A stretch of DNA of 64,000 nucleotides from Candidatus Lokiarchaeota archaeon (GTDB lineage: Archaea > Asgardarchaeota > Thorarchaeia > Thorarchaeales > Thorarchaeaceae): the NCBI GenBank assembly GCA_014730275.1, contig WJIL01000108.1, positions 1 to 64,000 on the forward strand, written 5' to 3'. The translations under genes were made by a program, and so were the position numbers. This document shows, in pieces, positions 1 through 64,000 of the stretch (positions are counted from its first letter, which is position 1; every line of letters begins with the position of its first letter). The notes under the pieces were generated by a model. That model did no database searches. It was not told the origin of the DNA and saw nothing but the letters and a program-made list of their open reading frames with translations.

Positions 1-333
1 AGCGATTCGCAGAAGATAGCCGATAGAGTTTATACCACTGGCGAGTTAGGCAGGGGAACCAAGGAGCAATCCTTGGTAGTCCATGGAAATGATGAATGGA
101 CGCTTGTAACTGGATGCGCTCATCCCGGGTTGGAAACCATTCTTGAGAAAGCAGAGGAATTTGGGAAGATTCATTGTGTAATCGGGGGTTTCCATGGTTT
201 CAGTAGGCTCTATGCACTTGAACACATACCACTCATTATTCCCTGCCACTGCACCAGCAAGAAGAAAGAAATCCACGAGTTGTACAAGCTCTCAAGCAAG
301 CGGTGTGGTGCCGGTCTGGATATCGAGGTCTAG
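1..333 (+). CDS. metallo-beta-lactamase fold hydrolase, C-terminal part (cut by window start)
   Basis: The frame is open from base 1 to a TAG at 331-333 and gives the last 110 residues of a protein whose start lies outside the window. It contains TGCAHPG, then GGFHGF, then PCHCTSKKKE. This order (a Cys-His pair, a GGFH and a terminal HC metal-ligand motif) is typical of the metallo-beta-lactamase subfamily that includes archaeal proteins annotated as 7,8-dihydropterin-6-methyl-4-(beta-D-ribofuranosyl)-aminobenzene-5'-phosphate synthase-like hydrolases. The family assignment is firm at fold level; the substrate cannot be told because the N-terminal HxHxDH motif is missing here. The gene converges on the DJ-1 gene with a one-base gap, so both probably terminate within each other. 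Confidence 0.75.
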   Translation, partial: SDSQKIADRVYTTGELGRGTKEQSLVVHGNDEWTLVTGCAHPGLETILEKAEEFGKIHCVIGGFHGFSRLYALEHIPLIIPCHCTSKKKEIHELYKLSSKRCGAGLDIEV

Positions 334-334
334 G

Positions 335-943
335 CTAGCTATCGGGTCTTAGCGATGCTGGAATCTCTAACTCATCAGCAACTGTAGTGACAACCTGTCC
401 ATCATATACTAATTCTAGAATTTTCAAACCTGCAGCCAAAGTCGACGTGACGCCACCGGCGGTCAGTACATCTCCATCAAGAATCACTCGATCAGCACTC
501 ACTTCGCAATACTCGCCAAGCTCATCGCGAACACTATGATGTGTAGATGCTGTTTTGTCGGATAGAATGCCAGCCTTCGCAAGAATCAACGCTCCGGTGC
601 AGACCGATGCAATTGGTTTCTTCTTGCTGAAATTCTGAATTTTCGAGAGAATATCGTCATTTTTCATGACCTCCCTGATTCCACTGCCGCCTGGTACTAC
701 TACCAAGTCGTATGAAGAGAAATCCAAGTCCGAAACATGAGGCATCAACAAAAGACCATTGGCACACCGTATTGGTTTCTTTGAAGCTAGGATCTCAACT
801 TCTAGGGGATGACCAGTGTTGAGCAAACCTTCCTCTTCGAGTGTCTTCACACAAGCCAGCACTTCATAGATACCTACGATATCAAGCTCTTCAGCTTCAG
901 GAAATGCAAGAATGCCAACTCTCTGTATGTCCTTCCAATTCAT
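335..943 (-). CDS. DJ-1/PfpI family protein
   Basis: 202 residues, the full length of a class I glutamine amidotransferase-like (DJ-1/PfpI) domain. The nucleophile elbow is ASVCTGALIL with Cys115, preceded by VVVPGG (about 82-86) and followed by an ASTHH segment. The wording around the Cys and the THH resembles isonitrile hydratase/ThiJ-type members rather than PfpI proteases, but substrate cannot be assigned. The ATG is preceded by a clear GGAGGT ribosome binding site. It lies 33 bases downstream of the larA-like gene on the same strand, so the two are probably cotranscribed. DJ-1 relatives include glyoxalase/deglycase and hydratase activities; which applies here is unknown. Confidence 0.8.
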   Translation of the reverse strand: MNWKDIQRVGILAFPEAEELDIVGIYEVLACVKTLEEEGLLNTGHPLEVEILASKKPIRCANGLLLMPHVSDLDFSSYDLVVVPGGSGIREVMKNDDILSKIQNFSKKKPIASVCTGALILAKAGILSDKTASTHHSVRDELGEYCEVSADRVILDGDVLTAGGVTSTLAAGLKILELVYDGQVVTTVADELEIPASLRPDS

Positions 944-976
944 TATTTCTTACCTCCACGAATAAGACGTAGCAGA

Positions 977-2242
977 TTACTCACTTAGCTGGGGCACTAC
1001 ATTCCCACTATCCCGAACGATAAGCACATCCATATCAGGACCCAATTTCTCGTATGCCATATCTACAGCTGCTTGCGGAGAAGGCGCTTTTTTCAGATTG
1101 ATACTTTCAACGGTCTCCTCGCTCATCTCAGTGACCATCCAAAGCTCCTTATTCGCTAGAAAAGGAGGAATTGATCCGATTTTGTGCGCACCCAGTTCAT
1201 AGTGCTCTTGCATTTCCTCAAATCGCTTGACAAGCCCCTCAACGGAATCGGCACACTGCATCATTTCAGTGTATTCTTCATTTCCGATTCCTCCAGGACA
1301 GGCAACCATCAGTGCCATGATGCCTCCATCTCTAACAACATCCTTAGTGTTCTCAAATCCTTTGGCACCTTGATAGAGATCATGATCTAGAGGGGGATAA
1401 ACAACAGAAAGGAGAAGATCAACCTTATTCTCAATAGAAGGAGCATAGATTTCTTCTGCGAGCTCAGCACCTTTGTAAAGCTGTTTGAATATGTCGCCAG
1501 CTACTGCTCCGACGATTCTTCCCTCGCCATCCTGAACAACATTGATACCAAAGGTTGGATAATCATTCACAACCTTCCCAACAGCCTCTTCCATGTCCTC
1601 ATGGAGAGGGTTACCTTTCAATGCAAGGACGTTTGCCCGTTCATCCAGAGCCATACTGTGATTCCGCTCAACCGTCATGTACTCGGCTATACCGGGTAGA
1701 ATGCTCTTTCTTCCTCCAGTGTATCCTGCGAAATAATGAGGTTCAATGGAATTGATGGCAATGATAGCATCAAACTCGGTGATTGTCTTGTTGAATTTCA
1801 GAGGTGTTCCTCTGCTGGTTTCACCGTAATCCACCATTTCATCGTTCTTGCAATCATGCAGAATAACACGGTCTTTGAGTTCTTCATAGAATTGACCGAG
1901 AATCTGTTCACGAAGATCTTTCTCGGTTGGTTTGGCATGAGTTCCACTTGCGACAATAATTTTGAAATCTACATCTTCAAGATAAAGAAGAACAACCTTC
2001 AATATCTCGGGAGTGGGTGTTCGCCGGGCGTAGTCATTAACAATTACGAGAAATGAATCGTGAGATGCGATGAATTCCTCAAAAGAGGGTGAATCAATAG
2101 GTGATTCCAGGGCGTCGTCCACAATTTGGGCAGGATCCATGTCCACATCCACAGGTTGGGGTTCGACCACTTGTACATCACAGGATTCAGGAATATCTAT
2201 AGTTGTCTTCTCTCCAGCATAGAGTACGTCAAATTTCAACAA
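977..2242 (-). CDS. larA: LarA-type nickel-pincer racemase (lactate racemase family)
   Basis: 421 residues, matching the LarA/DUF2088 family length. Visible family motifs are DYARRTPTPEIL (about 70-81), GTHAKPT, then IEPHYFAGYTGGRKSILPG and KGNPLHEDMEEA. In LarA the lysine of the GGRKS segment binds the nickel-pincer nucleotide and nearby histidines act in hydride transfer; the equivalent GTH, PH and RNH histidines are present. LarA homologues racemise or epimerise various 2-hydroxy acids, so lactate is only the default substrate. No larB, larC or larE cofactor genes are in the window. Start is TTG (two in tandem) behind a GGTGA ribosome binding site. Probably an operon with the DJ-1 gene. 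Confidence 0.85.
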   Translation of the reverse strand: MLKFDVLYAGEKTTIDIPESCDVQVVEPQPVDVDMDPAQIVDDALESPIDSPSFEEFIASHDSFLVIVNDYARRTPTPEILKVVLLYLEDVDFKIIVASGTHAKPTEKDLREQILGQFYEELKDRVILHDCKNDEMVDYGETSRGTPLKFNKTITEFDAIIAINSIEPHYFAGYTGGRKSILPGIAEYMTVERNHSMALDERANVLALKGNPLHEDMEEAVGKVVNDYPTFGINVVQDGEGRIVGAVAGDIFKQLYKGAELAEEIYAPSIENKVDLLLSVVYPPLDHDLYQGAKGFENTKDVVRDGGIMALMVACPGGIGNEEYTEMMQCADSVEGLVKRFEEMQEHYELGAHKIGSIPPFLANKELWMVTEMSEETVESINLKKAPSPQAAVDMAYEKLGPDMDVLIVRDSGNVVPQLSE

Positions 2243-2282
2243 GCTTCACCATGTCTACATCAGTATTTGACAATAATAGTAT

Positions 2283-2321
2283 AGCCAAATGGGAAAAAGA
2301 GATTCTCTATCCCACTTGGCT
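2283..2321 (-). terminator. hairpin downstream of the TspO-like gene
   Basis: On the minus strand an AGCCAAGTGGGA arm pairs with TCCCATTTGGCT (one G-T pair), enclosing a shorter AGAGA/TCTCT stem and a T5 run. It sits 19 bases after the TspO-like stop and just before the larA start region, so it could end one transcript or lie in the leader of the next. Seen in sequence; function inferred. Confidence 0.45.
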
Positions 2322-2339
2322 CATTCCTTCAATGCGGAA

Positions 2340-3116
2340 CTAGAAGGAGACTATTTCTGCTTCCCGCAAAGCTACTATGATTATGGAAATTGTAACTACC
2401 GCGGCAACCACACCCGCAGTAATGCCAATGAGGGGATAGGTCGCAAGCTGTTTCACAACTACCCCAGTAGATGCCCATATGACTACTAAGCCGAACGCGA
2501 TGTCTTTTCGCATAAAGAGCATAAGAAGTGTTAACACTAGTGCAACTACCAACATGATAACTGTCAACATCACCTGCGTAGGTATCGGGATTCCTGGAAT
2601 CAATACATTCAATGCCGAAGCAATACCTGCGATTGTAGCCAAGCTGATCCATCCTAGATAAACACTCACTGGAAGATGTACAGCAAGCATCTGGTTACGA
2701 GGAACATCACGTATACCGATACCCAGTCTGACATACATGATAATGAGTGAAATCAACAGGACAACAATTGGAATAACAGCTAGGACAATCTGCTCATAAT
2801 GGAACAAGAAGATCCAAGATGTGTTTCCAATTGCACCAAGGAGATGGAAGAAACTGATATCCTGAAGATACTGCTCACCTCGTTGATTTGGTCGAGCTTG
2901 AAAAACCATGAATACCGCTAACAGGACGTAGATAACGCCCCAGATGGCGAACACGTAGCCTGGTGGCGTGAAAAGATTTGGATACGCGTCAGCTACTTCT
3001 CCAGTGGTCACGCCGTTTATCGGCAAAATGTTTGCAAGCGCATCAACGACAAGTGTTGCAACTACCGCAATGATGTTTGTAATCTGTAAGATAATCGGAT
3101 TAACTCGAGATGACAT
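2340..3116 (-). CDS. TspO/MBR-related multi-pass membrane protein
   Basis: 258 residues from the chosen ATG at 3116. The protein is almost wholly hydrophobic with about seven to eight membrane segments. Near the N-terminus it carries LFTPPGYVFAIWGVIYVLL, the signature seen in tryptophan-rich sensory/TspO-related proteins of the long, bacterial-archaeal type (P-x-G-Y-x-F-x-I-W-G-x-I-Y). A further in-frame start exists at 3179, but TTTATTAA lies about 28 bases ahead of 3116, fitting a leaderless mRNA starting there. TspO relatives bind porphyrins or other hydrophobic ligands; this longer branch has no settled function. It ends in a hairpin and is separate from the larA operon. Confidence 0.65.
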   Translation of the reverse strand: MSSRVNPIILQITNIIAVVATLVVDALANILPINGVTTGEVADAYPNLFTPPGYVFAIWGVIYVLLAVFMVFQARPNQRGEQYLQDISFFHLLGAIGNTSWIFLFHYEQIVLAVIPIVVLLISLIIMYVRLGIGIRDVPRNQMLAVHLPVSVYLGWISLATIAGIASALNVLIPGIPIPTQVMLTVIMLVVALVLTLLMLFMRKDIAFGLVVIWASTGVVVKQLATYPLIGITAGVVAAVVTISIIIVALREAEIVSF

Positions 3117-3200
3117 ACTATTAATGTGATAACTATTGTTAATAAACCTACTTGATGGTAAAAAAAGGCCGGCTTTCATCGAGGATTATAGATGCATATT

Positions 3201-3947
3201 TCATTCAGCCTTGATAGGAGCCCCACAATAGGGACAAAATCGGTCCTCTTCTCTTAACTCAAAACCACAGTACTCACAAGCACGTACGTGTTTGGCCGGG
3301 TATTCTGTAACTCTAAGTGGCGTAGAAGTCTTGGTTCCAGTATTTGGATCAAACCAGACATTGGTCTCACCTTTACGTTTTCCTTCCACAATGTGACGCC
3401 TGACTTTTTCTTCAGGCAGTCCTGTTTCTTCTGCCGCATCATCTACGCTCTTTGCATCCCCGCGCTCCAGTTCTTCGATTACTCGTGATTGGTTTTGTTG
3501 GGATTTGGCTGAAGATCCCAAGAAAGAAATCACTAAGACTGCAATTGGAATTACGAACCAGACAGTTCCGGTCAAAAAGAAAAGGAGGAGTAGCACTGCA
3601 ATAGGAATCAACACTCCTGCCGTAATCCCTTGTTCTTTCCTCCGTTGTGTTTCGTAAATTGGTTCTTGAATACCCCCAGTCTTGCCAATACGGGAACCCG
3701 AGAATGAAGATTTGGCATCAGGCGCCTTCCAATAATCAATATCACTGGCTCTACGAGTAATCTCTCGATCTTTGTGAATGCTTAATGCGAAAACAACTAG
3801 AAGTACTACGAGCGGAACGAGAAACCAAACGAAATGTGTGAGCATCATCATGATAAGAAGTACTGCAATGGGAATAGCCAGTCCCCATGGATCATCTTTC
3901 TCTCCATGTCCTCTTCTTCTCCTTCTGGGCATGTTGCTATTCTCCAT
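3201..3947 (-). CDS. membrane protein with C-terminal zinc ribbon
   Basis: 248 residues. The N-terminus is very basic (RRRRRGHGEK), followed by two hydrophobic hairpins (about 22-56 and 108-143) of similar wording (IPIAVLL...WFxxPxxVL), suggesting an internal duplication. A cytosolic stretch then contains a small helical segment resembling a helix-turn-helix (SVDDAAEETGLPEEKVRRHI) and a C-terminal zinc ribbon with CEYCGF and CPYCGAP. No enzyme family is recognised. The combination of paired membrane hairpins and a zinc-ribbon tail suggests a membrane-anchored binding or sensor protein, but that is inference. Confidence 0.7.
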   Translation of the reverse strand: MENSNMPRRRRRGHGEKDDPWGLAIPIAVLLIMMMLTHFVWFLVPLVVLLVVFALSIHKDREITRRASDIDYWKAPDAKSSFSGSRIGKTGGIQEPIYETQRRKEQGITAGVLIPIAVLLLLFFLTGTVWFVIPIAVLVISFLGSSAKSQQNQSRVIEELERGDAKSVDDAAEETGLPEEKVRRHIVEGKRKGETNVWFDPNTGTKTSTPLRVTEYPAKHVRACEYCGFELREEDRFCPYCGAPIKAE

Positions 3948-4090
3948 TCACGAGTTTGTGCGCCGTGTAATTGCTAGTCCAGACTGCTTATTGCTCTTTG
4001 GGGGATTGGAATGGGTTTCGTTTAGAACAAGTTTCCTCAGATACGAAACATCAAAAGCAGCCACAACAATAACGACATGAGCTGAATCAT

Positions 4091-4426
4091 GTGCAGGAAA
4101 AATTGACTGGGCAGCTATCCTCAAAGGAACTTGCTGAACTTAGGAAGTTAAAAATTGTCAGGAAGATGCTCAGAGAATTGAAGAAGAAAGGAAAAAGTGC
4201 AGATATACCAATCTGTCCTAACTGTAAGAGCGCTCGCTTGATTCGACTAACCTCTTTTCGTGATCTTGGTTACATCGGCAGTTTCCATCCTGCGTACTAC
4301 TGCTTGGAATGTGGTTGGTATGGCCGTAATCTCACGCTCATGTCTAATCGAGATATGAAAAATGCGGTGCTGGAAGATTTGCATGAGAACTTCGGCAATC
4401 TTCTTGAGAATGATTCCTCGATCTGA
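4091..4426 (+). CDS. small zinc-ribbon protein
   Basis: 111 residues from a GTG start; an overlapping ATG two bases upstream is in a frame that stops after five codons. A lysine-rich helical N-terminus (about 10-35) is followed by a four-cysteine zinc ribbon: CPNC at about 42-45 and CLEC at about 75-78. The C-terminal third is an acidic helix. No named family recognised. It is divergent from the zinc-ribbon membrane protein and converges on the endonuclease III gene with a three-base gap. Confidence 0.7.
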   Translation: MQEKLTGQLSSKELAELRKLKIVRKMLRELKKKGKSADIPICPNCKSARLIRLTSFRDLGYIGSFHPAYYCLECGWYGRNLTLMSNRDMKNAVLEDLHENFGNLLENDSSI

Positions 4427-4429
4427 ATG

Positions 4430-5110
4430 CTATAGTGATGCATAGTAGTCACAGTGCTCATTGAGGAAACATTTTTCGCAAAGTGGATTTTGGGCCTTAC
4501 AGATTCCTCGACCATGTTTAACCAAGTTTCTGTTCAATGAAAATACACAATCATGTGGTATTATTTCTTCAAGCACTACGTGTGCCTTCTCCCGCGAAGT
4601 GTCCTGATCAATAAGACCAAGGCGCTTTGTTACTCGCCAGACATGGGTGTCAACTGGCAGTGCTGGGCGACCAAACGAGAATAGTAGAATAATCGCTGCT
4701 GTCTTCGGGCCAACCCCATGCAAGGAAGTGAGCCAGTTCTTTGCTTCGTCAAGGGGCATGTCATTAAGCAAAGACAGGTCCAATTCTCCGACTCGGCTTT
4801 GTATTTTCGCCAACGCGGCCTTGATTCGTTCCGCCTTGATGTTATAGAGACCAGAGCAATTGATGGCTTCGGCCACTTCTTCTTGTGGCGCTTTTAGCAG
4901 GAGTTCCCAAGAATCGAAACGTTCTTTCAGGGATTCAAATGCTCTTCTTGAATTAACATCCGTTGTATTCTGGCTCAAAATGGTGAGTATGAGCTCATCG
5001 ATTGGTGGAAGGCGTCGTTCATGAATAATATCGCCGTAGTTTTCTATCAAAATCCGACATGTATCACGAGCCTTCTGTTTTCGTCTTGGAAAGTCAGGCA
5101 TCTTTATCAC
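4430..5110 (-). CDS. nth: endonuclease III (DNA glycosylase/AP lyase)
   Basis: 226 residues, typical length. The helix-hairpin-helix is LHGVGPKTAA with the catalytic lysine at 136, followed by VDTHVWRV with the catalytic aspartate at 154. The C-terminus has the C-x6-C-x2-C-x5-C [4Fe-4S] loop (CKAQNPLCEKCFLNEHC). ILSQNTTD near residue 44 matches the conserved LSxQTxD segment. It excises oxidised pyrimidines and cleaves abasic sites in base excision repair. Start at the first ATG; a second ATG three codons later is equally possible. Confidence 0.95.
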   Translation of the reverse strand: MIKMPDFPRRKQKARDTCRILIENYGDIIHERRLPPIDELILTILSQNTTDVNSRRAFESLKERFDSWELLLKAPQEEVAEAINCSGLYNIKAERIKAALAKIQSRVGELDLSLLNDMPLDEAKNWLTSLHGVGPKTAAIILLFSFGRPALPVDTHVWRVTKRLGLIDQDTSREKAHVVLEEIIPHDCVFSLNRNLVKHGRGICKAQNPLCEKCFLNEHCDYYASL

Positions 5111-5263
5111 TCCTCGGCTCCAATCTACGCTAGATGATACGAGGGTTTTGTATTATTCTTGACAGAAGTGTGAAATGAGGCAAATTTAGACTGTTGGTTC
5201 CTCGGTTTACGTACATGTGCCAATCCTTTTGTTTATTCTATCTTCTTGCTTTTACTGATAACG

Positions 5264-5683
5264 ATGAAGGTGGTCGTCATCTACGAAAGCACAAGAGGAA
5301 GAACAGAAGCCATGGCCAAAGCAATTTGTGAAGGTGTTAATTCAAATGGTCAAGAATGCGAAATTGTTAACGCCAAGGACTTCGAAGAATTGAAAGACAC
5401 TTGTGCTTTGGCGGTAGGCAGTTCAACACGAATGAAAAAGGCACTTCCTCATGTGAGACGATTGCTCGCAGAGATGAAAGATCTTGAAGGAATACCAAGT
5501 GCAGCTTTTGGCTCGTATGGGTGGAGCGGGGAGGCCCCAGACACGATTGCTGAAGAACTGAAGAGACTCGGAGGCTCACTTGTTGAAAATCAACCAGTCA
5601 AGGCAAAGGAAATGCCTAACAGAAATGAGCTGGAGCTCTGCAAAAATCTAGGCAAAAGACTTGCAGACTCCTGTACGAGCTAA
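5264..5683 (+). CDS. flavodoxin domain protein
   Basis: 139 residues from ATG 5264. The N-terminus MKVVVIYESTRGRTEAMAKAI is the flavodoxin FMN phosphate-binding loop (Y-x-S-x-x-G-x-T-x-x-x-A). VGSSTRMKKALPHV and FGSYGWSGEA match the following FMN-ring contacts of the flavodoxin domain found alone or in flavo-diiron (FprA-type) enzymes. It therefore probably serves as a one-domain electron carrier. A TTG six codons upstream would extend the frame, but TTTGTTTATT lies about 27 bases ahead of 5264, consistent with a leaderless start there. It is a monocistronic gene ahead of the ABC exporter. Confidence 0.85.
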   Translation: MKVVVIYESTRGRTEAMAKAICEGVNSNGQECEIVNAKDFEELKDTCALAVGSSTRMKKALPHVRRLLAEMKDLEGIPSAAFGSYGWSGEAPDTIAEELKRLGGSLVENQPVKAKEMPNRNELELCKNLGKRLADSCTS

Positions 5684-5765
5684 CGTGTTTATTCATCTGC
5701 TCCAAATGTAGGGTTCACAACCCTTATCATATTCTTGTAGCGACCAGTATCTAGGGATGGCATGA

Positions 5766-7691
5766 ATGGGTTACGTATGGCGATTGACTAAATACGCCCT
5801 CAAGCACTGGGGTCATTTCATAGGCTACCTTGCTTGTGCAGGAATTGGCTCACTCTTCAACGTGCTAACGCCCCTCGTACTTGTGAGTATCATCGATGAT
5901 GTCCTCCCGAGTGCACAATATGAACTAATACTGCCATACGTTTTGATTTACATTACGTTAAGTGGACTCTATGCTGTTTTTGATATCGCTGGAAGGTATG
6001 GTGCAGCACTTACCGCTCAGAACGTAATCTATGATTTACGAAGTGAGCTATATGATAGCCTTTTGGAGAAAGACCTCGCATTCTATGATGAAAACGAAAC
6101 TGGCAAGCTTCTAGCCAGGGTTACCACAGATGTCACAACTATGCGGCATTTCCTGTATTGGGGCTACAGGGTTGTCTTTATTGCTATTGCAACCCTCATA
6201 GGAACCTATGCAGTTATGTTCACATTAAGCATCGAGCTGACAATCTACATGCTGCTGGCCCTTCCATTTATTGTGACATTCATCTATCTCTTCGCAAAAC
6301 GGGTACGACCTGTCTTCTACGAGGCCCGGAGCCAGTATGGTACTCTCAGCTCAGTTTTGTCCGAGAACGTAACAGGCATGAAGGTTGTCAAAGCGTATAC
6401 AGCAACTGATCGAGAGTATGATAGAGTACAAGAAGAAAATGAGAAGTTCTATGAGACTCGAACTGAAGCTCTTCGACTTCTTTCACTGTACAGACCATTG
6501 CTCCCTGCAGTTCTTGGATTAATAACCGGCATTCTCATCTACTATGGAGGGTTCTCTTTCACCCTTGGCGGGATTAGTTATGGCCGTTTTGTTGGTTTTA
6601 TCAGCTTGGTAAGCATGCTGTATCTTCCTGCCCGATTTCTTAGCTGGGGAGTTGGCATGTATCAAAGAGCGTCAGCATCAGGTGAACGAACATTCTACAT
6701 TTTGGATCACGAAGACGAGCTGACCGAGCCAGAGGATCCTGTTCGAGTCGAGGACCTTGATGGGAGAGTTGAGTTCGATGGGGTGGATTTCAGCTACGGG
6801 GGAGATAACTGGATTCTGCGTGATATCAACCTAAGCGTTGAGCCTGGAAAAACAGTAGCACTTCTAGGTGGAACGGGGTCAGGCAAGACTAGTCTCGTTA
6901 ACCTCATTCCAAGATTCTATGATGTCGACACGCGCACTACAGTAACTTATGATTGTAAGAAATACGCCGTCGACGAGAATGGAAAGGTGGAAATAGAGGG
7001 TGAGACATACACCGTCGAAGGGGACACTGTTGAAATCAAAGGTGAGGAATACCCCGTCAAGATGCCTGGAGCAGTTCGAGTAGATGGCATCGATGTGAGA
7101 CTCTACTCCTTGGAGGATCTCAGAAGCAACATAGGAATGGTTCATCAAGACCCCTTCCTCTTCTCTGCGTCTGTAAGAGACAACATCGCGTTTGGTAATC
7201 CTCAAGCCCCATTGAAAGAGGTCAAAGAGGCAGCAAAAGCAGCAAACATTCATGACTACATCATTACGCTTGAAAACGGATACGATGCTAGGATAGGAGA
7301 AAGAGGTGTTACCCTTAGTGGGGGTCAAAAACAGAGGATTGCCATTGCCAGAGCGTTGTTGGCGAATCCGCGAATCTTGATTCTTGACGATTCAACAAGC
7401 TCTGTTGACGCTAGGACGGAAATGCTAATCCAAGAAGCGCTAGAGAAACTCATGACCGGGCGGACTACATTCATCATCACCCATAGACTCAGCACCATTC
7501 GTAATGCTGACATGATTGTGATGATGGATAGGGGGCGTGTAGTTGAGAAGGGCACTCACAAAGAACTACTAGAGAAGGATGGACTATATGCAGGTTTACA
7601 TGCTACTCTTAAACAGATGGAGATAGCAGCCCCACGAGCCCAGAGCCCACAAACATCCACCGAAGAAATGGAGGTGACGAGTGGTGGGTAG
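5766..7691 (+). CDS. ABC exporter half-transporter, degenerate-site subunit with inserted segment in the ATPase domain
   Basis: 641 residues: six membrane helices (about 15-300) then an ATPase domain. Walker A is GGTGSGKTS near residue 368, signature LSGGQKQRIAIARALL, Walker B ILILDDSTSS, and the H-loop histidine is in ITHRLSTI. The residue after the Walker B Asp is Asp rather than the catalytic Glu, as in the degenerate half of heterodimeric exporters (TM287/TM288 type). Unusually, about 45 residues (roughly 388-434) are inserted between Walker A and the Q-loop (VHQDPFLFS). They form two similar charged beta-rich units (VEIEGETYTVEGD and VEIKGEEYPVKM). Start chosen at ATG 5766; another ATG lies five bases upstream out of frame. 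Overlaps the next gene by 11 bases, implying coupled translation. Confidence 0.93.
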   Translation: MGYVWRLTKYALKHWGHFIGYLACAGIGSLFNVLTPLVLVSIIDDVLPSAQYELILPYVLIYITLSGLYAVFDIAGRYGAALTAQNVIYDLRSELYDSLLEKDLAFYDENETGKLLARVTTDVTTMRHFLYWGYRVVFIAIATLIGTYAVMFTLSIELTIYMLLALPFIVTFIYLFAKRVRPVFYEARSQYGTLSSVLSENVTGMKVVKAYTATDREYDRVQEENEKFYETRTEALRLLSLYRPLLPAVLGLITGILIYYGGFSFTLGGISYGRFVGFISLVSMLYLPARFLSWGVGMYQRASASGERTFYILDHEDELTEPEDPVRVEDLDGRVEFDGVDFSYGGDNWILRDINLSVEPGKTVALLGGTGSGKTSLVNLIPRFYDVDTRTTVTYDCKKYAVDENGKVEIEGETYTVEGDTVEIKGEEYPVKMPGAVRVDGIDVRLYSLEDLRSNIGMVHQDPFLFSASVRDNIAFGNPQAPLKEVKEAAKAANIHDYIITLENGYDARIGERGVTLSGGQKQRIAIARALLANPRILILDDSTSSVDARTEMLIQEALEKLMTGRTTFIITHRLSTIRNADMIVMMDRGRVVEKGTHKELLEKDGLYAGLHATLKQMEIAAPRAQSPQTSTEEMEVTSGG

Positions 7692-9489
7692 ACGGGCATT
7701 ACTCTACGAGGATCTAGAACGATCCAACGAATATGAAGACATGACACTCCTCACCCGGATGGTGAGTTATCTTCTTGAGTACAAGGGATATTTCATAGCA
7801 ACTTGTATTTTCGTTGCTATCAACATCATCGTGAATATCTGGGCACCTTTTGTGCTCAGACATGCAATAGATGTGGATTTCATCAGCGGTGATTTGCAGG
7901 CTTTAGCAATGACTGCTTTGTTTTATGTTGTTCTTCGGATAGGCAACTGGCTTTCAAACTATGGCAGTGGTTACCTTACAGCCCTCATGGGACAACGAGC
8001 GGTATATTCAGTAAGACAGGAGCTTTTTGGCGAGCTTCAGAAGATGGGGCAAGACTTCTACGATGACTACGAAAGCGGGAGAGTGATTTCGAGACTAACC
8101 AACGATGTCGATCGTATGAGTGAGTTCCTCTCAGGTGGCCTTATCAATACGATGGCTCAATTCTTCATAATTTTCGCAATAGGAGGAATCATCTTCACCG
8201 TTGATTTTCAGTTGGCGATTGTTTCGCTGGCCGTGGTACCCCTTTTGGGAGGGACAGCCATATTCTTCAGAAAGAAGATGAGGGAAGCGTATCGGAGTAC
8301 GCGAAAGACAATATCCAGCGTTACAGCCAACCTTGCCGAGAGTATATCGGGCGCCAAGGTCACCAAGAGCTTCGCCAGAGAGAAACGATCAGCAGAAACT
8401 TTCGAGGAGCTCAATAAAGCCGATTACGAATCAAACATCGATGCGTCCAAAGCCAGTTCGACCTTTTTCCCGAGTATCAGATTTGTTGGTGCCATAGGCG
8501 TGTTCCTTATCCTCTGGATAGGTGGTATGCGACTTACTCAAGGGACGCTGAGCCTTGGTACACTTGTATTGTTTATCCGATTCAATGAACAGTTTTTCCG
8601 CCCAATGTTGATAATAAGCAACTTTTACAACACTGTGCAGGCTGCATTCGCAGGATCGGAAAGGGTATTTACAATCATGGATTCCGAACCTTCAATCGAG
8701 AACAAGTCAGACGCCATTGAGATGCCCCCTGTTAAAGGCCGGATAGAATTTGAGGATGTAACATTCGGCTATGTAAAAGATACACCGGTTCTAGAGGATT
8801 TCAATTTGGAAATCGAACCGGGCGAGACGATTGCCCTTGTTGGAGATACTGGTGCTGGGAAAACCACCGTGGTGAACCTACTCAATCGATTCTATGATGT
8901 GTGGGAAGGTTCTGTCAAAATCGACGGTATAGATGTCCGTGATGTCACTCAAGAGTCACTGCATTCCACTATTGGTATCGTACTGCAGGATCCATTCCTG
9001 TTCATGGGAACCGTGAAGGAAAATATCGCATATGGCAGACCAGATGCCACAGATGATGAAATAATAGAGGCTACTGAAGCCATTGGGGCAAGGAAGCTGA
9101 TTGAGAACCTGGACAATGGCTTCGAAACCGGTGTAGGAGAACGCGGAAGTCATCTATCAGAAGGGGAGCGCCAGCTCGTGAGTTTCGCTAGAGCTTTGCT
9201 TGCTGACCCCCGAATCCTGGTGTTGGATGAAGCCACCAGTAGTATCGATGTGTACACCGAACACACGATTCAGAAGGGCATGGAAACACTTCTTGGGGGC
9301 CGGACGTCGCTTGTCATTGCGCACAGGCTGTCAACTATAGTCAACGCTGATCGCATCGTCGTTATCGAAGATGGCGAGATCGTAGAATCTGGCAAACATG
9401 AGGAGCTCATGAAAAATAAGGGGAAATATTTCTCGCTGTACGAATTGCAGCTTAAGCCAAGGGCGATGGAATCAACTGCGACCGTGTAA
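7681..9489 (+). CDS. ABC exporter half-transporter, catalytic-site subunit
   Basis: 602 residues from a GTG overlapping the end of the first subunit (a second GTG follows at once). Six membrane helices (about 25-315), then the ATPase: Walker A GDTGAGKTT, Q-loop LQDPFLFMG, signature LSEGERQLVSFARALL, Walker B ILVLDEATSS with the catalytic Glu, H-loop IAHRLSTI. The signature is LSEGE instead of LSGGQ. Together with the LSGGQ/Asp composition of the partner this gives one consensus ATP site (this Walker A/B with the partner's LSGGQ) and one degenerate site, the standard arrangement of heterodimeric lipid or drug exporters. Substrate unknown. Confidence 0.93.
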   Translation: MVGRRALLYEDLERSNEYEDMTLLTRMVSYLLEYKGYFIATCIFVAINIIVNIWAPFVLRHAIDVDFISGDLQALAMTALFYVVLRIGNWLSNYGSGYLTALMGQRAVYSVRQELFGELQKMGQDFYDDYESGRVISRLTNDVDRMSEFLSGGLINTMAQFFIIFAIGGIIFTVDFQLAIVSLAVVPLLGGTAIFFRKKMREAYRSTRKTISSVTANLAESISGAKVTKSFAREKRSAETFEELNKADYESNIDASKASSTFFPSIRFVGAIGVFLILWIGGMRLTQGTLSLGTLVLFIRFNEQFFRPMLIISNFYNTVQAAFAGSERVFTIMDSEPSIENKSDAIEMPPVKGRIEFEDVTFGYVKDTPVLEDFNLEIEPGETIALVGDTGAGKTTVVNLLNRFYDVWEGSVKIDGIDVRDVTQESLHSTIGIVLQDPFLFMGTVKENIAYGRPDATDDEIIEATEAIGARKLIENLDNGFETGVGERGSHLSEGERQLVSFARALLADPRILVLDEATSSIDVYTEHTIQKGMETLLGGRTSLVIAHRLSTIVNADRIVVIEDGEIVESGKHEELMKNKGKYFSLYELQLKPRAMESTATV

Positions 9490-9519
9490 GGATAAGGAAA
9501 CATTCAGATAGTTGTTTTG

Positions 9520-9552
9520 TAAAAAAGAGGCCCCTGCTCAGAGCACAGGGGC
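9520..9552 (-). terminator. intrinsic-type terminator for the 9592-11084 operon
   Basis: Arms GCCCCTG (9530-9536) and CAGGGGC (9546-9552) form a stem. On the minus strand the stem is followed by CTCTTTTTT. It lies 40 bases after the stop at 9592. The T-run on only one side points to minus-strand termination, although the ABC genes also end here. Confidence 0.6.
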
Positions 9553-9591
9553 GGAATACTGATTCGATGCAAGGAACTAGAAGATGCGATT

Positions 9592-10344
9592 CTACTCTTC
9601 GTCTTCCCAGTCCAAATCGTCGATATCGCTGGAGCGTAGTTTCTTCAAGCTCTTTAGGCCCTTCAAACCCTTAAGTCCCATCATGGATTTACCAACTATG
9701 TTGGAGATTGATTGGCCCAGTCCCATCCCGGGAATATCTATACCACCTATCCCGTTCTTGCCAATTGTGATGGTCTTCCCGCTTGGTTCAGTGACTGTGA
9801 CACCACTCTTCTCAACCGACACCAGTCGATTTTCTTTAACCACGAAAACCGATTTGCCTCTGACAAGTACAATCTCTGGGTCCTTTGCTACAAGAACAAT
9901 CTTCTCATCTTCTTGGTCGGTTCCGATGATAACACCTTCTTCATCTAAGGCCCCTCTCCGTTCATCTTTGGTAGCACCCAAATCATCTATTTTGGGCCTT
10001 GCAGCTTCCAGGAATTCTTGGTTATTCGTATATTCCGTCTGTTGAAAATCAGTATCATGAGCAACCCGTGAGATATCATCAATCTCAACTGGTCCGAAAT
10101 ACACCTGTATACCCTTGAAAGAACCTGTTATCGATTCTCCAACAGCGCCGCGATCAGTTTCTGCAATTGCGTCAACAGCAAATTCTGCAGGATCACTAAA
10201 TACAAGCCCAATTGGTTCACCGTTGTCCAAGAGCCTTGAACAGATACATCCTGACCCTAGCGTGACCAAACATTTCTCTTTAGAAATGAGGTCATGGGTT
10301 GTTTCGATTACATGAGTCTCTTCTTCTATTGTCATGCGTGCCAT
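9592..10344 (-). CDS. conserved-looking protein of unknown function, beta-rich with basic/acidic tail
   Basis: 250 residues; no family recognised. The first half (about 1-100) alternates beta-strand-like segments (CLVTLGSGCICSRL, GLVFSDPAEFAVDAI, GIQVYFGPVEI). A second set follows at about 140-200 (EKIVLVAKDPEIVLVRGKSV, SVEKSGVTVTEPSGK). The tail is unusual: a GIGGIDIPGMGLG glycine-rich stretch, then GLKGLKGLKSLKKL repeats of G/S-L-K, ending in an acidic DLDWEDEE. No signal peptide or membrane helix. It starts two bases after the stop of the winged-helix gene and shares its terminator, so it is probably a functional partner or target of that regulator. Confidence 0.6.
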   Translation of the reverse strand: MARMTIEEETHVIETTHDLISKEKCLVTLGSGCICSRLLDNGEPIGLVFSDPAEFAVDAIAETDRGAVGESITGSFKGIQVYFGPVEIDDISRVAHDTDFQQTEYTNNQEFLEAARPKIDDLGATKDERRGALDEEGVIIGTDQEDEKIVLVAKDPEIVLVRGKSVFVVKENRLVSVEKSGVTVTEPSGKTITIGKNGIGGIDIPGMGLGQSISNIVGKSMMGLKGLKGLKSLKKLRSSDIDDLDWEDEE

Positions 10345-10346
10345 CT

Positions 10347-11084
10347 TTACACATCGCTCCTAAATTCATCATCTTCTTCAACGTCGTTTCCGTTCTCCTT
10401 TTTATCAAACTCAACCGAGACTTCACCATTGGTTCCAGCAGTTTTCTTTCCGTTTTGTACTCTTCTCTCATCTTCAACTTGGCTAGTTAACCACTGTGAT
10501 AACCGATACGCTAGTCTGCCTTCAATAGTAATGTAATAGGTTCCCCGCACCTCGCCTTTCACAACGTATCCAGCTTCAAGCAAAGGATTGAGATGATGGG
10601 TTAGTGAACTTCCCGTTCGCCCAACATGATTCTCCAGTTCATTGAACGATTTGGCGCCGTCTTTCAGAAACTCGAGAATACGTAATCGCTCTTCACTTCC
10701 CAGAGGACTGATTACCTCAGCAACACGCTCGGGGGGTATTTGCTCGATTTCTTCACGATCCCATTTACGCTTCGCGCGATGGACCCGTACTGGAGGAACC
10801 TTGACTCTGAAATCACCGATGCCCTCTACAGAGGCCTGAATCTGTTCGTTTATGCCTTCCATCATGTCGCTCAAGCTTTCGGTCATACCACTCAAATCAA
10901 TGAAGGGTCCACGAGGGGCATGACGAGATTCAGTAGTACGGCGAGATGATTCCCGCCGAATCCGGGCTTTGCTTCGAAGGTTCTTCCTTTCTCGGCGAAG
11001 ATCCTCAATTTCTTCACGGAGGGTTTCTTTGAGCTCTCGCACTTCGCGGAGCTCATCTCGTAGGTTGTCAATGTCGTCGCTCAT
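10347..11084 (-). CDS. ArsR-like winged-helix regulator with N-terminal coiled coil
   Basis: 245 residues. Residues 1-55 are a highly charged coiled coil (LRDELREVRELKETLREEIEDL and on) followed by a basic patch. A winged helix-turn-helix occupies about 125-200: SPLGSEERLRILEFLKDG, then FNELENHVGRTGSSLTHHLNPLLEAGYV as recognition region and YYITIEGRLAYRL as the end of the wing. This is the ArsR/HTH_20-type arrangement common in archaea. The C-terminus is acidic and disordered. A 5-bp inverted repeat lies between its TATA box and start codon, a likely autoregulatory operator. Operon with the unknown protein downstream. Confidence 0.8.
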   Translation of the reverse strand: MSDDIDNLRDELREVRELKETLREEIEDLRRERKNLRSKARIRRESSRRTTESRHAPRGPFIDLSGMTESLSDMMEGINEQIQASVEGIGDFRVKVPPVRVHRAKRKWDREEIEQIPPERVAEVISPLGSEERLRILEFLKDGAKSFNELENHVGRTGSSLTHHLNPLLEAGYVVKGEVRGTYYITIEGRLAYRLSQWLTSQVEDERRVQNGKKTAGTNGEVSVEFDKKENGNDVEEDDEFRSDV

Positions 11085-11097
11085 TGTATTCGTCTAA

Positions 11098-11124
11098 TGT
11101 ACAGTAGTACAGTTTGTTTATAAA
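11098..11124 (-). promoter_or_regulatory. promoter and candidate operator of the winged-helix gene
   Basis: Read on the minus strand, a TTTATAAAC box lies at about 11116-11124. Between it and the ATG at 11084 sits TGTAC-AGTA-GTACA (11098-11111), a perfect 5-bp inverted repeat with a 4-bp spacer. It overlaps the expected transcription start, the usual place for repression. The TATA box and repeat are seen; binding by the encoded regulator is inferred. Confidence 0.5.
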
Positions 11125-11157
11125 TTATACGGTCATAATACATCAAAGAATTGTGGT

Positions 11158-11429
11158 GGAATCAGATTTCAATGATCTGATTCCCAAAAGGAGAGATAGA
11201 GAGTAAGAGAAGGCCCAATGAGCCTCCGTTGAGAAGCGAGATGAGACCTATGCTTATATTCGAAGGAGGAGAGGCTCATTATTCCTAATCCAACGGGCCA
11301 GCCTTTGTGTGGGGGTGGTTGTGTTGAGTCTAAGCTCTTGCCGCCCATTGATGGGCCTATGGCTGCGTATCATAATGGAAAGGTATAATCCCTTTGCAAT
11401 TGAACAGCCCGGTGCATTTACAGTAAATG
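11158..11429. other. non-coding stretch with several inverted repeats, possible structured RNA
   Basis: About 400 bases between divergent genes (11085-11515) lack a convincing gene. Four perfect inverted repeats are present: 11158-11184 (10-bp arms GGAATCAGAT/ATCTGATTCC, 7-base loop); 11217-11226 with 11271-11280 (AATGAGCCTC/GAGGCTCATT); 11343-11356 (GCCCA-TTGA-TGGGC hairpin); and 11415-11429 (CATTTAC-A-GTAAATG). The first three could fold into one structured transcript; the last is more like an operator for the gene at 11516. I compared it by eye with RNase P RNA, SRP RNA, tRNA and C/D box patterns and saw no match. Confidence 0.35.
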
Positions 11430-11515
11430 TGGCTCAATGAAACATATGAATCACTTCAGCAGAAAGATAGAAGTAGGAAAACGCTACAGTCAGGAAAGTG
11501 GGAAGATGTGGCATA

Positions 11516-12028
11516 ATGAGTGAGCGTTCACTGTGGATTGGCGTTTTTCTTGCAGTCTTGATATCTGGTGTGGTAATGATCCTTTCACTATGGCCGCGGG
11601 GTTTGGATTCGGTATTGCTCAATGCCACGAGATTAGTTTCCATTTTCCTTGGCATGCTTGGAGGTACGGCTCTAGGGGAGCTATTTAGAATCAGAAATAA
11701 TCAGCAAACTGGACAGAAACTCTTGGATGATTTGCGAGAGGAATGCAAAGCGAATCTTGAGATTCTTGGCACAGGTGTACCATTGCGAAAAGGCTTCTGG
11801 ATTCTGGGAATGCGGTCAGGAAGAGCACAATACCTCCCTGATGAAAACAGGCACAATCTTTGGGAAATCTATTCCCGAATCACACACTACAATGAGGATA
11901 TTGAGAACCTTCACAGAGCTATGCTACTAAACCCAGAGCAGGAAAAACCAGCTGGTCTTCAGGAGGAAATAGACGACCTGTGTTCAGAAATAAGGAAACG
12001 AATCAAGCGCTTCCTGGATAAAAACTAG
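11516..12028 (+). CDS. membrane protein with two N-terminal helices and a helical cytosolic domain
   Basis: 170 residues from ATG 11516; an in-frame GTG at 11498 would add six residues. Two membrane segments (about 5-27 and 37-58, the second glycine-rich: IFLGMLGGTALGEL) precede a charged, mostly helical region (about 65-170). That region contains RNNQQTGQKLLDDLREECKANLEIL and a conserved-looking GFWILGMRSGRAQYLPDENRH. No family recognised. The architecture suggests a small membrane-anchored scaffold. Monocistronic, following the hairpin-rich gap. Confidence 0.65.
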   Translation: MSERSLWIGVFLAVLISGVVMILSLWPRGLDSVLLNATRLVSIFLGMLGGTALGELFRIRNNQQTGQKLLDDLREECKANLEILGTGVPLRKGFWILGMRSGRAQYLPDENRHNLWEIYSRITHYNEDIENLHRAMLLNPEQEKPAGLQEEIDDLCSEIRKRIKRFLDKN

Positions 12029-12046
12029 TTTGAAGAGACGAACCGA

Positions 12047-12391
12047 TTACGTCAAATTATCTCCCTTTGAAACACTGAACTCGACTATCCCGCCCTCAGG
12101 TGTCTCTTCAATTTCTGTTATCTTGGCGTTAAGTCCAAATTCGTGTTCAAGGAGAAACCGAAAATCCTCGAAATAATCGTAGTAGCCACAGGTTGTACAA
12201 AACGAGCCAGTAAACTCAAGAACAAGCGATTCGTCCTGAAATGATATCAATTCCGCCTTTACTTCAGGCACTCTATACTTGTTGTATTCGTTTATGGCAT
12301 TATCAATAACCTGCGTGATGTTCAGTCCTCTTCGCCTCCGCTCAAATGTAGCACAGATCATTGAAAAAGTAGTGGATTGAGGATAACTCAT
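12047..12391 (-). CDS. hypothetical protein with a CxxC motif
   Basis: 114 residues from ATG 12391. A longer frame starting at 12445 would overlap the gelsolin gene, and CTTAAATC lies about 25 bases ahead of 12391, favouring the shorter form. A helical segment (INITQ-like, GLNITQVIDNAINEYNKY) is followed by two beta strands, FCTTCGYYDYFEDF with its Cys pair, and a C-terminal alpha-beta segment. No family recognised; the size and pattern suggest a compact alpha/beta domain. Divergent from the gelsolin gene with a shared AT-rich promoter. Confidence 0.6.
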   Translation of the reverse strand: MSYPQSTTFSMICATFERRRRGLNITQVIDNAINEYNKYRVPEVKAELISFQDESLVLEFTGSFCTTCGYYDYFEDFRFLLEHEFGLNAKITEIEETPEGGIVEFSVSKGDNLT

Positions 12392-12418
12392 GCAAGCATG
12401 ATTTAAGGGCAAGCTTGC
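12392..12418. promoter_or_regulatory. shared divergent promoter with inverted repeat, gelsolin gene
   Basis: GCAAGC (12392-12397) and GCTTGC (12413-12418) flank ATGATTTAAGGGCAA. ATTTAA serves as a TATA-like box in both directions, about 25 bases from the ATG at 12432 and from the ATG at 12391. The arrangement could allow one protein to control both genes. Repeat seen; function inferred. Confidence 0.35.
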
Positions 12419-12431
12419 TAATTCTAAGACC

Positions 12432-13028
12432 ATGACCGAGCCCATTGTTTACCACGTGCAAGAAGGACGCCTTGTTTTGATGAAGGATCCTGGAGCTTTT
12501 GGAAAAGGAGACTGTTACCTTGTTGACGGTGGGGACAAAATCTATCTGTGGATTGGACCCGAATCAACCGTTGATGAGAGATTCCTAACTGCAGCAGAAG
12601 CAGTAATGCAGGACACTGCCCGAAAAGGCAAAGCTGACATTGATAGAATCGATGGCGGGGATGAACCGGAATCGTTCACGACCCTTTTCGATGATTTCGA
12701 AATCACCGATCAAGATACTGCCAGTATGTTGAAGAAAGTGCGTTTAGAAACCCATGAGCACAAGCTATGGAAAGTACACCGTGAGGGGGACAAGACCTTC
12801 TTCACAGAAGTGCCACTTGAAGAAAGCTCACTGAAATCAGACGATGTTTTCGTGCTTGATGCATGGGATGACATCTACGTATGGCGAGGGAAAACAGCTA
12901 CAGCCAGAGAAAAATTCGATGGAAATATCATCGCAAGGAGATATGACGCGGAGAGGGTCGGCGTTCAGGATATCGAAATAATAGAGGAAGGAGCAGAACC
13001 AGAAGGGTTCTTTGAAAGCTTCGGTTAA
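12432..13028 (+). CDS. two-domain gelsolin-like protein (Asgard 2DGel type)
   Basis: 198 residues forming two gelsolin repeats and nothing else. Repeat 1 (about 1-95) has GDCYLVDGGDKIYLWIGPES followed by the long helix ERFLTAAEAVMQD. Repeat 2 (about 105-198) has DDVFVLDAWDDIYVWRGKTA followed by AREKFDGNIIARRY. The VLD-x-x-D-x-I-Y-x-W-x-G pattern is the gelsolin core strand-turn carrying calcium ligands. Two-domain gelsolins from Thorarchaeota are known to bind actin and to sever or sequester filaments in a calcium-dependent way, so actin regulation is the likely role. TTTAAG about 26 bases upstream suggests a leaderless mRNA. This gene is the best single marker of the host lineage. Confidence 0.88.
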   Translation: MTEPIVYHVQEGRLVLMKDPGAFGKGDCYLVDGGDKIYLWIGPESTVDERFLTAAEAVMQDTARKGKADIDRIDGGDEPESFTTLFDDFEITDQDTASMLKKVRLETHEHKLWKVHREGDKTFFTEVPLEESSLKSDDVFVLDAWDDIYVWRGKTATAREKFDGNIIARRYDAERVGVQDIEIIEEGAEPEGFFESFG

Positions 13029-13212
13029 GCAATAGTTATGGTTCCTTGCAAATAAATGTCCGACGAGAGGTTCTTGAGGTACTAGGGGCGGAGCTTTCGT
13101 TCCTATGCAAGTTGCCAGCTACCACTTTTCATGAAGCTGAGAGGTTCATAAGGGGAAATACGGAATTCAGAAAGAGTATCTCTGTAAGGCATGCTCACGG
13201 AGGCAAAGCTCT

Positions 13213-14205
13213 TTGATTACCATAGACAAGGCACGGAATTGGGAGTCGTATAGAAATCACTGGACAGAATTGATTGCCTCTGTTCAGTGGTATGACAGCG
13301 ATGTCCCCATGCATTATTCTCCAGAGGAGGAGCTGGAAGAACTGGAAAGCGCTTTCATAAACAAAGAGGGGATATTCCTATTGGCCAAAGACGGGAGGGC
13401 TAAGATACGAGGGCTTTTGGGTGTCAGGTGTAAAGGGAATGTTGCCAAAGTTAGACCTTGGGAGCCGCTAGTAGCAGCCGATACATCACTGTATTATGTA
13501 GGACAAGTGCTTCTAGGGGCTGCTAGGACGGAATTGAGGAGGAAGGGAATAGAGACACTTCTCGCCACGCTGAAGTACAGCATAGATGAGATAGATAGCG
13601 CAAAACAACTACGTGAGCTCTATTTGAGCTGTGATTTTAATCTAACTCGATATGTTGGGATTCAGCTAATCGCAGACTTGACCCAGCTAGATACTGCTCA
13701 TAGAGGGCCACAGGATATGATTATCAGGAATATTGATACCATCGATATGGATAGAGTTACCGAGCATGTTCTCAGGGCGTATATGTCCACACCGGGGGAT
13801 CGTTCTATTCATGGCAACGACCCGGGAGTAAGTACTGCTGAAGGGATTATGCGAGCGTTGAATCAGGTAACCTCGGGCTCACTGGGAACAATGAAGCCGG
13901 GTTTGTACAAGCAGGGATTCAAAGATGGGACACTTGCAGGATTCATTCTCGCAGTCATTCGAAATCGGCCATACTATCCACGCCATGGACTGATTTTCCT
14001 ATTCGGTGTTTTCCCCGAATTTCGACGACAGGGAATTGGTCAGGCACTACTGTATGAATTGGGGAAAACGCTCAAAGAATATGGCTGTGAATATACCTTC
14101 GTAGGAACACCAAAGGAGAACCAGCCAGCAATCAACTGCTATATTGATGCGGGATTTGAACCCAACTCTTGGGTGGAATTCTATTCCACAGAACTGAATC
14201 CGTAG
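13213..14205 (+). CDS. GNAT family N-acetyltransferase, two-domain
   Basis: 330 residues from TTG 13213; no ATG lies upstream in frame nearby. The C-terminal half is a GNAT domain: LIFLFGVFPEFRRQGIGQALLYELG is motif A with the acetyl-CoA pyrophosphate loop RRQGIG, and NQPAINCYIDAGFEP is motif B. The N-terminal half has a weaker, GNAT-like pattern (FLLAKDGRAKIRGLLGV, RRKGIETLLATLKYSI), so this may be a tandem GNAT as in mycothiol synthase-like proteins. The acceptor is unknown. Stands alone between the gelsolin and hydrolase genes. Confidence 0.8.
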   Translation: MITIDKARNWESYRNHWTELIASVQWYDSDVPMHYSPEEELEELESAFINKEGIFLLAKDGRAKIRGLLGVRCKGNVAKVRPWEPLVAADTSLYYVGQVLLGAARTELRRKGIETLLATLKYSIDEIDSAKQLRELYLSCDFNLTRYVGIQLIADLTQLDTAHRGPQDMIIRNIDTIDMDRVTEHVLRAYMSTPGDRSIHGNDPGVSTAEGIMRALNQVTSGSLGTMKPGLYKQGFKDGTLAGFILAVIRNRPYYPRHGLIFLFGVFPEFRRQGIGQALLYELGKTLKEYGCEYTFVGTPKENQPAINCYIDAGFEPNSWVEFYSTELNP

Positions 14206-14366
14206 CCATTGAATCTTCACTTTCAAATTGTTGGGGACCCATTCAGCTTCCTTCGTAAGATTCACGATAGATTGACGCCTTTCTGAATCAATTGAGTTCC
14301 CCCAATCAACTATAATAGTCAAGTTATGCGTAAAATCTGATATACTACGAAGGTCATGTATTCGAT

Positions 14367-15353
14367 ATGCTCGTTGAAATCACTCTTGTCTTTCTACTAG
14401 TGATACTTGTCTGGACTGTAATATCGTTCAGGGGTTGGAAACGAAAGATTACGAATACTCTAAGGGAGGAAAGTGAAGTTGCTAACACGGCAAGAGGTAA
14501 GATTGAGTATGCTCTCCAAGGTAATGGACCAGTAGTTCTAATGCTACATGGTGCTCCTGGCGGATATGATCAAGGCTCACTAGATATGGATATGTGGGTC
14601 AACGAAGGTTTCTCATTATTGACCATTTCGAGGCCAGGCTATCTCCGCACACCATTGAGTACCGGGAAGACATTCCAAGAGCAAGCAGATGCTATTAGTG
14701 CGCTACTGGACGCGCTTGGTATCTCAAAGGTCGCGATTGTTGCCGCCTCGGCTGGAGGACCTGTAGCTTTGCATTTTGCTCTACATCATCCAGACCGAAT
14801 ATCGGCTCTTGTTCTAATGGCTGCAGCCAGCCAACAGTATACCGTAGAGGAGAACCAAATGCATTCCTTGCTTGGTCGGATACTTATGTCCGACACGATT
14901 GCGGATTTTGGAGTCTGGTTGTACGACATTCTGACAAGATACTGGACTAGCATGTCATTAAAACAGATGTTCAATGAGAACGTAACTTTGGAACCAGAGG
15001 AATTAGATGAGTATGTAGACGAAGTGATGGCGATCCCAGAAGAGGTTGCTTGGTATAAGAGGTTCGTCCGCACGACCTGTCCAATGAGTCTAAGAAATGC
15101 AGGGCTCAACAATGATTTGGAGCAGCTTGGGCAGGTATCTTTTGATAATTTGGACGTCATAGAGTGCCCAACATTAGTGGTTCATGGAACAGCCGATGGA
15201 GATGTATCATACACAAATGCTGAGTTCTCGGCTTCGTCAATCCCAGATGCTAGATTGTACAGTCTTGACGGTGTTGGACATATAGTCGGGTTAGGAGAAC
15301 ACGTCCCTGAAATGAATTCAGAAATACTTGAATTTCTTGGAGAATCCATGTGA
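14367..15353 (+). CDS. membrane-anchored alpha/beta hydrolase
   Basis: 328 residues. A hydrophobic N-terminal helix (3-20) followed by RGWKRK suggests an anchored protein. The hydrolase fold follows: LMLHGAPGG (oxyanion loop), AASAGG with nucleophile Ser128 (A-x-S-x-G variant of G-x-S-x-G), VVHGTADGDV (acid) and GVGHIVGL (base). The order and spacing fit a complete catalytic triad. Substrate unknown; the fold covers esterases, lipases and C-C hydrolases. Converges on the etf operon, separated by a hairpin. Confidence 0.85.
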   Translation: MLVEITLVFLLVILVWTVISFRGWKRKITNTLREESEVANTARGKIEYALQGNGPVVLMLHGAPGGYDQGSLDMDMWVNEGFSLLTISRPGYLRTPLSTGKTFQEQADAISALLDALGISKVAIVAASAGGPVALHFALHHPDRISALVLMAAASQQYTVEENQMHSLLGRILMSDTIADFGVWLYDILTRYWTSMSLKQMFNENVTLEPEELDEYVDEVMAIPEEVAWYKRFVRTTCPMSLRNAGLNNDLEQLGQVSFDNLDVIECPTLVVHGTADGDVSYTNAEFSASSIPDARLYSLDGVGHIVGLGEHVPEMNSEILEFLGESM

Positions 15354-15387
15354 CAGAAAATATTCGTATTTGAAACAAATGAATGAA

Positions 15388-15417
15388 AGCCTGCCGCCAT
15401 TCTCTGGCGAACAGGCT
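15388..15417. terminator. bidirectional hairpin between convergent genes
   Basis: AGCCTG (15388-15393) pairs with CAGGCT (15412-15417), enclosing GCCA/TGGC as an inner stem. Both flanks are T-rich on their own strand (TTCCTTTCTACCTTTC on plus, TTTCATTCATTTG on minus). It lies exactly between the stops of the hydrolase and the etfA gene. Confidence 0.55.
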
Positions 15418-15428
15418 CTGATTCCTTT

Positions 15429-16628
15429 CTACCTTTCTTCTTGCAGTTTCTTGATCTGCTCGATGATTTCAGGGACAACATCGAACAAATCTCCTACGAT
15501 GCCGAAATCAGCTACTTCGAAAATCGGCGCTTCTGGATCCTTGTTGACAGCTACTATAATATCGCTGCTTCTCATTCCTGCTAGATGTTGAATTGCACCA
15601 CTGATACCGAAAGCGAAGTAGAGTTTGGGACAGATGGTGCGTCCAGACTGGCCGACCTGCTGGGTTGGTGGGAGCCAGCCTGCGTCGACGATGGGACGTG
15701 AGCCGCCAACAGCAGCGTCGAGCAAGTCAGCCAATTTCTTGGGAAGGTCCAGGTTGGAAGGATCTTTGATGCCACGGCCGCTACAGACAACTATGTCAGC
15801 CTCTTCGACCGATTTCATTCCTTCGACCTTTTCGATGACGGTGTCAAGGACTTCGGTCCGGATCTGTGATTTGTCGATTGTAATGTCGACCTTTTCGATT
15901 TCACCCTCTCGTGATTCATCCGGTTCAGCCACTTTGAATACATTGGGACGAACAGTGGCCATCTGTGGGCGGGTATATGGAGTGATGATTTCAGCCATGA
16001 CGTTGCCACCAAATGCAGGGCGTGTCTGAACGAGTTGACCTTCATCATCGATGTCAAGTGCCGTGCAGTCCGCAGTAAGTCCAAGTCCAAGTCTGGCTGC
16101 AACGCGAGGAGCCAAGTCTCTGCCATTGCTTGTCGCACCATAGAGTACTATTGAAGGATCTCTGGAGGATATCAGAGAGGTTACAGCGATTGTATACGCA
16201 TCAGTGGTGTAGTCCGAGTAGATTTCATCGTCGATAAGCAGAACCTTGTCAGCCCCCTGGTAGATGAGCGGCTGAGCCAGGTCGTCGATGTCATGGCCAA
16301 CGATAACTGCAGTAAGGTCCTCACCTAGTTTGTCAGCAAGCACCCTTCCCTCTGTTACGAGTTCGTTAGCGACACTACGCAGTCTTCCCTCTTTGGTCTC
16401 ACAAACTACCCAAACACCTTCGTAACCTTCAAGAGCTTCCTGGTCCACGGCTTTTCGTTCGATTTCGATAGCATCAACGGGGCACACTTCCTCACAGGAG
16501 CCACAGAGTACACATTTGTTCATATCGAAGGCGACTTTCTTGCCATCCTTCTTAATTGCTCCAAAATTGCATACTTTTAGACACATGCCGCATCCAGTAC
16601 AAGTCTCTCTATCGTAATTCAAACCCAT
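15429..16628 (-). CDS. etfA: electron transfer flavoprotein alpha subunit with N-terminal 2x[4Fe-4S] ferredoxin domain
   Basis: 399 residues from ATG 16628, which follows the etfB stop by one base; an upstream in-frame start would overlap etfB. Residues 1-60 are a ferredoxin with two clusters (Cys10, 13, 16, 20 and Cys39, 42, 45, 49). The rest is EtfA: an alpha/beta domain I, then the FAD-binding domain with VGQSGRT, ISGAIQHLAGM and NKDPEAPIFEVADFG. Ferredoxin-fused EtfA proteins are known in anaerobes, where they link flavin-based electron transfer, sometimes bifurcating, to iron-sulfur partners. No dehydrogenase or EtfC/X gene is adjacent, so the electron donor is unknown. Confidence 0.92.
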   Translation of the reverse strand: MGLNYDRETCTGCGMCLKVCNFGAIKKDGKKVAFDMNKCVLCGSCEEVCPVDAIEIERKAVDQEALEGYEGVWVVCETKEGRLRSVANELVTEGRVLADKLGEDLTAVIVGHDIDDLAQPLIYQGADKVLLIDDEIYSDYTTDAYTIAVTSLISSRDPSIVLYGATSNGRDLAPRVAARLGLGLTADCTALDIDDEGQLVQTRPAFGGNVMAEIITPYTRPQMATVRPNVFKVAEPDESREGEIEKVDITIDKSQIRTEVLDTVIEKVEGMKSVEEADIVVCSGRGIKDPSNLDLPKKLADLLDAAVGGSRPIVDAGWLPPTQQVGQSGRTICPKLYFAFGISGAIQHLAGMRSSDIIVAVNKDPEAPIFEVADFGIVGDLFDVVPEIIEQIKKLQEER

Positions 16629-16629
16629 T

Positions 16630-17418
16630 TCATATCGCCCCCTTCTTCGCGAGGAATTCAACAAGTTGTTTGGCTCCTTCCTCAGGAGTCTCGGGTTCTA
16701 TTTTGATACCACCTTTCTTCTTTTCAGGCGGGAACACCTTTCTGACCTGAGTTGGTGAGCCCTTCAACCCAACTTCGTCTTCATCCACACCAAGGTCCTC
16801 AAAGCTCACTTCTTCCAGCGGTTTCTTCTTCGCCTTCATAATACCCATAATATTCGGCAACCGTGGTTCATTGAGACCCTTGGTAGCAGTAAGTAGCAAG
16901 GGCATCTTGCCTTTGACAACTTCGTAACCTTCGTCGGTCTCCCTGTGAACAGTAATATGCTTCTCGTCATCAGATACCTCGATATCGCGGACATAACAGA
17001 TCTGTGGAATACCCAGCAATTCTGCGATTTCAGGACCGACCTGTGCAGTATCACCATCAATGGCCTGTTTGCCACAAATCACCAGATCGTAATCCATCTT
17101 CTTAATCTGCTGTGCAAGAGTGTATGATGTTGCCCAGGTATCAGCCCCTGCAAAAGCTCGATCAGTGAGGAGAACAGCCTTGTCGCCACCCATTGCTAAG
17201 GCTTTGTAAAGCGCATCCTTTGCCTGTGGGGGGCCCATGGTGATAATGGTGACCTCACCGCCGTACTGCTCCTTCAACTGCATCGCAGCTTCTACAGCGA
17301 ATTCGTCAAATGGATTCAGAATTGACGGCACACCTTCACGCACAAGCGTGTTAGTCTCCGGGTCAATCTTGACCTCTGCTACTTCGGGAACTTGTTTTAT
17401 TGGCACTACAATTTTCAT
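16630..17418 (-). CDS. etfB: electron transfer flavoprotein beta subunit
   Basis: 262 residues from ATG 17418 (an in-frame start nine bases upstream is possible). The N-terminus MKIVVPIKQVPEVAEVKID and the segment ILNPFDEFAVEAA are typical of EtfB. The family signature VICGKQAIDGDTAQVGPE is present, as are VRDIEV and the tail SPTQVRKVFPPEKKKGG. It forms the heterodimer with EtfA; this subunit carries AMP or, in bifurcating forms, a second FAD. CTTATAATG at about 17455-17463 is a plausible TATA box. The two genes form a tight operon with no third member. Confidence 0.93.
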   Translation of the reverse strand: MKIVVPIKQVPEVAEVKIDPETNTLVREGVPSILNPFDEFAVEAAMQLKEQYGGEVTIITMGPPQAKDALYKALAMGGDKAVLLTDRAFAGADTWATSYTLAQQIKKMDYDLVICGKQAIDGDTAQVGPEIAELLGIPQICYVRDIEVSDDEKHITVHRETDEGYEVVKGKMPLLLTATKGLNEPRLPNIMGIMKAKKKPLEEVSFEDLGVDEDEVGLKGSPTQVRKVFPPEKKKGGIKIEPETPEEGAKQLVEFLAKKGAI

Positions 17419-17521
17419 TCGGACCATTCCCTATCGCCAGAGGGACCGTTCTACATTATAAGGAATATGCCCTCGGAAATCTAACAACCTCAACAGATAC
17501 CACGGTGCACCAAACGCTTTT

Positions 17522-17541
17522 ACACAACCCTTTTATTGTGT
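17522..17541. promoter_or_regulatory. inverted repeat in the etf / small membrane protein divergent region
   Basis: ACACAA (17522-17527) and TTGTGT (17536-17541) are separated by eight bases, within the 209-base gap between the divergent etfB and 17628 genes. It is about 60 bases upstream of the likely etf TATA box. Short and AT-rich, so chance is possible. Confidence 0.25.
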
Positions 17542-17627
17542 GAACTTTTCTTTTTGTTTAGTTCCATAATGATAGCCTCTCGTAGTTCGATATACTCGGG
17601 AGGTAGACTCGAGGTAGTTGACGGAAA

Positions 17628-17993
17628 ATGAAAGAGAAAGTTATCGGCGCATTAATCTTCATAGTTGCTATCCTAGTGCTCATTTACTACACTTGGGCAT
17701 TACCGCTATTGCAGAACCCATGGTTCGGGCCAGCCCTCAAGACTTGGGTGGACAATACTTTCGGAGCGGGCACTCTTCTACATCAAATCTTCGCCCCAGA
17801 TCCGATGTTCCTCATCATCTTGCCTGTCTGGCTTGCAGCTGTCCTTATCATGGTCATCGGAGCCTGGATTGGTTGGACAATGATGACAACTCCTGCTCCA
17901 GAACCTTTGGAAGACTTCGATTTCGATGAATCTGAGATAGCAGAGCCCGAAATGGAAGAAGAGACTGAGGAAGAGTCAGAAGAAGAGGATTAA
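17628..17993 (+). CDS. small two-helix membrane protein with acidic tail
   Basis: 121 residues. Membrane segments at about 5-25 and 60-85 flank an extracellular-type loop with aromatic residues (LLQNPWFGPALKTWVDNTF). The last 30 residues are strongly acidic (EPEMEEETEEESEEED), likely cytosolic and disordered. No family recognised. It has its own terminator and no cotranscribed neighbour. Confidence 0.65.
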   Translation: MKEKVIGALIFIVAILVLIYYTWALPLLQNPWFGPALKTWVDNTFGAGTLLHQIFAPDPMFLIILPVWLAAVLIMVIGAWIGWTMMTTPAPEPLEDFDFDESEIAEPEMEEETEEESEEED

Positions 17994-18029
17994 TCACATC
18001 CGGTTCTTCACCTTACGTCTACAGTTTAT

Positions 18030-18060
18030 GGGCCGGTTCATCCGGCCCCTCTCCAATTCT
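18030..18060 (+). terminator. terminator of the small membrane protein gene
   Basis: Perfect 7-bp stem GGGCCGG-TTCAT-CCGGCCC (18030-18048), followed by pyrimidine-rich sequence with T-runs. It lies 37 bases after the stop of the plus-strand gene and before the convergent glmM-type gene. Confidence 0.65.
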
Positions 18061-18182
18061 ATTTCTTCTTTAACGCCCGCACAGTCAATCAAAACTAGTT
18101 TCTTATGATGTCATCTATCTATTTCCGCGTACCCGATAGCATAATAGATGATAGGATTCAAAGGCGTTCTATAGGGAGGGGG

Positions 18183-19547
18183 CTAGGCAAGGGTTTCCAG
18201 CGCCTTGAGAATCATGTTCTTCCCTTTTTCTGCTAGCTTCTCAGCTGTTTCCTCCGTTTCACTCTCAGCAAAACAACGCCAGATTGGTTCTGTTCCCGAC
18301 GGTCTCATGAGAACCCAGCCCTCGTCGTACACCAGTTTCACACCATCTATCGTAATTCGTTCTTCATCTTTGGTTAGTTCAAGCAAAGGTTCCAAAATAT
18401 CGAGTTTCTTTTCCTGGGGAACATCCACAGCCAATTTGACGCTTTCATACTGGGGTAAATCAGCAACGAGTTCAGATAGGGTCTTGTTCTCAACAGCCAT
18501 GATTTCAGCCATTTTTCCAGCAGTCATGGCCCCGTCGCGGACTGCCTGATGCTCAGGATAGAACACACCACCGTTTTCTTCGCCGCCCATCTCAGCGTCG
18601 ATTTCAGTCATGCGATGAGACACGTCAACACTTCCTACTACAGTCCAGTCGATTGTCGCCCCTGCTTTTTTAGCAACATCCTCAATCAGGCGACCACTAC
18701 TTACAGGAGTTACCAGAGTCGGATTTTCATACTCGGCTAGGATATAGGAAGCCAGGATAGCAAAGGATTGGTCTCCCCAGAGGATAGTGCCATTCTCATC
18801 AACAAAGGTTGCCCGGTCTGCATCCCCATCATGGGCAACACCAAAATCCGCACCTACAGCTTTCACAGCTGCTGCAAGCATTTCTAGATTTTCGGGTGTT
18901 GGTTCGGGGTCTCGTCCAGGGAATAATCCATCCATTTGAGCATTCAGAGAAATGACCTTGCAACCGAGCTGCCGAAGCAGTATTGGTGTTGCCAGTGAAC
19001 CCACACTATTTGCTCCATCGACCACCACCTTGAGTGCTTGTTTCTTCACAGCTTCTATATCAATGTGAGATTGTATTGCTTGGAGGTAATCTTCGATGGC
19101 AGAATCATAACTCCTTTTGCTGCCAATTTCGGTCCAGCTGGCAAGTTTGAAATCCTCATTGAAGTAGATTTCCTCCATTTCGTCTTCTAAATCTCTAGAT
19201 ACTTCTATACCGTTAGATCCCATGACCTTGAGCCCATTGAATTCTGGGGGGTTATGAGATGCAGTAATCATTATCCCGCCGGTACATCCAAGCTCTGGAA
19301 TAATGAATTGAAGGGTGGGCGTCGGGACGAATCCAACATCCACAACGGATTTCCCGGTAGAAAGCAGACCTGATGTCACTGCATGCTGTAGCATTTCACC
19401 ACCCATTCTGCAGTCGCGCCCGATAGCCACCTCCTCACCTTCTAGAACCGTCCCAACAGCTTTTCCTATGCTAAGAGCGATTTCCGGAGTGATTTCACGG
19501 TTAATGATTCCACGAACGCCATTTGTCCCAAAGAGCTTCTTGCCCAT
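18183..19547 (-). CDS. glmM: phosphoglucosamine mutase / phosphomannomutase family enzyme
   Basis: 454 residues, full length for an archaeal alpha-D-phosphohexomutase. The four family signatures are visible: phosphoserine loop TASHNPPEFNG with Ser97, metal loop HDGDADR, sugar-specificity loop GGEENGG (GEmSGH position) and phosphate-binding loop RPSGTEP. It interconverts 6-phospho and 1-phospho hexoses or hexosamines for nucleotide-sugar synthesis, feeding glycosylation and lipid anchors. Archaeal members annotated GlmM, ManB or Pgm overlap in sequence, so the sugar preference is not certain. Divergent from the TPR gene. Confidence 0.92.
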   Translation of the reverse strand: MGKKLFGTNGVRGIINREITPEIALSIGKAVGTVLEGEEVAIGRDCRMGGEMLQHAVTSGLLSTGKSVVDVGFVPTPTLQFIIPELGCTGGIMITASHNPPEFNGLKVMGSNGIEVSRDLEDEMEEIYFNEDFKLASWTEIGSKRSYDSAIEDYLQAIQSHIDIEAVKKQALKVVVDGANSVGSLATPILLRQLGCKVISLNAQMDGLFPGRDPEPTPENLEMLAAAVKAVGADFGVAHDGDADRATFVDENGTILWGDQSFAILASYILAEYENPTLVTPVSSGRLIEDVAKKAGATIDWTVVGSVDVSHRMTEIDAEMGGEENGGVFYPEHQAVRDGAMTAGKMAEIMAVENKTLSELVADLPQYESVKLAVDVPQEKKLDILEPLLELTKDEERITIDGVKLVYDEGWVLMRPSGTEPIWRCFAESETEETAEKLAEKGKNMILKALETLA

Positions 19548-19624
19548 GGTGAATCGTACCCAGCTTTGTGCAACTAGGCCCAGACTTAAGAGTGTCGCTA
19601 CAGTGTGGCCGAAGGGGGTTCGAT

Positions 19625-20161
19625 ATGCCGTTCGGTTTCTTCAAGAAAGAGAAGGACAAGAAATACGAGAAAGCAGCCAAGCTGCTGGCGGAAGAGAAGT
19701 ATGAGAAGGCAATCTCGCTTCTAGAGGAAGTCCTCGAGGTGGACCCCGAGCATACAAATGCTCTTACGTCAATGGGAGTTGCTATGGTTTCTATGCATGT
19801 CAATCCAAACCTAGCAGATCCCAGTATAGCAGAAGGACTTGATTACTTGAATCGGGCTGCAGAAATCGACCCAGAAGATCCTGTACCCATATTCAACAAG
19901 GCGGTTTTGTTGCGGAAACTGAACAGACCAGACGAGGCAATTGAAGCCTTCAAAGAAGTACTTGAAATCGAGGAGCGACAACCACTTGCCCTGTTACATA
20001 TCGCAGAAATCAACTATGAGCTCGAACGCTGGGAAACTGCCATTGAGTATGCCCGACGAGCGCTTATCAGAGACCCGGGATTAAAAGAAGTAATGAAATG
20101 GGTGCCTGAAGCCATGGAGAAAGCGGGCATGCTCGATGAAGAACAAACGGACCAAAAGTAG
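19625..20161 (+). CDS. tetratricopeptide repeat protein
   Basis: 178 residues from ATG 19625; an upstream in-frame extension is not protein-like. After a basic start (FFKKEKDKKYEKAAKLL), three to four TPR units follow: EKAISLLEEVLEVDPEHTNAL, GLDYLNRAAEIDPEDPVPIF, EAIEAFKEVLEIEERQPLAL and TAIEYARRALIRDPG. The W/L-G-Y-A-F-A-P spacing is clear. TPRs mediate protein contacts; no enzymatic domain is present. Divergent from glmM with about 77 bases between starts. Confidence 0.85.
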   Translation: MPFGFFKKEKDKKYEKAAKLLAEEKYEKAISLLEEVLEVDPEHTNALTSMGVAMVSMHVNPNLADPSIAEGLDYLNRAAEIDPEDPVPIFNKAVLLRKLNRPDEAIEAFKEVLEIEERQPLALLHIAEINYELERWETAIEYARRALIRDPGLKEVMKWVPEAMEKAGMLDEEQTDQK

Positions 20162-20305
20162 TATCGTCTCTATTGAGCTGGTTCATGTTATCTACTTCGG
20201 ACCCTCAAAGTGTTTGTGCTGCTCTTAGCCATATACAAAAATACCCGTTCTGTTTCAGCCTGTCAGCGTCTTCTGAAGAAGATAGATGAGACGGGGTAAA
20301 CAGAT

Positions 20306-20812
20306 ATGGATTGCAAAATAAGGGAATGGGACAGAAGAGCTGACATAGTATTTTTCAAGAAGGCGGAACTGGAGGCATTCAAAGGAACGATTCCAAACGC
20401 CGATGATTTGACCGAGTCGGAAATCAGAAACAAGCTCAAAGAAATGGATGAAAACGACCCTGTCGACCTCACTGATCCAAGTCATGAAGTTTTCATTGCT
20501 GAGACGGATGAAGCAGGGGCAATCGGATTGGCATGGATCCAAGATAGGGAGCCGTTCTGGCGGTTTGAAACCCAGCTCACTTGGATATTCAATCTATATG
20601 TCATTTCACAGTTTCGCAGAAAAGGTATAGCACGGCAGCTCCTTGAGTACATCGAAGCATGGACTCGCAAGCAGGGGTTGTCTCGAATCGGCCTTCATGT
20701 CATCGAATGGAATACAGCAGCAAGAAAACTGTACGAGTCATTGGGGTACAGCTTGCTACATAGCCACAATGAGAGCCGGTTCTATGAGAAAGTGTTATCG
20801 AACGAAGAGTGA
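20306..20812 (+). CDS. GNAT family N-acetyltransferase
   Basis: 168 residues. Core: IFNLYVISQFRRKGIARQLL (motif A with acetyl-CoA loop RRKGIA), LSRIGLHVIEWNTAARKLYESLGY (motif B) and a terminal FYEKVL strand. The N-terminal region (about 1-60) is charged and less typical. Related to RimI-like and small-molecule GNATs; acceptor not predictable. Stands alone. Confidence 0.85.
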   Translation: MDCKIREWDRRADIVFFKKAELEAFKGTIPNADDLTESEIRNKLKEMDENDPVDLTDPSHEVFIAETDEAGAIGLAWIQDREPFWRFETQLTWIFNLYVISQFRRKGIARQLLEYIEAWTRKQGLSRIGLHVIEWNTAARKLYESLGYSLLHSHNESRFYEKVLSNEE

Positions 20813-20979
20813 ATCCTGTAAGCAGAAGTATGCGCATGACAATCCTGGTCTGGGGTAGAATACTTCCTTTCTGTATCGCTCGTTTTCAACAGCTGCTGCA
20901 TAACCCTTAAATTCACACTTTCAAGGCACTTCATTGAATTACTACAAGTAGTATATTCCCCATTTCCTAGGGTGATTAC

Positions 20980-21393
20980 ATGTCTCAACGTGGCAGAGAA
21001 CCAACATATCGTGGCTACAAAATCCAAGAGCTCGTCGAAATGAGCATGGACGATCTCATCGAACTCCTCCCAGCTCGGCGCAGACGATCTCTTAAACGAG
21101 GCCTTCCTCCGCGCCAGAAGAAACTCCTCAAGAAGGTCAGGGAAGCTCGGAAGAAACTCAAGAAAGGAAAGGCCCCAGTCATCCGAACCCACTGCCGCGA
21201 CATGGTCATTCTCCCCGAGATGGTAGACCTCACCTTTGGCGTTCACGACGGCAATCGCTTCCAAGATGTGAAAGTCACCCCTCTTATGATCGGTCATTGT
21301 TTGGGTGAGTTCGCTATCACTAACAAGAAGGTTAAGCATGGCAGCCCCGGTATCGGAGCTACCAAGAGCTCTGCATATGTGCCACTGAAGTAA
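20980..21393 (+). CDS. rps19: 30S ribosomal protein uS19 (S15e type)
   Basis: 137 residues with the archaeal/eukaryotic N-terminal extension (YRGYKIQELVEMSMDDLIELL, LPARRRRSLKRGL). The core is THCRDMVILPEMV, VHDGNRFQDVKV, MIGHCLGEFAIT, KHGSPGIGATKSSAYVPLK, which is diagnostic of S19/S15e. It sits in the small-subunit head and contacts the A-site tRNA and 16S helix 42. Normally this gene lies between rpl2 and rpl22 in the S10 operon; here its neighbours are unrelated and it has its own promoter region and terminator. Confidence 0.97.
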   Translation: MSQRGREPTYRGYKIQELVEMSMDDLIELLPARRRRSLKRGLPPRQKKLLKKVREARKKLKKGKAPVIRTHCRDMVILPEMVDLTFGVHDGNRFQDVKVTPLMIGHCLGEFAITNKKVKHGSPGIGATKSSAYVPLK

Positions 21394-21412
21394 AACCAAG
21401 CACGAAACTTTT

Positions 21413-21440
21413 GGCTGGTCATATGCCAGCCCTTTCTATT
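21413..21440 (+). terminator. rps19 terminator
   Basis: GGCTGG (21413-21418) pairs with CCAGCC (21426-21431), followed by CTTTCTATTTTC. It begins 20 bases after the rps19 stop. Confidence 0.65.
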
Positions 21441-21441
21441 T

Positions 21442-21624
21442 TCATTCCAGAGAGCGGAAAGGCCAATCGTCGATTCCTTCTGCAGCAAGGTCATGTTCAA
21501 CATCTTGTTTCCGTTCCTCTTGCTGAAAGACCCATTTCATCACATCAGACAGCTTCTTTATGTCATCAGGAGGTGTGAGAAGAGCTGCTCTCATTGGTCC
21601 TAGCAATACGAAGGAAAAAATCAT
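21442..21624 (-). CDS. possible small protein, 60 residues
   Basis: An ATG-started frame in the gap between rps19 and the ABC permease gene. The N-terminus is hydrophobic (MIFSFVLLGPMRAALL). The rest is charged and helix-like (DDIKKLSDVMKWVFQQEERKQDVEHDLAAEG), which looks like protein rather than random sequence. It starts 54 bases after the permease stop on the same strand, so it could be the last gene of that operon. No family recognised and no clear ribosome binding site; may be spurious. Confidence 0.35.
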   Translation of the reverse strand: MIFSFVLLGPMRAALLTPPDDIKKLSDVMKWVFQQEERKQDVEHDLAAEGIDDWPFRSLE

Positions 21625-21678
21625 TGAGGGGGGTGGGCTTGAGTTCCTCCCTCAATCCCCGGTCCAGCAGTGACTATA

Positions 21679-22938
21679 CTACTCACTTCTAAGCGCTTCT
21701 ACTGGTTCAAGCTTGGAAGCCCGCCATGCCGGGTAAAGTGCAAATACGACACTCACAAGTACTCCGAAGAGTAAGGCCTCAAGGGCTAATGTAGGTGTTA
21801 GAACAGGTGTTATGGCCATTGGGGCTCGTTGAGCTCCAGGACCTCCTAAACCACCCATGAATCGACCAAAGAAATTGGCTAGCAGGGCCCCAACACCAAT
21901 TCCTATGCCACCGCCAATCAGACCGATGAGAAGAGCTTCACCAAGGAAAATTAGTAGGACACTCCTGCCAGTCGAGCCCAATGCCTTCAGGATTCCGATT
22001 TCTCGGGTGCGCTCCATGAGGGAGACGATCATGATGTTCATGATTCCAATCCCTGCAACAAGAAGCGATATCCCAGCGATTCCCCCAAGAAGAAGCTCGA
22101 CAGTGGCGAGAGCATTAGAGATTGTATTCAACATCGCGGTGGCAGAGACGACTGACACCTCGTTGAGGAATAGTTCTTCAATATCCTCTGAAACAGAGTC
22201 GATAAAGTCACTATCATCACTCTCAAGCTTGACTGCGATTTGAGAAACCTCTTCTGAATCGAAGTACCCCATTGCTGATTCTAGGGATATGTACGCCCCC
22301 GTGTCGGAAGGGCCGAATCCAAAGGCACCGATTTCCTCCAAAATCCCAACAATTGTCACTGACTTGTTGACAGGTACCAGCTTGGTTCCGTTTCTCACCG
22401 TGTAGTATACGTTCACGGTATCACCGAGTTCTACCAGATGTGTTCCGTTGTTCCACGGATCATAAAGACGGTGTCCAATAACCATCTCATCATTAGCCGG
22501 ATTGTCAGGTATCACCCCATGTTCGGCGACAAATGTAGAATACATCTCATGATATGCGTCAAAGTCTGCCCCGGTTAGGCTGAGTGTTCTATCCGAATCG
22601 TCTAATTCAACAGTAACGGTTTTAGAAATCGTGGCACTAGAAGTAACAACACCATCAATCTCGTTAATAAGCTCAGTATCGTTCGCATACAGTGCGAAGT
22701 CGCTATCTTCATTACTGTTGAAACCAAAACCAGTTGAACCTGTCTGTACATTCACAACATCAGTAGAAAGCCCTTCTTGGAACTGGCCAGTTATTGCCAC
22801 CTGGAAACCCTGAGTGAAGGATAGGAGTGCAACAATTGCCCCAACGCCAATAACAATTCCCAAAGTGGTCAGGCCAGACCGAACCTTCCGTAGACGAATG
22901 GCACCAAATGAGTATGATAGTATATCACGTGCTTTCAA
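21679..22938 (-). CDS. MacB/FtsX-type ABC transporter permease
   Basis: 419 residues from TTG 22938, one base after the ATPase stop; a longer version would overlap the ATPase gene. Architecture: N-terminal helix (RKVRSGLTTLGIVIGVGAIVALLSF), a large extracellular domain (about 45-270), then three helices with the FtsX core (LLVAGIGIMNIMIVSLMERTREIGILKALG, LIGLIGGGIGIGVGALLANFFGR, LEALLFGVLVSVVFALYPAWRASKLEPVEALR). MacB-type permeases do not move substrate through the membrane but transmit force to the outer face, for export or lipoprotein/envelope processes. Third gene of the PadR operon. Confidence 0.92.
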   Translation of the reverse strand: MKARDILSYSFGAIRLRKVRSGLTTLGIVIGVGAIVALLSFTQGFQVAITGQFQEGLSTDVVNVQTGSTGFGFNSNEDSDFALYANDTELINEIDGVVTSSATISKTVTVELDDSDRTLSLTGADFDAYHEMYSTFVAEHGVIPDNPANDEMVIGHRLYDPWNNGTHLVELGDTVNVYYTVRNGTKLVPVNKSVTIVGILEEIGAFGFGPSDTGAYISLESAMGYFDSEEVSQIAVKLESDDSDFIDSVSEDIEELFLNEVSVVSATAMLNTISNALATVELLLGGIAGISLLVAGIGIMNIMIVSLMERTREIGILKALGSTGRSVLLIFLGEALLIGLIGGGIGIGVGALLANFFGRFMGGLGGPGAQRAPMAITPVLTPTLALEALLFGVLVSVVFALYPAWRASKLEPVEALRSE

Positions 22939-22939
22939 T

Positions 22940-23656
22940 CTAGTTCCCCCCGTCAGACACAATATGCCCATCCCGCATTCTGAGAATTCGTGGCGTTTCC
23001 TTGGAAACCTCTGGATCATGAGTAACGATGATACAGGTAATATGCTGCTCTTCGTTTAATCCTATAACGAGATTCATAATATCCTGAGCCGTCTCCGAGT
23101 CAAGATTACCGGTTGGCTCATCCATGAGCAAAAATGTTGGATCATTGACAAGTGCCCGTGCAATAGCAACCCGTTGACGTTCACCACCGCTGAGCTCAGC
23201 AGGTTTGTGGTCCATTCGTTCCGCAAGACCAACCTTGGTAAGAGCATCAGTTACCAAGGCCTTCCGCTCATCCTTTGACATTCCTGAAATGGTAAGGGGA
23301 AGCTCCACATTGCCCTTGGCATCTAGCCGGGAGATGAGATTAAAGAACTGAAAGACAAAACCCACGGATTTCCTCATGCCGGCAAGTTCATCATCATCCA
23401 GTTCGTTAAGGTTCACACCGCTCAAGACTACCTTTCCGCTGGTTGGTCGGTCCAGAGCGCCTGCTAGGTTAAGCAAGGTGGATTTGCCGCTTCCACTTGG
23501 CCCCAGAATCGAAATCAGTTCGCCCTGGTGGACATCAAAACTGACTCCACGTAAGGCTTTGACTGTCACTTCACCCATTCTATAGTGTTTAGTTGCATCC
23601 TCTAGTTGTAGTACTGTATTCAGTTGTATCGACCCCTGTGTGGGGCGGAACAACAC
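22940..23656 (-). CDS. LolD/MacB-type ABC transporter ATPase
   Basis: 238 residues from GTG 23656. Walker A GPSGSGKSTLLNL, Q-loop FVFQFFNLI, signature LSGGERQRVAIARAL, Walker B FLLMDEPTGNLD and H-loop IVTHDPEV are all intact. VTVKALRGVSFDVHQGE at the start of the domain is typical for the MacB/LolD subfamily. It energises the adjacent FtsX-type permease. Starts three bases after the PadR gene stop. Confidence 0.95.
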   Translation of the reverse strand: MLFRPTQGSIQLNTVLQLEDATKHYRMGEVTVKALRGVSFDVHQGELISILGPSGSGKSTLLNLAGALDRPTSGKVVLSGVNLNELDDDELAGMRKSVGFVFQFFNLISRLDAKGNVELPLTISGMSKDERKALVTDALTKVGLAERMDHKPAELSGGERQRVAIARALVNDPTFLLMDEPTGNLDSETAQDIMNLVIGLNEEQHITCIIVTHDPEVSKETPRILRMRDGHIVSDGGN

Positions 23657-23659
23657 ACT

Positions 23660-24415
23660 TCACGATTTGAGTTCGGCAAGAAGTCGTTCAACTTCTTCTG
23701 CGGCTTCAGTCATGAGAGACTCTAGTTTCTTGGCAACCTCGGATTCAGGATGATCAGTCAGTTCCATCGTGACTGCCAGCAAAGCATGGAACAGCCTTCG
23801 AGCTGAATCCCTGAGATAGTCAATCTCATCAGGAAGATCCAGAAATGGTGGGACTGACAGCGGGCCCGAACTGAGCCGCTGTTTCATCTTTTCAAACTGG
23901 CCACTTTGCTCCTCCAGAAAAGCGTGTCCCATATCTGTTAGCTCGTATCGCTTCATACCATCAATAGTTGGTAGTTCTTCAGCAAGCCCACTCTCTTTGA
24001 GTTTCTTCAAGAGAGGATATATCGAGCCTGGACTGGGACTGTATCTGCCGCCGGTCTCTTCCTCGATGCGGGACATAATCTCAGAGCCAGCCATTGGTTT
24101 TTCTTTCAATAGTAAGAGAACCCGATATCTCAAGTAGCCCTTGGGGACTCGCGCAGTTTGCCTTGCCCAACGGGACATTGGAGGAATCGGAAATGGCGCC
24201 TCCTTGTACTCATCAACACGCTTCTCATCAAGGTAGTATTTTCCATCAACCTCTTGAAATGGAAGGTGTTCCCCCATCGGAGAATCCATGAAATACTCAA
24301 AGACGTTTGGTAATCCCAGCTCATCCAGAGACAATGCGTTTTCTCTGCTTGTTGCTCCCTTCTGCTTGAAGAAATCAATGGTTTGCCTGAGCCGTTCCCG
24401 CATATCGTGATGCAT
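23660..24415 (-). CDS. PadR family regulator with N-terminal extension
   Basis: 251 residues. An N-terminal region of about 90 residues is not PadR and is unassigned. The PadR winged helix follows (about 95-175): YLRYRVLLLLKEKPMAGSEIMSRIEEETGGRYSPSPGSIYPLLKKLKESGLAEE, the last part being the recognition helix and wing, then YELTDMG. The C-terminal third is a dimerising helical domain. PadR proteins repress multidrug or envelope ABC genes next to them and release on ligand binding; here the downstream MacB-type system is the obvious target. Four GATAT-headed 12-bp repeats cover its promoter. Confidence 0.88.
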   Translation of the reverse strand: MHHDMRERLRQTIDFFKQKGATSRENALSLDELGLPNVFEYFMDSPMGEHLPFQEVDGKYYLDEKRVDEYKEAPFPIPPMSRWARQTARVPKGYLRYRVLLLLKEKPMAGSEIMSRIEEETGGRYSPSPGSIYPLLKKLKESGLAEELPTIDGMKRYELTDMGHAFLEEQSGQFEKMKQRLSSGPLSVPPFLDLPDEIDYLRDSARRLFHALLAVTMELTDHPESEVAKKLESLMTEAAEEVERLLAELKS

Positions 24416-24439
24416 GCTATTCCGCCTTTTGTCTTTAAC

Positions 24440-24487
24440 GATATTGTTATTGATATCGTAAGCGATATCATAAGCGATATATAAATA
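24440..24487. promoter_or_regulatory. tandem 12-bp repeats over the PadR promoter (candidate operator)
   Basis: GATAT recurs at exactly 12-bp spacing four times: 24440 (GATATTGTTATT), 24452 (GATATCGTAAGC), 24464 (GATATCATAAGC) and 24476 (GATATATAAATA). The middle pair forms a perfect inverted repeat GATATCG-TAAG-CGATATC (24452-24469). The last unit merges into the TATA box (minus strand TTTATATA), about 65 bases ahead of the PadR ATG. Position and symmetry indicate an operator; binding by the encoded PadR is inferred. Confidence 0.6.
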
Positions 24488-24560
24488 AACTTTGTGAATG
24501 ATACCATCATTCCTTGGTTGTGCATTAGTGACAGAATACCAAATACAAAACCAACAGCAG

Positions 24561-25886
24561 CTACAGGAAAACCAAAACCAACAAGAACCAACCGGTAGCT
24601 ACTAGCAGATGAAGCATTGCCAATAGACTGGCAACTTTCGCAAATTCAACGAAGCTTATGGGATTTTTTGCCTCTTCTGCAAGTCCAATAGCCATAAGGT
24701 TAGCAGGCGCACCCATGGGAAGCAGATAGCCACCAATATTGACAGCTGTAATCAGAGCAAACGTAAACACAGGTGAGCTTGAAGCGAATTCCAAAGCAAC
24801 TGGAGCAAGAACAACAGATACAGGAATATTGTCCACAATAGCAGAAAGGGCCGCCGGAAGCCAAGTGAGAAGGACAGTTGCTCCTTCCATGCTACCTCCA
24901 ACTAGTGCGCTTACACCGTCTCCAAATGCGTCTATAACGCCGGTAATCTCCAGCGCCGTGACAAGGCCGAAGATTCCTATAAGAAAGAAAATAGTGCCCC
25001 ATCCGATTCGTGCAAGAAAGACATTGACTCGTTCATGATTCATCAATAGCATGGCAAAAGCAATTGTGATTGCCACCATGACAGGCTCGATACCTACACT
25101 TGAACCTGCTGTGAAACCGAAGATAAGAACAATTATGGCTATGATTGAAGCATAGAAGTCACGTCTGGATTTGATCATGCTTTGAGGATTGATGTCAAAA
25201 ATGTCATCCACCAAGTCTTGTGAACAACGTACAAATTTCGGTTCGAAAAGAGCCAAGAGATATACAACGGTGATGATAAAGAGAATGGCGGAAAGGGGCA
25301 TTAGTACAAGGAACATCAGTCCCGCATCCAGTCCCGTTTTTGATGCAATTACCAAGTTGGGAACCGCTCCCACAACAGAGGGAATGGAGCCGAAATTGGC
25401 TACTATTGACTCAGATATGAGAAACGGTTTGAAATCGATTTCCAGCGCCCTGCAGATTTCGATGGTTAAGGGTGCCATGATAAGAATGGTTGAAGTAGTA
25501 TCAAAGAAGAGTGAAACCGCCCACACGAAAGTCAAGAGCACGAGGAAAAGGTGTTTTGTATCGCCCCCCGAAGGTCTTGCCAGCGTCAGTGCAAGATATT
25601 GAAACATGCCCGAAGCCCCAGCAACGGAAACGATAACCATCATAGCCGTTACAAATAAGATTGTGTGCCATTCAATGTGGGAAATTAGGTCCGTGAAATC
25701 GGTTCCCTGAGATGGATCGATGGCGTGTGCAATCCATAGTGCGAATCCTGCGAAAGCCATGCCGGTCATTGACATTGCTGTCCGATTGACTTTCTCGCTG
25801 GAAATGGCAAGATACGTGATAACGAATATGATGATAACCAGCATTCCAACTGGTTGGATATCTAGCTGCAGCAGTTTCACCTCCAC
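24561..25886 (-). CDS. SLC13/ArsB/NhaD-type ion transporter
   Basis: 441 residues, about 11-12 membrane helices. Two inverted halves each carry the ion transporter superfamily hairpin: FFDTTSTILIMAPLTIEI with NFGSIPSVVGAVPNLVIAS in the first half, and AIVDNIPVSVVLAPVAL with NIGGYLLPMGAPANLMAI in the second. This is the ArsB/OCA2 (P-protein)/NhaD/SLC13 layout. Candidate substrates are arsenite, sodium/proton exchange or dicarboxylates; sequence reading cannot separate these. No arsenic genes are adjacent. Confidence 0.85.
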   Translation of the reverse strand: MEVKLLQLDIQPVGMLVIIIFVITYLAISSEKVNRTAMSMTGMAFAGFALWIAHAIDPSQGTDFTDLISHIEWHTILFVTAMMVIVSVAGASGMFQYLALTLARPSGGDTKHLFLVLLTFVWAVSLFFDTTSTILIMAPLTIEICRALEIDFKPFLISESIVANFGSIPSVVGAVPNLVIASKTGLDAGLMFLVLMPLSAILFIITVVYLLALFEPKFVRCSQDLVDDIFDINPQSMIKSRRDFYASIIAIIVLIFGFTAGSSVGIEPVMVAITIAFAMLLMNHERVNVFLARIGWGTIFFLIGIFGLVTALEITGVIDAFGDGVSALVGGSMEGATVLLTWLPAALSAIVDNIPVSVVLAPVALEFASSSPVFTFALITAVNIGGYLLPMGAPANLMAIGLAEEAKNPISFVEFAKVASLLAMLHLLVATGWFLLVLVFL

Positions 25887-25955
25887 TGTTCATTGGAAAT
25901 TCTGGACGGCTTATCCACTCTGCGAAACTATTTGAAGTATTCGCATCTGTAGGTG

Positions 25956-27863
25956 TTATTCAAGTTGCGACGGCTGAATGTAGTCGCCATGTTCCTCCTG
26001 TGCATCGGAAAGACGTTCTTTCTGTTCGTCCAATAATCGATAGAGAATGTTGGGTGTATCAGGCACAGTCTCATGGTAAGTGTTTGATACACGCTTAATT
26101 TTCTCCAAAAGCTCCGGCACTCTGATTGTAAATTGCTCTTCGTAGGCCTTGTACGAGTAGTCCTTGCCGAGTTCATCTTTGAAGAGGGGTTTCAAATCCG
26201 CGTAGTAGGGAAGATAGCCGCTTGGACTTGGGATAGCATCAACTTCGCCATGAATCCTCCTATCCATCCACTGAAGCCAAACCCGCTTGTCCTGCTTTCC
26301 ATTCATGTATTCGCCACTGTCATCTTTCAGGAAATAATTGACAGCAAAGATTTCGGGTGGCGAAGTGACCTTGGTGCCAAAGTCAAGATGGTTTTGAATA
26401 TACTGGCCAAGTGGAATTGAGACGAAATCAAGGTTGGAGAAGGGCTGCAATTTGCGTATACCACTGGGACCCAGTGTGGCTGCAGTGGTCTCTGATTCTA
26501 GACTTGCACCCATCGTGATGACACCATGCTCCCAGCTGAGAGATTGTTGCACGGGAACCCAAGTATCGCTATCGCGTCCACCATATATGATGCCTCCGAC
26601 TTTCACACCCGTCGGCTCATCCAGTGTCTCATCTTTGTTGGGCAGACTGTCTAGGCTCACTGTGTAACGGGCATTCTTGTGTGAGGGTGGAATCTCATTG
26701 CCTTCCGCGTCGACTTTGCCTTTGAACCACTGCCCAGAATGATTGATGCCGCGATCAGGAGTTTCTCTCCCATCTCCGAGCCAATAGGGTTCTCCGTCAT
26801 GAATAAGCACATTGGTAAAAATGACGGGTTCATCAGATTGGAGAACATTCCAGATAACTGGATCATCCTTTTTGTTAACGGAGCGAATTATTCCAAAGAT
26901 GCCATGTTCAACATTCACCCCCCGGATTTCATCGTCAATCGCTCTGAGATAGGCGATATCATCACCAACAATGGTACTACCCTTCACCATCGAGGTGCTT
27001 GTTTTGCCACAGCCGGAGGGAAAGGCACCAGTAAGATACGTCTTTCGCCCTTTGGGACCATGGGCAGCCATCAAGAACATGTGTTCAGCAAGCCACCCTT
27101 CCCGATTTGCTTTTCGTATAGCAAGTCTGAGTGCCAGCTTCTTGAGACCTATTGTATTTCCAGCATATTGTGTGTTTACGCTATACACTGTGTTTTCCTT
27201 GTAATCAATTGAAACACCACGCTTATCCCAATTGATACTCGTAGCATGAGCAAGCTTGCCGGAGGAATGAAGCATCCAGAATATCTCAGCATCCTCAGGT
27301 AGTGTCTTGAAGAATTCGTATCCCTGTCTATAAAGAAGGTCCTCACTATGTGCAACATAGAAGGAGTCGGTGATTTGAACACAGGGTATGGAAAAGGGTG
27401 AATCCACCGGGCCGAGACAGAAGAAGCGTACGACCAACTTCTTGTTATTCATGCTGTTCTTCAGACGCTTCCGAACCAGCTTTAGTCCCTTCTGCCGATC
27501 CATTTGTGCCAGCTGGTCACCAAGGCTCTCGCCCTCTGGAACCAGGTAGCGAGTGTGTTCTTTGTCACGTGCTTGATCGTAAAAACCATCGAAATGCACA
27601 GTATGATTTGGATTTGATAGCGGTGTTTCCTCACCACGGGCTATTGCAGTTTTCCGTACATATTCTATGTCCTCCTTCTCATCACTGCACACGAAAACCT
27701 TCATTGGCTGGCAGAGCTCTATAGCATTCGCAACGAATCTATGAATGCGCCTGTTAGGAATCGCTAACAACTTCTTGAAGTTCGCGTCGTTAAGTCTCTC
27801 TTCAAGGATTGATATTGTTTCATTCATGCGGTCTGTCTCCCTGGCGGATTTCGCTACCATCAT
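25956..27863 (-). CDS. pckG: phosphoenolpyruvate carboxykinase (GTP)
   Basis: 635 residues from ATG 27863; an in-frame start 24 codons upstream exists, but TTAATATAAG at about 27886-27895 fits a leaderless start at 27863. Motifs of the GTP-dependent class: FPSGCGKTSTSM (P-loop with the reactive hyper-conserved Cys), VGDDIAYLR (metal site), NHSGQW, and GGIIYGGRDSDTWVPV. It interconverts oxaloacetate and PEP with GTP/GDP, the entry to gluconeogenesis or, run backwards, anaplerosis. Monocistronic, divergent from the alpha/beta hydrolase. Confidence 0.96.
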   Translation of the reverse strand: MMVAKSARETDRMNETISILEERLNDANFKKLLAIPNRRIHRFVANAIELCQPMKVFVCSDEKEDIEYVRKTAIARGEETPLSNPNHTVHFDGFYDQARDKEHTRYLVPEGESLGDQLAQMDRQKGLKLVRKRLKNSMNNKKLVVRFFCLGPVDSPFSIPCVQITDSFYVAHSEDLLYRQGYEFFKTLPEDAEIFWMLHSSGKLAHATSINWDKRGVSIDYKENTVYSVNTQYAGNTIGLKKLALRLAIRKANREGWLAEHMFLMAAHGPKGRKTYLTGAFPSGCGKTSTSMVKGSTIVGDDIAYLRAIDDEIRGVNVEHGIFGIIRSVNKKDDPVIWNVLQSDEPVIFTNVLIHDGEPYWLGDGRETPDRGINHSGQWFKGKVDAEGNEIPPSHKNARYTVSLDSLPNKDETLDEPTGVKVGGIIYGGRDSDTWVPVQQSLSWEHGVITMGASLESETTAATLGPSGIRKLQPFSNLDFVSIPLGQYIQNHLDFGTKVTSPPEIFAVNYFLKDDSGEYMNGKQDKRVWLQWMDRRIHGEVDAIPSPSGYLPYYADLKPLFKDELGKDYSYKAYEEQFTIRVPELLEKIKRVSNTYHETVPDTPNILYRLLDEQKERLSDAQEEHGDYIQPSQLE

Positions 27864-28004
27864 GGGATTGAGGGGCAGCATGTGTTTAATATAAGCCCCA
27901 TGGATATTGCAGCTGATTCTTCCTTCCACCACCATCTCTAGTCTTAAGTGGAGGTAATGTATCTAACGGGTATTAAACATAGGAGGTTATAGAACCTGCC
28001 CACT

Positions 28005-28781
28005 ATGGAAATCAACGGAATCGAGATGTTCTACCGAATTACCGGAGAAGGAGAACCAGTGTTATTTGTTCACGGCCTAGGCGGTGATATACGCGGCTAC
28101 GAATTTCAGGAAGACGCATTGGCAGAACACTTCACCCTTCTCATGCCAGATCAGAGAGGCCATGGTCACTCCGACGGTCCGGATGCAGATGCAGTCTCAA
28201 CCGAGGTTTTCGGCAACGATTTGGCCACGTTTCTCAAGAAGCTGGGGTATGAGTCAGTCCATGTTGTAGGCCACTCGATGGGTGGAATGATAGCTCAACA
28301 ATTCGCCTTAGATTATCCGCACTTAGTAGACAAGCTCGTTCTTATTGATACAACCCCAAGAATCACTGAAGAGACAATCGACGAAGTGTATTCATGGCGC
28401 GAAGCACAGATAGAAGGCGGTCCTGAAGCATATCAGGAGGCTGCAATGCGCAGCACATATCCACAAGAGTTCATGGACAACAATCCTGAGCTAATCGAGT
28501 ACTTGATGAGCAAAGAGGATCTCGTAAACCAAGAGGGGGTGCTTGCTGCGGGACTCGGTATGGCTTCCTTTGATGCCACTGACAGGCTGCCGGAGATTAG
28601 CGCAGAGACACTCATTATTCATGGCGAGGAAGATGTGATAATGGATATCAGTCTCGCGAAACTCATGCATGATAGAATCCCGCACTCCAAGATTATCACG
28701 TTCCCAGAATGCGGTCATTCACCTACAGTCCAGCGGCAGGACGAGCTCAACCAGATACTTATCGAGTTTCTGGCGTCCTAA
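28005..28781 (+). CDS. alpha/beta hydrolase
   Basis: 258 residues, cytosolic. FVHGLGGD is the oxyanion loop, VVGHSMGGMIAQQ contains nucleophile Ser91, IIHGEEDVIMD the acid and PECGHSPTVQ the base. DQRGHGHSDGP is a further hallmark. It resembles the 3-oxoadipate enol-lactonase/BioH/haloperoxidase-like branch; substrate unknown. Confidence 0.9.
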   Translation: MEINGIEMFYRITGEGEPVLFVHGLGGDIRGYEFQEDALAEHFTLLMPDQRGHGHSDGPDADAVSTEVFGNDLATFLKKLGYESVHVVGHSMGGMIAQQFALDYPHLVDKLVLIDTTPRITEETIDEVYSWREAQIEGGPEAYQEAAMRSTYPQEFMDNNPELIEYLMSKEDLVNQEGVLAAGLGMASFDATDRLPEISAETLIIHGEEDVIMDISLAKLMHDRIPHSKIITFPECGHSPTVQRQDELNQILIEFLAS

Positions 28782-29113
28782 TCACCAAAAAGATCCCCAA
28801 TCATACTGAAGGCAAATGTAGCAAATCATAATATTGGCGAAAGAGGGAGCGGGAATACTCGGCTCCACTACTTCCGATACCGATATGCATGACACAGTGC
28901 TTCAGTACTTGGCCCCTTTGTTGAGTGTTTCAGAATAGCTCGCTTGTTGGTTGCATTTCTTGAATGAGACATTGTAGTTCACACGAGTATATGTTATGGG
29001 CAGTGGCTATACCCTTTCTGTGAAGATTTGCCCACATTTACGGTCACATCTGGCCAACAAGGCAGATTGGGTATAATTATGAGTTTAAAAGACAGAATGG
29101 CCATGACAGGAAG
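28782..29113. other. 332-base intergenic stretch, promoter of the DUF362 gene
   Basis: No gene, tRNA or strong repeat seen. A GTTTAAAAG box at about 29083-29091 lies about 25-30 bases ahead of the GTG at 29114 and is a likely TATA box. The rest is unremarkable. Confidence 0.45.
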
Positions 29114-29950
29114 GTGATTGCCGTGGATACAGTTGCGCTTGTGAAGAATGAAGGGGCTGTTCGACAGAGCATAGAAACAGGATTGAATCTGCTTGAGGGT
29201 TTTAGAGAGCTGCAATCACCCGTCCTATTGAAGCCGAATATCTGTACAATTGATAATAGCACGGGTCACACCGTGACCGACATAGAAGTTGTTAAGGCAG
29301 TCGTGGACATTCTACTTGAGGAAAAGAAAGACCTAGAGATTAGAATAGTAGAATCGGACAGCCAGAGCAAATATGCTGATGAGGCGTTCGAGAAGTATGG
29401 ATACGATCAATTGACTCAGAATATGCAGGAAATGGGCTATGATGTAGCTACAGTCAATCTAAGCCATTCACCAAAACGCTTGGTGGATTTCAACGGTTTC
29501 TATTTCAAAAACCCTGAATTCCCGAACATCATTGTAGACCATGGATTCTTCATATCCGTAGCAACAGCCAAGACACATAGTTTGACCTGGATTACTGGAG
29601 CGCTAAAGAACCAGTTCGGACTGTTACCTGAGAAACAGCAGTCAAGGTTCCATTCAGATATTGATGATATAATAGTCGATCTGAATAGACTCGTTCAACC
29701 TAATCTCTGCATTGTTGACGCACGGGTTGGTTTGGAGGGGTGGAATGGTCCAAAGCAGAGAATGCTTGATTCATTCATACTTGGCTACAGTCCAGTCTCT
29801 ATCGACGTAACTATGGCGCGTATTATGGGCTTCAATCCCGAGGAAATCAAGCATGTAGTGAAATGTGCGGAGGAGGGGTTGGGAGACATGAATCCAGCAG
29901 TACTCGGTGAGGCTATTGAGTCTGTTATGATTCCATTCGAGAAGCCCTAG
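29114..29950 (+). CDS. DUF362 family protein
   Basis: 278 residues from GTG 29114 (another GTG at 29123). Typical DUF362 landmarks: LLKPNICT near residue 38, VESDSQSKYADEAFEKYGY, ATAKTHSLTWITGALKNQFGLLP (the KTH and the G-x-L-K-N-x-F-G motif), IVDARVGLEGWNGP and a late SPVSIDVTMARIMGF. DUF362 domains are often fused to ferredoxins; here the domain is alone. Function in the family is unsettled. Convergent with the DUF3795 gene. Confidence 0.85.
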   Translation: MIAVDTVALVKNEGAVRQSIETGLNLLEGFRELQSPVLLKPNICTIDNSTGHTVTDIEVVKAVVDILLEEKKDLEIRIVESDSQSKYADEAFEKYGYDQLTQNMQEMGYDVATVNLSHSPKRLVDFNGFYFKNPEFPNIIVDHGFFISVATAKTHSLTWITGALKNQFGLLPEKQQSRFHSDIDDIIVDLNRLVQPNLCIVDARVGLEGWNGPKQRMLDSFILGYSPVSIDVTMARIMGFNPEEIKHVVKCAEEGLGDMNPAVLGEAIESVMIPFEKP

Positions 29951-29972
29951 TGGGTGAATGTGGTCTTTGCAA

Positions 29973-30254
29973 TCAGTCCCATACCTTGACAGGAAATTGC
30001 GCTTGGTCTTCAAGCCATTTTGGATGGACACCAACACTTCGTTTCAGTGTTTTACAGGGAAAGTCATCACATTCTGAACAGAATCTGAGGCTTTTTTTCT
30101 CAACACAGCACTCGTATATGGTACAGCCTTCTCTGCTTTCTGTACCACATCCTTTGCACTCATTGTTCATGAAGTAACGGCATGATCCACAATACAATAA
30201 GCAGGGCGTACCCAATCCATCGAAATCCATTTTAGTAACGCTCGCTGAAATCAC
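29973..30254 (-). CDS. DUF3795 cysteine-rich protein
   Basis: 93 residues (or 85 from the ATG at 30230). Eleven cysteines are arranged as LYCGSCRYF, CKGCGTES, CTIYECCVEKK and FCSECDDFPC, the DUF3795 pattern, which suggests zinc or iron-sulfur binding. The family is common in anaerobic archaea and bacteria and uncharacterised. Converges on DUF362. Confidence 0.8.
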   Translation of the reverse strand: MISASVTKMDFDGLGTPCLLYCGSCRYFMNNECKGCGTESREGCTIYECCVEKKSLRFCSECDDFPCKTLKRSVGVHPKWLEDQAQFPVKVWD

Positions 30255-30340
30255 GACCTAGTGATTCATATGCCTTAATATCTCCGCCAAGATGGGTTGT
30301 TTCGGGTCTTAGGTGCCATACCGAAAAGAGAAGGTTTTGT

Positions 30341-30616
30341 TCATCGATAAGGAAACTCGAAAATGATTGGCTGTTCTGCAACCATGACTACAATCTGATT
30401 CCGATGTACTAGATAATTCTTTGTGGCAAAAGAATATTCGTTTCTTTTTCTTCTCGAATCTCTTCTAGCATGAACGTGCAATCTTGGAGGTTCCTCTTCA
30501 ATTGTAAGCTCAAGCTGAAACCTATTTTCGCCTTTGAGTTTTTCTAGGGTTGCGTTTGAAGGTTTCTGAATTGGTATTCGCTTAGTGCGACCATTACTGA
30601 GAGAGATGCTCATCAT
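30341..30616 (-). CDS. hypothetical protein, 91 residues
   Basis: Frame from ATG 30616 (an in-frame TTG six bases upstream and an ATG three bases downstream are alternatives). The composition is basic with beta-rich ends: RFQLELTIEEEPPRLHVHARRD and NQIVVMVAEQPIIFEFPY. No family recognised. It is divergent from the TrmB gene, and both share the region with two identical-spacing palindromes, so it is a likely TrmB target. Confidence 0.5.
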   Translation of the reverse strand: MMSISLSNGRTKRIPIQKPSNATLEKLKGENRFQLELTIEEEPPRLHVHARRDSRRKRNEYSFATKNYLVHRNQIVVMVAEQPIIFEFPYR

Positions 30617-30650
30617 CGGCAAGGTTTGTAATCCTCATGTTTGGAATTTG

Positions 30651-30669
30651 TTACACAATATATGTGTAA
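30651..30669. promoter_or_regulatory. palindrome 1, candidate TrmB operator
   Basis: TTACAC-AATATAT-GTGTAA: perfect 6-bp arms, 7-bp spacer. It contains the AT-rich core that may serve as the TATA box of the divergent 91-residue gene, so binding would repress it. Confidence 0.6.
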
Positions 30670-30698
30670 CATATTTGACTTAAATATTGTGGTCATAG

Positions 30699-30717
30699 TT
30701 ACACAGTATGCGTGTAA
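30699..30717. promoter_or_regulatory. palindrome 2, candidate TrmB operator
   Basis: TTACAC-AGTATGC-GTGTAA: same arms and spacer length as palindrome 1, 48 bp away centre to centre (about 4.5 helical turns). It ends directly before GCTTAAATG, the likely TATA box of the TrmB gene. Confidence 0.6.
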
Positions 30718-30752
30718 TAATGCTTAAATGAGGGAATGTGATATCGGAATTC

Positions 30753-31577
30753 ATGGCTCCAAATGAAACAAAGCTGATAGAAACGTTAGAGAAAGAGATG
30801 GATTTCACGCCGTACGAAGCGAAAGCGTATGTTGCGTTGCTCATACACGGTCCTCTCTCACCTCGAGGGCTGAATCAGAAATCAGGAATCCCGAGACCTC
30901 GAACCTATGATGTTCTGAATGGCCTTCTGGGGAAAGGCTTGCTAGTTGAACAACCAGGAAGACCCCGTCTGTACGCTGCTGTTGATCCGACCATTGGGCT
31001 TGAATCACTACTGAAAAAATACAAGAAAAAAATGAACAGAAGAATCAGAGAGAAAACTAAAGCTGCGAATCGCTTGACTTCGGTGCTCACAGATTTATAC
31101 GATGAAAGCAAGGGAGCCACAAGAGAAGAAAGTGTCTGGGTCACACGGAGAGATAACGCACTTCTCTCCAGGTACACAAATGCCATGCGAGAAATAGAAG
31201 AAGAGATGATTGTTGTCAGTGCTGCACCGACCCCACCAGAAGAAGATATCCTCCAAGCTGCAAGAGATGTACTAGAAGCTGATAAGACGATGCGAGTTCT
31301 GCGACCGGTCACGGAGCAGTGGAGCGTTGAGCAGCTGAACGAATACGAAGATTTGATTGCAAGAGGCGACAAGATTCGGCATTTGGATTATGATGGGCTT
31401 TCATTTGCCGTTTTTGATGAAAAGCAAGTTGTGCTTTTCATTGAAAGAAGAAACACTGTCTGGATAAACATGCCCGAACTTGCGGAAGTGCTATGCAGCC
31501 ATTTCGAAGATATTTGGGAGAAAGGAGTAGAAGCTGCAGATAGGATAAGGGAAGTCAAGGAACTCCTCCGGAGCTAA
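30753..31577 (+). CDS. TrmB family transcriptional regulator
   Basis: 274 residues from ATG 30753; an in-frame GTG at 30738 is possible, but a TATA-like GCTTAAATG about 25-30 bases upstream favours 30753. The winged helix (about 10-80) reads FTPYEAKAYVALLIHGPLSPRGLNQKSGIPRPRTYDVLNGLLGKGLL, the TrmB pattern with PRxRxYDVLxxLxxKGLV. A coiled coil (about 90-125) and a C-terminal effector-type domain (about 130-270) follow. TrmB proteins sense sugars or other metabolites; this one lacks the long sugar-binding domain of TrmB proper. Two matching palindromes lie just upstream. Confidence 0.88.
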   Translation: MAPNETKLIETLEKEMDFTPYEAKAYVALLIHGPLSPRGLNQKSGIPRPRTYDVLNGLLGKGLLVEQPGRPRLYAAVDPTIGLESLLKKYKKKMNRRIREKTKAANRLTSVLTDLYDESKGATREESVWVTRRDNALLSRYTNAMREIEEEMIVVSAAPTPPEEDILQAARDVLEADKTMRVLRPVTEQWSVEQLNEYEDLIARGDKIRHLDYDGLSFAVFDEKQVVLFIERRNTVWINMPELAEVLCSHFEDIWEKGVEAADRIREVKELLRS

Positions 31578-31676
31578 AAGCATGCTTCTTCACCTATTCT
31601 GCGGTTTCCACTGTCAGTTTCAAGTGCGACCTAGACATTATATGGGCTCGTAACGAATAGGTCCGGGTGATTCCAA

Positions 31677-32759
31677 TTGGAGAATAATCCCTGGGAGCAA
31701 TTAGCAGAAGTTCTGAATAAAATTCCAAATGGTTTTGCATCTACAGAAAACGGAGATCATATTGAGATACTGAAATGGATTTTTTCAGGCGATGAGGCGG
31801 CCATTGCAAGCAAAATGAAACTCCGAGGGGAAAAGCTGGAAGAGCTTGCGAGTCGGTTGGAAAGAGATGCCAAGGAGCTGGAACCCCTTCTAGAGACGAT
31901 GGCAGAGAAAGGCCAGATAAGTGCATGGAATTCCAGCACAGGAAGGAAATACGCCCTGATGCCGTTTGCTGTTGGTATCTATGAAGAACAACTTGACCGA
32001 ATGGATGAAGAATTTGCCCAGCTTGCAGAGAACTATTTCATGAATTCACAAGGAGCAGGACTTTTCGATACCGAGCCACCCATTTTCAAAGTCATTCCAG
32101 TTAACAAAGTGATTCAACCAGATTTGGAGGTATATCCATATCAGCAGGCAGAACAGATGATTAGGAATTCGAGCTCGTGGGGATTAAGGGAATGTATATG
32201 CAAGAAACAACAGCGACTTCTTGGAAATGGATGCAAATACCCAGAAACTGTTTGTTTGACCCTAGCACCCAATAAAGAGCATGCATTTGATGATGATGAG
32301 TTAACACGGTCTATTCCTATGGAGAAATCACTCGAGATTCTTAGAGATGCAGAAGAAGTAGGTCTTGTTCATTGTTCCATGAATGTGCAGAGTGGCCACT
32401 ATTATATCTGCAATTGCTGCACGTGCTGCTGTAATGTCCTCCGTGGTCTTTCCATATCGAATCAACCGCACGCTTTCGTCAATTCAGATTTCATCATCAC
32501 AGTTAATCAAGAGCGCTGTATCGGATGCGGTACGTGTGTAGAACGTTGTCAGTTCGATGCTCTTAGGGTTGTAGATGGTGTTTGCCAACTTGAGAGCAAC
32601 AGGTGCATTGGATGTGGTGTGTGCGCGTTGAAATGCCCCCAGGACGCCTTGACGTTGATTTCAAGAGAAGGGAAAAGCAAATCCCCGCCAGAGAATATGA
32701 TTGACTGGATGACACAGAAGGCTATGTCCAGAGGAGTCGATCCATCTGATTTGCTATAA
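31677..32759 (+). CDS. iron-sulfur protein with C-terminal 2x[4Fe-4S] ferredoxin domain
   Basis: 360 residues from TTG 31677 (no ATG nearby in frame). The N-terminal 150 residues are helical and lack known motifs. The middle has clustered cysteines: LRECICKKQQRLLGNGCKYPETVC and YYICNCCTCCCNVLRG, likely additional metal sites. A bacterial-type ferredoxin follows (about 275-335), with CIGCGTCVERC and CIGCGVCALKC. This layout occurs in archaeal and clostridial 4Fe-4S proteins of unknown partner. Likely an electron-transfer or sensing role. Converges on the next gene with a one-base gap. Confidence 0.85.
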   Translation: MENNPWEQLAEVLNKIPNGFASTENGDHIEILKWIFSGDEAAIASKMKLRGEKLEELASRLERDAKELEPLLETMAEKGQISAWNSSTGRKYALMPFAVGIYEEQLDRMDEEFAQLAENYFMNSQGAGLFDTEPPIFKVIPVNKVIQPDLEVYPYQQAEQMIRNSSSWGLRECICKKQQRLLGNGCKYPETVCLTLAPNKEHAFDDDELTRSIPMEKSLEILRDAEEVGLVHCSMNVQSGHYYICNCCTCCCNVLRGLSISNQPHAFVNSDFIITVNQERCIGCGTCVERCQFDALRVVDGVCQLESNRCIGCGVCALKCPQDALTLISREGKSKSPPENMIDWMTQKAMSRGVDPSDLL

Positions 32760-32760
32760 T

Positions 32761-33159
32761 TCAGGTCGAGCTTGATTTCCTCATTGCCAATACATCCTCA
32801 GCAAAAAGCAATCCGAACAGCAGGTCCCCAGTAACCACAGCAAGAACCCACACTGATGCTTCTCCTGCAATGAAGTAGTATAGACCTATGATAAAAACCC
32901 AACATTTCTCAAAAATGGCAATCAGTAGCAAATCACGATTCTTCTCAGGATTCAAACTGACCAAGTAGAATCCGATTCCAAACGCAAACACGAGTCCCAT
33001 GAAGCAGTCGAACCACAAGAATGTGGGCGGAACTACATTGCCGGATATCCCGAAGTAGCCAATATCGATTCTAGGCAGAACAAGGAACAGAATGGCTAGA
33101 ACCCAGTTCCAAATTGCTGCGATTGTATACATCACTTTCTGGTGCATTTCTCGGTTCAT
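32761..33159 (-). CDS. four-helix membrane protein
   Basis: 132 residues from ATG 33159, with GGTTTTATTG about 25-30 bases upstream; an in-frame start at 33195 is possible. Four hydrophobic segments (about 8-27, 42-64, 74-97, 102-122) joined by short loops, including NPEKNRDLLLIAIFEKCWVF. It resembles small four-helix DoxX/DUF-type membrane proteins, but no family is assigned with confidence. Lies downstream of MsrB on the same strand, 64 bases away. Confidence 0.65.
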   Translation of the reverse strand: MNREMHQKVMYTIAAIWNWVLAILFLVLPRIDIGYFGISGNVVPPTFLWFDCFMGLVFAFGIGFYLVSLNPEKNRDLLLIAIFEKCWVFIIGLYYFIAGEASVWVLAVVTGDLLFGLLFAEDVLAMRKSSST

Positions 33160-33222
33160 GATAGAACCAGATGAAAGGGCACAATAAAACCCCATTGGGC
33201 GTAGCTAGAGATGTGCTACTTA

Positions 33223-33606
33223 CTATTCTTCCTCGAAGTCTAGTGCAACCGAGTTGATGCAGTATCTCAAGCCAGTTGGATCTGGACCATCCTCGAACAC
33301 ATGTCCCAGGTGCCCACCGCATTTGGCACACAGAACCTCAGTTCGAGTCATCCCATGGCTAGTGTCTTGACGTGTTTCAATGCTGTTTTCAGACACCTTA
33401 TCCCAGAAGCTTGGCCACCCCGATCCAGATTTGAATTTGGTCTCCGATGAGAATAACTCATTGCCGCATGCCGCACATACGTATGTTCCGTCGGCCTTAT
33501 GCTTGACATACTCCCCGCTGAAGGCAGGTTCTGTGTCCGCCTTTCTCAGTACATAATACTCTTCCTTGCTTAGAATCTCCTTCCATTCCTTGTCGCTTTT
33601 CTTCAT
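33223..33606 (-). CDS. msrB: peptide-methionine (R)-S-oxide reductase MsrB
   Basis: 127 residues. Zinc site CAACG and CAKCG, core [18 protein letters not shown] and the catalytic cysteine in [11 protein letters not shown] are all present, so the enzyme should be active. It repairs methionine-R-sulfoxide in proteins. The thiol that resolves catalysis in some MsrBs is within the [17 protein letters not shown] region; here that position seems to be threonine/serine rather than Cys. CTTTAAAAC about 25 bases upstream suggests a leaderless mRNA. Divergent from the aldo/keto reductase gene. Confidence 0.95.
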
Positions 33607-33692
33607 GATATCATCTCACATATCGTTGTCTTTAAAACACATAACTCTTAACTATAGCTATCTTATATGTTTGTATCGAGGAAGAGAGAAAG

Positions 33693-34697
33693 ATGCATTA
33701 CAGACAAGTCGGAAATAGTGGTTTGAAAATAAGCGAAATCGGATTAGGATCTTGGCTCACATACGGCAAAACAGTGGAAAAGGATAGAGCAAAGAAATGT
33801 CTTTCCGCAGCTATCGACCATGATATCAATTTCATAGATACTGCAGAAATCTATGCCAAAGGTGGGGCTGAAGAAGTCATCGGAGAGTGGCTGGAAGAGG
33901 AGACTGTCGATAGAGATGATTTAGTCATATCGAGCAAGGTCTTCTGGCCAATGAGCCAGAACGTCAATGACTGGGGATTGAGCAGAAAAAACATCATGAA
34001 GGCAATTGATGGGACGCTCGAGAGACTAGGAACAGATTACCTTGACATCTACTACATGCACAGATTTGATCCGAAAACGCCATTGCGTGAAACCGTGATG
34101 GCTATTGATGATTTGATCAAAGAAGGGAGAATACATTACTGGGGCACATCCGTCTGGACAGCTGCACAGCTTGAACGAGTGCATGCTACAGCCAGAGAAC
34201 TCGGTGCACATGCGCCCATCGTCGAACAGCCCATGTACAACATGCTCTTCAGACATATTGAAACTGAAATCATGCCGGTAGCAAATCGACTTGGAATGGG
34301 CTTCACTGTCTGGTCCCCACTGTACCAAGGCATTCTCACAGGCAAGTACAATGATGGCATACCTGAAGGTAGTCGAGGAGATAGATCCCCGGGATTTCTC
34401 AAGTACCTTACCGACGAATGGCGCGCGAAATTGAACACACTTGAAGAGATTGCCAATTCCATGGATATCACAATGACACAGCTGGCGTTAGCATGGATAC
34501 TCAGAAGGCCGGAGATTTCTGCGGCAATCATTGGTGCTACCAAACCAGAGCATATAGCAGAAAACACTGGAGCATCAGGTGTTGAATTGTCAAACGATGT
34601 GATTCAGAGGATAGAGGATGTTCTCGATAACAAGCCGGAATGGCCAAGGACCTATACGCCTAATATCTACCACGAAGAGGAGACACAGTATTATTAA
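33693..34697 (+). CDS. aldo/keto reductase (Kv-beta/YghZ-like)
   Basis: 334 residues, TIM-barrel aldo/keto reductase. The catalytic tetrad is visible: Asp in FIDTAEIY, Tyr in AEIYAKG, Lys in ISSKVFW and His in YYMHRFD. NADPH-site segments follow: WGTSVWTAAQL, VEQPMYNMLFR, VWSPLYQGILTGKY and AIIGATKPEHIAENTGA. The closest subgroup by wording is the voltage-gated potassium channel beta-subunit-like/YghZ group. It reduces aldehydes, perhaps methylglyoxal. CTTATATG about 26 bases upstream is a good TATA box. Shares a redox-stress theme with divergent msrB. Confidence 0.94.
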   Translation: MHYRQVGNSGLKISEIGLGSWLTYGKTVEKDRAKKCLSAAIDHDINFIDTAEIYAKGGAEEVIGEWLEEETVDRDDLVISSKVFWPMSQNVNDWGLSRKNIMKAIDGTLERLGTDYLDIYYMHRFDPKTPLRETVMAIDDLIKEGRIHYWGTSVWTAAQLERVHATARELGAHAPIVEQPMYNMLFRHIETEIMPVANRLGMGFTVWSPLYQGILTGKYNDGIPEGSRGDRSPGFLKYLTDEWRAKLNTLEEIANSMDITMTQLALAWILRRPEISAAIIGATKPEHIAENTGASGVELSNDVIQRIEDVLDNKPEWPRTYTPNIYHEEETQYY

Positions 34698-34771
34698 TAA
34701 GAAATGAATTCGTTCAAGGATGATACAAAACTCGTGTAGCAGAATTGCACATACTTGTAGGTGTAATTCAG

Positions 34772-35227
34772 TTATTCAATAGTCTCCAATGGGGAGGAAG
34801 CGTGCCGAGCAATAACGTTTTCCTGCCCAGTGGTTTCTATCGCACATGGCCTGATAGATCGGACTTTCTTCATTGCACCCGTGGCAGTATCCTCTTCAAA
34901 AAGATAGAGCTCAGCTAATGCCAGCATCGTCCCTGTTCGACCACAGCCCGCGAAGCAATGAACCAATACAGTCTTGCCTTGAGAGAACGCATCCTTCAGC
35001 AATCTGATGAATCGAGTAACATTATCATCGGAGGGAATACCAAACTCCTGCAAAGGCAGCTCGTAATGCTCAAGTCCATAACCTTCGAAATCTGGAAGAG
35101 GATAATCGGTTTCTAAGGAAACAACAACGTCAATATCCGACTCTCTGATGCGAATCAAATCCCGTTCCTGAGGCAGGGATCCGCCATAGATTCTTCCGGG
35201 TTTGTATTCGAACAGATTCATTTTCAT
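34772..35227 (-). CDS. dual-specificity / tyrosine phosphatase
   Basis: 151 residues. The active-site loop is VHCFAGCGRTGT with nucleophile Cys91 and phosphate-binding Arg97 (C-x5-R). The N-terminal VVSLETDYPLP and the Asp-containing loop near 66-68 fit the atypical dual-specificity phosphatase fold found in archaea (TkPTP, SsoPTP-like). Acts on phosphotyrosine or phosphoserine/threonine proteins, or possibly on non-protein substrates. Converges on the aldo/keto reductase gene. Confidence 0.92.
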   Translation of the reverse strand: MKMNLFEYKPGRIYGGSLPQERDLIRIRESDIDVVVSLETDYPLPDFEGYGLEHYELPLQEFGIPSDDNVTRFIRLLKDAFSQGKTVLVHCFAGCGRTGTMLALAELYLFEEDTATGAMKKVRSIRPCAIETTGQENVIARHASSPLETIE

Positions 35228-35346
35228 CGTCAGGTTCTCCCAAAGGACAAGTCAGGTTTGATTGAGAGAACTATTTACAAATAAGATATCTGCCCGGCAA
35301 ACAGGAGCAATCCATGACCCATTAGTCCAAAATATCTCATATCCAT

Positions 35347-35802
35347 CTACAAATCTAACCGAATTGTCTCCCAACGGACTCTTCCCGCTTCCACAGCTTC
35401 TTTGATTTTGCGTTCCGTCTTGTTCAGCCTAGCGTTGCCTGTTTTTATGTCAGCCAAGATGACGGTAATCGGTGAAGGAGAGCCTTGATCCTTTGCAGCG
35501 GTATAACCGTCAAAAATGAGGTAATCAATAGGAGCACCAATGAAGCGAGCATCAGATGGATCATACTGAAAGACATCGCTTAGCATGGGTACCATATGCT
35601 CTGCGATTTTTCCTTTGAGTACATACCTGCTGCGACGGGTAGCATCTTTTCGTATGTCTGATTCCTGCTCTGCCCATGTCTTTCGAAACTCGGCCTCGAC
35701 CATTTCAATACGATGTCGGAGTCTTGCTTTCATAGCCGCATATACAATAACTGCAATGAGTAAGCCAACTCCAAGACCAATAATAATGTCCAATAATGCC
35801 AT
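35347..35802 (-). CDS. membrane-anchored Holliday-junction-resolvase-related nuclease-like protein
   Basis: 151 residues from ATG 35802 (an upstream in-frame start exists; GCATATATTTC about 25 bases ahead favours 35802). N-terminal membrane helix (3-23), a basic coiled linker, then SRYVLKGKIAEHMVPML, DARFIGAPIDYLIFDGY, ITVILADIKTGNARLNKTERKIKEAV and VRWETIRL. That set matches the family named Holliday junction resolvase-related (PF10107), a PD-(D/E)xK-like fold with the D-x-K as ADIKTG. Being tethered to the membrane is a family trait and argues against a plain recombination role. Activity unproven. Confidence 0.8.
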   Translation of the reverse strand: MALLDIIIGLGVGLLIAVIVYAAMKARLRHRIEMVEAEFRKTWAEQESDIRKDATRRSRYVLKGKIAEHMVPMLSDVFQYDPSDARFIGAPIDYLIFDGYTAAKDQGSPSPITVILADIKTGNARLNKTERKIKEAVEAGRVRWETIRLDL

Positions 35803-36040
35803 ACCATGTAGTAGTAATGGTGAAATATATGCACCCGTAATTGTGTTGAAATACACCAGCTATACAATTTGTTGAGCAAAAAAGGGGAAAGATAGGAATA
35901 GAACACAAGAATAATTCAGTCTTAGGAAAATCCAAAAACTTGTTTTTGTATACCAATTCAATAATTGGAAAACGAGAATAAACATCACACCTCTTAGAAT
36001 CCCGTAATCAGATGTAATACCGCAAAGGAAGACTACACCA

Positions 36041-37084
36041 ATGAGAGATGATATCACAGAGCTCATAGCAACCCTAAGTGAGACTCCAGGACCCGTTGGG
36101 AGAGAGGACCTCGTCCAAGACATGATGACAGATCATTTCCAACGGCATGGGCTTGAAGTTGAAAGAGACAAAATAGGTAACATTCAAGCAACCATTAAGG
36201 GGACAGCTCATCATTACGCGATTGTTGCTCACGCAGACGAAGTAGGTTTCTTGGTGAGTAACGTAAACGATGAAGGGTTCATTCAAGCCAAATGGAATAC
36301 ACAAAGTCACATGCCGGATTTGCGCCTTCTTCCCGGCCAAAGAGTGACAATAATGAAAGATGGGGGTCTTGTCCCAGGCTGTTTCTGTGTAAAGACCGCT
36401 CACATAGCAGGAAAAGAGGGTAAAAAATCCCTGCCCGAATGGGGCGATGTATTCATTGACATTGGAATGGCTTCGGCAGAAGAGGTGTATGACGCGGGAA
36501 TTGCAATTGGTGACCCAGTCTTGTATGCAGCAGGCGTTGAAAAAATCGGGAACCATCTGGTCGGGAAGGCCATGGACGATAGAGTGGGCCTAGCAATCAT
36601 GATCGAACTTCTTGGAAGACTACAGAAAGCATCTCACAAGAAGCATCCAACTATAACGTTCATCTCTACAGTAATGGAGGAATTGGGTGCAAAGGGGGCA
36701 GCTTCGGTAGCTAATCATTTGGACGTTGACGGAGTCATCATAATTGATGTGGGCCTTGCTGATGACTATCCTGGTACCGATGGCGAATCTGGCGTCTCTC
36801 TAGGGGAGGGTCCATCATTGGTTATCAAGGACAGTCAAATCCATTATTCTCATTCTCTCAATAGGAAAATCCTAGAAACGGCAGAGAAAAAAGGGCTTCC
36901 AGTGCAAAGGGCTGTATTCCACAATTATGCAACAGATGGGTTCCAAATCGCTTCCCAAGGTGAGGTGGTAGCTGCACTGGGTGTGCCTTGCAGATACACT
37001 CACAGTAGCTTCGAGACTGTGCATCCAACGGATATTGAGAGTACACTTCAGCTCATCCATGCCTTTCTGAATGCTCAGCAATAG
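36041..37084 (+). CDS. M42 family metallo-aminopeptidase (TET type)
   Basis: 347 residues. Metal ligands and catalytic residues of M42: IVAHADEVGFL (His), KAMDDRVGLA (bridging Asp), STVMEELGAKGA (catalytic and ligand Glu), IIDVGLADDYPG (Asp) and CRYTHSSFETVHPTD (His). TPGPVGREDLVQDMM at the start is the usual opening. These enzymes form dodecameric tetrahedral aminopeptidases that degrade short peptides after the proteasome. Monocistronic. Confidence 0.94.
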   Translation: MRDDITELIATLSETPGPVGREDLVQDMMTDHFQRHGLEVERDKIGNIQATIKGTAHHYAIVAHADEVGFLVSNVNDEGFIQAKWNTQSHMPDLRLLPGQRVTIMKDGGLVPGCFCVKTAHIAGKEGKKSLPEWGDVFIDIGMASAEEVYDAGIAIGDPVLYAAGVEKIGNHLVGKAMDDRVGLAIMIELLGRLQKASHKKHPTITFISTVMEELGAKGAASVANHLDVDGVIIIDVGLADDYPGTDGESGVSLGEGPSLVIKDSQIHYSHSLNRKILETAEKKGLPVQRAVFHNYATDGFQIASQGEVVAALGVPCRYTHSSFETVHPTDIESTLQLIHAFLNAQQ

Positions 37085-37126
37085 GACTTCGGATTACTTT
37101 CAATCTTCAGTGAGCGTGTTTTCTTC

Positions 37127-38326
37127 CTAGGATATAGATGATAGTGGTTCACCCAAGACGTAGTCTCTGTTGGTGTTCCACTTGCCATTACCTAAGTAGT
37201 TCTTATGATAGAAGTAGTAAGTGAATGAAGAATCAAGTTGCAATTGATAGACATTGACGTAGCTGGTATGCTCCCACATAAACTCGGATACTTCTGGAGA
37301 TAGTGAAGGGGGCGTTACAACAAACAAGATGAATCTATTCCCGTCTATGAGAACTTTCGATTCAAATGGAAGCCCTCCAGATTCAATGAACCAGTAAAGA
37401 CTGCCAGCATCTAACTCGTTTTCTTCTGTGAATTCACCCACAACAAGCTGAGGATAAGTGAGATCAAACACTGATCGGTCATAGTAGAGCATATCATTTT
37501 CGGCAACCGTTTCTCTCAACCGATTGATTCTACGAGAGATGGTCGACGGGTCTCTGTGATACACTGGAGCAAGAGGCTTGATAGCCGGTGTTCCATTGAT
37601 AGTCAGTTCCCGTAGCAATGTCATGTCGAGTTCATCCAGACTGAAAGCCATCTCGGGAGACGTTTGTTCTGGATTCTTTTCTTCCTGTGAAGTCTGAAAC
37701 TCCTCCCACAAATCCTCGATTCTACTAAGACGGCTACCTTTTCCAGATTTTGTTCCGTATTCGACTGACCATCTATTATCCACTAGATTCCATTCATGGA
37801 AGTCAGCCTCATGCGTGGCCAGAAATTGAGTCTCAAAGTAGTCAAGGTGGGCAAATAACCCACGCTCCCTAAGATTGCTATAGAGCTCGCTCATAATATC
37901 GACAGTAGATGGGGGGATGTCGAACTGCGCATATAGGGTGGCACCCTTGCTGTATCCAAGCGTTCGGAAATGAGTATAGGGATGAGAGTCACAGACAGCT
38001 TTGAGTTTATTGAGAGAGGTGCGATTGGGAATGTCCTTGAAGAGTACATGTTGCCTCAGAAGACCGATCTTGTGCGGATCATAGACGGCTTCCACTTCCG
38101 TTTGAGTTCTATCTCCTAGAATGGGGTCCCTGATTGTGCGGTTCGGTCGCAGAAAACCTGATTGTTTCATTTTCTGGATTCGTATTCTGACCGACTCCGA
38201 AGAAATTGGTTCTGTCTCACTTACTTCTCTGCTTATGGACGCATTACTCAGTGAAGGATCCTGCTCCAGACACAGGAAGATGAGGTAATCTTTGCGGTCT
38301 AATCCATAACTCGACCAAAGAACCAT
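37127..38326 (-). CDS. large regulator with two winged-helix (Lrp-like) modules
   Basis: 399 residues from ATG 38326; a TTG 13 codons upstream lies within the likely TATA element (GATTATATACC), which argues for 38326. A first helix-turn-helix occupies about 5-65 (DYLIFLCLEQDPSLSNASISREV, SESVRIRIQKMKQSGFL). A second, around 230-285, reads LDELDMTLLRELTINGTPAIKPLAPVYHRDPSTISRRINRLRE, which is Lrp/AsnC-like. Each is followed by a ligand/dimer-type alpha/beta region (GYSKGATLYAQFDIP; GNRFILFVVTP). So it looks like a tandem Lrp-like protein fused in one chain. Target unknown; the secreted-protein gene at 38404 is upstream on the same strand. Confidence 0.7.
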   Translation of the reverse strand: MVLWSSYGLDRKDYLIFLCLEQDPSLSNASISREVSETEPISSESVRIRIQKMKQSGFLRPNRTIRDPILGDRTQTEVEAVYDPHKIGLLRQHVLFKDIPNRTSLNKLKAVCDSHPYTHFRTLGYSKGATLYAQFDIPPSTVDIMSELYSNLRERGLFAHLDYFETQFLATHEADFHEWNLVDNRWSVEYGTKSGKGSRLSRIEDLWEEFQTSQEEKNPEQTSPEMAFSLDELDMTLLRELTINGTPAIKPLAPVYHRDPSTISRRINRLRETVAENDMLYYDRSVFDLTYPQLVVGEFTEENELDAGSLYWFIESGGLPFESKVLIDGNRFILFVVTPPSLSPEVSEFMWEHTSYVNVYQLQLDSSFTYYFYHKNYLGNGKWNTNRDYVLGEPLSSIS

Positions 38327-38403
38327 TTCATTCACGTCTTCTTGACGGGGGCGGTATATAATCAAAGAAACCGGTCAACGCAATTCCAAGGGGAGAGTTT
38401 GCG

Positions 38404-38907
38404 TTAGTGAACACCGAAGGTCGGTTTACCTCCTTCACTTCCTCCAGGTGGATCGAACACATATTCCTCGTAATCCATAGTGAAGACGGGATTTACCATA
38501 GCAGCATCGACGTAAACAGTGTAGTTGCCGCTTTCTGTTGCATGATTATAGAAGAGGTTGTTAGTATAGACAACATCAATCCAAGCCCAAACGTACACAA
38601 GGTAAGAATACTCGATACCCGAAGGCAGTTCGAGTGTAATGATGTAGGCAAATTCGTAATAATCGAAATCTGCTAGATCAAACCTCAGAAGAACATACAC
38701 ATCATCTTCAAAGGAATCGAGGTCCAAGTCGAGATAACAAGCATCTTCAATGGAAACATCAATTTCTGCAATAGACTCCTGTGAAGGGGTTTCAGTTGCT
38801 CTTGCGGAAGGGCTGGTGACCATAACTACACACAATGAGAATATCACTGCGATGATGACTGTTGTTTTCTTCAAACCCCACCATGAACGCCATCTTGGAG
38901 ATTTCAT
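38404..38907 (-). CDS. secreted protein, small beta-sandwich-like
   Basis: 167 residues. Signal peptide: basic MKSPRWRSWWGLKK, hydrophobic TTVIIAVIFSLCVVMV, cleavage near SARATE. The mature part is acidic and aromatic, with alternating strands (YVLLRFDLADFDYYEFAYIITLELP, YLVYVWAWIDVVY, GNYTVYVDAAMV) and a glycine-rich end. No family recognised. It is divergent from the secreted subtilisin-like protease and may be a partner or inhibitor of it (inference from position only). Confidence 0.7.
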   Translation of the reverse strand: MKSPRWRSWWGLKKTTVIIAVIFSLCVVMVTSPSARATETPSQESIAEIDVSIEDACYLDLDLDSFEDDVYVLLRFDLADFDYYEFAYIITLELPSGIEYSYLVYVWAWIDVVYTNNLFYNHATESGNYTVYVDAAMVNPVFTMDYEEYVFDPPGGSEGGKPTFGVH

Positions 38908-38985
38908 GGTTATAAACTCTCTCTACCACGATTGCAAGAGAAGTATATATGGGTTGTGGGGATTCGTGTATGCAATTTTTCCAGA

Positions 38986-39071
38986 ATGATTTATATAATC
39001 GGTTGTTATACGTGCGAAGCTATCAGGGGTTGAATTCCCCCTGCAAGGTCCCTTTAGGAGAGAAAGGGGCC
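38986..39071 (+). promoter_or_regulatory. TATA box and double-hairpin 5' leader of the protease gene
   Basis: TTTATATAATC at about 38989-38999 is the TATA box, giving a leader of about 55-65 bases. It contains hairpin A, CAGGGG (39024-39029) with CCCCTG (39038-39043). It also contains hairpin B, GGTCCCTTT (39047-39055) with AAAGGGGCC (39063-39071), a 9-bp stem with one T-G pair. The loop of B is AGGAGAG, which is the ribosome binding site of the GTG/ATG start at 39076/39085. Such presentation of the Shine-Dalgarno in a loop suggests translational control, for example by temperature or a bound protein (inference). Confidence 0.6.
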
Positions 39072-39075
39072 AGCG

Positions 39076-41175
39076 GTGATTATTATGAGAAGAAAGAAAC
39101 AATTGAAAATCTTCTCTGCGATTATAGTACCACTACTACTTTTTTCAAGCGCGAGTCTCGTGCTAAATGGTACTTTTGGCGGAGGGAAGATGGTGGATGC
39201 GGTCATCCTGTTCGAACCAGGAGTCGATGTCAATCTACATGGTGTAGAAATCGAGCATCGATATGAAGGATTGAATGGGATATCAGCACGACTCCCACTC
39301 TGGCTCTTTCGTTCACTCGAGTCAGCCTGGTATGTTGATGCAATCGTCCGTGATTCGAAGATGAGCCTCTTCCAAGACACATTGGATTGGGGCGTGGATG
39401 ATGTCGAAGCAGAACGAGTCTGGGGCGGTGCAGAAGACGCCAAAGATGTCGTTTCGGGTAATGTTGCAGGAAACGGCATCAAGGTAGCTATCCTTGACAC
39501 TGGCATAGATTATACACATCCCGACCTAGACGATGTCTATTCAGGTGGTTATGACTACGTCGATGATGATAGCGATCCCAAGGATGGAAATGGCCACGGA
39601 ACACACTGTGCAGGAATAGTCGCAGCGGAGGACAACGGCGAAGGGGTGATTGGAGTTGCTCCAATGACATCTCTGTACGCTGTACGAGTGCTTGATGATC
39701 AAGGCTCTGGCTATACAAGTGATATTATCGCAGGCATCGACTGGGCGATAAACAATGGCATGAACGTCATCTCTATGAGTCTTGGCGGCGGTAGTTACGA
39801 TGATGCATTTAATGACGCAATCAATCGTGCATATAATGCAGACATAGTAGTTTGCGCAGCATCAGGCAATGATGGAGAAGGGACTGTATCATATCCAGCA
39901 GCTTACACCAATGCAATAGCAGTAGGAGCAATCGATAGCAACCATGAGCTGGCCAGTTTCAGTAACTATGGTACCGAGCAGGAAGTTGTGGCACCAGGAG
40001 TGGATATCTATTCTACCATGCCAACATATAGAGTCACGCTGACTTCTTGGTGGTATGGCTACAGCAACAACTACGATCAAATGAGCGGAACATCCATGGC
40101 CTGTCCAATGGTAGCAGGAGTTGTATCCTTGATTCGTGACGCTAATCCCGACCTAACTGCACCAGAAGTAAGAGACATTCTACAAACTACTGCCGTAGAT
40201 CTCGGATCCAGTGGGTGGGACCAATACTTTGGATATGGTGAAGTGGATGCAGAAGCGGCTGTCGACGATGCTGGAGGTACCTCAGACACCACACCACCAG
40301 CTAAGGTTACAGGTTTGACAGCGACCACTGTATCCCACTCTCAAATCGACCTAAGTTGGGATGCTAATACCGAGCATGATCTTTCGCATTACAATGTGTA
40401 TCGTGATGGATTAAAGATTGCAGAAACAGCAAATACCCAGTACAGTGACACAGGGCTATCACCCGAAACGACATACACATACGAAGTATCAGCGGTCGAC
40501 ACATCGGGCAACGAAGGAGAGAAATCGGACCCTGCCTCAGCAACAACTGACACTGAACCTCCAGATACGACCCCACCAGCCAAGGTGACAGGTCTTACAG
40601 CAGACGCAATCTCACAGACCGAGATTGAGCTAAACTGGGATGCGAATACTGAATCAGACCTCGATCACTACAACGTCTACCGTGATGGTGTGAAGATAGC
40701 AGAGACTGCTAACAACTACTACACAGATACTGGGCTTTCTGCTGATACCACCTACACGTACGAGGTTTCTGCTGTCGATACCTCAAGTAACGAAGGCGAG
40801 AAGTCAGACCCTGCCTCAGCAACCACTTATGGCGATAATTCCATGCATGTTGCCAGCATAGATATGTGGTACGAGGAAGTCACATGGTGGTACTGGGTAA
40901 TCGGCTATGATGTATACACTCAAGTAACCGTACACGATCAGAATGGGGATCCCCTGGAGGGAGCAACCGTTTATCTTGAGATGAGCCTGCCTGGAGGTGG
41001 AACTGCTACAAGCAGTGGAGATACAGGGACGGATGGAACGGTGACCTTTGTCTACGAGGCAGGGAGCAGTGAGACAGGCACCTATACATCAACAGTAACT
41101 GATGTTGTCAAGACAAGCTACACCTATGCTGAATCCCAAAATGTAGAGACTTCTGAGAGTCTCACAGTACCGTAG
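39076..41175 (+). CDS. secreted subtilisin-like serine protease with two fibronectin type III domains
   Basis: 699 residues from GTG 39076 (ATG at 39085 is an alternative). A signal helix (12-30) and an I9-like propeptide (about 38-100) precede an S8 catalytic domain. Its triad is Asp141 (VAILDTGIDYTHPDL), His174 (GNGHGTHCAG) and Ser340 (GTSMACPMVAG). The oxyanion Asn is in VCAASGNDG. Two closely similar FnIII domains follow (404-496 and 497-588), then an Ig-like beta domain (about 590-699) without a membrane anchor. An extracellular subtilase for peptide scavenging or surface protein processing. It is driven by a structured leader and ends in a strong terminator. Confidence 0.95.
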   Translation: MIIMRRKKQLKIFSAIIVPLLLFSSASLVLNGTFGGGKMVDAVILFEPGVDVNLHGVEIEHRYEGLNGISARLPLWLFRSLESAWYVDAIVRDSKMSLFQDTLDWGVDDVEAERVWGGAEDAKDVVSGNVAGNGIKVAILDTGIDYTHPDLDDVYSGGYDYVDDDSDPKDGNGHGTHCAGIVAAEDNGEGVIGVAPMTSLYAVRVLDDQGSGYTSDIIAGIDWAINNGMNVISMSLGGGSYDDAFNDAINRAYNADIVVCAASGNDGEGTVSYPAAYTNAIAVGAIDSNHELASFSNYGTEQEVVAPGVDIYSTMPTYRVTLTSWWYGYSNNYDQMSGTSMACPMVAGVVSLIRDANPDLTAPEVRDILQTTAVDLGSSGWDQYFGYGEVDAEAAVDDAGGTSDTTPPAKVTGLTATTVSHSQIDLSWDANTEHDLSHYNVYRDGLKIAETANTQYSDTGLSPETTYTYEVSAVDTSGNEGEKSDPASATTDTEPPDTTPPAKVTGLTADAISQTEIELNWDANTESDLDHYNVYRDGVKIAETANNYYTDTGLSADTTYTYEVSAVDTSSNEGEKSDPASATTYGDNSMHVASIDMWYEEVTWWYWVIGYDVYTQVTVHDQNGDPLEGATVYLEMSLPGGGTATSSGDTGTDGTVTFVYEAGSSETGTYTSTVTDVVKTSYTYAESQNVETSESLTVP
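40285..40836 (+). repeat. tandem FnIII-encoding repeat, two 279-base units
   Basis: Unit 1 starts at 40285 and unit 2 at 40564. Both encode DTTPPAKVTGLTA...HYNVYRDG-KIAETAN...TYTYEVSAVDTS-NEGEKSDPASATT. The proteins are about three-quarters identical, while many third codon positions differ, so the duplication is not very recent or has been under selection for the protein. Confidence 0.85.
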
Positions 41176-41191
41176 TTCAACAGACATGAAG

Positions 41192-41226
41192 CCCAAGGGA
41201 AATCCCTTGGGTTCCTTTTCTTTTTT
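41192..41226 (+). terminator. protease gene terminator
   Basis: Perfect 8-bp stem CCCAAGGG-AAAT-CCCTTGGG (41192-41211) followed by TTCCTTTTCTTTTTT. It begins 17 bases after the stop. Confidence 0.8.
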
Positions 41227-41299
41227 GTAAACGTCTAGTTCGGCTAGTATTTTGGAGAAGCATTTCCATGTGGAAAAATAGAGGTGATACTGAACGAGG

Positions 41300-41662
41300 T
41301 TACCATTCAGATTCAGTTGGAGCGACTTTCACCCGGAAGCTTTCTCTCGCCACAATTTGAACCTCGGTTCCTATCGGTATTTCTCCTTCTTCGCATCTGG
41401 CATCCCAGATTTCCTGTCCCACCTTGACTTTTCCTTCCGTGGGAGTTACTGTTTTGGTTACTTTCCCAGTAACACCAGAAAGATCGTAAAGAGAATATGA
41501 CTGTTCCTGGGACAATGTTGGAAACACCAGATAGAACTTCACCAAGACGAAAATACCAGCTCCAACCACGGTGAGTACGGTAACAATGAATAGATATTCG
41601 CGAGCAAAGAAATAGACAAGGAAGAGTATTAGCGGCACAAGGATTAGTTCATCGATAGTCAT
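41300..41662 (-). CDS. NfeD-like membrane protein, short form
   Basis: 120 residues from ATG 41662 (upstream in-frame starts to 41704 exist). Two membrane helices (about 5-22 and 26-47) precede an OB-fold of the NfeD C-terminal type: LSGVTGKVTKTV, GKVKVGQEIWDARC, IPIGTEVQIVARESFRVKV. Long NfeD proteins couple a ClpP-like protease to stomatin; this short form lacks the protease. No stomatin gene is adjacent. Confidence 0.8.
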   Translation of the reverse strand: MTIDELILVPLILFLVYFFAREYLFIVTVLTVVGAGIFVLVKFYLVFPTLSQEQSYSLYDLSGVTGKVTKTVTPTEGKVKVGQEIWDARCEEGEIPIGTEVQIVARESFRVKVAPTESEW

Positions 41663-41813
41663 GGCAACGAATTTCACTTTTGGGGAGACCATACAGTACA
41701 TCAACCTGTTCAGGTAAGTGTATGTAGATTAGTAGATACTGAGAAAAACCTTTGGTGGGGCATACACACGCTTAATTAGTAGATGGCCTTCGCTTGTGTA
41801 ATGGTGACGGGCA

Positions 41814-42935
41814 GTGAAGACGGAGACTATCCAGATTATGGCTGGAGCAGCGGTCCTTTCTGCCTTCACGTATGTCCCGATATTAGCACGGGATTACCTA
41901 GGAGCAAACGAATTCTACGTAACATTGCTGGTAAGCTCCTATGCTGCTGCCATGTTTGTCTCAAGCTATGTTTTCGGACGAGCAGGCGACATTCATGGTC
42001 GCAGAGTGGTTCTAAGAATCGGCTTACTGCTTTCTACATTGAGCTTTGCTCTCCTTCTCATAGCTTCATCGCCAGAATCACTTTTCATCATCAGAGTGCT
42101 AAACGGCTTCTGTATTGGCATATATCCAGGAGCGCTGGCAGCGTATGCTCACGAATCCAAGATGGCAATGGGGAGATTCGCTACCTTTGGTGCGCTCGGA
42201 TGGGGGTTTGGAACCGCGCTTGCCGGGTTGGCTGCAGGCTTCAATATCTATTATGCATTTGCTCTTTCCAGTCTTTTCTACATGATGGCATTTGCCACCT
42301 CAATGAAGCTGCCTCCAATAGAACACGATGAAATGGACGTCCCTTTGCTTCCAATGAAAACACTGAAGCAAAACCTCCCGGTCTATCTTGCAATTCTTAT
42401 TCGCCACAGCAGTGCTTCCGCTGTGTGGACCCTATGGCCTCTTCTTCTTAGCGACTTGGGTGCTGACTTCTTCATGATTGGAATTGTTCAAGCTAGCAAT
42501 TCAATTAGTCAGGTAATTTTCATGGCCGCCATTACGGACCGTATAGGATATGAGAAGCTAGTTATAATGGGACTTCTGGCGTCTGCCATAACATTTGCTT
42601 GGTTCGCCTTGGTAACCAATATCCTTCAGATGATTCCTGCTCAGATTCTTCTTGGATTCTCCTGGGCATGTCTGTATGTTGGGGCTCTTCGATATGTCAC
42701 TGATCGAAATAAAGAGAAAAGCACAGCTTCGGGACTGCTTCAGTCAATGATGTCCATTTCAGGCGTCATAGGCCCCATTATAGCAACGATTCTCTATTTT
42801 GTCTGGCCAAGCTATACCCCCATACTGCTCAATGCTATGATAATGTCATTCGTGGCATTCATCATATTCACGTATGGAGTTAGAAAACGGAATGCCGCTA
42901 AGAGCGGCTACGCGGATACGGGCTTCCGCTTCTAG
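41814..42935 (+). CDS. MFS transporter
   Basis: 373 residues from GTG 41814, about 11-12 membrane helices. The first loop 2-3 motif is GRAGDIHGRRVVLRIG (the MFS G-x-x-x-D-x-x-G-R-R motif), and a matching ITDRIGYEKLVIMG occurs in the second half. It is slightly short at the C-terminus. A drug or metabolite efflux type is likely; substrate unknown. Converges on the second MFS gene. Confidence 0.9.
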   Translation: MKTETIQIMAGAAVLSAFTYVPILARDYLGANEFYVTLLVSSYAAAMFVSSYVFGRAGDIHGRRVVLRIGLLLSTLSFALLLIASSPESLFIIRVLNGFCIGIYPGALAAYAHESKMAMGRFATFGALGWGFGTALAGLAAGFNIYYAFALSSLFYMMAFATSMKLPPIEHDEMDVPLLPMKTLKQNLPVYLAILIRHSSASAVWTLWPLLLSDLGADFFMIGIVQASNSISQVIFMAAITDRIGYEKLVIMGLLASAITFAWFALVTNILQMIPAQILLGFSWACLYVGALRYVTDRNKEKSTASGLLQSMMSISGVIGPIIATILYFVWPSYTPILLNAMIMSFVAFIIFTYGVRKRNAAKSGYADTGFRF

Positions 42936-42965
42936 CGCGATTCATTCCAACTCCAGTGAAGAGTG

Positions 42966-44327
42966 TCATTCTCCAATAGCGGCATCACCGACTTCACCTG
43001 TTCGGACCATGAGGGTGAGAATCAGTGAGATGACGAAGAAAGTAATTGAAAGCGGGAAAAGCACTGCTATGGAGGTCAAATCGAAAATGACTCCGCTTAT
43101 GAATGGACCAACAATAGCAGCTGTCATACTGCTGGCATAGTACAGCCCAGTTCCGGCACCAACTTTCTCCTGACCTATAAGCTGCCAAATCATGACGATA
43201 CTGTTAACATTAACAAAAGCCCAACCCACCCCAGCTACACCTAGAATTCCAAGAATCAGCCAGTAATCAACTGTAAACCATAGCACAAAGAGTGAGGCAA
43301 TCATGATACATAGACCCACTAGTATGGTCCGTCTTCGCCCAATTTTCCCTGCAATATAACCTGCGGGAACAGCGAAGATGACAAAGGACAAAGCAATCCC
43401 ATTCAGTAGGAACGATGCGTCGGCAGTAAGAAAACCGAGGACTTCTTTGCCATAGCGGGTAAACCATGTTTCAATAGCGTTATAGCCGAAGAACCAGAAC
43501 AGAATGGCGCCAAGCAATGCAGCTGCAGACTTGTCCTCCGAGAAAGACACGGTCTGGAAAGCTTCGATGATACCCATCTTATCACGTGCATCATGAGGAA
43601 CTTCTGGTTCCTTAACAACGAAGAAGAGGATAATCACAGAGACAACCATAATCACTGATGTTGTCAGAAAAGCGAGGACTGGACCCGATTGAGCCGCTGT
43701 TACTCCAAGGAGTGAACCTAGAGCGGGATCACTTATTTTGTAAATCTGAGATGCCACAGCGAAAGCGTAGATGGCCCCAATCCCGCCCATCAGATTGATG
43801 ACGCCATTAGCTTTGGACCGGTGTTCTTCAGGTACCAAATCAGGCATCAGTGCCACAACCGGTGCTCGGTAGAAAGCCATTGCGATGTTGAAAGAGGTGA
43901 TGAATGCGAACATTGCCCAAAAGCCGAATACTGCCCAGCCATATGCCACGAGTGTGAAAAATGCTGCTGCGATCGGTGCACCAATCATGATATACGGCAT
44001 CCTTCGCCCCCATTTCGTTTGAGTAGCATCAGACTTAGCGCCGATGTATGGCTGCATGAAGAGAGCAACTGCATTATCAAGGACCATAACAGCGCCGATA
44101 ATCGTGTTTTGAAGATCACCAACGATGAATGTAGGAAGGAAATCGGCAGGAAGGTAGCTATTATACACACTCCAGCTTATACCTGTCGTAAAGAAACCCA
44201 AACCTATTGCCAGAACATACAGCCAGCGCATCTTCTCCGGCTCGTAGGACTCTGTATCCTCGGAGGCCGAATCTTGCACGGGCATCTTCGCTGTTTCGGT
44301 ATTATTCGACTCGTCATCTGTTGCCAA
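42966..44327 (-). CDS. MFS transporter, SLC45/sugar-cation symporter-like
   Basis: 453 residues from TTG 44327; an ATG at 44285 would trim an acidic 14-residue leader. Twelve helices. SDATQTKWGRRMPYIMIG between helices 2 and 3, and MAFYRAPVVALMPDLVPEEHRSKANGVINLMGGIGAI, match the sucrose transporter/SLC45-GPH-like group, where W-G-R-R-x-P is typical. Likely sugar or sugar-derivative uptake with a proton or sodium. The N-terminus is hydrophilic and acidic. Monocistronic. Confidence 0.88.
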   Translation of the reverse strand: MATDDESNNTETAKMPVQDSASEDTESYEPEKMRWLYVLAIGLGFFTTGISWSVYNSYLPADFLPTFIVGDLQNTIIGAVMVLDNAVALFMQPYIGAKSDATQTKWGRRMPYIMIGAPIAAAFFTLVAYGWAVFGFWAMFAFITSFNIAMAFYRAPVVALMPDLVPEEHRSKANGVINLMGGIGAIYAFAVASQIYKISDPALGSLLGVTAAQSGPVLAFLTTSVIMVVSVIILFFVVKEPEVPHDARDKMGIIEAFQTVSFSEDKSAAALLGAILFWFFGYNAIETWFTRYGKEVLGFLTADASFLLNGIALSFVIFAVPAGYIAGKIGRRRTILVGLCIMIASLFVLWFTVDYWLILGILGVAGVGWAFVNVNSIVMIWQLIGQEKVGAGTGLYYASSMTAAIVGPFISGVIFDLTSIAVLFPLSITFFVISLILTLMVRTGEVGDAAIGE

Positions 44328-44472
44328 AAGAATTCACCAACGAAAGCCAAGGTGAGAAATGGCTTCCCTGTATAAGAATGCACATGGTAGTAGCATTGAC
44401 ATTGAATGCACCATTTTCAAAGGGCCCTATCATCGGGTTCATATGAGCTAGGCAAATGGTTCTGCCTGTGTT

Positions 44473-44760
44473 ATGATGGAATTGGATGTTACGTTCTTTG
44501 TCAGACCAGCAGTCTGGGTTGTACTGAAGGAGTTATCATGGGGAGACCGATTTGAACACGACCTTTCTGGGAAAGTCGAGAAAGAAATCGATAGCACCAG
44601 CATGCCCTTCGGAGAGGTGGCAGATAAGCTTGTAGGATCTGAGATATGTTACCGATTCAAAGGCGGAGAAGGTAACCCGTACTTGACACTAACCGAGAAG
44701 GGCTGGACAATAACGGAAAAACTACTGGCAATCGAGGATATCCTGAAAGATTGGACATAG
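44473..44760 (+). CDS. hypothetical protein, 95 residues
   Basis: Alpha/beta pattern: VTFFVRPAVWVVLKEL, a charged loop, then MPFGEVADKLVGSEICYRFKGGEGNPYLTLTEKGWTITEKLLAIEDIL. The last part resembles the wing and final helix of a winged helix (YLTLTEKG), so a degenerate DNA-binding domain is possible. No family recognised. Lies ahead of the methyltransferase gene by 124 bases. Confidence 0.5.
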   Translation: MMELDVTFFVRPAVWVVLKELSWGDRFEHDLSGKVEKEIDSTSMPFGEVADKLVGSEICYRFKGGEGNPYLTLTEKGWTITEKLLAIEDILKDWT

Positions 44761-44884
44761 TACGGGGTATCCAGAACGGTAGGATAACATATCCTATTAC
44801 TCAGTGGGATTTCTCGACGTTTATGGCTTCATCATATTCAAATGGAATGCATGAATCTCTCCTATGCGGTAATGAAATCACTTC

Positions 44885-45691
44885 ATGAGGAAACCAAATG
44901 TGCTACTGAATCATCTCTCGTCTTTGCGGTGCCCAAAGTGCCAAGGCAAGTTGAATCTCTCAGACACATCAAATATCTCCAACCGAATACTCCAGAATAC
45001 ACTCTACTGTGATAATGGGCATTGCTGGCAAATTAAGGATGGAATCGTTTCACTCAACCATCCGAAATTCATTCGCAGAAAAGAAACAGATGTACGAGGA
45101 AAAATACTTCGAGGGGTCTTAAAGGAAAAAGACTCACTTAACTTGAGCCTGGAGGATATCATGAAACCTGTGAGGGAATGTATACCTCATCACAGCGGTA
45201 TTCGTATTCTTGAGATGTCTGCAGGAGGATTTACGAGCTACCTGCTACTCCAAGATATGTTAGACAACCTCGAGGGTACACCCGAACTGCATGCAATGGA
45301 TTCAAGCGCAGAAAGGTTGAATCATACAATGCACAAAATCTACGAGCAGGATATACCAGTAACAGGCGTACATGGTAATGAAACCCATGCGCCGTACCCT
45401 GCAGAATGGTTTGATCTGGTTTTTCAGATTGGTCAACTAAGTACCTTTAGAAGCAAGGAGACCATCATGAAAGAAATGCTGCGCCTTGTTGCCCCAAGTG
45501 GTTCAGCGGTAATTCTTGATTGGGGTATGTCGCCAAAAATCAGAGATAAGGGGAGTAGCGAAAGGCTATTGAAGGATCTTCAGCCACTCGCCAATAGACC
45601 TCCCCTAGAGTCGCTACCTAACGACGTAGATAGCGCGGAGATAGAGTACATAGCGCGAGATTTGATGTTCTCCATCCGGATGCAGAAATGA
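44885..45691 (+). CDS. SAM-dependent methyltransferase with N-terminal zinc ribbon
   Basis: 268 residues. A Trm112-like/zinc-ribbon start (LRCPKCQGKLNL...LYCDNGHCWQIKDGIVSL, about 13-57) precedes a class I methyltransferase domain. Motif I is IRILEMSAGGFTSYLL, motif II HAMDSSAERL, and the motif IV region FDLVFQIGQLSTF, followed by EMLRLVAPSGSAVILDWG. Motif I is altered (EMSAGG instead of E/D-x-G-x-G), so SAM binding should be checked. The zinc ribbon fused upstream is as in RlmA-type rRNA methyltransferases and in UbiE-like proteins. Target unknown. Confidence 0.78.
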   Translation: MRKPNVLLNHLSSLRCPKCQGKLNLSDTSNISNRILQNTLYCDNGHCWQIKDGIVSLNHPKFIRRKETDVRGKILRGVLKEKDSLNLSLEDIMKPVRECIPHHSGIRILEMSAGGFTSYLLLQDMLDNLEGTPELHAMDSSAERLNHTMHKIYEQDIPVTGVHGNETHAPYPAEWFDLVFQIGQLSTFRSKETIMKEMLRLVAPSGSAVILDWGMSPKIRDKGSSERLLKDLQPLANRPPLESLPNDVDSAEIEYIARDLMFSIRMQK

Positions 45692-45720
45692 ATCGGTAAG
45701 CATCCGGATGTAGGAGAAGC

Positions 45721-45810
45721 CTATGTTGGTTCCCAACTCAGGACTTCTTCACGGGTCAAATCGTCGCCATGATTGTGATCAGGTTGATTCTGTGATTCTT
45801 CGTGATTCAT
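45721..45810 (-). CDS. possible small protein, 29 residues
   Basis: ATG at 45810 to TAG at 45723-45721. It encodes a very hydrophilic, acidic peptide beginning MNHEESQNQPDHNHGDD and ending LSWEPT. It lies 67 bases downstream of the 34-residue frame on the same strand. No homology can be judged at this size; listed because the 444-base gap has no other content here. Confidence 0.3.
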   Translation of the reverse strand: MNHEESQNQPDHNHGDDLTREEVLSWEPT

Positions 45811-45877
45811 AATATCATCATCCAGTTTGAAGTGATAATAGGAAAGGGAGAGAAGCGGGTCGCTTGCTTCATCTCAT

Positions 45878-45982
45878 CTACCTACGATAGATGTAAGCAT
45901 AGCAGACCGCATCTGCTCTCTCAACTTTCTTCCTGTTGTTCACACCGAGTATTCCTTTCTTCGAATTTCGTTCTACAGCCAT
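45878..45982 (-). CDS. possible small basic protein, 34 residues
   Basis: ATG at 45982 to TAG at 45880-45878. It encodes a basic peptide: MAVERNSKKGILGVNNRKK, then VERADAVCYAYIYRR. A CTTAAC element about 26 bases upstream lies in the centre of palindrome AGTTTG-TTAAG-CAAACT, so the frame has a plausible, regulated, leaderless promoter. It is divergent from the winged-helix gene at 46136. Confidence 0.4.
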   Translation of the reverse strand: MAVERNSKKGILGVNNRKKVERADAVCYAYIYRR

Positions 45983-45998
45983 CTTTTTTCACCATATT

Positions 45999-46020
45999 AG
46001 TTTGTTAAGCAAACTATTTC
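45999..46020. promoter_or_regulatory. palindromic repeat A, candidate operator
   Basis: AGTTTG-TTAAG-CAAACT followed by ATTTC. The element GTTTG-Y-T-W-W-G-CAAACTATTYC recurs 55 bp away at 46055. It overlaps the presumed TATA element of the minus-strand 34-residue frame. Confidence 0.55.
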
Positions 46021-46052
46021 TCTGTATATAGTACAAACTCAAAAGCATATAA

Positions 46053-46075
46053 AGGTTTGCTTTGCAAACTATTCC
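46053..46075. promoter_or_regulatory. palindromic repeat B, candidate operator
   Basis: GTTTGC-TTT-GCAAAC (46055-46069) followed by TATTCC, the second copy of repeat A. It directly follows an AGCATATAAAGG TATA-like box. Confidence 0.55.
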
Positions 46076-46092
46076 TAAGAAAAAAGTAAAAG

Positions 46093-46114
46093 GTTTAAAC
46101 GTTAAACTTTAAAA
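46093..46114 (+). promoter_or_regulatory. palindrome C and promoter of the winged-helix gene
   Basis: GTTTAA-ACG-TTAAAC (46093-46107), a relaxed form of repeats A and B, abuts CTTTAAAA (about 46107-46114), which is about 25 bases ahead of the ATG at 46136 and serves as the TATA box. Confidence 0.5.
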
Positions 46115-46135
46115 TGGAATTCTACATAAAACACA

Positions 46136-46918
46136 ATGGGAAAAGAGGTACTAGCCTTGGCGCATGAGATTACATTTACAGAAGAAACCGACAGTCTCGA
46201 AGGTATCGAGCTGACTCCAGAGGGCAAGAAAGCCCAGAAGGAACTCGAATTTGTCAAGGAAGCAAGTCGTGCCGAATTGCTTGATGACCCGGTGAGATTA
46301 GAGATAGTCAAGATTCTCAGGCAAGGAATCCAAGACACGCAAACCACACGAGAGTTCAATGAGGAAAACAACGAAACCATCATACGCAAGAAAGAGGTCA
46401 GACGTAACATCATGTCTGTAACCGAAATCGTGAAGGTTAGCGAGGAAAATGAACAATTCAACAAGGTGACCAAAAACCAAGCCTACTACCATCTGCCCAA
46501 ATTAATCGAAGCGAATTTTGTAATAAAGTATGGTACCGTGGAAACAGGCGACAGAACCACCGACTATTATAGACGAACTGCACGAAGCTTCGTTCTTACT
46601 AGAGGCAGAATCGTAACGGGTCAGAAAGAGGTACGAGAACGAAACGAGAAACATGTTAAGCTACTTTCTCGGGTATTTGACTTGGGCTTATCTGAGGAAG
46701 ATAAGGAAAAGCTGGTGGAGTTACTTGTTAGCGCTGAAGACACAATCAATAAAGCAAGGCCAGAAATGGCTGAAAGAATCAGCGGTGATGTAGCCGACAA
46801 AGAGGTCATAGACACCTGGATGTGGCTGCTAAGATTGTATGCTTTTGGCGATGAAGAATGGGTGAAGCTCCAACGGAACATGCATGATCTAGTATTTGGA
46901 AAAGAGTCTCAAGAGTAA
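46136..46918 (+). CDS. winged-helix transcriptional regulator (ArsR-like)
   Basis: 260 residues. An acidic N-terminus (TFTEETDSLEGIELTPEGKK) precedes the winged helix (about 43-150). First helices LLDDPVRLEIVKILRQG, then a charged insertion of about 40 residues (TTREFNEENNETIIRKKEVRRNIM), then NQAYYHLPKLIEANFVIKYG as recognition helix and wing start. The C-terminal half is helical, probably for dimerisation. Three related palindromes in its promoter suggest autoregulation together with the divergent small frame. Effector unknown. Confidence 0.8.
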   Translation: MGKEVLALAHEITFTEETDSLEGIELTPEGKKAQKELEFVKEASRAELLDDPVRLEIVKILRQGIQDTQTTREFNEENNETIIRKKEVRRNIMSVTEIVKVSEENEQFNKVTKNQAYYHLPKLIEANFVIKYGTVETGDRTTDYYRRTARSFVLTRGRIVTGQKEVRERNEKHVKLLSRVFDLGLSEEDKEKLVELLVSAEDTINKARPEMAERISGDVADKEVIDTWMWLLRLYAFGDEEWVKLQRNMHDLVFGKESQE

Positions 46919-46963
46919 ACTACAGAAGAAGCTACATCAGGCGGAAAAGATGGATGTAGCAAA

Positions 46964-47338
46964 TTAGATTTGACCCTTAAGAGTAAGGGCGGTCCTTGCT
47001 AGATCGATAATCGCAAGCTCGGGTTCTGAATCAGTCTGTGCCCAGGCAATAAGCCATGTTCCGCTCTCAACCTTGCGCATCAGAATATGACCGTTTTTCT
47101 TTGCCGATGCTATGTAATAGTCTGAGCTGCACTCGACTTGTATGTAGGGCTTCCCCCCTACCACGATTGCCGGAGCATCGTTGACAAAAGCTTTGGCCAG
47201 CTGCTCCGTATCCTCGGCTAGATCCCAGTTATTCGTTTGCCAGACGATCTGCCCATCTTTGAAAACTGCAAAAGCACCTATCTTGGGATTGTTCTCATAA
47301 AGAAGAGTCCAAGAATTTTCGATACTGCTCAGTGATAT
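46964..47338 (-). CDS. profilin-like protein, second of a tandem pair, no standard start codon
   Basis: The frame is open from after a TAA at 47353-47351 down to the stop at 46964. Profilin-like landmarks: an N-terminal helix with ENSWTLLYE, strands GAFAVFKDGQIVWQTNNWDL (compare profilin A-x-I-x-G-x-D-G-x-V-W-A-x-S), then AIVVGGKPYIQVECS (profilin L-G-G-x-K-Y-M-V-I), a KKNGHILMRKV strand, WLIAWAQ, and a C-terminal helix. It is about 30-40% identical by eye to the neighbour at 47419. No ATG, GTG or TTG precedes the conserved part until 47164. An AAAGGAGAG ribosome binding site is followed by ATA (47338) and CTG (47332), the best start candidates. Otherwise the gene is damaged. Confidence 0.6.
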   Translation of the reverse strand: MSLSSIENSWTLLYENNPKIGAFAVFKDGQIVWQTNNWDLAEDTEQLAKAFVNDAPAIVVGGKPYIQVECSSDYYIASAKKNGHILMRKVESGTWLIAWAQTDSEPELAIIDLARTALTLKGQI

Positions 47339-47418
47339 ACTCTCCTTTTAGGTGGATATGGCACGGCATAGTATTCGCGGTTGTCAAAGTACTGTCCTAT
47401 CGGCTGCTGCCTGAAGGA

Positions 47419-47799
47419 CTATACCTTGCCTTTCAATGACTTGGCTGCGCGATCGACGTCTACATAGATTCCGTCAGGTGCAGCATCCTTGGCTGCCCAT
47501 GCTACTGCCCACTTGCCGTCTTCTATCTTGGCAAGCACGAGAGTACCATTACCCTGAACGTTTCTCGCTACCAAACTTTCTGGAGTTGTGCGTATCGTGC
47601 TGTATTTAACCTCATTCTGCTTCACACTTGTTGCTTCATTCTTCACGGCAGAAATCAGGCTTTGAGCGTCATTCTGAAGGTCCCAGTTGTCGCTCTGCCA
47701 CAATACTTCGCCGCTTTCAGAGATGACTCCAAAAGCTTGAACCATTTCGCCGCTGTCTTCATAGGCCTGTGTATATGCTTCCATTACAGGATCTGACAT
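47419..47799 (-). CDS. profilin-like actin-binding protein
   Basis: 126 residues from ATG 47799, the usual profilin length; a longer frame to 47880 is not profilin-like at its start. Order: helix (MEAYTQAYEDSG), strands VQAFGVISESGEVLWQSDNWDL, helix AQSLISAVKNEA, KQNEVKYSTIRTTPESLVARN (matches the profilin G-x-K-Y-x-x-I-R and the following K/R-x-x-x-G), GTLVLAKIEDGKWAVAWA, and a C-terminal helix VDRAAKSLKG. Asgard profilins bind actin and can regulate filament growth, so an actin role is likely. The roadblock/LC7 fold has similar secondary structure and is the main alternative. Confidence 0.65.
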   Translation of the reverse strand: MSDPVMEAYTQAYEDSGEMVQAFGVISESGEVLWQSDNWDLQNDAQSLISAVKNEATSVKQNEVKYSTIRTTPESLVARNVQGNGTLVLAKIEDGKWAVAWAAKDAAPDGIYVDVDRAAKSLKGKV

Positions 47800-47989
47800 T
47801 GTATTGTTCACCCGTACTTGAATTGTAGGAGCACAAGTCCATTTAAAGAAATTCTTGATAACCTCAATTCTTGCACGCAAGAGGACTCAGAAGTCTACAT
47901 TGTTAGTGGAAAGGACCACCGATGGTGTGATAGCTACCCAAAGACTTGTTATTCGCCCTGCAAGCCACACATACTGGAGAGTAATCCCC

Positions 47990-48304
47990 ATGTCTGTAAG
48001 CAAAGAAGTCATTTGGCAGGCCGATGCTGGAACGTTCTTGCGTGTGTTCGTGAAACCAAGGTCTGGGAAACGTAATCTACTTGAAGAAATGACCAAAAAC
48101 ACGATACAGCTTAATCTCAAGTCATCAGCAAGACGTGGCAAAGCCAACAAGGAACTGCTGAAACGAGTATCCAAGGTTCTAGGCATATCTTCAGGGGATA
48201 TCTCACTGGTAGCAGGACAGCGTTCAAGAGATAAAACGCTGCTCATCCCAAGTATGGAGCCTGATGAAATCATCGAAGCTTTTGAGAGCCTGAAGGAAGA
48301 ATAG
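47990..48304 (+). CDS. DUF167 (YggU/UPF0235) family protein
   Basis: 104 residues from ATG 47990. Family core: FLRVFVKPRSGKR, IQLNLKSSARRGKANKELLKRVSKVLGI, DISLVAGQRSRDKTLLI. The R-G-K-A-N-x-E-L segment and G-x-x-S-R-x-K are diagnostic. Function unknown in all domains of life. Upstream of the OPT transporter, 45 bases away, probably cotranscribed. Confidence 0.9.
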   Translation: MSVSKEVIWQADAGTFLRVFVKPRSGKRNLLEEMTKNTIQLNLKSSARRGKANKELLKRVSKVLGISSGDISLVAGQRSRDKTLLIPSMEPDEIIEAFESLKEE

Positions 48305-48349
48305 ACGAAATCTCAATTGGTTATCATATGAAGACACAGGGATGGGCTG

Positions 48350-50566
48350 ATGGCCTCCGAAGATCTGGTTTTGAGCAATAAGAACAGGTCAAAGCGGTCA
48401 TTACTCGCGGGGCTCTTTTCTGCCGGCCTTTTCTACATATTTTTCAGTCTATGGCGAGGTCGCTTTCCCAATCCTGCAATTATTACAGCAATTATCATTG
48501 AACTGGTACTCCTTTATGCTGCGCTTTTCGAACCAACCCCCACCAAGAAACGACTTGTGACCGGACTAACGGTAATCGTGCTATATTCAGTACTAAGTGT
48601 GATAGCAGGCTGGTTCTCAGAGATAGTTGTTATGGCAGCAGGCGGAATAGCAATCTATGCCTTTATGATGAGTGAACCCAACTTCCCGTTGACAAAGCGA
48701 GCGCTCACGACGGGTTTGATTGTTGGTACGGTTTACACATTTCTTGGAATCTATCTAGCGCTTAAACTAGGTATCGTCTATTTCATTGGTGCAGAAATGC
48801 TCGGTTTCATCGTTTTAACCCTTCACGGTCAATACACTCCAGAAGAGAATACGATTGTAGTAGCCATCGCAAACGGATCCTCCATGATTTCGGTTGGGGT
48901 CCTCATCACTTTCCCAGCTATCGCGATATTCCAACCGGAGATAGCACCTAGTCTCATTACCTATCCCTTCGTTGCATTCGTCACCTTCGTGAGTGCAGTT
49001 TTCGGTATGATACTACTTACACCCTTTCGTGAGAGATTCGACAAGCAGCCATGGCCCCAAGCTCAACCACAAGCAGAATGCATAGTCTCACTGGGAAAAG
49101 AGGAGGAAGCAAAGAAAGCTGTTCTAGCGGGTATGGGAGGTTCGGTCATATGGATGGGTGCGACAAAAATTGTAGAAGAAGCGACAGGGGGTACCCTCGA
49201 TTCGCTGCCAAATGCATTGCAACCGATTTTACCTGCAGTTAGGGCAATACCAGATTGGATTGGAATCAGCAATTCACCATTGATTGCAAGCATGGGCTTC
49301 TTCATGGGCTGGAAAAGAACTCTTGCTTTATCTTTGGGAAGCGCTGCATCGCTCCTCATTTGGGTGTTTGTAGAAAGACTACAGCCCGTTACATATGCAG
49401 CACATCTCCATAGACCTGAAATACTCTATCTAGCTCTTGGTGTTTTTGCCGCTGTAATTGGTGGCGACATCATAGCCACAAGAGAAGAGACTATGACCGT
49501 AGAAGAATTTGAGGCGGCGGTGAACAGACAACCGAATCGTGCTGAACAGCTAATTATTGACCGACCGCACCGACCATCAGAAGTGTCGGAGTATATCGAT
49601 GATGTGGACAAACAGACAATGTCGTTGAAAGTGTTCAAGAAAGAAGTCGAGCGTATGGTACGTGATCCAAGAGGGTACTTGGATGCCACAAGAGGGAAAC
49701 TGCCAATTTGGCTTGCAGCTGTGTCTCTCGCGCTTTTCACGGCTACAGGGATAATTACATTCTGGTTTCTCAAACCGTTTGCTGATCTTACTATTCATTG
49801 GTTGCTATTCATCCTTGGCGCGCCACTTGTACTCCTTTCTGCATACTTTACTGCCCGAGCTATCAGCGAAACTGGAATGCTGGCAGGCTATATCTCCGAC
49901 ATAATAGCTGTTCCAGCTATAATCTTCTTCCGCCTTTCATTTGCAGCTGTAACAACATTCATGGCGATGCTAGGTGCCTTGCAGGACGCCGCAATTGCTT
50001 TGTTACTCCATTTGAAGCTTGGAAAATTGACTGGAGTGAAAGGGAAAACGATTCTCAAAGCAGTATTTGTCGGTACGATTCTTGCTACAACTTTTGGTTC
50101 GTTAATCACATACAGTATCTACAGTCAATGGGGGTTTGGTGGCACCGAATTCCCTGCCCCCGCAGCTCAGTTATTTGGATTTCTAGTAATCAGTCTGCGA
50201 GGGCTCGGGAATCTTGCACTACCAGGACTTGATAGATTACCAGGTATACATCCCATGCTTGGGTTTTTCTATCTAATGTCGTTCGGCATAGTTGGTGCAC
50301 TCACCGGACGGGAATTGAATAAGAGAGATATGAGCGCAATCAGTCTTGCAGTAGGATTGCTTATCCCACCAGCAACATCAGCAGCTATGATTATTGGAGG
50401 GCTCATTGATTATCGGCTCAAGAAACTAGAGCAGATTGATGACAAAGAAGTATGTAAAAACAGACAAAATCGAACTACACGGGTACTAAGCGGTGTTGTT
50501 GCAGGAGAAGCGATAGTAACCATACTTTGGGTACTGTGGAGCGTGACCAACTTCCTTTTCATTTAG
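48350..50566 (+). CDS. OPT family transporter
   Basis: 738 residues with about 16 membrane helices in two clusters separated by a charged cytosolic region (about 375-450). ALTTGLIVGTVYTFLGIYLALKLG and NTIVVAIANGSSMISVGVLITFPAI fit the first OPT repeat; the conserved PWPQAQPQAECI matches the (K/Q)-x-P-x-G-x-A-x-A-x-x-L position. Later helices include AISETGMLAGYISDIIAVPAI and IHPMLGFFYLMSFGIVGALTG. OPT proteins import oligopeptides or metal chelates with protons. Substrate unknown. Confidence 0.82.
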   Translation: MASEDLVLSNKNRSKRSLLAGLFSAGLFYIFFSLWRGRFPNPAIITAIIIELVLLYAALFEPTPTKKRLVTGLTVIVLYSVLSVIAGWFSEIVVMAAGGIAIYAFMMSEPNFPLTKRALTTGLIVGTVYTFLGIYLALKLGIVYFIGAEMLGFIVLTLHGQYTPEENTIVVAIANGSSMISVGVLITFPAIAIFQPEIAPSLITYPFVAFVTFVSAVFGMILLTPFRERFDKQPWPQAQPQAECIVSLGKEEEAKKAVLAGMGGSVIWMGATKIVEEATGGTLDSLPNALQPILPAVRAIPDWIGISNSPLIASMGFFMGWKRTLALSLGSAASLLIWVFVERLQPVTYAAHLHRPEILYLALGVFAAVIGGDIIATREETMTVEEFEAAVNRQPNRAEQLIIDRPHRPSEVSEYIDDVDKQTMSLKVFKKEVERMVRDPRGYLDATRGKLPIWLAAVSLALFTATGIITFWFLKPFADLTIHWLLFILGAPLVLLSAYFTARAISETGMLAGYISDIIAVPAIIFFRLSFAAVTTFMAMLGALQDAAIALLLHLKLGKLTGVKGKTILKAVFVGTILATTFGSLITYSIYSQWGFGGTEFPAPAAQLFGFLVISLRGLGNLALPGLDRLPGIHPMLGFFYLMSFGIVGALTGRELNKRDMSAISLAVGLLIPPATSAAMIIGGLIDYRLKKLEQIDDKEVCKNRQNRTTRVLSGVVAGEAIVTILWVLWSVTNFLFI

Positions 50567-50579
50567 GATGTAGATCATT

Positions 50580-50604
50580 GATTCTCTGACCGGATAAGAG
50601 AATC
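50580..50604 (+). terminator. hairpin after the OPT gene
   Basis: GATTCTCT (50580-50587) pairs with AGAGAATC (50597-50604). It starts 14 bases after the stop; no long T-run follows, so this is weaker than the other terminators. Confidence 0.4.
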
Positions 50605-50668
50605 GGTTTACTTGCAGAATAAGTTCTCCGTTCATGTCTTGGATTGCCTATCGAACGAACACGAGATT

Positions 50669-52036
50669 CTATGTATTGTTTCCAAAGGTCTCCTCCAAGA
50701 CCGCATCCCATTCATCTTCTTCCTCTGTACTTCTCGAGGGGGTTTCTTCTTCATGGCCTTCTAACCGTTTCTTTCGTTCTTCTCGTATCCGCTTCTGCTC
50801 ACGCTCAGCATCAGTCATTTCTAGCTCTTCAATCTCTTCGTCTCTGCTGACCCATCCAATTACTAATGCGACAAACGGGAAAAGCAAAACAATTGGCACG
50901 AGCAGAAGGAGAACTATCTCGGGCTGCAAAAGCTCAACACTATTTGCTATGCCTGGTGGTAATTCAAGAAAGGAAAGGAATACTCGTGGATTGAGAAGGA
51001 CGAATGACAACAAGACCACACTTACAAGTCGAATACCAGAACCGATAATTGTAGATCCTATCACATATTGTTGTGATGGCGCTGCCGCTCGAGCAGTCAG
51101 TTCATCCCGTGCTTGCGGGTCCTGTTCCAAGAGATCGTCTACATAATGCTGTAGTCGCCGCACATCACTGATTGCATCGAGGTTTTCAAGAACATCTTTG
51201 TCTCCAAGCACTTGTCTTTCAATAGCTTCTCGAAGGTATGAAAAAATAGTTGCGCCTGAAGATCGGCTCATTGAAGTACTAGAGACCTTCCGTTCCCGTT
51301 CGATTGCATCTTGTTTTCGGGTAGCTTGGCGAAGAGCTAGCAGCTGTTTCTTTAACGTCTCTTCACGGTCCTCTACAGGTTTCCCAACCGAGTAGCTATA
51401 AACCATCTGATAGCTGACTTCTAGGTAGGCAAAAGATACTAGCGCAAGAATCTGTACAGAACTTGTTGCAAATTCTAAGAAGTTTGTGGGAAATACAATG
51501 AAGTTGGGAATACCTAAGTTGCGAAATGCTGCCACAACAAGAATCGACTGTATCGCTATGAAGGCACCTCCAACAAAACGATGCTCAAGACGATACAATG
51601 ATTGAAGAAACAATGCAACCCCTACTCCAGCACAGAAAAAGTAGAGAAAAATGAAAGCCTGATCCCATAGTGACAGAGCAAGCGATAGGATATCACCCTG
51701 TATTGACGCGAAAATCTCTTGAGCGCTGGTAAGAGGGCCATTTACTCCATATGGTTGAAGATACCACATTCGAAGAATGAGCGTATTGTACAAACCAATG
51801 ACAAGTTCATTTGTAGCAGCAGGCCCAGCTCCCACCAAGGTCAAGAGACCAGCAATCGTCGTGATGGATACCAAGAACACGAGTAAAGACAGCAAACGAA
51901 ACACTGTGACAACAAACACGTAGGGTGCTGCCCACGACCAGATACCTTCCGGATAAAGGAGACTATAGACTAACCATGCCATGTACACGAAAAGTGCCGT
52001 TGAGGCTATCCGGAGTATCCATGTGACTGCCTTCAG
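50669..52036 (-). CDS. polytopic membrane protein, last gene of the MoxR/DUF58 operon
   Basis: 455 residues if it starts at CTG 52036, whose last two bases overlap the DUF58 TGA (CTGA overlap) behind an AAGGAG site. The first standard start is GTG 51988, but that would begin inside a membrane helix (TWILRIASTALFVYMAWLVYSLL). Six to seven helices in the first 215 residues, then a basic cytosolic region (about 215-330) with a coiled coil and LQHYVDDLLEQDPQARDEL, two more helices, and a charged tail (EEIEELEMTDAEREQKRIREERKKR). No named family recognised. Position suggests a membrane platform of the MoxR system. Confidence 0.72.
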   Translation of the reverse strand: MKAVTWILRIASTALFVYMAWLVYSLLYPEGIWSWAAPYVFVVTVFRLLSLLVFLVSITTIAGLLTLVGAGPAATNELVIGLYNTLILRMWYLQPYGVNGPLTSAQEIFASIQGDILSLALSLWDQAFIFLYFFCAGVGVALFLQSLYRLEHRFVGGAFIAIQSILVVAAFRNLGIPNFIVFPTNFLEFATSSVQILALVSFAYLEVSYQMVYSYSVGKPVEDREETLKKQLLALRQATRKQDAIERERKVSSTSMSRSSGATIFSYLREAIERQVLGDKDVLENLDAISDVRRLQHYVDDLLEQDPQARDELTARAAAPSQQYVIGSTIIGSGIRLVSVVLLSFVLLNPRVFLSFLELPPGIANSVELLQPEIVLLLLVPIVLLFPFVALVIGWVSRDEEIEELEMTDAEREQKRIREERKKRLEGHEEETPSRSTEEEDEWDAVLEETFGNNT

Positions 52037-53355
52037 AATAAAGCCACTCCTTGACGTTTAGCGCGTTCATACTGCTCAATCACAGTGGGGAGGAAGTCTT
52101 CCGGCCCCACATTGACTACTTCAATACCAAACCTTGAGAGTGCCCTTCCGATTTTCATGCGGCGTTCCCAGAGTTCCTCAGATACCGCTTCAGCTAGTAC
52201 TTTCTCTACAGGACCAAATTGACCAACTGGAGCCTCAAACCAAGGTCCAAAGGGGCTAATAACCATCGCCTTATGTCCGTTAGCGATAAGCGTCTTCATC
52301 GCGTTGAGGAGAGGCGTTGGGCTAGCTTCCAGGTCAGTTAGCCAGATGAAGAAACTTCGTTTCCGAACCTTTTCAGTTACCTTTGAAATGGCACGTTCGT
52401 AGTTGCTCCATCCCCCGGGTTCAGCCATAGCCAAAGCTTCGAGAACATCATACATATGGTTTGGACGCAAACTGGGTTCAACGATAGAGTGAACAATATC
52501 ACTGAATACACACGTTCCAACCAAGTCCTTGCGTTCCAGTCCAAGGTGTGATAGGAGAACCGCAGATCGTATCGCATATTCGAGTTTGGTATTTTCGGGA
52601 TACCCGTTTCCCATGCTTCCGCTACAATCAATCATACAAACAATCTGGATGTTTTTTTCCTGCTCATACTGTTTTACTACAATATCATCACGTTTTGCGC
52701 TGCTCTTCCAATCGATAAGCCGGAAAGGATCACCAGGCGTATATTCACGGAAACCAGCAAACTCCGTTCCCATCCCCACGGTCTTTGTTCTGTGTGCTCC
52801 AAACATAAGGCCAAGCTGTCGCTGTTTACCGAGGGCTTCTAGCCTTCTAACGTCCTGCCATGTCGGGTATACAAGCACTTCGGTAGATTCCGTAAGAAGC
52901 CGCTTATAGTAATGCAATCCAAGACGGTCTCGCATAACGACTTCTGTCGGACCAAGAAAGTACCGCCCGCGCATCCTCGCCTGTAGTATGTAAGAAAAGG
53001 TGATGGTACTACCAGGCTCTATCCGTGAAGCAATGAAATTCTCCCCGATTGCGAGAATCCATGTTTCTGGGTATCGATCATGTATCTCAATGAAATCAAA
53101 ATGACGAGACGAATTGTTTCTGACTGTTACCTTTATTTTCACAAAATCGCCAGAAAATATCTTCCTCTTGTGGAGTTCTCGCTCAATTTCAATACCAGCA
53201 ACATTGGCAGTTGTTGCAAACAAGGGGAGTGTGATAACGAGACCAACAAGCAGATACACGCCAGCTACTACGAGATAGTAGTTCACGAAAGAGAAACCAC
53301 TAGTGAGGAGTAGAACCCCTGCGAATACAACCATGAAGCCTCGCTCTGTCAGCAC
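52033..53355 (-). CDS. DUF58 protein with VWA-type metal site
   Basis: 440 residues from GTG 53355. Two N-terminal membrane helices (about 7-45), then a beta-sandwich region (IEIERELHKRKIFSGDFVKIKVTVRN, FIEIHDRYPE). The DUF58 core follows: EFAGFREYTPGDPFRLIDWKSSAKRDDIVVKQYEQEK. A VWA-like domain comes next with the MIDAS motif CMIDCSGSMG (D-x-S-x-S complete). DUF58 proteins are the standard partner of MoxR ATPases, acting as membrane-bound targets or adaptors. The gap to moxR is 38 bases. Confidence 0.92.
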   Translation of the reverse strand: MLTERGFMVVFAGVLLLTSGFSFVNYYLVVAGVYLLVGLVITLPLFATTANVAGIEIERELHKRKIFSGDFVKIKVTVRNNSSRHFDFIEIHDRYPETWILAIGENFIASRIEPGSTITFSYILQARMRGRYFLGPTEVVMRDRLGLHYYKRLLTESTEVLVYPTWQDVRRLEALGKQRQLGLMFGAHRTKTVGMGTEFAGFREYTPGDPFRLIDWKSSAKRDDIVVKQYEQEKNIQIVCMIDCSGSMGNGYPENTKLEYAIRSAVLLSHLGLERKDLVGTCVFSDIVHSIVEPSLRPNHMYDVLEALAMAEPGGWSNYERAISKVTEKVRKRSFFIWLTDLEASPTPLLNAMKTLIANGHKAMVISPFGPWFEAPVGQFGPVEKVLAEAVSEELWERRMKIGRALSRFGIEVVNVGPEDFLPTVIEQYERAKRQGVALF

Positions 53356-53393
53356 ACCTAATCGTCTCCAACCAATATGACAACAACTGTTTG

Positions 53394-54380
53394 TTATCGC
53401 GGGCAGTCGACTTCTCCCAGTATCTTACTTACCACGCGTTCAACGGTAAGACCTTCAAGTTCTGCTTCGGGCTTCAGGATAAGCCGATGGTTCAGAGCTT
53501 GAACAGCGAGCTTCCGAACATCTTCGGGAATAACATAGTCGCGACCATGCATTGCAGCCCGAGCTTTGGAGGCATTCATCAACACCAGAGATGCTCTCGG
53601 AGAACCACCCAGAAGAATCTGAGGGTCGTTACGCGTTCGGACAATCATATCACGTATGTAATTGACAATATCTTCGTCGATATGTACAGTCCTGCAGGCC
53701 TCCTGCATTTTTACAATAATACCGGGGCTCGCAAGCACCCGTAGATCTGTCACCTCGCCTCTGTGTTTCCGTCGTACTATCTCTGCCTCTTCGCTGGGTG
53801 TCGGATAGTCAAGAATCAGACGAAACATAAAGCGATCCAGTTGAGCTTCAGGAAGAGGATACGTTCCTTCCTGTTCAACAGGATTCTGCGTGGCAATCAT
53901 GAGGAAGGGACGTGGTAATTTCCGCGTTACACCTTCCGTTGAAACCTGCCGTTCTTCCATGACCTCAAGTAATGCACTCTGAGATTTTGGAGGACACCTG
54001 TTAATCTCGTCAGCAAGAACCAGATTCGCGAAAACAGGTCCCTTGCGAAACCAAAATTCTGAGCTCTTTTGATTGTACACATTACTTCCAAGCAGGTCTG
54101 CGGGCAATGTATCAACTGTCAGTTGTATTCGGTTGAATTTGCAGCCCAGTATAGAAGCAAAGGTGCGAGCCATGTATGTTTTCGCTAAACCTGGCACTCC
54201 TTCTAGTACAACATGCCCATCTGAAAGAAGGGCAGTAAGTGTATTCCGGAGGATGCGGGTCTTGCCAACAATTACCCGCTGGCACTCCTTGATTATAGCA
54301 TTTGAAAGCTTATGAACATCGTCTATAGTCATCTCCTGAGACGACTGCAGTTCAGCTTTCTCTGGCGCTTCTACTGTCAT
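53394..54380 (-). CDS. MoxR family AAA+ ATPase
   Basis: 328 residues. Walker A GVPGLAKT (61-68), Walker B LVLADEINR (Asp124, Glu125), sensor I IATQNPVEQEGTYPLPEAQLDRF and sensor II region GGSPRASLVLMNASKARA are complete. MoxR proteins act as chaperone-like ATPases that mature or assemble metalloenzymes and envelope complexes together with VWA/DUF58 partners. The N-terminal 20 residues are acidic. Fourth gene of the operon, 14 bases after the DUF4350-like gene. Confidence 0.96.
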   Translation of the reverse strand: MTVEAPEKAELQSSQEMTIDDVHKLSNAIIKECQRVIVGKTRILRNTLTALLSDGHVVLEGVPGLAKTYMARTFASILGCKFNRIQLTVDTLPADLLGSNVYNQKSSEFWFRKGPVFANLVLADEINRCPPKSQSALLEVMEERQVSTEGVTRKLPRPFLMIATQNPVEQEGTYPLPEAQLDRFMFRLILDYPTPSEEAEIVRRKHRGEVTDLRVLASPGIIVKMQEACRTVHIDEDIVNYIRDMIVRTRNDPQILLGGSPRASLVLMNASKARAAMHGRDYVIPEDVRKLAVQALNHRLILKPEAELEGLTVERVVSKILGEVDCPR

Positions 54381-54394
54381 ATCTCGTTTCTACC

Positions 54395-55813
54395 TCACTT
54401 TTGTGTTTCAACTAATGATGAATGGATATTGCGCATGAAGAAGAATAGGCGCATTAGCTCGTTTTCGTTAATATCTAAATCAGGATTACTGGAAATTTCC
54501 TCGATACGTTCAACAGTCTCGAAGAAGTCCTCTCTATTCAGTTTAGGATCTTTGAATTTCATCAAATCCCAAACTTTCTCCGTTTCGAAAGATCTCCACA
54601 TGTGCTTCTTCCGGAGGTCTCTACGGAGTTTTCGATACAGCATCTTAATGACACGTGCGTAGTTGCCTTCTCGTCGATAATAGCTCATCCGTTCGCTGAA
54701 ATAGGTCTCTCCCTTTCTCATGAATACTTCAGAGACACTCTTGACCTCCGGTTTCTTGGGATCTGGAAGGTACTTCTTGATACCTACAGCAGTGAAGATA
54801 GGATAAAGGGGAGCAAGCCATGGATTTGTGCTCATCCACAGCGCACGTGATAGGAACTGCCCAAAGAAGAATTCGGGCGAATTCCATGGAATAGCCAATA
54901 AACTCTCACAGAATAATACGGGTACATTCTCAGAACCATGGGAAAGCCACTGGATAATGTTGCGGCCTAATCGCCTATTGCCAGCAAATCTATTCCACAT
55001 ATCATTATCAAACACACTCGGATCGCTCAAGGCAACAAGCCGCCCGCCTTCACCACCTGTCAACGGACCCAAATCAAGAGCACCTGCAACTGGTAATCGA
55101 CCAGCTATTTCATTATCATCAGGGGCGGGATTTGGATCGCTTATGTTGGTTTCACACCATGCACGAGGAGTGGTCCAAGCAAAACCAGCAACCGGCGAGC
55201 CTAGAAGGCATTTGGGACTTAGAGCCGAAGCCCAATTGAGATGAAGTCCACCTTCGGATTCTACGCCGCTGACTAGTTGGCTTTGACCGCCACTGGTTTG
55301 AAAATCATGTATAACAGGTAATTTGGGACTCTTGTCATAGGAATCAAGATCGAGGAGGACACCACCAGCATAGGAGAGGAAGCCCTCAACACCAAGCTCT
55401 TCCAGTTGACGACCACCAATGAAATCAAGAAGATAATTATTTAGCAAGTAAAACGAGCCGTTAGCTGTGCCAAAGTCATCCGCAATCAGCACAGAACCAC
55501 CTTCTGAAAGATGGGTGAATATGGTGAGGATGGCATCTTTGCTAAAATCTTTCACAGGGCCCATGATGACAAGGACTGCATTTCCATGAAACCGTGAAAC
55601 AACGCTCATCGATGCTTGGATAGACTGAACATCGTATCCTTGTTCTTCAGTGCTTGAACGGAATTCGCTCAGGCCATCGTAATGCTCATTCCATGCTGAG
55701 AAATCCTGTGGATAGTCGTATTGTGCATTGAAAACGGTAGTGCCAATAAGGACGCCTATGGGCATCCACGAAAGCACGAATAGCAGTATTTGAACGGCTG
55801 GCTTCCAACGCAT
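54395..55813 (-). CDS. DUF4350-like membrane protein
   Basis: 472 residues. An N-terminal helix (8-28) is followed by an extracytosolic domain with the GldG/DUF4350 pattern: SEFRSSTEEQGYDVQSIQ, AVLVIMGPVKDFSKDAILTIFTHLSEGGSVLIADDFG, and later GRLVALSDPSVFDNDMW, NRRLGRNIIQWLSHG. A second hydrophobic stretch (about 325-345) precedes a basic cytosolic tail of about 125 residues (MSYYRREGNYARVIKMLYRKLRRDLRKKHMW). DUF4350 proteins commonly sit between DUF4129 and MoxR genes. Role unknown, possibly sugar/ligand sensing on the outer face. Confidence 0.8.
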   Translation of the reverse strand: MRWKPAVQILLFVLSWMPIGVLIGTTVFNAQYDYPQDFSAWNEHYDGLSEFRSSTEEQGYDVQSIQASMSVVSRFHGNAVLVIMGPVKDFSKDAILTIFTHLSEGGSVLIADDFGTANGSFYLLNNYLLDFIGGRQLEELGVEGFLSYAGGVLLDLDSYDKSPKLPVIHDFQTSGGQSQLVSGVESEGGLHLNWASALSPKCLLGSPVAGFAWTTPRAWCETNISDPNPAPDDNEIAGRLPVAGALDLGPLTGGEGGRLVALSDPSVFDNDMWNRFAGNRRLGRNIIQWLSHGSENVPVLFCESLLAIPWNSPEFFFGQFLSRALWMSTNPWLAPLYPIFTAVGIKKYLPDPKKPEVKSVSEVFMRKGETYFSERMSYYRREGNYARVIKMLYRKLRRDLRKKHMWRSFETEKVWDLMKFKDPKLNREDFFETVERIEEISSNPDLDINENELMRLFFFMRNIHSSLVETQK

Positions 55814-55829
55814 GGTTTTCCCTCGCGAT

Positions 55830-56273
55830 TTACTCCCGTGGTTTAGCTATATCAACACGGGGATAAAGATCTGTAAATATCCTAATGGCATTCTCATATT
55901 GAGCCTTGCTCATTTTGTGACCGGAGAATCTCGCCTCTTCATAGATTTCGAGAAATTCACTTACTATGTCCCGGTCTACGGAAATCGAGTCGACCATTCG
56001 GTCAAGATATTCTCTTGAGGTTTCTGAGTTGGCACGTTCTGACCCTATTTTCTTGCCAACCATTTCCTCAAACGTGCGATAGGCAAGGGTTATCGCAGTT
56101 CCGTATTTTCCTGCATTTGCAAGCTTCTTGATATTACGCAGCTTGCTTGATACATCCATGCCAGTTGTTCTGGTTTGGCCGCGAAACATCCCGCGAACAT
56201 AGTAGAGGTACAATAGTACCACAATCACTGCTCCGCTCGCAGCCACAATTGGCAGTATTATTTGAATTTGCAT
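55830..56273 (-). CDS. DUF4129-like membrane protein
   Basis: 147 residues: an N-terminal membrane helix (5-27) and a helical domain. LRNIKKLANAGKYGTAITLAYRTFEEMV and ETSREYLDRMV...FLEIYEEARFSGHKMSKAQYENAI match the C-terminal cytosolic domain of DUF4129 (T-x-x-E-Y, L-Y-E-x-A-R-F-S). In bacteria DUF4129 is often fused to transglutaminase-like membrane proteins; here it directly follows one as a separate gene, four bases after its stop. Confidence 0.82.
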   Translation of the reverse strand: MQIQIILPIVAASGAVIVVLLYLYYVRGMFRGQTRTTGMDVSSKLRNIKKLANAGKYGTAITLAYRTFEEMVGKKIGSERANSETSREYLDRMVDSISVDRDIVSEFLEIYEEARFSGHKMSKAQYENAIRIFTDLYPRVDIAKPRE

Positions 56274-56277
56274 GTTT

Positions 56278-59200
56278 TCATCCTCGTGTTATTCTAAATG
56301 AATCTTGGCCGTGTAAATGGTTCAAAGTCTCAACCGAAATACTCCTGAATCTAGAATGTCCTGAATACCGGTGTTTCCTAATTAGTACAAGTCCCACAAT
56401 AACTTCAACCCCGATGATTGCTATCCAGCCGATAGACCAAAGGGTATCACCAGGCACACCGGTTGTTCTACGGACCTCTACTACGTAAGGACCTATGGAG
56501 ATGTTTTCAACATCAGATAGCAATGTAATCTGGTAGCTCAAATCACCCTCTGATCCGGGGGCTGTAACAGCATATGATATCCTACCGTTTTGACCAGTAG
56601 TTATGGCCTCGGAGGTGCTACCATTAAGGTTGATGGTGATATCTCTATTTATGATTGCACGGCCCTCGCTATCAACGCATCTACCACTAATGGTAAAATC
56701 TTGGCCTGGTGCTACTCGAGATGGTGTATTCGAAGTGAATGAAAAATCAATGAAAATATGAAGTGACGATGTTTCTTCAGCAGATGATGGTGTAAACAAC
56801 TCTCCACCAGGATACTCGGCACGTAGAATGAAATAACCACTTTGGGTCCATGACGGGGGTATTGAAACTTGTAAAGTTACGAGATCTACTGTGTTAATCG
56901 AGTAATTTGACAGGAAAGTCGAATTCAAGTATACCATAACAGTAGCATCCGGTATCAATCCTCCATCAGCATCATGGAGACTGATTCTCGCTGTGAAATT
57001 CTCTCCTGGAAGAAGGCTCCTGTCAGTAGCTAGCTCAACTCCAAGTTCTGAAGGCATCTGAACTGTAATAGACCACATTTCGATAGGGTCAATAATCTCA
57101 TAATTGGAATCATCGATTTCGGCGAGAAGTAGGTAGACTCCTATTTCGGTGTCCTGATTGCTCGAAAGCGTGATTTCGAAAACACCACTAGCGTCGGTTG
57201 TAGCAGAAGCCCCAGTATCGGTGCCATTTGCCCGTAGAAATACAGAGAGGTTCGCAATGGGGCCACCCCCGCTTGTTATTACTCCAGGAACAGTGATGCT
57301 TTCGCCTCGTGCGATACTGAACACAGATTGTTCTCCCAAGTCAATCTGTACTTGATCCCAAACTGATATTGTCTGTTCACCAGTTGCTGCTTGTTCATAT
57401 GCTTCAGTGGGTCGGTCAAAACGCAGCTGATATGTTGTGTTGCCTGCAGTCCAATTCCATGAAAAGGTGTATTCGATTTCGAAATAACCCGTAACGACAT
57501 CTTCAACTGTAGTAGAACTGACAAGAACACTTCCAATATACAGTTCCACATCATATCCAGTCATTGCAGTTCCGTTTGCAAAAGTCAGGTTGCCCGAAAA
57601 TATGCGGGACTCATTCAAGTAGACAGTCGAGTTAGATACAGTTCCTGTGATATCAACTGGTATCTGCTCTATGCTGACTGCCACCATGGAAGAAGAGCCA
57701 GAGGCTATGTAAGCTTCCGAGGGTGAACAGTTCGCAAAGAAATAGGTTATACCAGTTGGTACAGAAAGATCAATCTGAAAAACTCGCCCGAATTCGCCAT
57801 CACCGTTCGTAATGAGTGTGAAGAGAAGTTCTTCATCTTGGCCATCAACAACATGATCCCAGTAGATTTCGATTGTGGCCCCAGCATATGGCGTGCCATT
57901 GTCTAATGTGGCAGTTCCAGAAACGTTCAGATATTCGGTTAAGTAGACTGGATTTGGAACTGCAGTGAAAGCCCACTCTATAGCATATCTACTCACATTA
58001 AGGGTGATAGGTGCTGTGGAGTTGTAATCCGCAATCCAATTGTCGCTTGACCAGTACTGAACGACTATCTCATGGTCTCCAGATTCAGTCGAACCCGGAA
58101 TCTGCCAATCGATGGAGAAAGACCCATCGCCTGCCGTCGTTCCTGTCTCTACCACAACTCCATCAAAGAGAACTTGGACAGGAGCGCTTGTGTATGGTTC
58201 GTCAGGATTCAAGTCCCATGATAGGTTGCCAGTTATCGTTACGGTATCAGTAGGATGGAATTCGTAAGTGCCTGTATCGAAGTTGACTATAGTGGGCCAC
58301 TGTTCCAGCGTTACCGAGTCATGAGAGCTTTCAACAGAGGAAATGAATAACGTACCAGAGTAATTAGCAAATACGTCAATACCGGTCCAGACTGTGTCTT
58401 CTTTCATTTTTGAATAGGAAAAACTGAATGAACCATCAGGACCCGTAGGAAGATTGGCTAAGAGAATCAGAGTTCCATTGTCCCACCAGATTGCCACATA
58501 TGCATTAGAGACGCCTGATGAATTATGAACGAAAGTCAAATTTCCATCGAAATAGAGAGTTCGGTTGAGATAGATCGGATTGGGTGAGACAGAAAGGGTA
58601 AGATTTGTTGAATACTTCTGAGCAGTAACGACAATTTCGGAAGTCGTTGCATTGTCTACCAATGGATCAGTACTCGTGTAGTTGCATTTGAAATAGTAAT
58701 CTCCAGGTCCTTGTGGTGGAACTTGGAACTCGTAAGCATAGCTGAAACCACCCGTACTGTTGGTCGTTGCTGTCTGGATAAGGGTCCAAGACCCTCCCGA
58801 CTGATGATAGATATTCACATCTACCCCATCAAGAACAGGAGAGCCACCTGTGTAAGTCAGATGCCCCTGAATCAACAAAGTTTGATCAAGATAGATAGTA
58901 GATACTACATCCATGCTGAATTCAGGAGAATAGAGAATAAGGTCGATATCAAATCCGGGAGCAGAGGTTGCATTATCCCAAAGGGATACACTATTGTTAG
59001 ATTCAGCCCAGATTGTGACTGTAGCAGGTTCTTCTTTGGGAACAGAGAGGTTGTAATAGTAAGCGTAACCACCAGTACCATTCGTTTGCCCAGCTGAAAA
59101 AGTCCGAATAGTGCCGTTATGCCAGTCCCAGAATATCGTAACATCCTGTCCTTCGATAGGTGTGCCATTGATACTATAGGTCAACTGGCCTGAGATTTCT

Positions 59201-62200
59201 ACAGTCTCATTCAAATGATATGAGGTGTCATTGGTTGTACAGGTTAGGTCTAATTGATAGAGCTTCAGGAGACAGGTTCGGTTAGGGGACTGGGCATTAG
59301 TCCATAATGCATTACTGCTCAGGTATTGACCCCATAGATACACATAGCCAAGTTCGTCAGATGTGGTGAGATTATACAGAAAACGAAATGCTCCGGCACT
59401 ATCAGTTGTTTTGTTGAACTGATAGACATCCGTGCTATTCGCATAATATACGGAAACAGTCTCTCCTGCAATGGGGGCACCATTCTCCGCAAATGTCAAC
59501 GTACCCGAAAACTCGATTACTTCATCAAGATGATATTCCGTTGCATTCGTATTTCCGGATATACTGAGCTGATAGAGTCGTAAGGTCAGAGGGGGATCCA
59601 ATGCAGCGGTTGCATTATCATAGAGCCTTGTAGGTGAAAGGTAATAGACGTCGACATTGACTGTAGAAGGTCCATCACTTGAAGTTAGATTATAGTAGAA
59701 GTTATAATCACCAGTGTCATTCGTCGTTACGCTGAAGACTTGGAGAGTTCCATTATCCCAATGAATGTACACCGTTGTATCGTTAGCGGGGGTTCCATTG
59801 ATTGTCAGAGTACCGAAAATATGCGCGGTCTCATTCAGATAGTAATCGGTACTATTCGAGGAGACGGTAATCGACGAGTCATAGTTGGTTACTTCCTCTA
59901 AGATATGGACTGACTCGTTTCCTGCTATAGCAGGCGAGGGGGCACTAACATTTACCCAGACTTCTGTAGTACTGAGCTCGTGATAGAAGGGTATGGTATA
60001 GTCATATGAGTATCCTCCTGTGGAGTTGGTGATAGTGGCAGTCAGGTTGTATGTACCCGTACTATTATGCCACCAGATTGTCACTTGGAGGTCTTGGACA
60101 TATGCAGGAATCTCGGGAAGGTAGACAAAACCATCGATTGTGATGTTTTCGAGAAGATGAACTGGATTGGGATTTGTTTCAATATCTATCACCAAATCCC
60201 AGCGTTTTACTGTGATAGTAAGGTTCTCAGATTTACATGATTCATATTCAGAATCGATGGAGTTGAATTCAACCCAGTAGGTTACTTCTCCTTCATAGCC
60301 TGCAGATACATTGTAGTTGAACTCGTAATAGCCGTTCGTATCCGTTGACGTGGTATCTACCTCTGTTAGGTCTGTTCCATTCTTCCACCAAAGGCTGACA
60401 TCGTATCCCTCCAGTCCACTCCCATTAATTGCATTTCTGAGGCTTCCGTTTACTGTAAGTATTTCCCAAATATGCACGGGTTCAGGATCCTGTGGCTCTG
60501 ATTCAATGCTCAGGTTAGTTAAACCACTCCGAACTTCGATATCGAAAATAGTGCTCCAGTTTCCTTCAATCAAATCATATGAGGTGGTCCAGTTAACCTT
60601 CGCTGAGAAATTACCAGTTGATTGATCCGATGGAATAGTGTAGTCATATGAAAAGCCACCAGAGCTGTTAGTTGTTGTGGTGTCGATCTGTGCATCATCA
60701 AAGAAAACGCCTATGGTTTCGCTCGCAAGTGGCGTTCCATTTAGGAGTTGAAGGATTCCTTCATAGTGAAGTGTACTGCCGCGGTACACTGATTCAGGTG
60801 AGATATCCAATGAAAAACCAATCCGCCCCAACAGAGTTACAGTAGAATTGTCCGCGGACCGTGCAGGTAGAAGCTCAGGATACCCCTCTTCAGTATATTC
60901 TCCTGCATATTGCGCCCAGACAGTATGATTGCCAGTCGTCATTCGAAAGGTATCGAGAGGATCCACATAGATATCCAGTTCATATGTGCCATCAGATTGA
61001 ATAGTGGCATTAGCATACCATCCTTCGTCCCACATAATCTGCATCTGATCATTGTCGAGTGTGCTGCCATCAACAGGTTCACCGTCTCGTGTCATCAAAC
61101 CGTGAACATGTATCGTATCTTCCCAATAGGCTGAATAGTTATCTAAACCCATTTTTAGGTTCATATCAACAGTTTCACTGATGAAAAATCCGTTCTCAGT
61201 TTGAGCAGAAGACGTTGGACGAAGTGGATCGGGTTGCCCAGTAGCATAAACTGAAGTGTAGTTCGTTATGGAGAAAGAACTCCCTTGCCAAGTCGCGGTG
61301 ATATTATGAGCTCCTGTACTCGCGTTACTTGGAAATGTGTAGGTGATGTTTGCCAAAGGCAACTGGGAGCCTTGTTCTATCGTTGAGTTGCCCATATACA
61401 CATCATCGGTCTGATCATAGAAGTGAATTGTCTCAGGAGCACTGACAGGTTGATTCTGAACCATAAGCAGCGAGCTCAGATTAAATGGTTCACCAATAAT
61501 AGCCCATGGCTGGAATGAACTTGGCCATACCCATAATTCAACATCACCTTGACCAGTATTCTCGGGAATGTCGGTAACTCCAATGTCTCCTGTCAAAGGA
61601 AGGGGTACGACCTGAATCCATTCTCCACCCCCGCCTGCTGTGGGAATATAGACCTCGGACCAGAAGATCATGTGCTTCACTTTGACAACACGGCGGCCAT
61701 TTTCTGCATCCCCAACTGCATATCCCGCGACCATTCGTGCAGGTATGTCGAGTTCTCTCATGAAGACAGAGTATGCTGTAGCGAAATCCATCGGAAGACC
61801 ACCGCCACGCTCAAGAAACCAGTCGGTAACTTCTCGTCCTTCCGCGGGTCGTTCCTGATATTCGTCTGGACCAATCATTAGATCGAAGTTATTCCTGAAA
61901 TACAAGTCAACAGCCATCGCCTTATCATAGGCATCATCTCCAACATCTTCGAATTGAGAGACGTTGTCAATTACACGTTGCGTCAAATCTACCCCTTCCA
62001 GAGTAGAATACAATGAGCTCACATCAGCAGGGGCAGAGGTGCCAGGCAAAGCATCGTTGGAGATACTATCAATGTCCTGATTTGTGTATGTGATATTATA
62101 ACTTACGAGAACATTCTCGCCCGTGGTACCTGAAAGAAGGGGGCTGAAGAGTACGGTTCCGTATTCATCGATCTCCAAATCGTATTCACGTAGCCTATCA

Positions 62201-62793
62201 CGAGGGTAGGTTCTAAATGAATCCTCAACGATTTTCACTTCAGGAAACAAGGAGGGCAGTTCTATACTACCAACATTCGGTCCCACAGTTACATTCAAGA
62301 ATACGCGATAAATTGTGCGATTCTGAGATTCTGCTTCTTCCTGGGTTATCAGAGTTAGAGATTCTTGAGAATCCAAGCTCTTACTCCAACTAGATCCGGT
62401 ATAGCTGTCATAAGCGGTTTTCCGCCATAACTGGGCTGGATTCTGCGGCTCTACAGCGAATAATACATCTTCAAGATGATCAGTCAAATTATCAGGTAAT
62501 TCCTGATCCATTGGGACATCCGTATAGTTGACATCATCAAACCAATTGGTTCTTCCACCAGCCCAATTCAAGTCATAGGGCCACTCTTCCACTTCATCAT
62601 ATTCCTCGTGTGGATTTTGTGTACGGACATTTCCGGTCTGTACAAAATAAAAGGTGGTCAATGCCCAAGCTAGCGTTGCTAGTAAGAACATGGTGCTAAT
62701 CAGTGTGACCAAACTCATCCTTCTGCGAGTTACTTTCTTTGTAGCAGCACTCAACTGGTGGACCTCACATAATGCAGTTCTTACTGATTCCAT
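56278..62793 (-). CDS. giant surface protein: inactive transglutaminase-like domain plus about 16 Ig-like repeats
   Basis: 2171 residues from ATG 62793 (a TTG precedes it). Basic cytosolic start (KKVTRRR), membrane helix (about 27-52), an N-terminal extracellular domain, then a transglutaminase-like domain (about 280-410). It reads GGGLPMDFATAYSVFMRELDIPARMVAGYAVG, then HMIFWSEVYIP and EWIQVVPLP. At the usual catalytic positions Cys is Pro (near residue 334), the His-Ala-Trp is Ile-Phe-Trp and the Asp of W-x-x-V-D-P is Val, so it should be catalytically dead. About 16 beta-sandwich repeats of 95-105 residues follow, with dozens of N-x-S/T sequons, then a C-terminal membrane helix and basic tail (LVLIRKHRYSGHSRF). 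First gene of the operon. Confidence 0.85.
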   Translation of the reverse strand: MESVRTALCEVHQLSAATKKVTRRRMSLVTLISTMFLLATLAWALTTFYFVQTGNVRTQNPHEEYDEVEEWPYDLNWAGGRTNWFDDVNYTDVPMDQELPDNLTDHLEDVLFAVEPQNPAQLWRKTAYDSYTGSSWSKSLDSQESLTLITQEEAESQNRTIYRVFLNVTVGPNVGSIELPSLFPEVKIVEDSFRTYPRDRLREYDLEIDEYGTVLFSPLLSGTTGENVLVSYNITYTNQDIDSISNDALPGTSAPADVSSLYSTLEGVDLTQRVIDNVSQFEDVGDDAYDKAMAVDLYFRNNFDLMIGPDEYQERPAEGREVTDWFLERGGGLPMDFATAYSVFMRELDIPARMVAGYAVGDAENGRRVVKVKHMIFWSEVYIPTAGGGGEWIQVVPLPLTGDIGVTDIPENTGQGDVELWVWPSSFQPWAIIGEPFNLSSLLMVQNQPVSAPETIHFYDQTDDVYMGNSTIEQGSQLPLANITYTFPSNASTGAHNITATWQGSSFSITNYTSVYATGQPDPLRPTSSAQTENGFFISETVDMNLKMGLDNYSAYWEDTIHVHGLMTRDGEPVDGSTLDNDQMQIMWDEGWYANATIQSDGTYELDIYVDPLDTFRMTTGNHTVWAQYAGEYTEEGYPELLPARSADNSTVTLLGRIGFSLDISPESVYRGSTLHYEGILQLLNGTPLASETIGVFFDDAQIDTTTTNSSGGFSYDYTIPSDQSTGNFSAKVNWTTSYDLIEGNWSTIFDIEVRSGLTNLSIESEPQDPEPVHIWEILTVNGSLRNAINGSGLEGYDVSLWWKNGTDLTEVDTTSTDTNGYYEFNYNVSAGYEGEVTYWVEFNSIDSEYESCKSENLTITVKRWDLVIDIETNPNPVHLLENITIDGFVYLPEIPAYVQDLQVTIWWHNSTGTYNLTATITNSTGGYSYDYTIPFYHELSTTEVWVNVSAPSPAIAGNESVHILEEVTNYDSSITVSSNSTDYYLNETAHIFGTLTINGTPANDTTVYIHWDNGTLQVFSVTTNDTGDYNFYYNLTSSDGPSTVNVDVYYLSPTRLYDNATAALDPPLTLRLYQLSISGNTNATEYHLDEVIEFSGTLTFAENGAPIAGETVSVYYANSTDVYQFNKTTDSAGAFRFLYNLTTSDELGYVYLWGQYLSSNALWTNAQSPNRTCLLKLYQLDLTCTTNDTSYHLNETVEISGQLTYSINGTPIEGQDVTIFWDWHNGTIRTFSAGQTNGTGGYAYYYNLSVPKEEPATVTIWAESNNSVSLWDNATSAPGFDIDLILYSPEFSMDVVSTIYLDQTLLIQGHLTYTGGSPVLDGVDVNIYHQSGGSWTLIQTATTNSTGGFSYAYEFQVPPQGPGDYYFKCNYTSTDPLVDNATTSEIVVTAQKYSTNLTLSVSPNPIYLNRTLYFDGNLTFVHNSSGVSNAYVAIWWDNGTLILLANLPTGPDGSFSFSYSKMKEDTVWTGIDVFANYSGTLFISSVESSHDSVTLEQWPTIVNFDTGTYEFHPTDTVTITGNLSWDLNPDEPYTSAPVQVLFDGVVVETGTTAGDGSFSIDWQIPGSTESGDHEIVVQYWSSDNWIADYNSTAPITLNVSRYAIEWAFTAVPNPVYLTEYLNVSGTATLDNGTPYAGATIEIYWDHVVDGQDEELLFTLITNGDGEFGRVFQIDLSVPTGITYFFANCSPSEAYIASGSSSMVAVSIEQIPVDITGTVSNSTVYLNESRIFSGNLTFANGTAMTGYDVELYIGSVLVSSTTVEDVVTGYFEIEYTFSWNWTAGNTTYQLRFDRPTEAYEQAATGEQTISVWDQVQIDLGEQSVFSIARGESITVPGVITSGGGPIANLSVFLRANGTDTGASATTDASGVFEITLSSNQDTEIGVYLLLAEIDDSNYEIIDPIEMWSITVQMPSELGVELATDRSLLPGENFTARISLHDADGGLIPDATVMVYLNSTFLSNYSINTVDLVTLQVSIPPSWTQSGYFILRAEYPGGELFTPSSAEETSSLHIFIDFSFTSNTPSRVAPGQDFTISGRCVDSEGRAIINRDITINLNGSTSEAITTGQNGRISYAVTAPGSEGDLSYQITLLSDVENISIGPYVVEVRRTTGVPGDTLWSIGWIAIIGVEVIVGLVLIRKHRYSGHSRFRSISVETLNHLHGQDSFRITRG
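56490..61510 (-). repeat. array of about 16 diverged Ig-like protein repeats
   Basis: Within the giant gene, units of about 300 bases recur. The common protein pattern is Y-x-L-[ND]-E-x-x-x-[FI]-x-G-x-L-x-x-x-N-G-T-P, then V-x-I-x-W-x-N-G-T, then T-N-x-T-G-x-[YF]-x-[YF]-x-Y-N-[LI], ending in a strand and a short linker (for instance YQLDL or KRWDL) opening the next. The units are well diverged, so the array is old rather than a recent slippage product. Closest to Big/CARDB-like bacterial-type Ig folds. Confidence 0.75.
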
Positions 62794-62942
62794 CAAGCGA
62801 AATTTGATCTCGGGGTGAAAACCGGCGTGGCTTGTCGAGATATTCTAACCTGAATAAGTTCTAATTTAATGGTTTCTTGCTGGTAGGTCCTTGAGAAATC
62901 GAACCCAAAAGGATTTGATGCCGGTATCGCAAGACGCGAATC

Positions 62943-63536
62943 ATGTTTCCCGAAGAAGCTATCCGGTCCTATTCCAAGGAAATTCTGTCAAATTCAGAAA
63001 GAGGTGCACATTCCTTCAGCCATGTTGAACGGGTCTATGCTATCGCAAGAGACCTAGGTGAGAAATTGGGTGCGAATATGAGGATCCTGGGAGCTGCAGC
63101 TCTTCTTCATGATATCGGCAGACCAAAGGAAGAGAAGACCGGAAAATCACATGCTATACTATCAGGTGAGATGAGCAGAGAGTTTCTTCGTGATTCGGGT
63201 TATGAGAAGGACGAAATTGCGGAGGTTATTGATGCAATTCGGACGCATCGCTTCAGCGAAAATATTGAACCGAATTCGCTTGAAGGAGAAATACTCAGCG
63301 ATGCCGATAAACTGGATGCGATGGGCGCAATCGGAGTGTTCCGAGCTATTGCCAGAGCCACTCTGAGGGATTTAGGAATACCTGGCTTTCTGAAGCATGC
63401 TGAAGAGAAGCTCTTGAAGCTTGTTGACTGTATGTACACTGAAGAAGCTCAGAAAATTGCTGAAAAAAGACATAATCTCTTACACAGCTTTGTAGAAGAA
63501 CTAAAAGGCGAAATCCGAACTAACGGTGTCTATTGA
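62943..63536 (+). CDS. HD domain phosphohydrolase
   Basis: 197 residues. Metal ligands of the HD superfamily in order: His in GAHSFSHVERV, HD in LLHDIGRPKEE, His in DAIRTHRFSEN and Asp in ILSDADKLDAMGAIGVFRA. This is the YedJ/PF01966-type short HD protein. Likely a nucleotide or phosphomonoester hydrolase. Its 3' end overlaps the convergent CYTH gene by seven bases. Confidence 0.92.
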   Translation: MFPEEAIRSYSKEILSNSERGAHSFSHVERVYAIARDLGEKLGANMRILGAAALLHDIGRPKEEKTGKSHAILSGEMSREFLRDSGYEKDEIAEVIDAIRTHRFSENIEPNSLEGEILSDADKLDAMGAIGVFRAIARATLRDLGIPGFLKHAEEKLLKLVDCMYTEEAQKIAEKRHNLLHSFVEELKGEIRTNGVY

Positions 63537-64000
63537 TTCAAGAGTAGTTCCAAGTAGCTCTCGCGTATGGATTCATATTCTCCCGATAGAAGTCTATCAA
63601 GTAATTCGAAGAGAGCTGTTCTGCTTGATTCCATTCGCTGCTTGTCTTCTACCACTTTCTCCGCTTCTAGAAACCAGCCAAGGTTCTCCACGCAGTCTAG
63701 GGCCAGTGAAATATCATCTATACAGAAATAGCTGCGCTCTTTCCTAACACGAGCAACCTTTGTGAAACCTACTGCTTCAAGTATAGTCTCCATTGTTTTG
63801 CCCGAATCAATACCCACGGAGAGTTCCTCTCGAGTCTTGCTAATAGAATCCATTTTGGCACCTTTGTACGTGAGTTCATATCTAGGCGTCAATTTCATTG
63901 AATCCTCACCTGGGAGGGGTTCAGAGATGATTTTTCGGATACGTAGTGCTTCATCAGTGTCAGCAAAGGAGTATTGAGGGTGGTCGAGATAGAGATCCTC
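63530..64000 (-). CDS. CYTH domain protein (class IV adenylate cyclase / triphosphatase family), N-terminus cut by window end
   Basis: The frame is open to base 64000; 156 residues are visible. EDLYLDHPQYSFADTDEALRIRK, then PRYELTYKGAKMD, SKTREEL, GFTKVARVRKERSYFCIDDISLALDCVENLGWFLEAEKVV match the CYTH tunnel fold strand by strand (D-x-Y-x-D, A-L-R-I-R, E-L-T-Y-K-G, K-x-R-E-E, V-x-K-x-R, L-D-x-V-x-x-L-G-x-F-x-E-x-E). The E-x-E-x-K start motif lies outside the window. Archaeal members act as triphosphatases or make cAMP; which applies is unknown. Confidence 0.9.
   Translation of the reverse strand, partial: EDLYLDHPQYSFADTDEALRIRKIISEPLPGEDSMKLTPRYELTYKGAKMDSISKTREELSVGIDSGKTMETILEAVGFTKVARVRKERSYFCIDDISLALDCVENLGWFLEAEKVVEDKQRMESSRTALFELLDRLLSGEYESIRESYLELLLNQ

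Follow-up and report, generated by a model that had tools for sequence, protein, structure and literature searches.

A tandem pair of diverged profilin genes conserved in a family of Thorarchaeia

The structures of Odin profilin (5ZZA) and of Loki profilins 1 and 2 (5YED/5YEE, 5ZZB) were solved with rabbit actin. thorProfilin (TFG12995.1, PDB 7PBH) slows actin elongation in vitro and binds poly-proline weakly, and the heimProfilin mutants G63A, F95A and G104A show a partial loss of elongation inhibition (PMC8410842). thorProfilin was made and studied with the residues MCGYNLGTEWISLRSKLE ahead of the sequence MSDPVM (7PBH; PMC8410842), and a later structure paper, cited in PMC12993045, carries the words 'extended N-terminus' in its title. 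This extension is part of the basis of a proposed regulation model; the authors of PMC8410842 themselves note that the model 'would not be valid anymore' should such extensions turn out to be misannotated.

We analysed a stretch of 64,000 nucleotides (hereafter the window) from a 3.64 Mb genome (G000) of the family-level group to which the genome encoding thorProfilin (G002) also belongs, a membership that points to a Thorarchaeal organism. A preliminary description had proposed two tandem profilin-like genes at 46964-47799. Indeed, we found two open reading frames there, in the same direction on the minus strand, which we call A and B (Table 1), and both of them match thorProfilin. Protein A aligns over its full length with the 7PBH chain (E=2e-62, about 80% identity) and has the same length as thorProfilin counted from MSDPVM. 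Protein B shares the fold of 7PBH with 32% identity (E=1.4e-20), its helix residues differ and it evolves faster. The two proteins are paralogues, with 31% identity by BLASTP (E=3e-18) and a profile-profile probability of 99.8% (E=5e-29), and the B family profile also matched the Odin and Loki profilins (E between 6e-13 and 4e-10). By these sequence comparisons, homology of A and B to profilins is far above chance level.

Table 1. Features of the profilin locus and of related loci (coordinates in the window unless a genome or locus is given)
Feature	Position	Strand	Description and basis
Profilin A	47419..47799	-	thorProfilin orthologue, 126 aa, ATG start; 7PBH match, family alignment
Profilin B	46964..47332	-	diverged second profilin, putative CTG start; 7PBH match, AlphaFold2, Foldseek, dN/dS
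A-B intergenic region	47333..47418	-	86 nt, no significant RNA structure
Shine-Dalgarno AAGGAG of B	47342..47347	-	9 nt before the CTG, right after the TAA; sequence, same context in G001
Putative CTG start of B	47330-47332	-	AAGGAG 9 nt before; identical context in G001
Shine-Dalgarno-like CGGGTGA of A	47808..47814	-	almost no variation at this site in the alignment of 40 upstream regions
TATA-like TTTAAATG upstream of A	47840..47847	-	clustered TATA-like octamers in relatives
Flanking genes	46136-46918 and 47855-50566	+	next to the A-B pair
Gelsolin-repeat protein	12432-13028	+	two stretches, Pfam match
Published thorProfilin extension	L023:2324-2380	-	genome G002; spans the gene's own Shine-Dalgarno-like site
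Profilin-fold paralogue C	G000:C4:4812-5201 (L033:1441-1830)	+	130-aa frame, unlinked; 7PBH E=0.0016

The A gene of G002 encodes exactly the 7PBH sequence, save for the C2A change engineered by the authors of that structure, and it is likewise adjoined by a B copy (locus L023). A is thus an already known protein, essentially thorProfilin, whereas B and a third, unlinked paralogue, C, are new members of the profilin kind; among the three, only the orthologue of A is described in the literature that we searched. Against the Pfam Profilin family (PF00235) A scores 20.2 bits, under the curated cut-off of 25, and a search of its own genome with this family found nothing, A included. Since A is a clear thorProfilin orthologue, the PF00235 cut-off misses these profilins. 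B is so unlike known profilins that it has no match in Pfam and no family in NCBIfam, and C has no Pfam match either, so that Pfam overlooks both.

The profilin fold of A rests on its identity to the solved structure. For B, an AlphaFold2 model based on 26 orthologues reached a mean pLDDT of 92.7 and a pTM of 0.87. When this model was compared with the PDB by Foldseek, the top matches were Odin profilin/actin, Loki profilin-2/actin, Loki profilin-1 and thorProfilin, with query-normalised TM scores of 0.81-0.92; the Odin and Loki profilins, which have the folds closest to that of B, gave 0.87-0.92 at 21-27% sequence identity, and the rmsd was 1.6-1.8 for the best Asgard profilins. The Loki profilins have an insertion, seen as an alignment gap, that B lacks. 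Eukaryotic profilins (Acanthamoeba 1ACF, yeast 1YPR, human 4X1M) came after the Asgard ones with a best TM of about 0.75; the likeness to them lies in the fold, sequence identity being 9-17%. The profilin identity and fold proposed in the preliminary description therefore hold for both copies. Its two motifs fared less well. GGxK/PY is present only in B of this genome (GGKPY) and absent from A (NEVKY), and the Tyr alone is invariant across both families; in place of DGx[IV]W the conserved pattern is W-Q-[ST], with W33/W34 invariant, and A reads SGEVLWQS.

The copies were also described as diverged, which their 31% identity bears out, and we observed that the pair is in addition ancient and family-wide. 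Of 37 family genomes, 34 have at least two profilin matches; the other three are incomplete (52%, 60%) or have A at a contig end. In the 28 loci measured, A and B are direct neighbours on one strand, with 54-187 nt between them, and the genes flanking the pair are kept in 26-28 of 30 loci; by reading of their sequences, one flank is winged-helix-like and the other DUF167-like plus OPT-transporter-like. Profilin was found in 155 of the 180 genomes of the phylum and, among the matches listed, the A-B adjacency is confined to this family. In a maximum-likelihood tree A forms one clade (100/97), B forms another (100/98), and the two group together to the exclusion of 40 other Asgard profilins (99/97); the deeper forks of this tree, built on an alignment of 125 columns, are not trustworthy. 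The grouping of the two clades indicates one duplication before the last common ancestor of the family, and the locus is best explained by an Asgard profilin gene that was duplicated in tandem long ago.

Both genes are under purifying selection. In close pairs the dN/dS of B was 0.05-0.14, and between B of this genome and B of its sister species (G001) it was 0.047; that of A in close pairs was 0.03-0.11. The median pairwise dN of B is 2.3 times that of A, B being higher in 376 of 378 pairs, and the median identity within orthologues is lower for B (45%) than for A (72%). These substitution patterns mark B as a functional gene whose constraint is looser or shifting. Residues invariant in both families are W33/34-Q, N37/38, W38/39, Y65/66, G83/85, P106/108 and D112/114. 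Other positions are fixed but unlike (from A to B: Y9 to W10, A12 to L13, G17 to N17, D109 to E107, and others); the conserved residues of the N-terminal helix are thus W10 and L13 in B versus Y9 and A12 in A, and the C-terminal helix starts with P-E-L in B versus P-D-G in A.

Each of the 13 high-quality family genomes has actin, and this genome gave one match (G000:C16:81369-82472). In four relatives we observed actin matches that are 30 bases longer than the others and hold one stop codon (G012:C20:27517-28650, G018:C90:841-1974, G016:C3:105694-106827, G019:C103:997-2130), perhaps because the match merely overruns the gene end. The window also encodes a gelsolin-repeat protein, which the preliminary description had grouped with the profilins as actin regulators; it is a real one (Pfam E=4.5e-25), but it lies 34 kb from the pair. 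Its two stretches fit the known Asgard 2DGel type.

Most likely, A binds the only clear actin of the genome in its monomeric form and slows or gates filament elongation. In alignments at about 20% identity, the position of heimProfilin G104 is an invariant Gly in both A and B; that of F95 is Leu in A and Tyr or Phe in 29 of 30 B sequences; and that of G63, where Gly is not kept, is Ala in A. The Trp associated with poly-proline binding (heimProfilin W53) is invariant in A and B. B, with a ribosome-binding site of its own, retains the profilin fold and, by alignment, would keep two actin-side positions; we infer that both proteins bind actin monomers, with B differing on the face formed by the N- and C-terminal helices and perhaps coupling actin to another partner. 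Separate partners for the two copies, as proposed earlier with actin and a poly-proline or lipid ligand as examples, are a plausible possibility. We hold with moderate confidence, on the grounds of residue conservation, that B is an actin-binding profilin with a differing ligand face; that the locus as a whole encodes duplicated profilins, both predicted actin binders and B with a different ligand face, is the best joint explanation and in our opinion a probable one.

The faster evolution of B and its differing, fixed helix residues would also fit a loss of actin binding, B having either neofunctionalised into an adaptor with a profilin fold or come to regulate A, and the failure of Pfam to recognise B points the same way. 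However, the invariant Gly at the G104 position and the aromatic residue at the F95 position are unlike a copy that gave up actin, and the best fold matches of B are actin-bound profilins; we therefore regard this loss as unlikely. It is much less likely still that the pair is redundant and retained for the sake of dosage: A and B are both profilins and always adjacent, but dosage copies would remain alike, whereas these are 31% identical and have formed separate clades since the family ancestor, with fixed differences in conserved columns.

The start of B deserves a comment. Its frame, which ends with the stop at 46964, is open for 127 codons from 47347 down. Between the in-frame TAA (47348-47350) and the conserved region, neither this genome nor G001, another species of the same genus, has an ATG, GTG or TTG, whereas all 28 other B orthologues have one of these within a few codons of that point. 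The simplest reading of the sequence is that B is initiated in this genus at a CTG behind a perfect AAGGAG. An ATA at 47336-47338 was also considered and is disfavoured, since the Shine-Dalgarno sequence would then be only 3 nt away. A mechanical search with ATG, GTG and TTG starts shortens B to 66 aa, and ordinary gene finders may truncate it likewise. The missing canonical start could suggest a pseudogene decaying in this genus, but this is hardly credible: the frame is free of stops and frameshifts, the CTG and AAGGAG context is common to the two species, and the low dN/dS between them argues that the protein is made. Inverted repeats between A and B are visible by eye in several species. 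Compared with dinucleotide shuffles, the 28 intergenic regions gave a mean z of -0.84, with two of them below -2, as in coding controls, and the idea of a conserved RNA hairpin was dropped.

The weakest alternative, that A and B are roadblock/LC7 proteins, which had been named as the finding that would overturn the profilin assignment, can be set aside with near certainty: roadblock partly shares the profilin architecture, occurs lower in the Foldseek list of B and was matched by profile (7f8m, E=0.33), but profilins fill ranks 1-24, roadblock structures, with TM 0.54-0.66 and rmsd above 5, begin only at rank 25, and neither A nor B matches Pfam Robl_LC7.

We also compared 40 distinct regions upstream of A and its orthologues. 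An in-frame stop lies within 18 codons upstream of the A start in 27 of them, a Shine-Dalgarno-like motif just ahead of A in 38, and in 37 the best TATA-like octamer has its centre between -70 and -50 (shuffles: mean 11.8, maximum 20). A longer A frame from a TTG at 47880 (153 aa) was rejected on account of these upstream stops and also because the promoter-like and Shine-Dalgarno sites would fall inside it. In the gene encoding 7PBH the box TTTTTTAT has its centre at -63, and the annotated ATG follows it after about 9 nt, at -54. In archaea, transcription starts about 25 nt downstream of the TATA box. The codons for L-R-S-K of the extension are CTACGGAGTAAA, which includes the Shine-Dalgarno-like CGGAG. 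With such a site inside, a TATA-like box so close ahead and stops in most relatives, the extension is most likely untranslated; the published 19 residues before MSDPVM are unlikely in A of this genome or its relatives. What was annotated as the N-terminal extension of thorProfilin is, to judge from these signals, probably an untranslated leader with the true Shine-Dalgarno site, although dual starts of thorProfilin are possible. This reading bears on the published extension and on the regulation model partly based on it.

Strong orthologues of C were found in 31 of 47 family genomes, and they form one clade. The confident AlphaFold2 model of C (pLDDT 93.5) had its best matches, at TM 0.79-0.89, among the Odin and Loki profilins, roadblock coming further down. 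Beyond the family, the C profile gave only weak matches, many of them at profilin loci already found.

Thorarchaeia may thus possess a three-profilin actin system with a division of labour, in which A would be the conserved monomer binder, B its tandem neighbour, evolving fast, differing in its ligand face and CTG-initiated in this genus, and C a third, unlinked protein of the profilin fold; such an isoform specialisation, evolved independently of the eukaryotic isoforms, is a possibility that we put forward tentatively and would not yet favour. Asgard profilins hold a central place in the case for regulated actin being older than eukaryotes, and in Thorarchaeia two of them, diverged from each other, have stayed neighbours since the common ancestor, with a third elsewhere.
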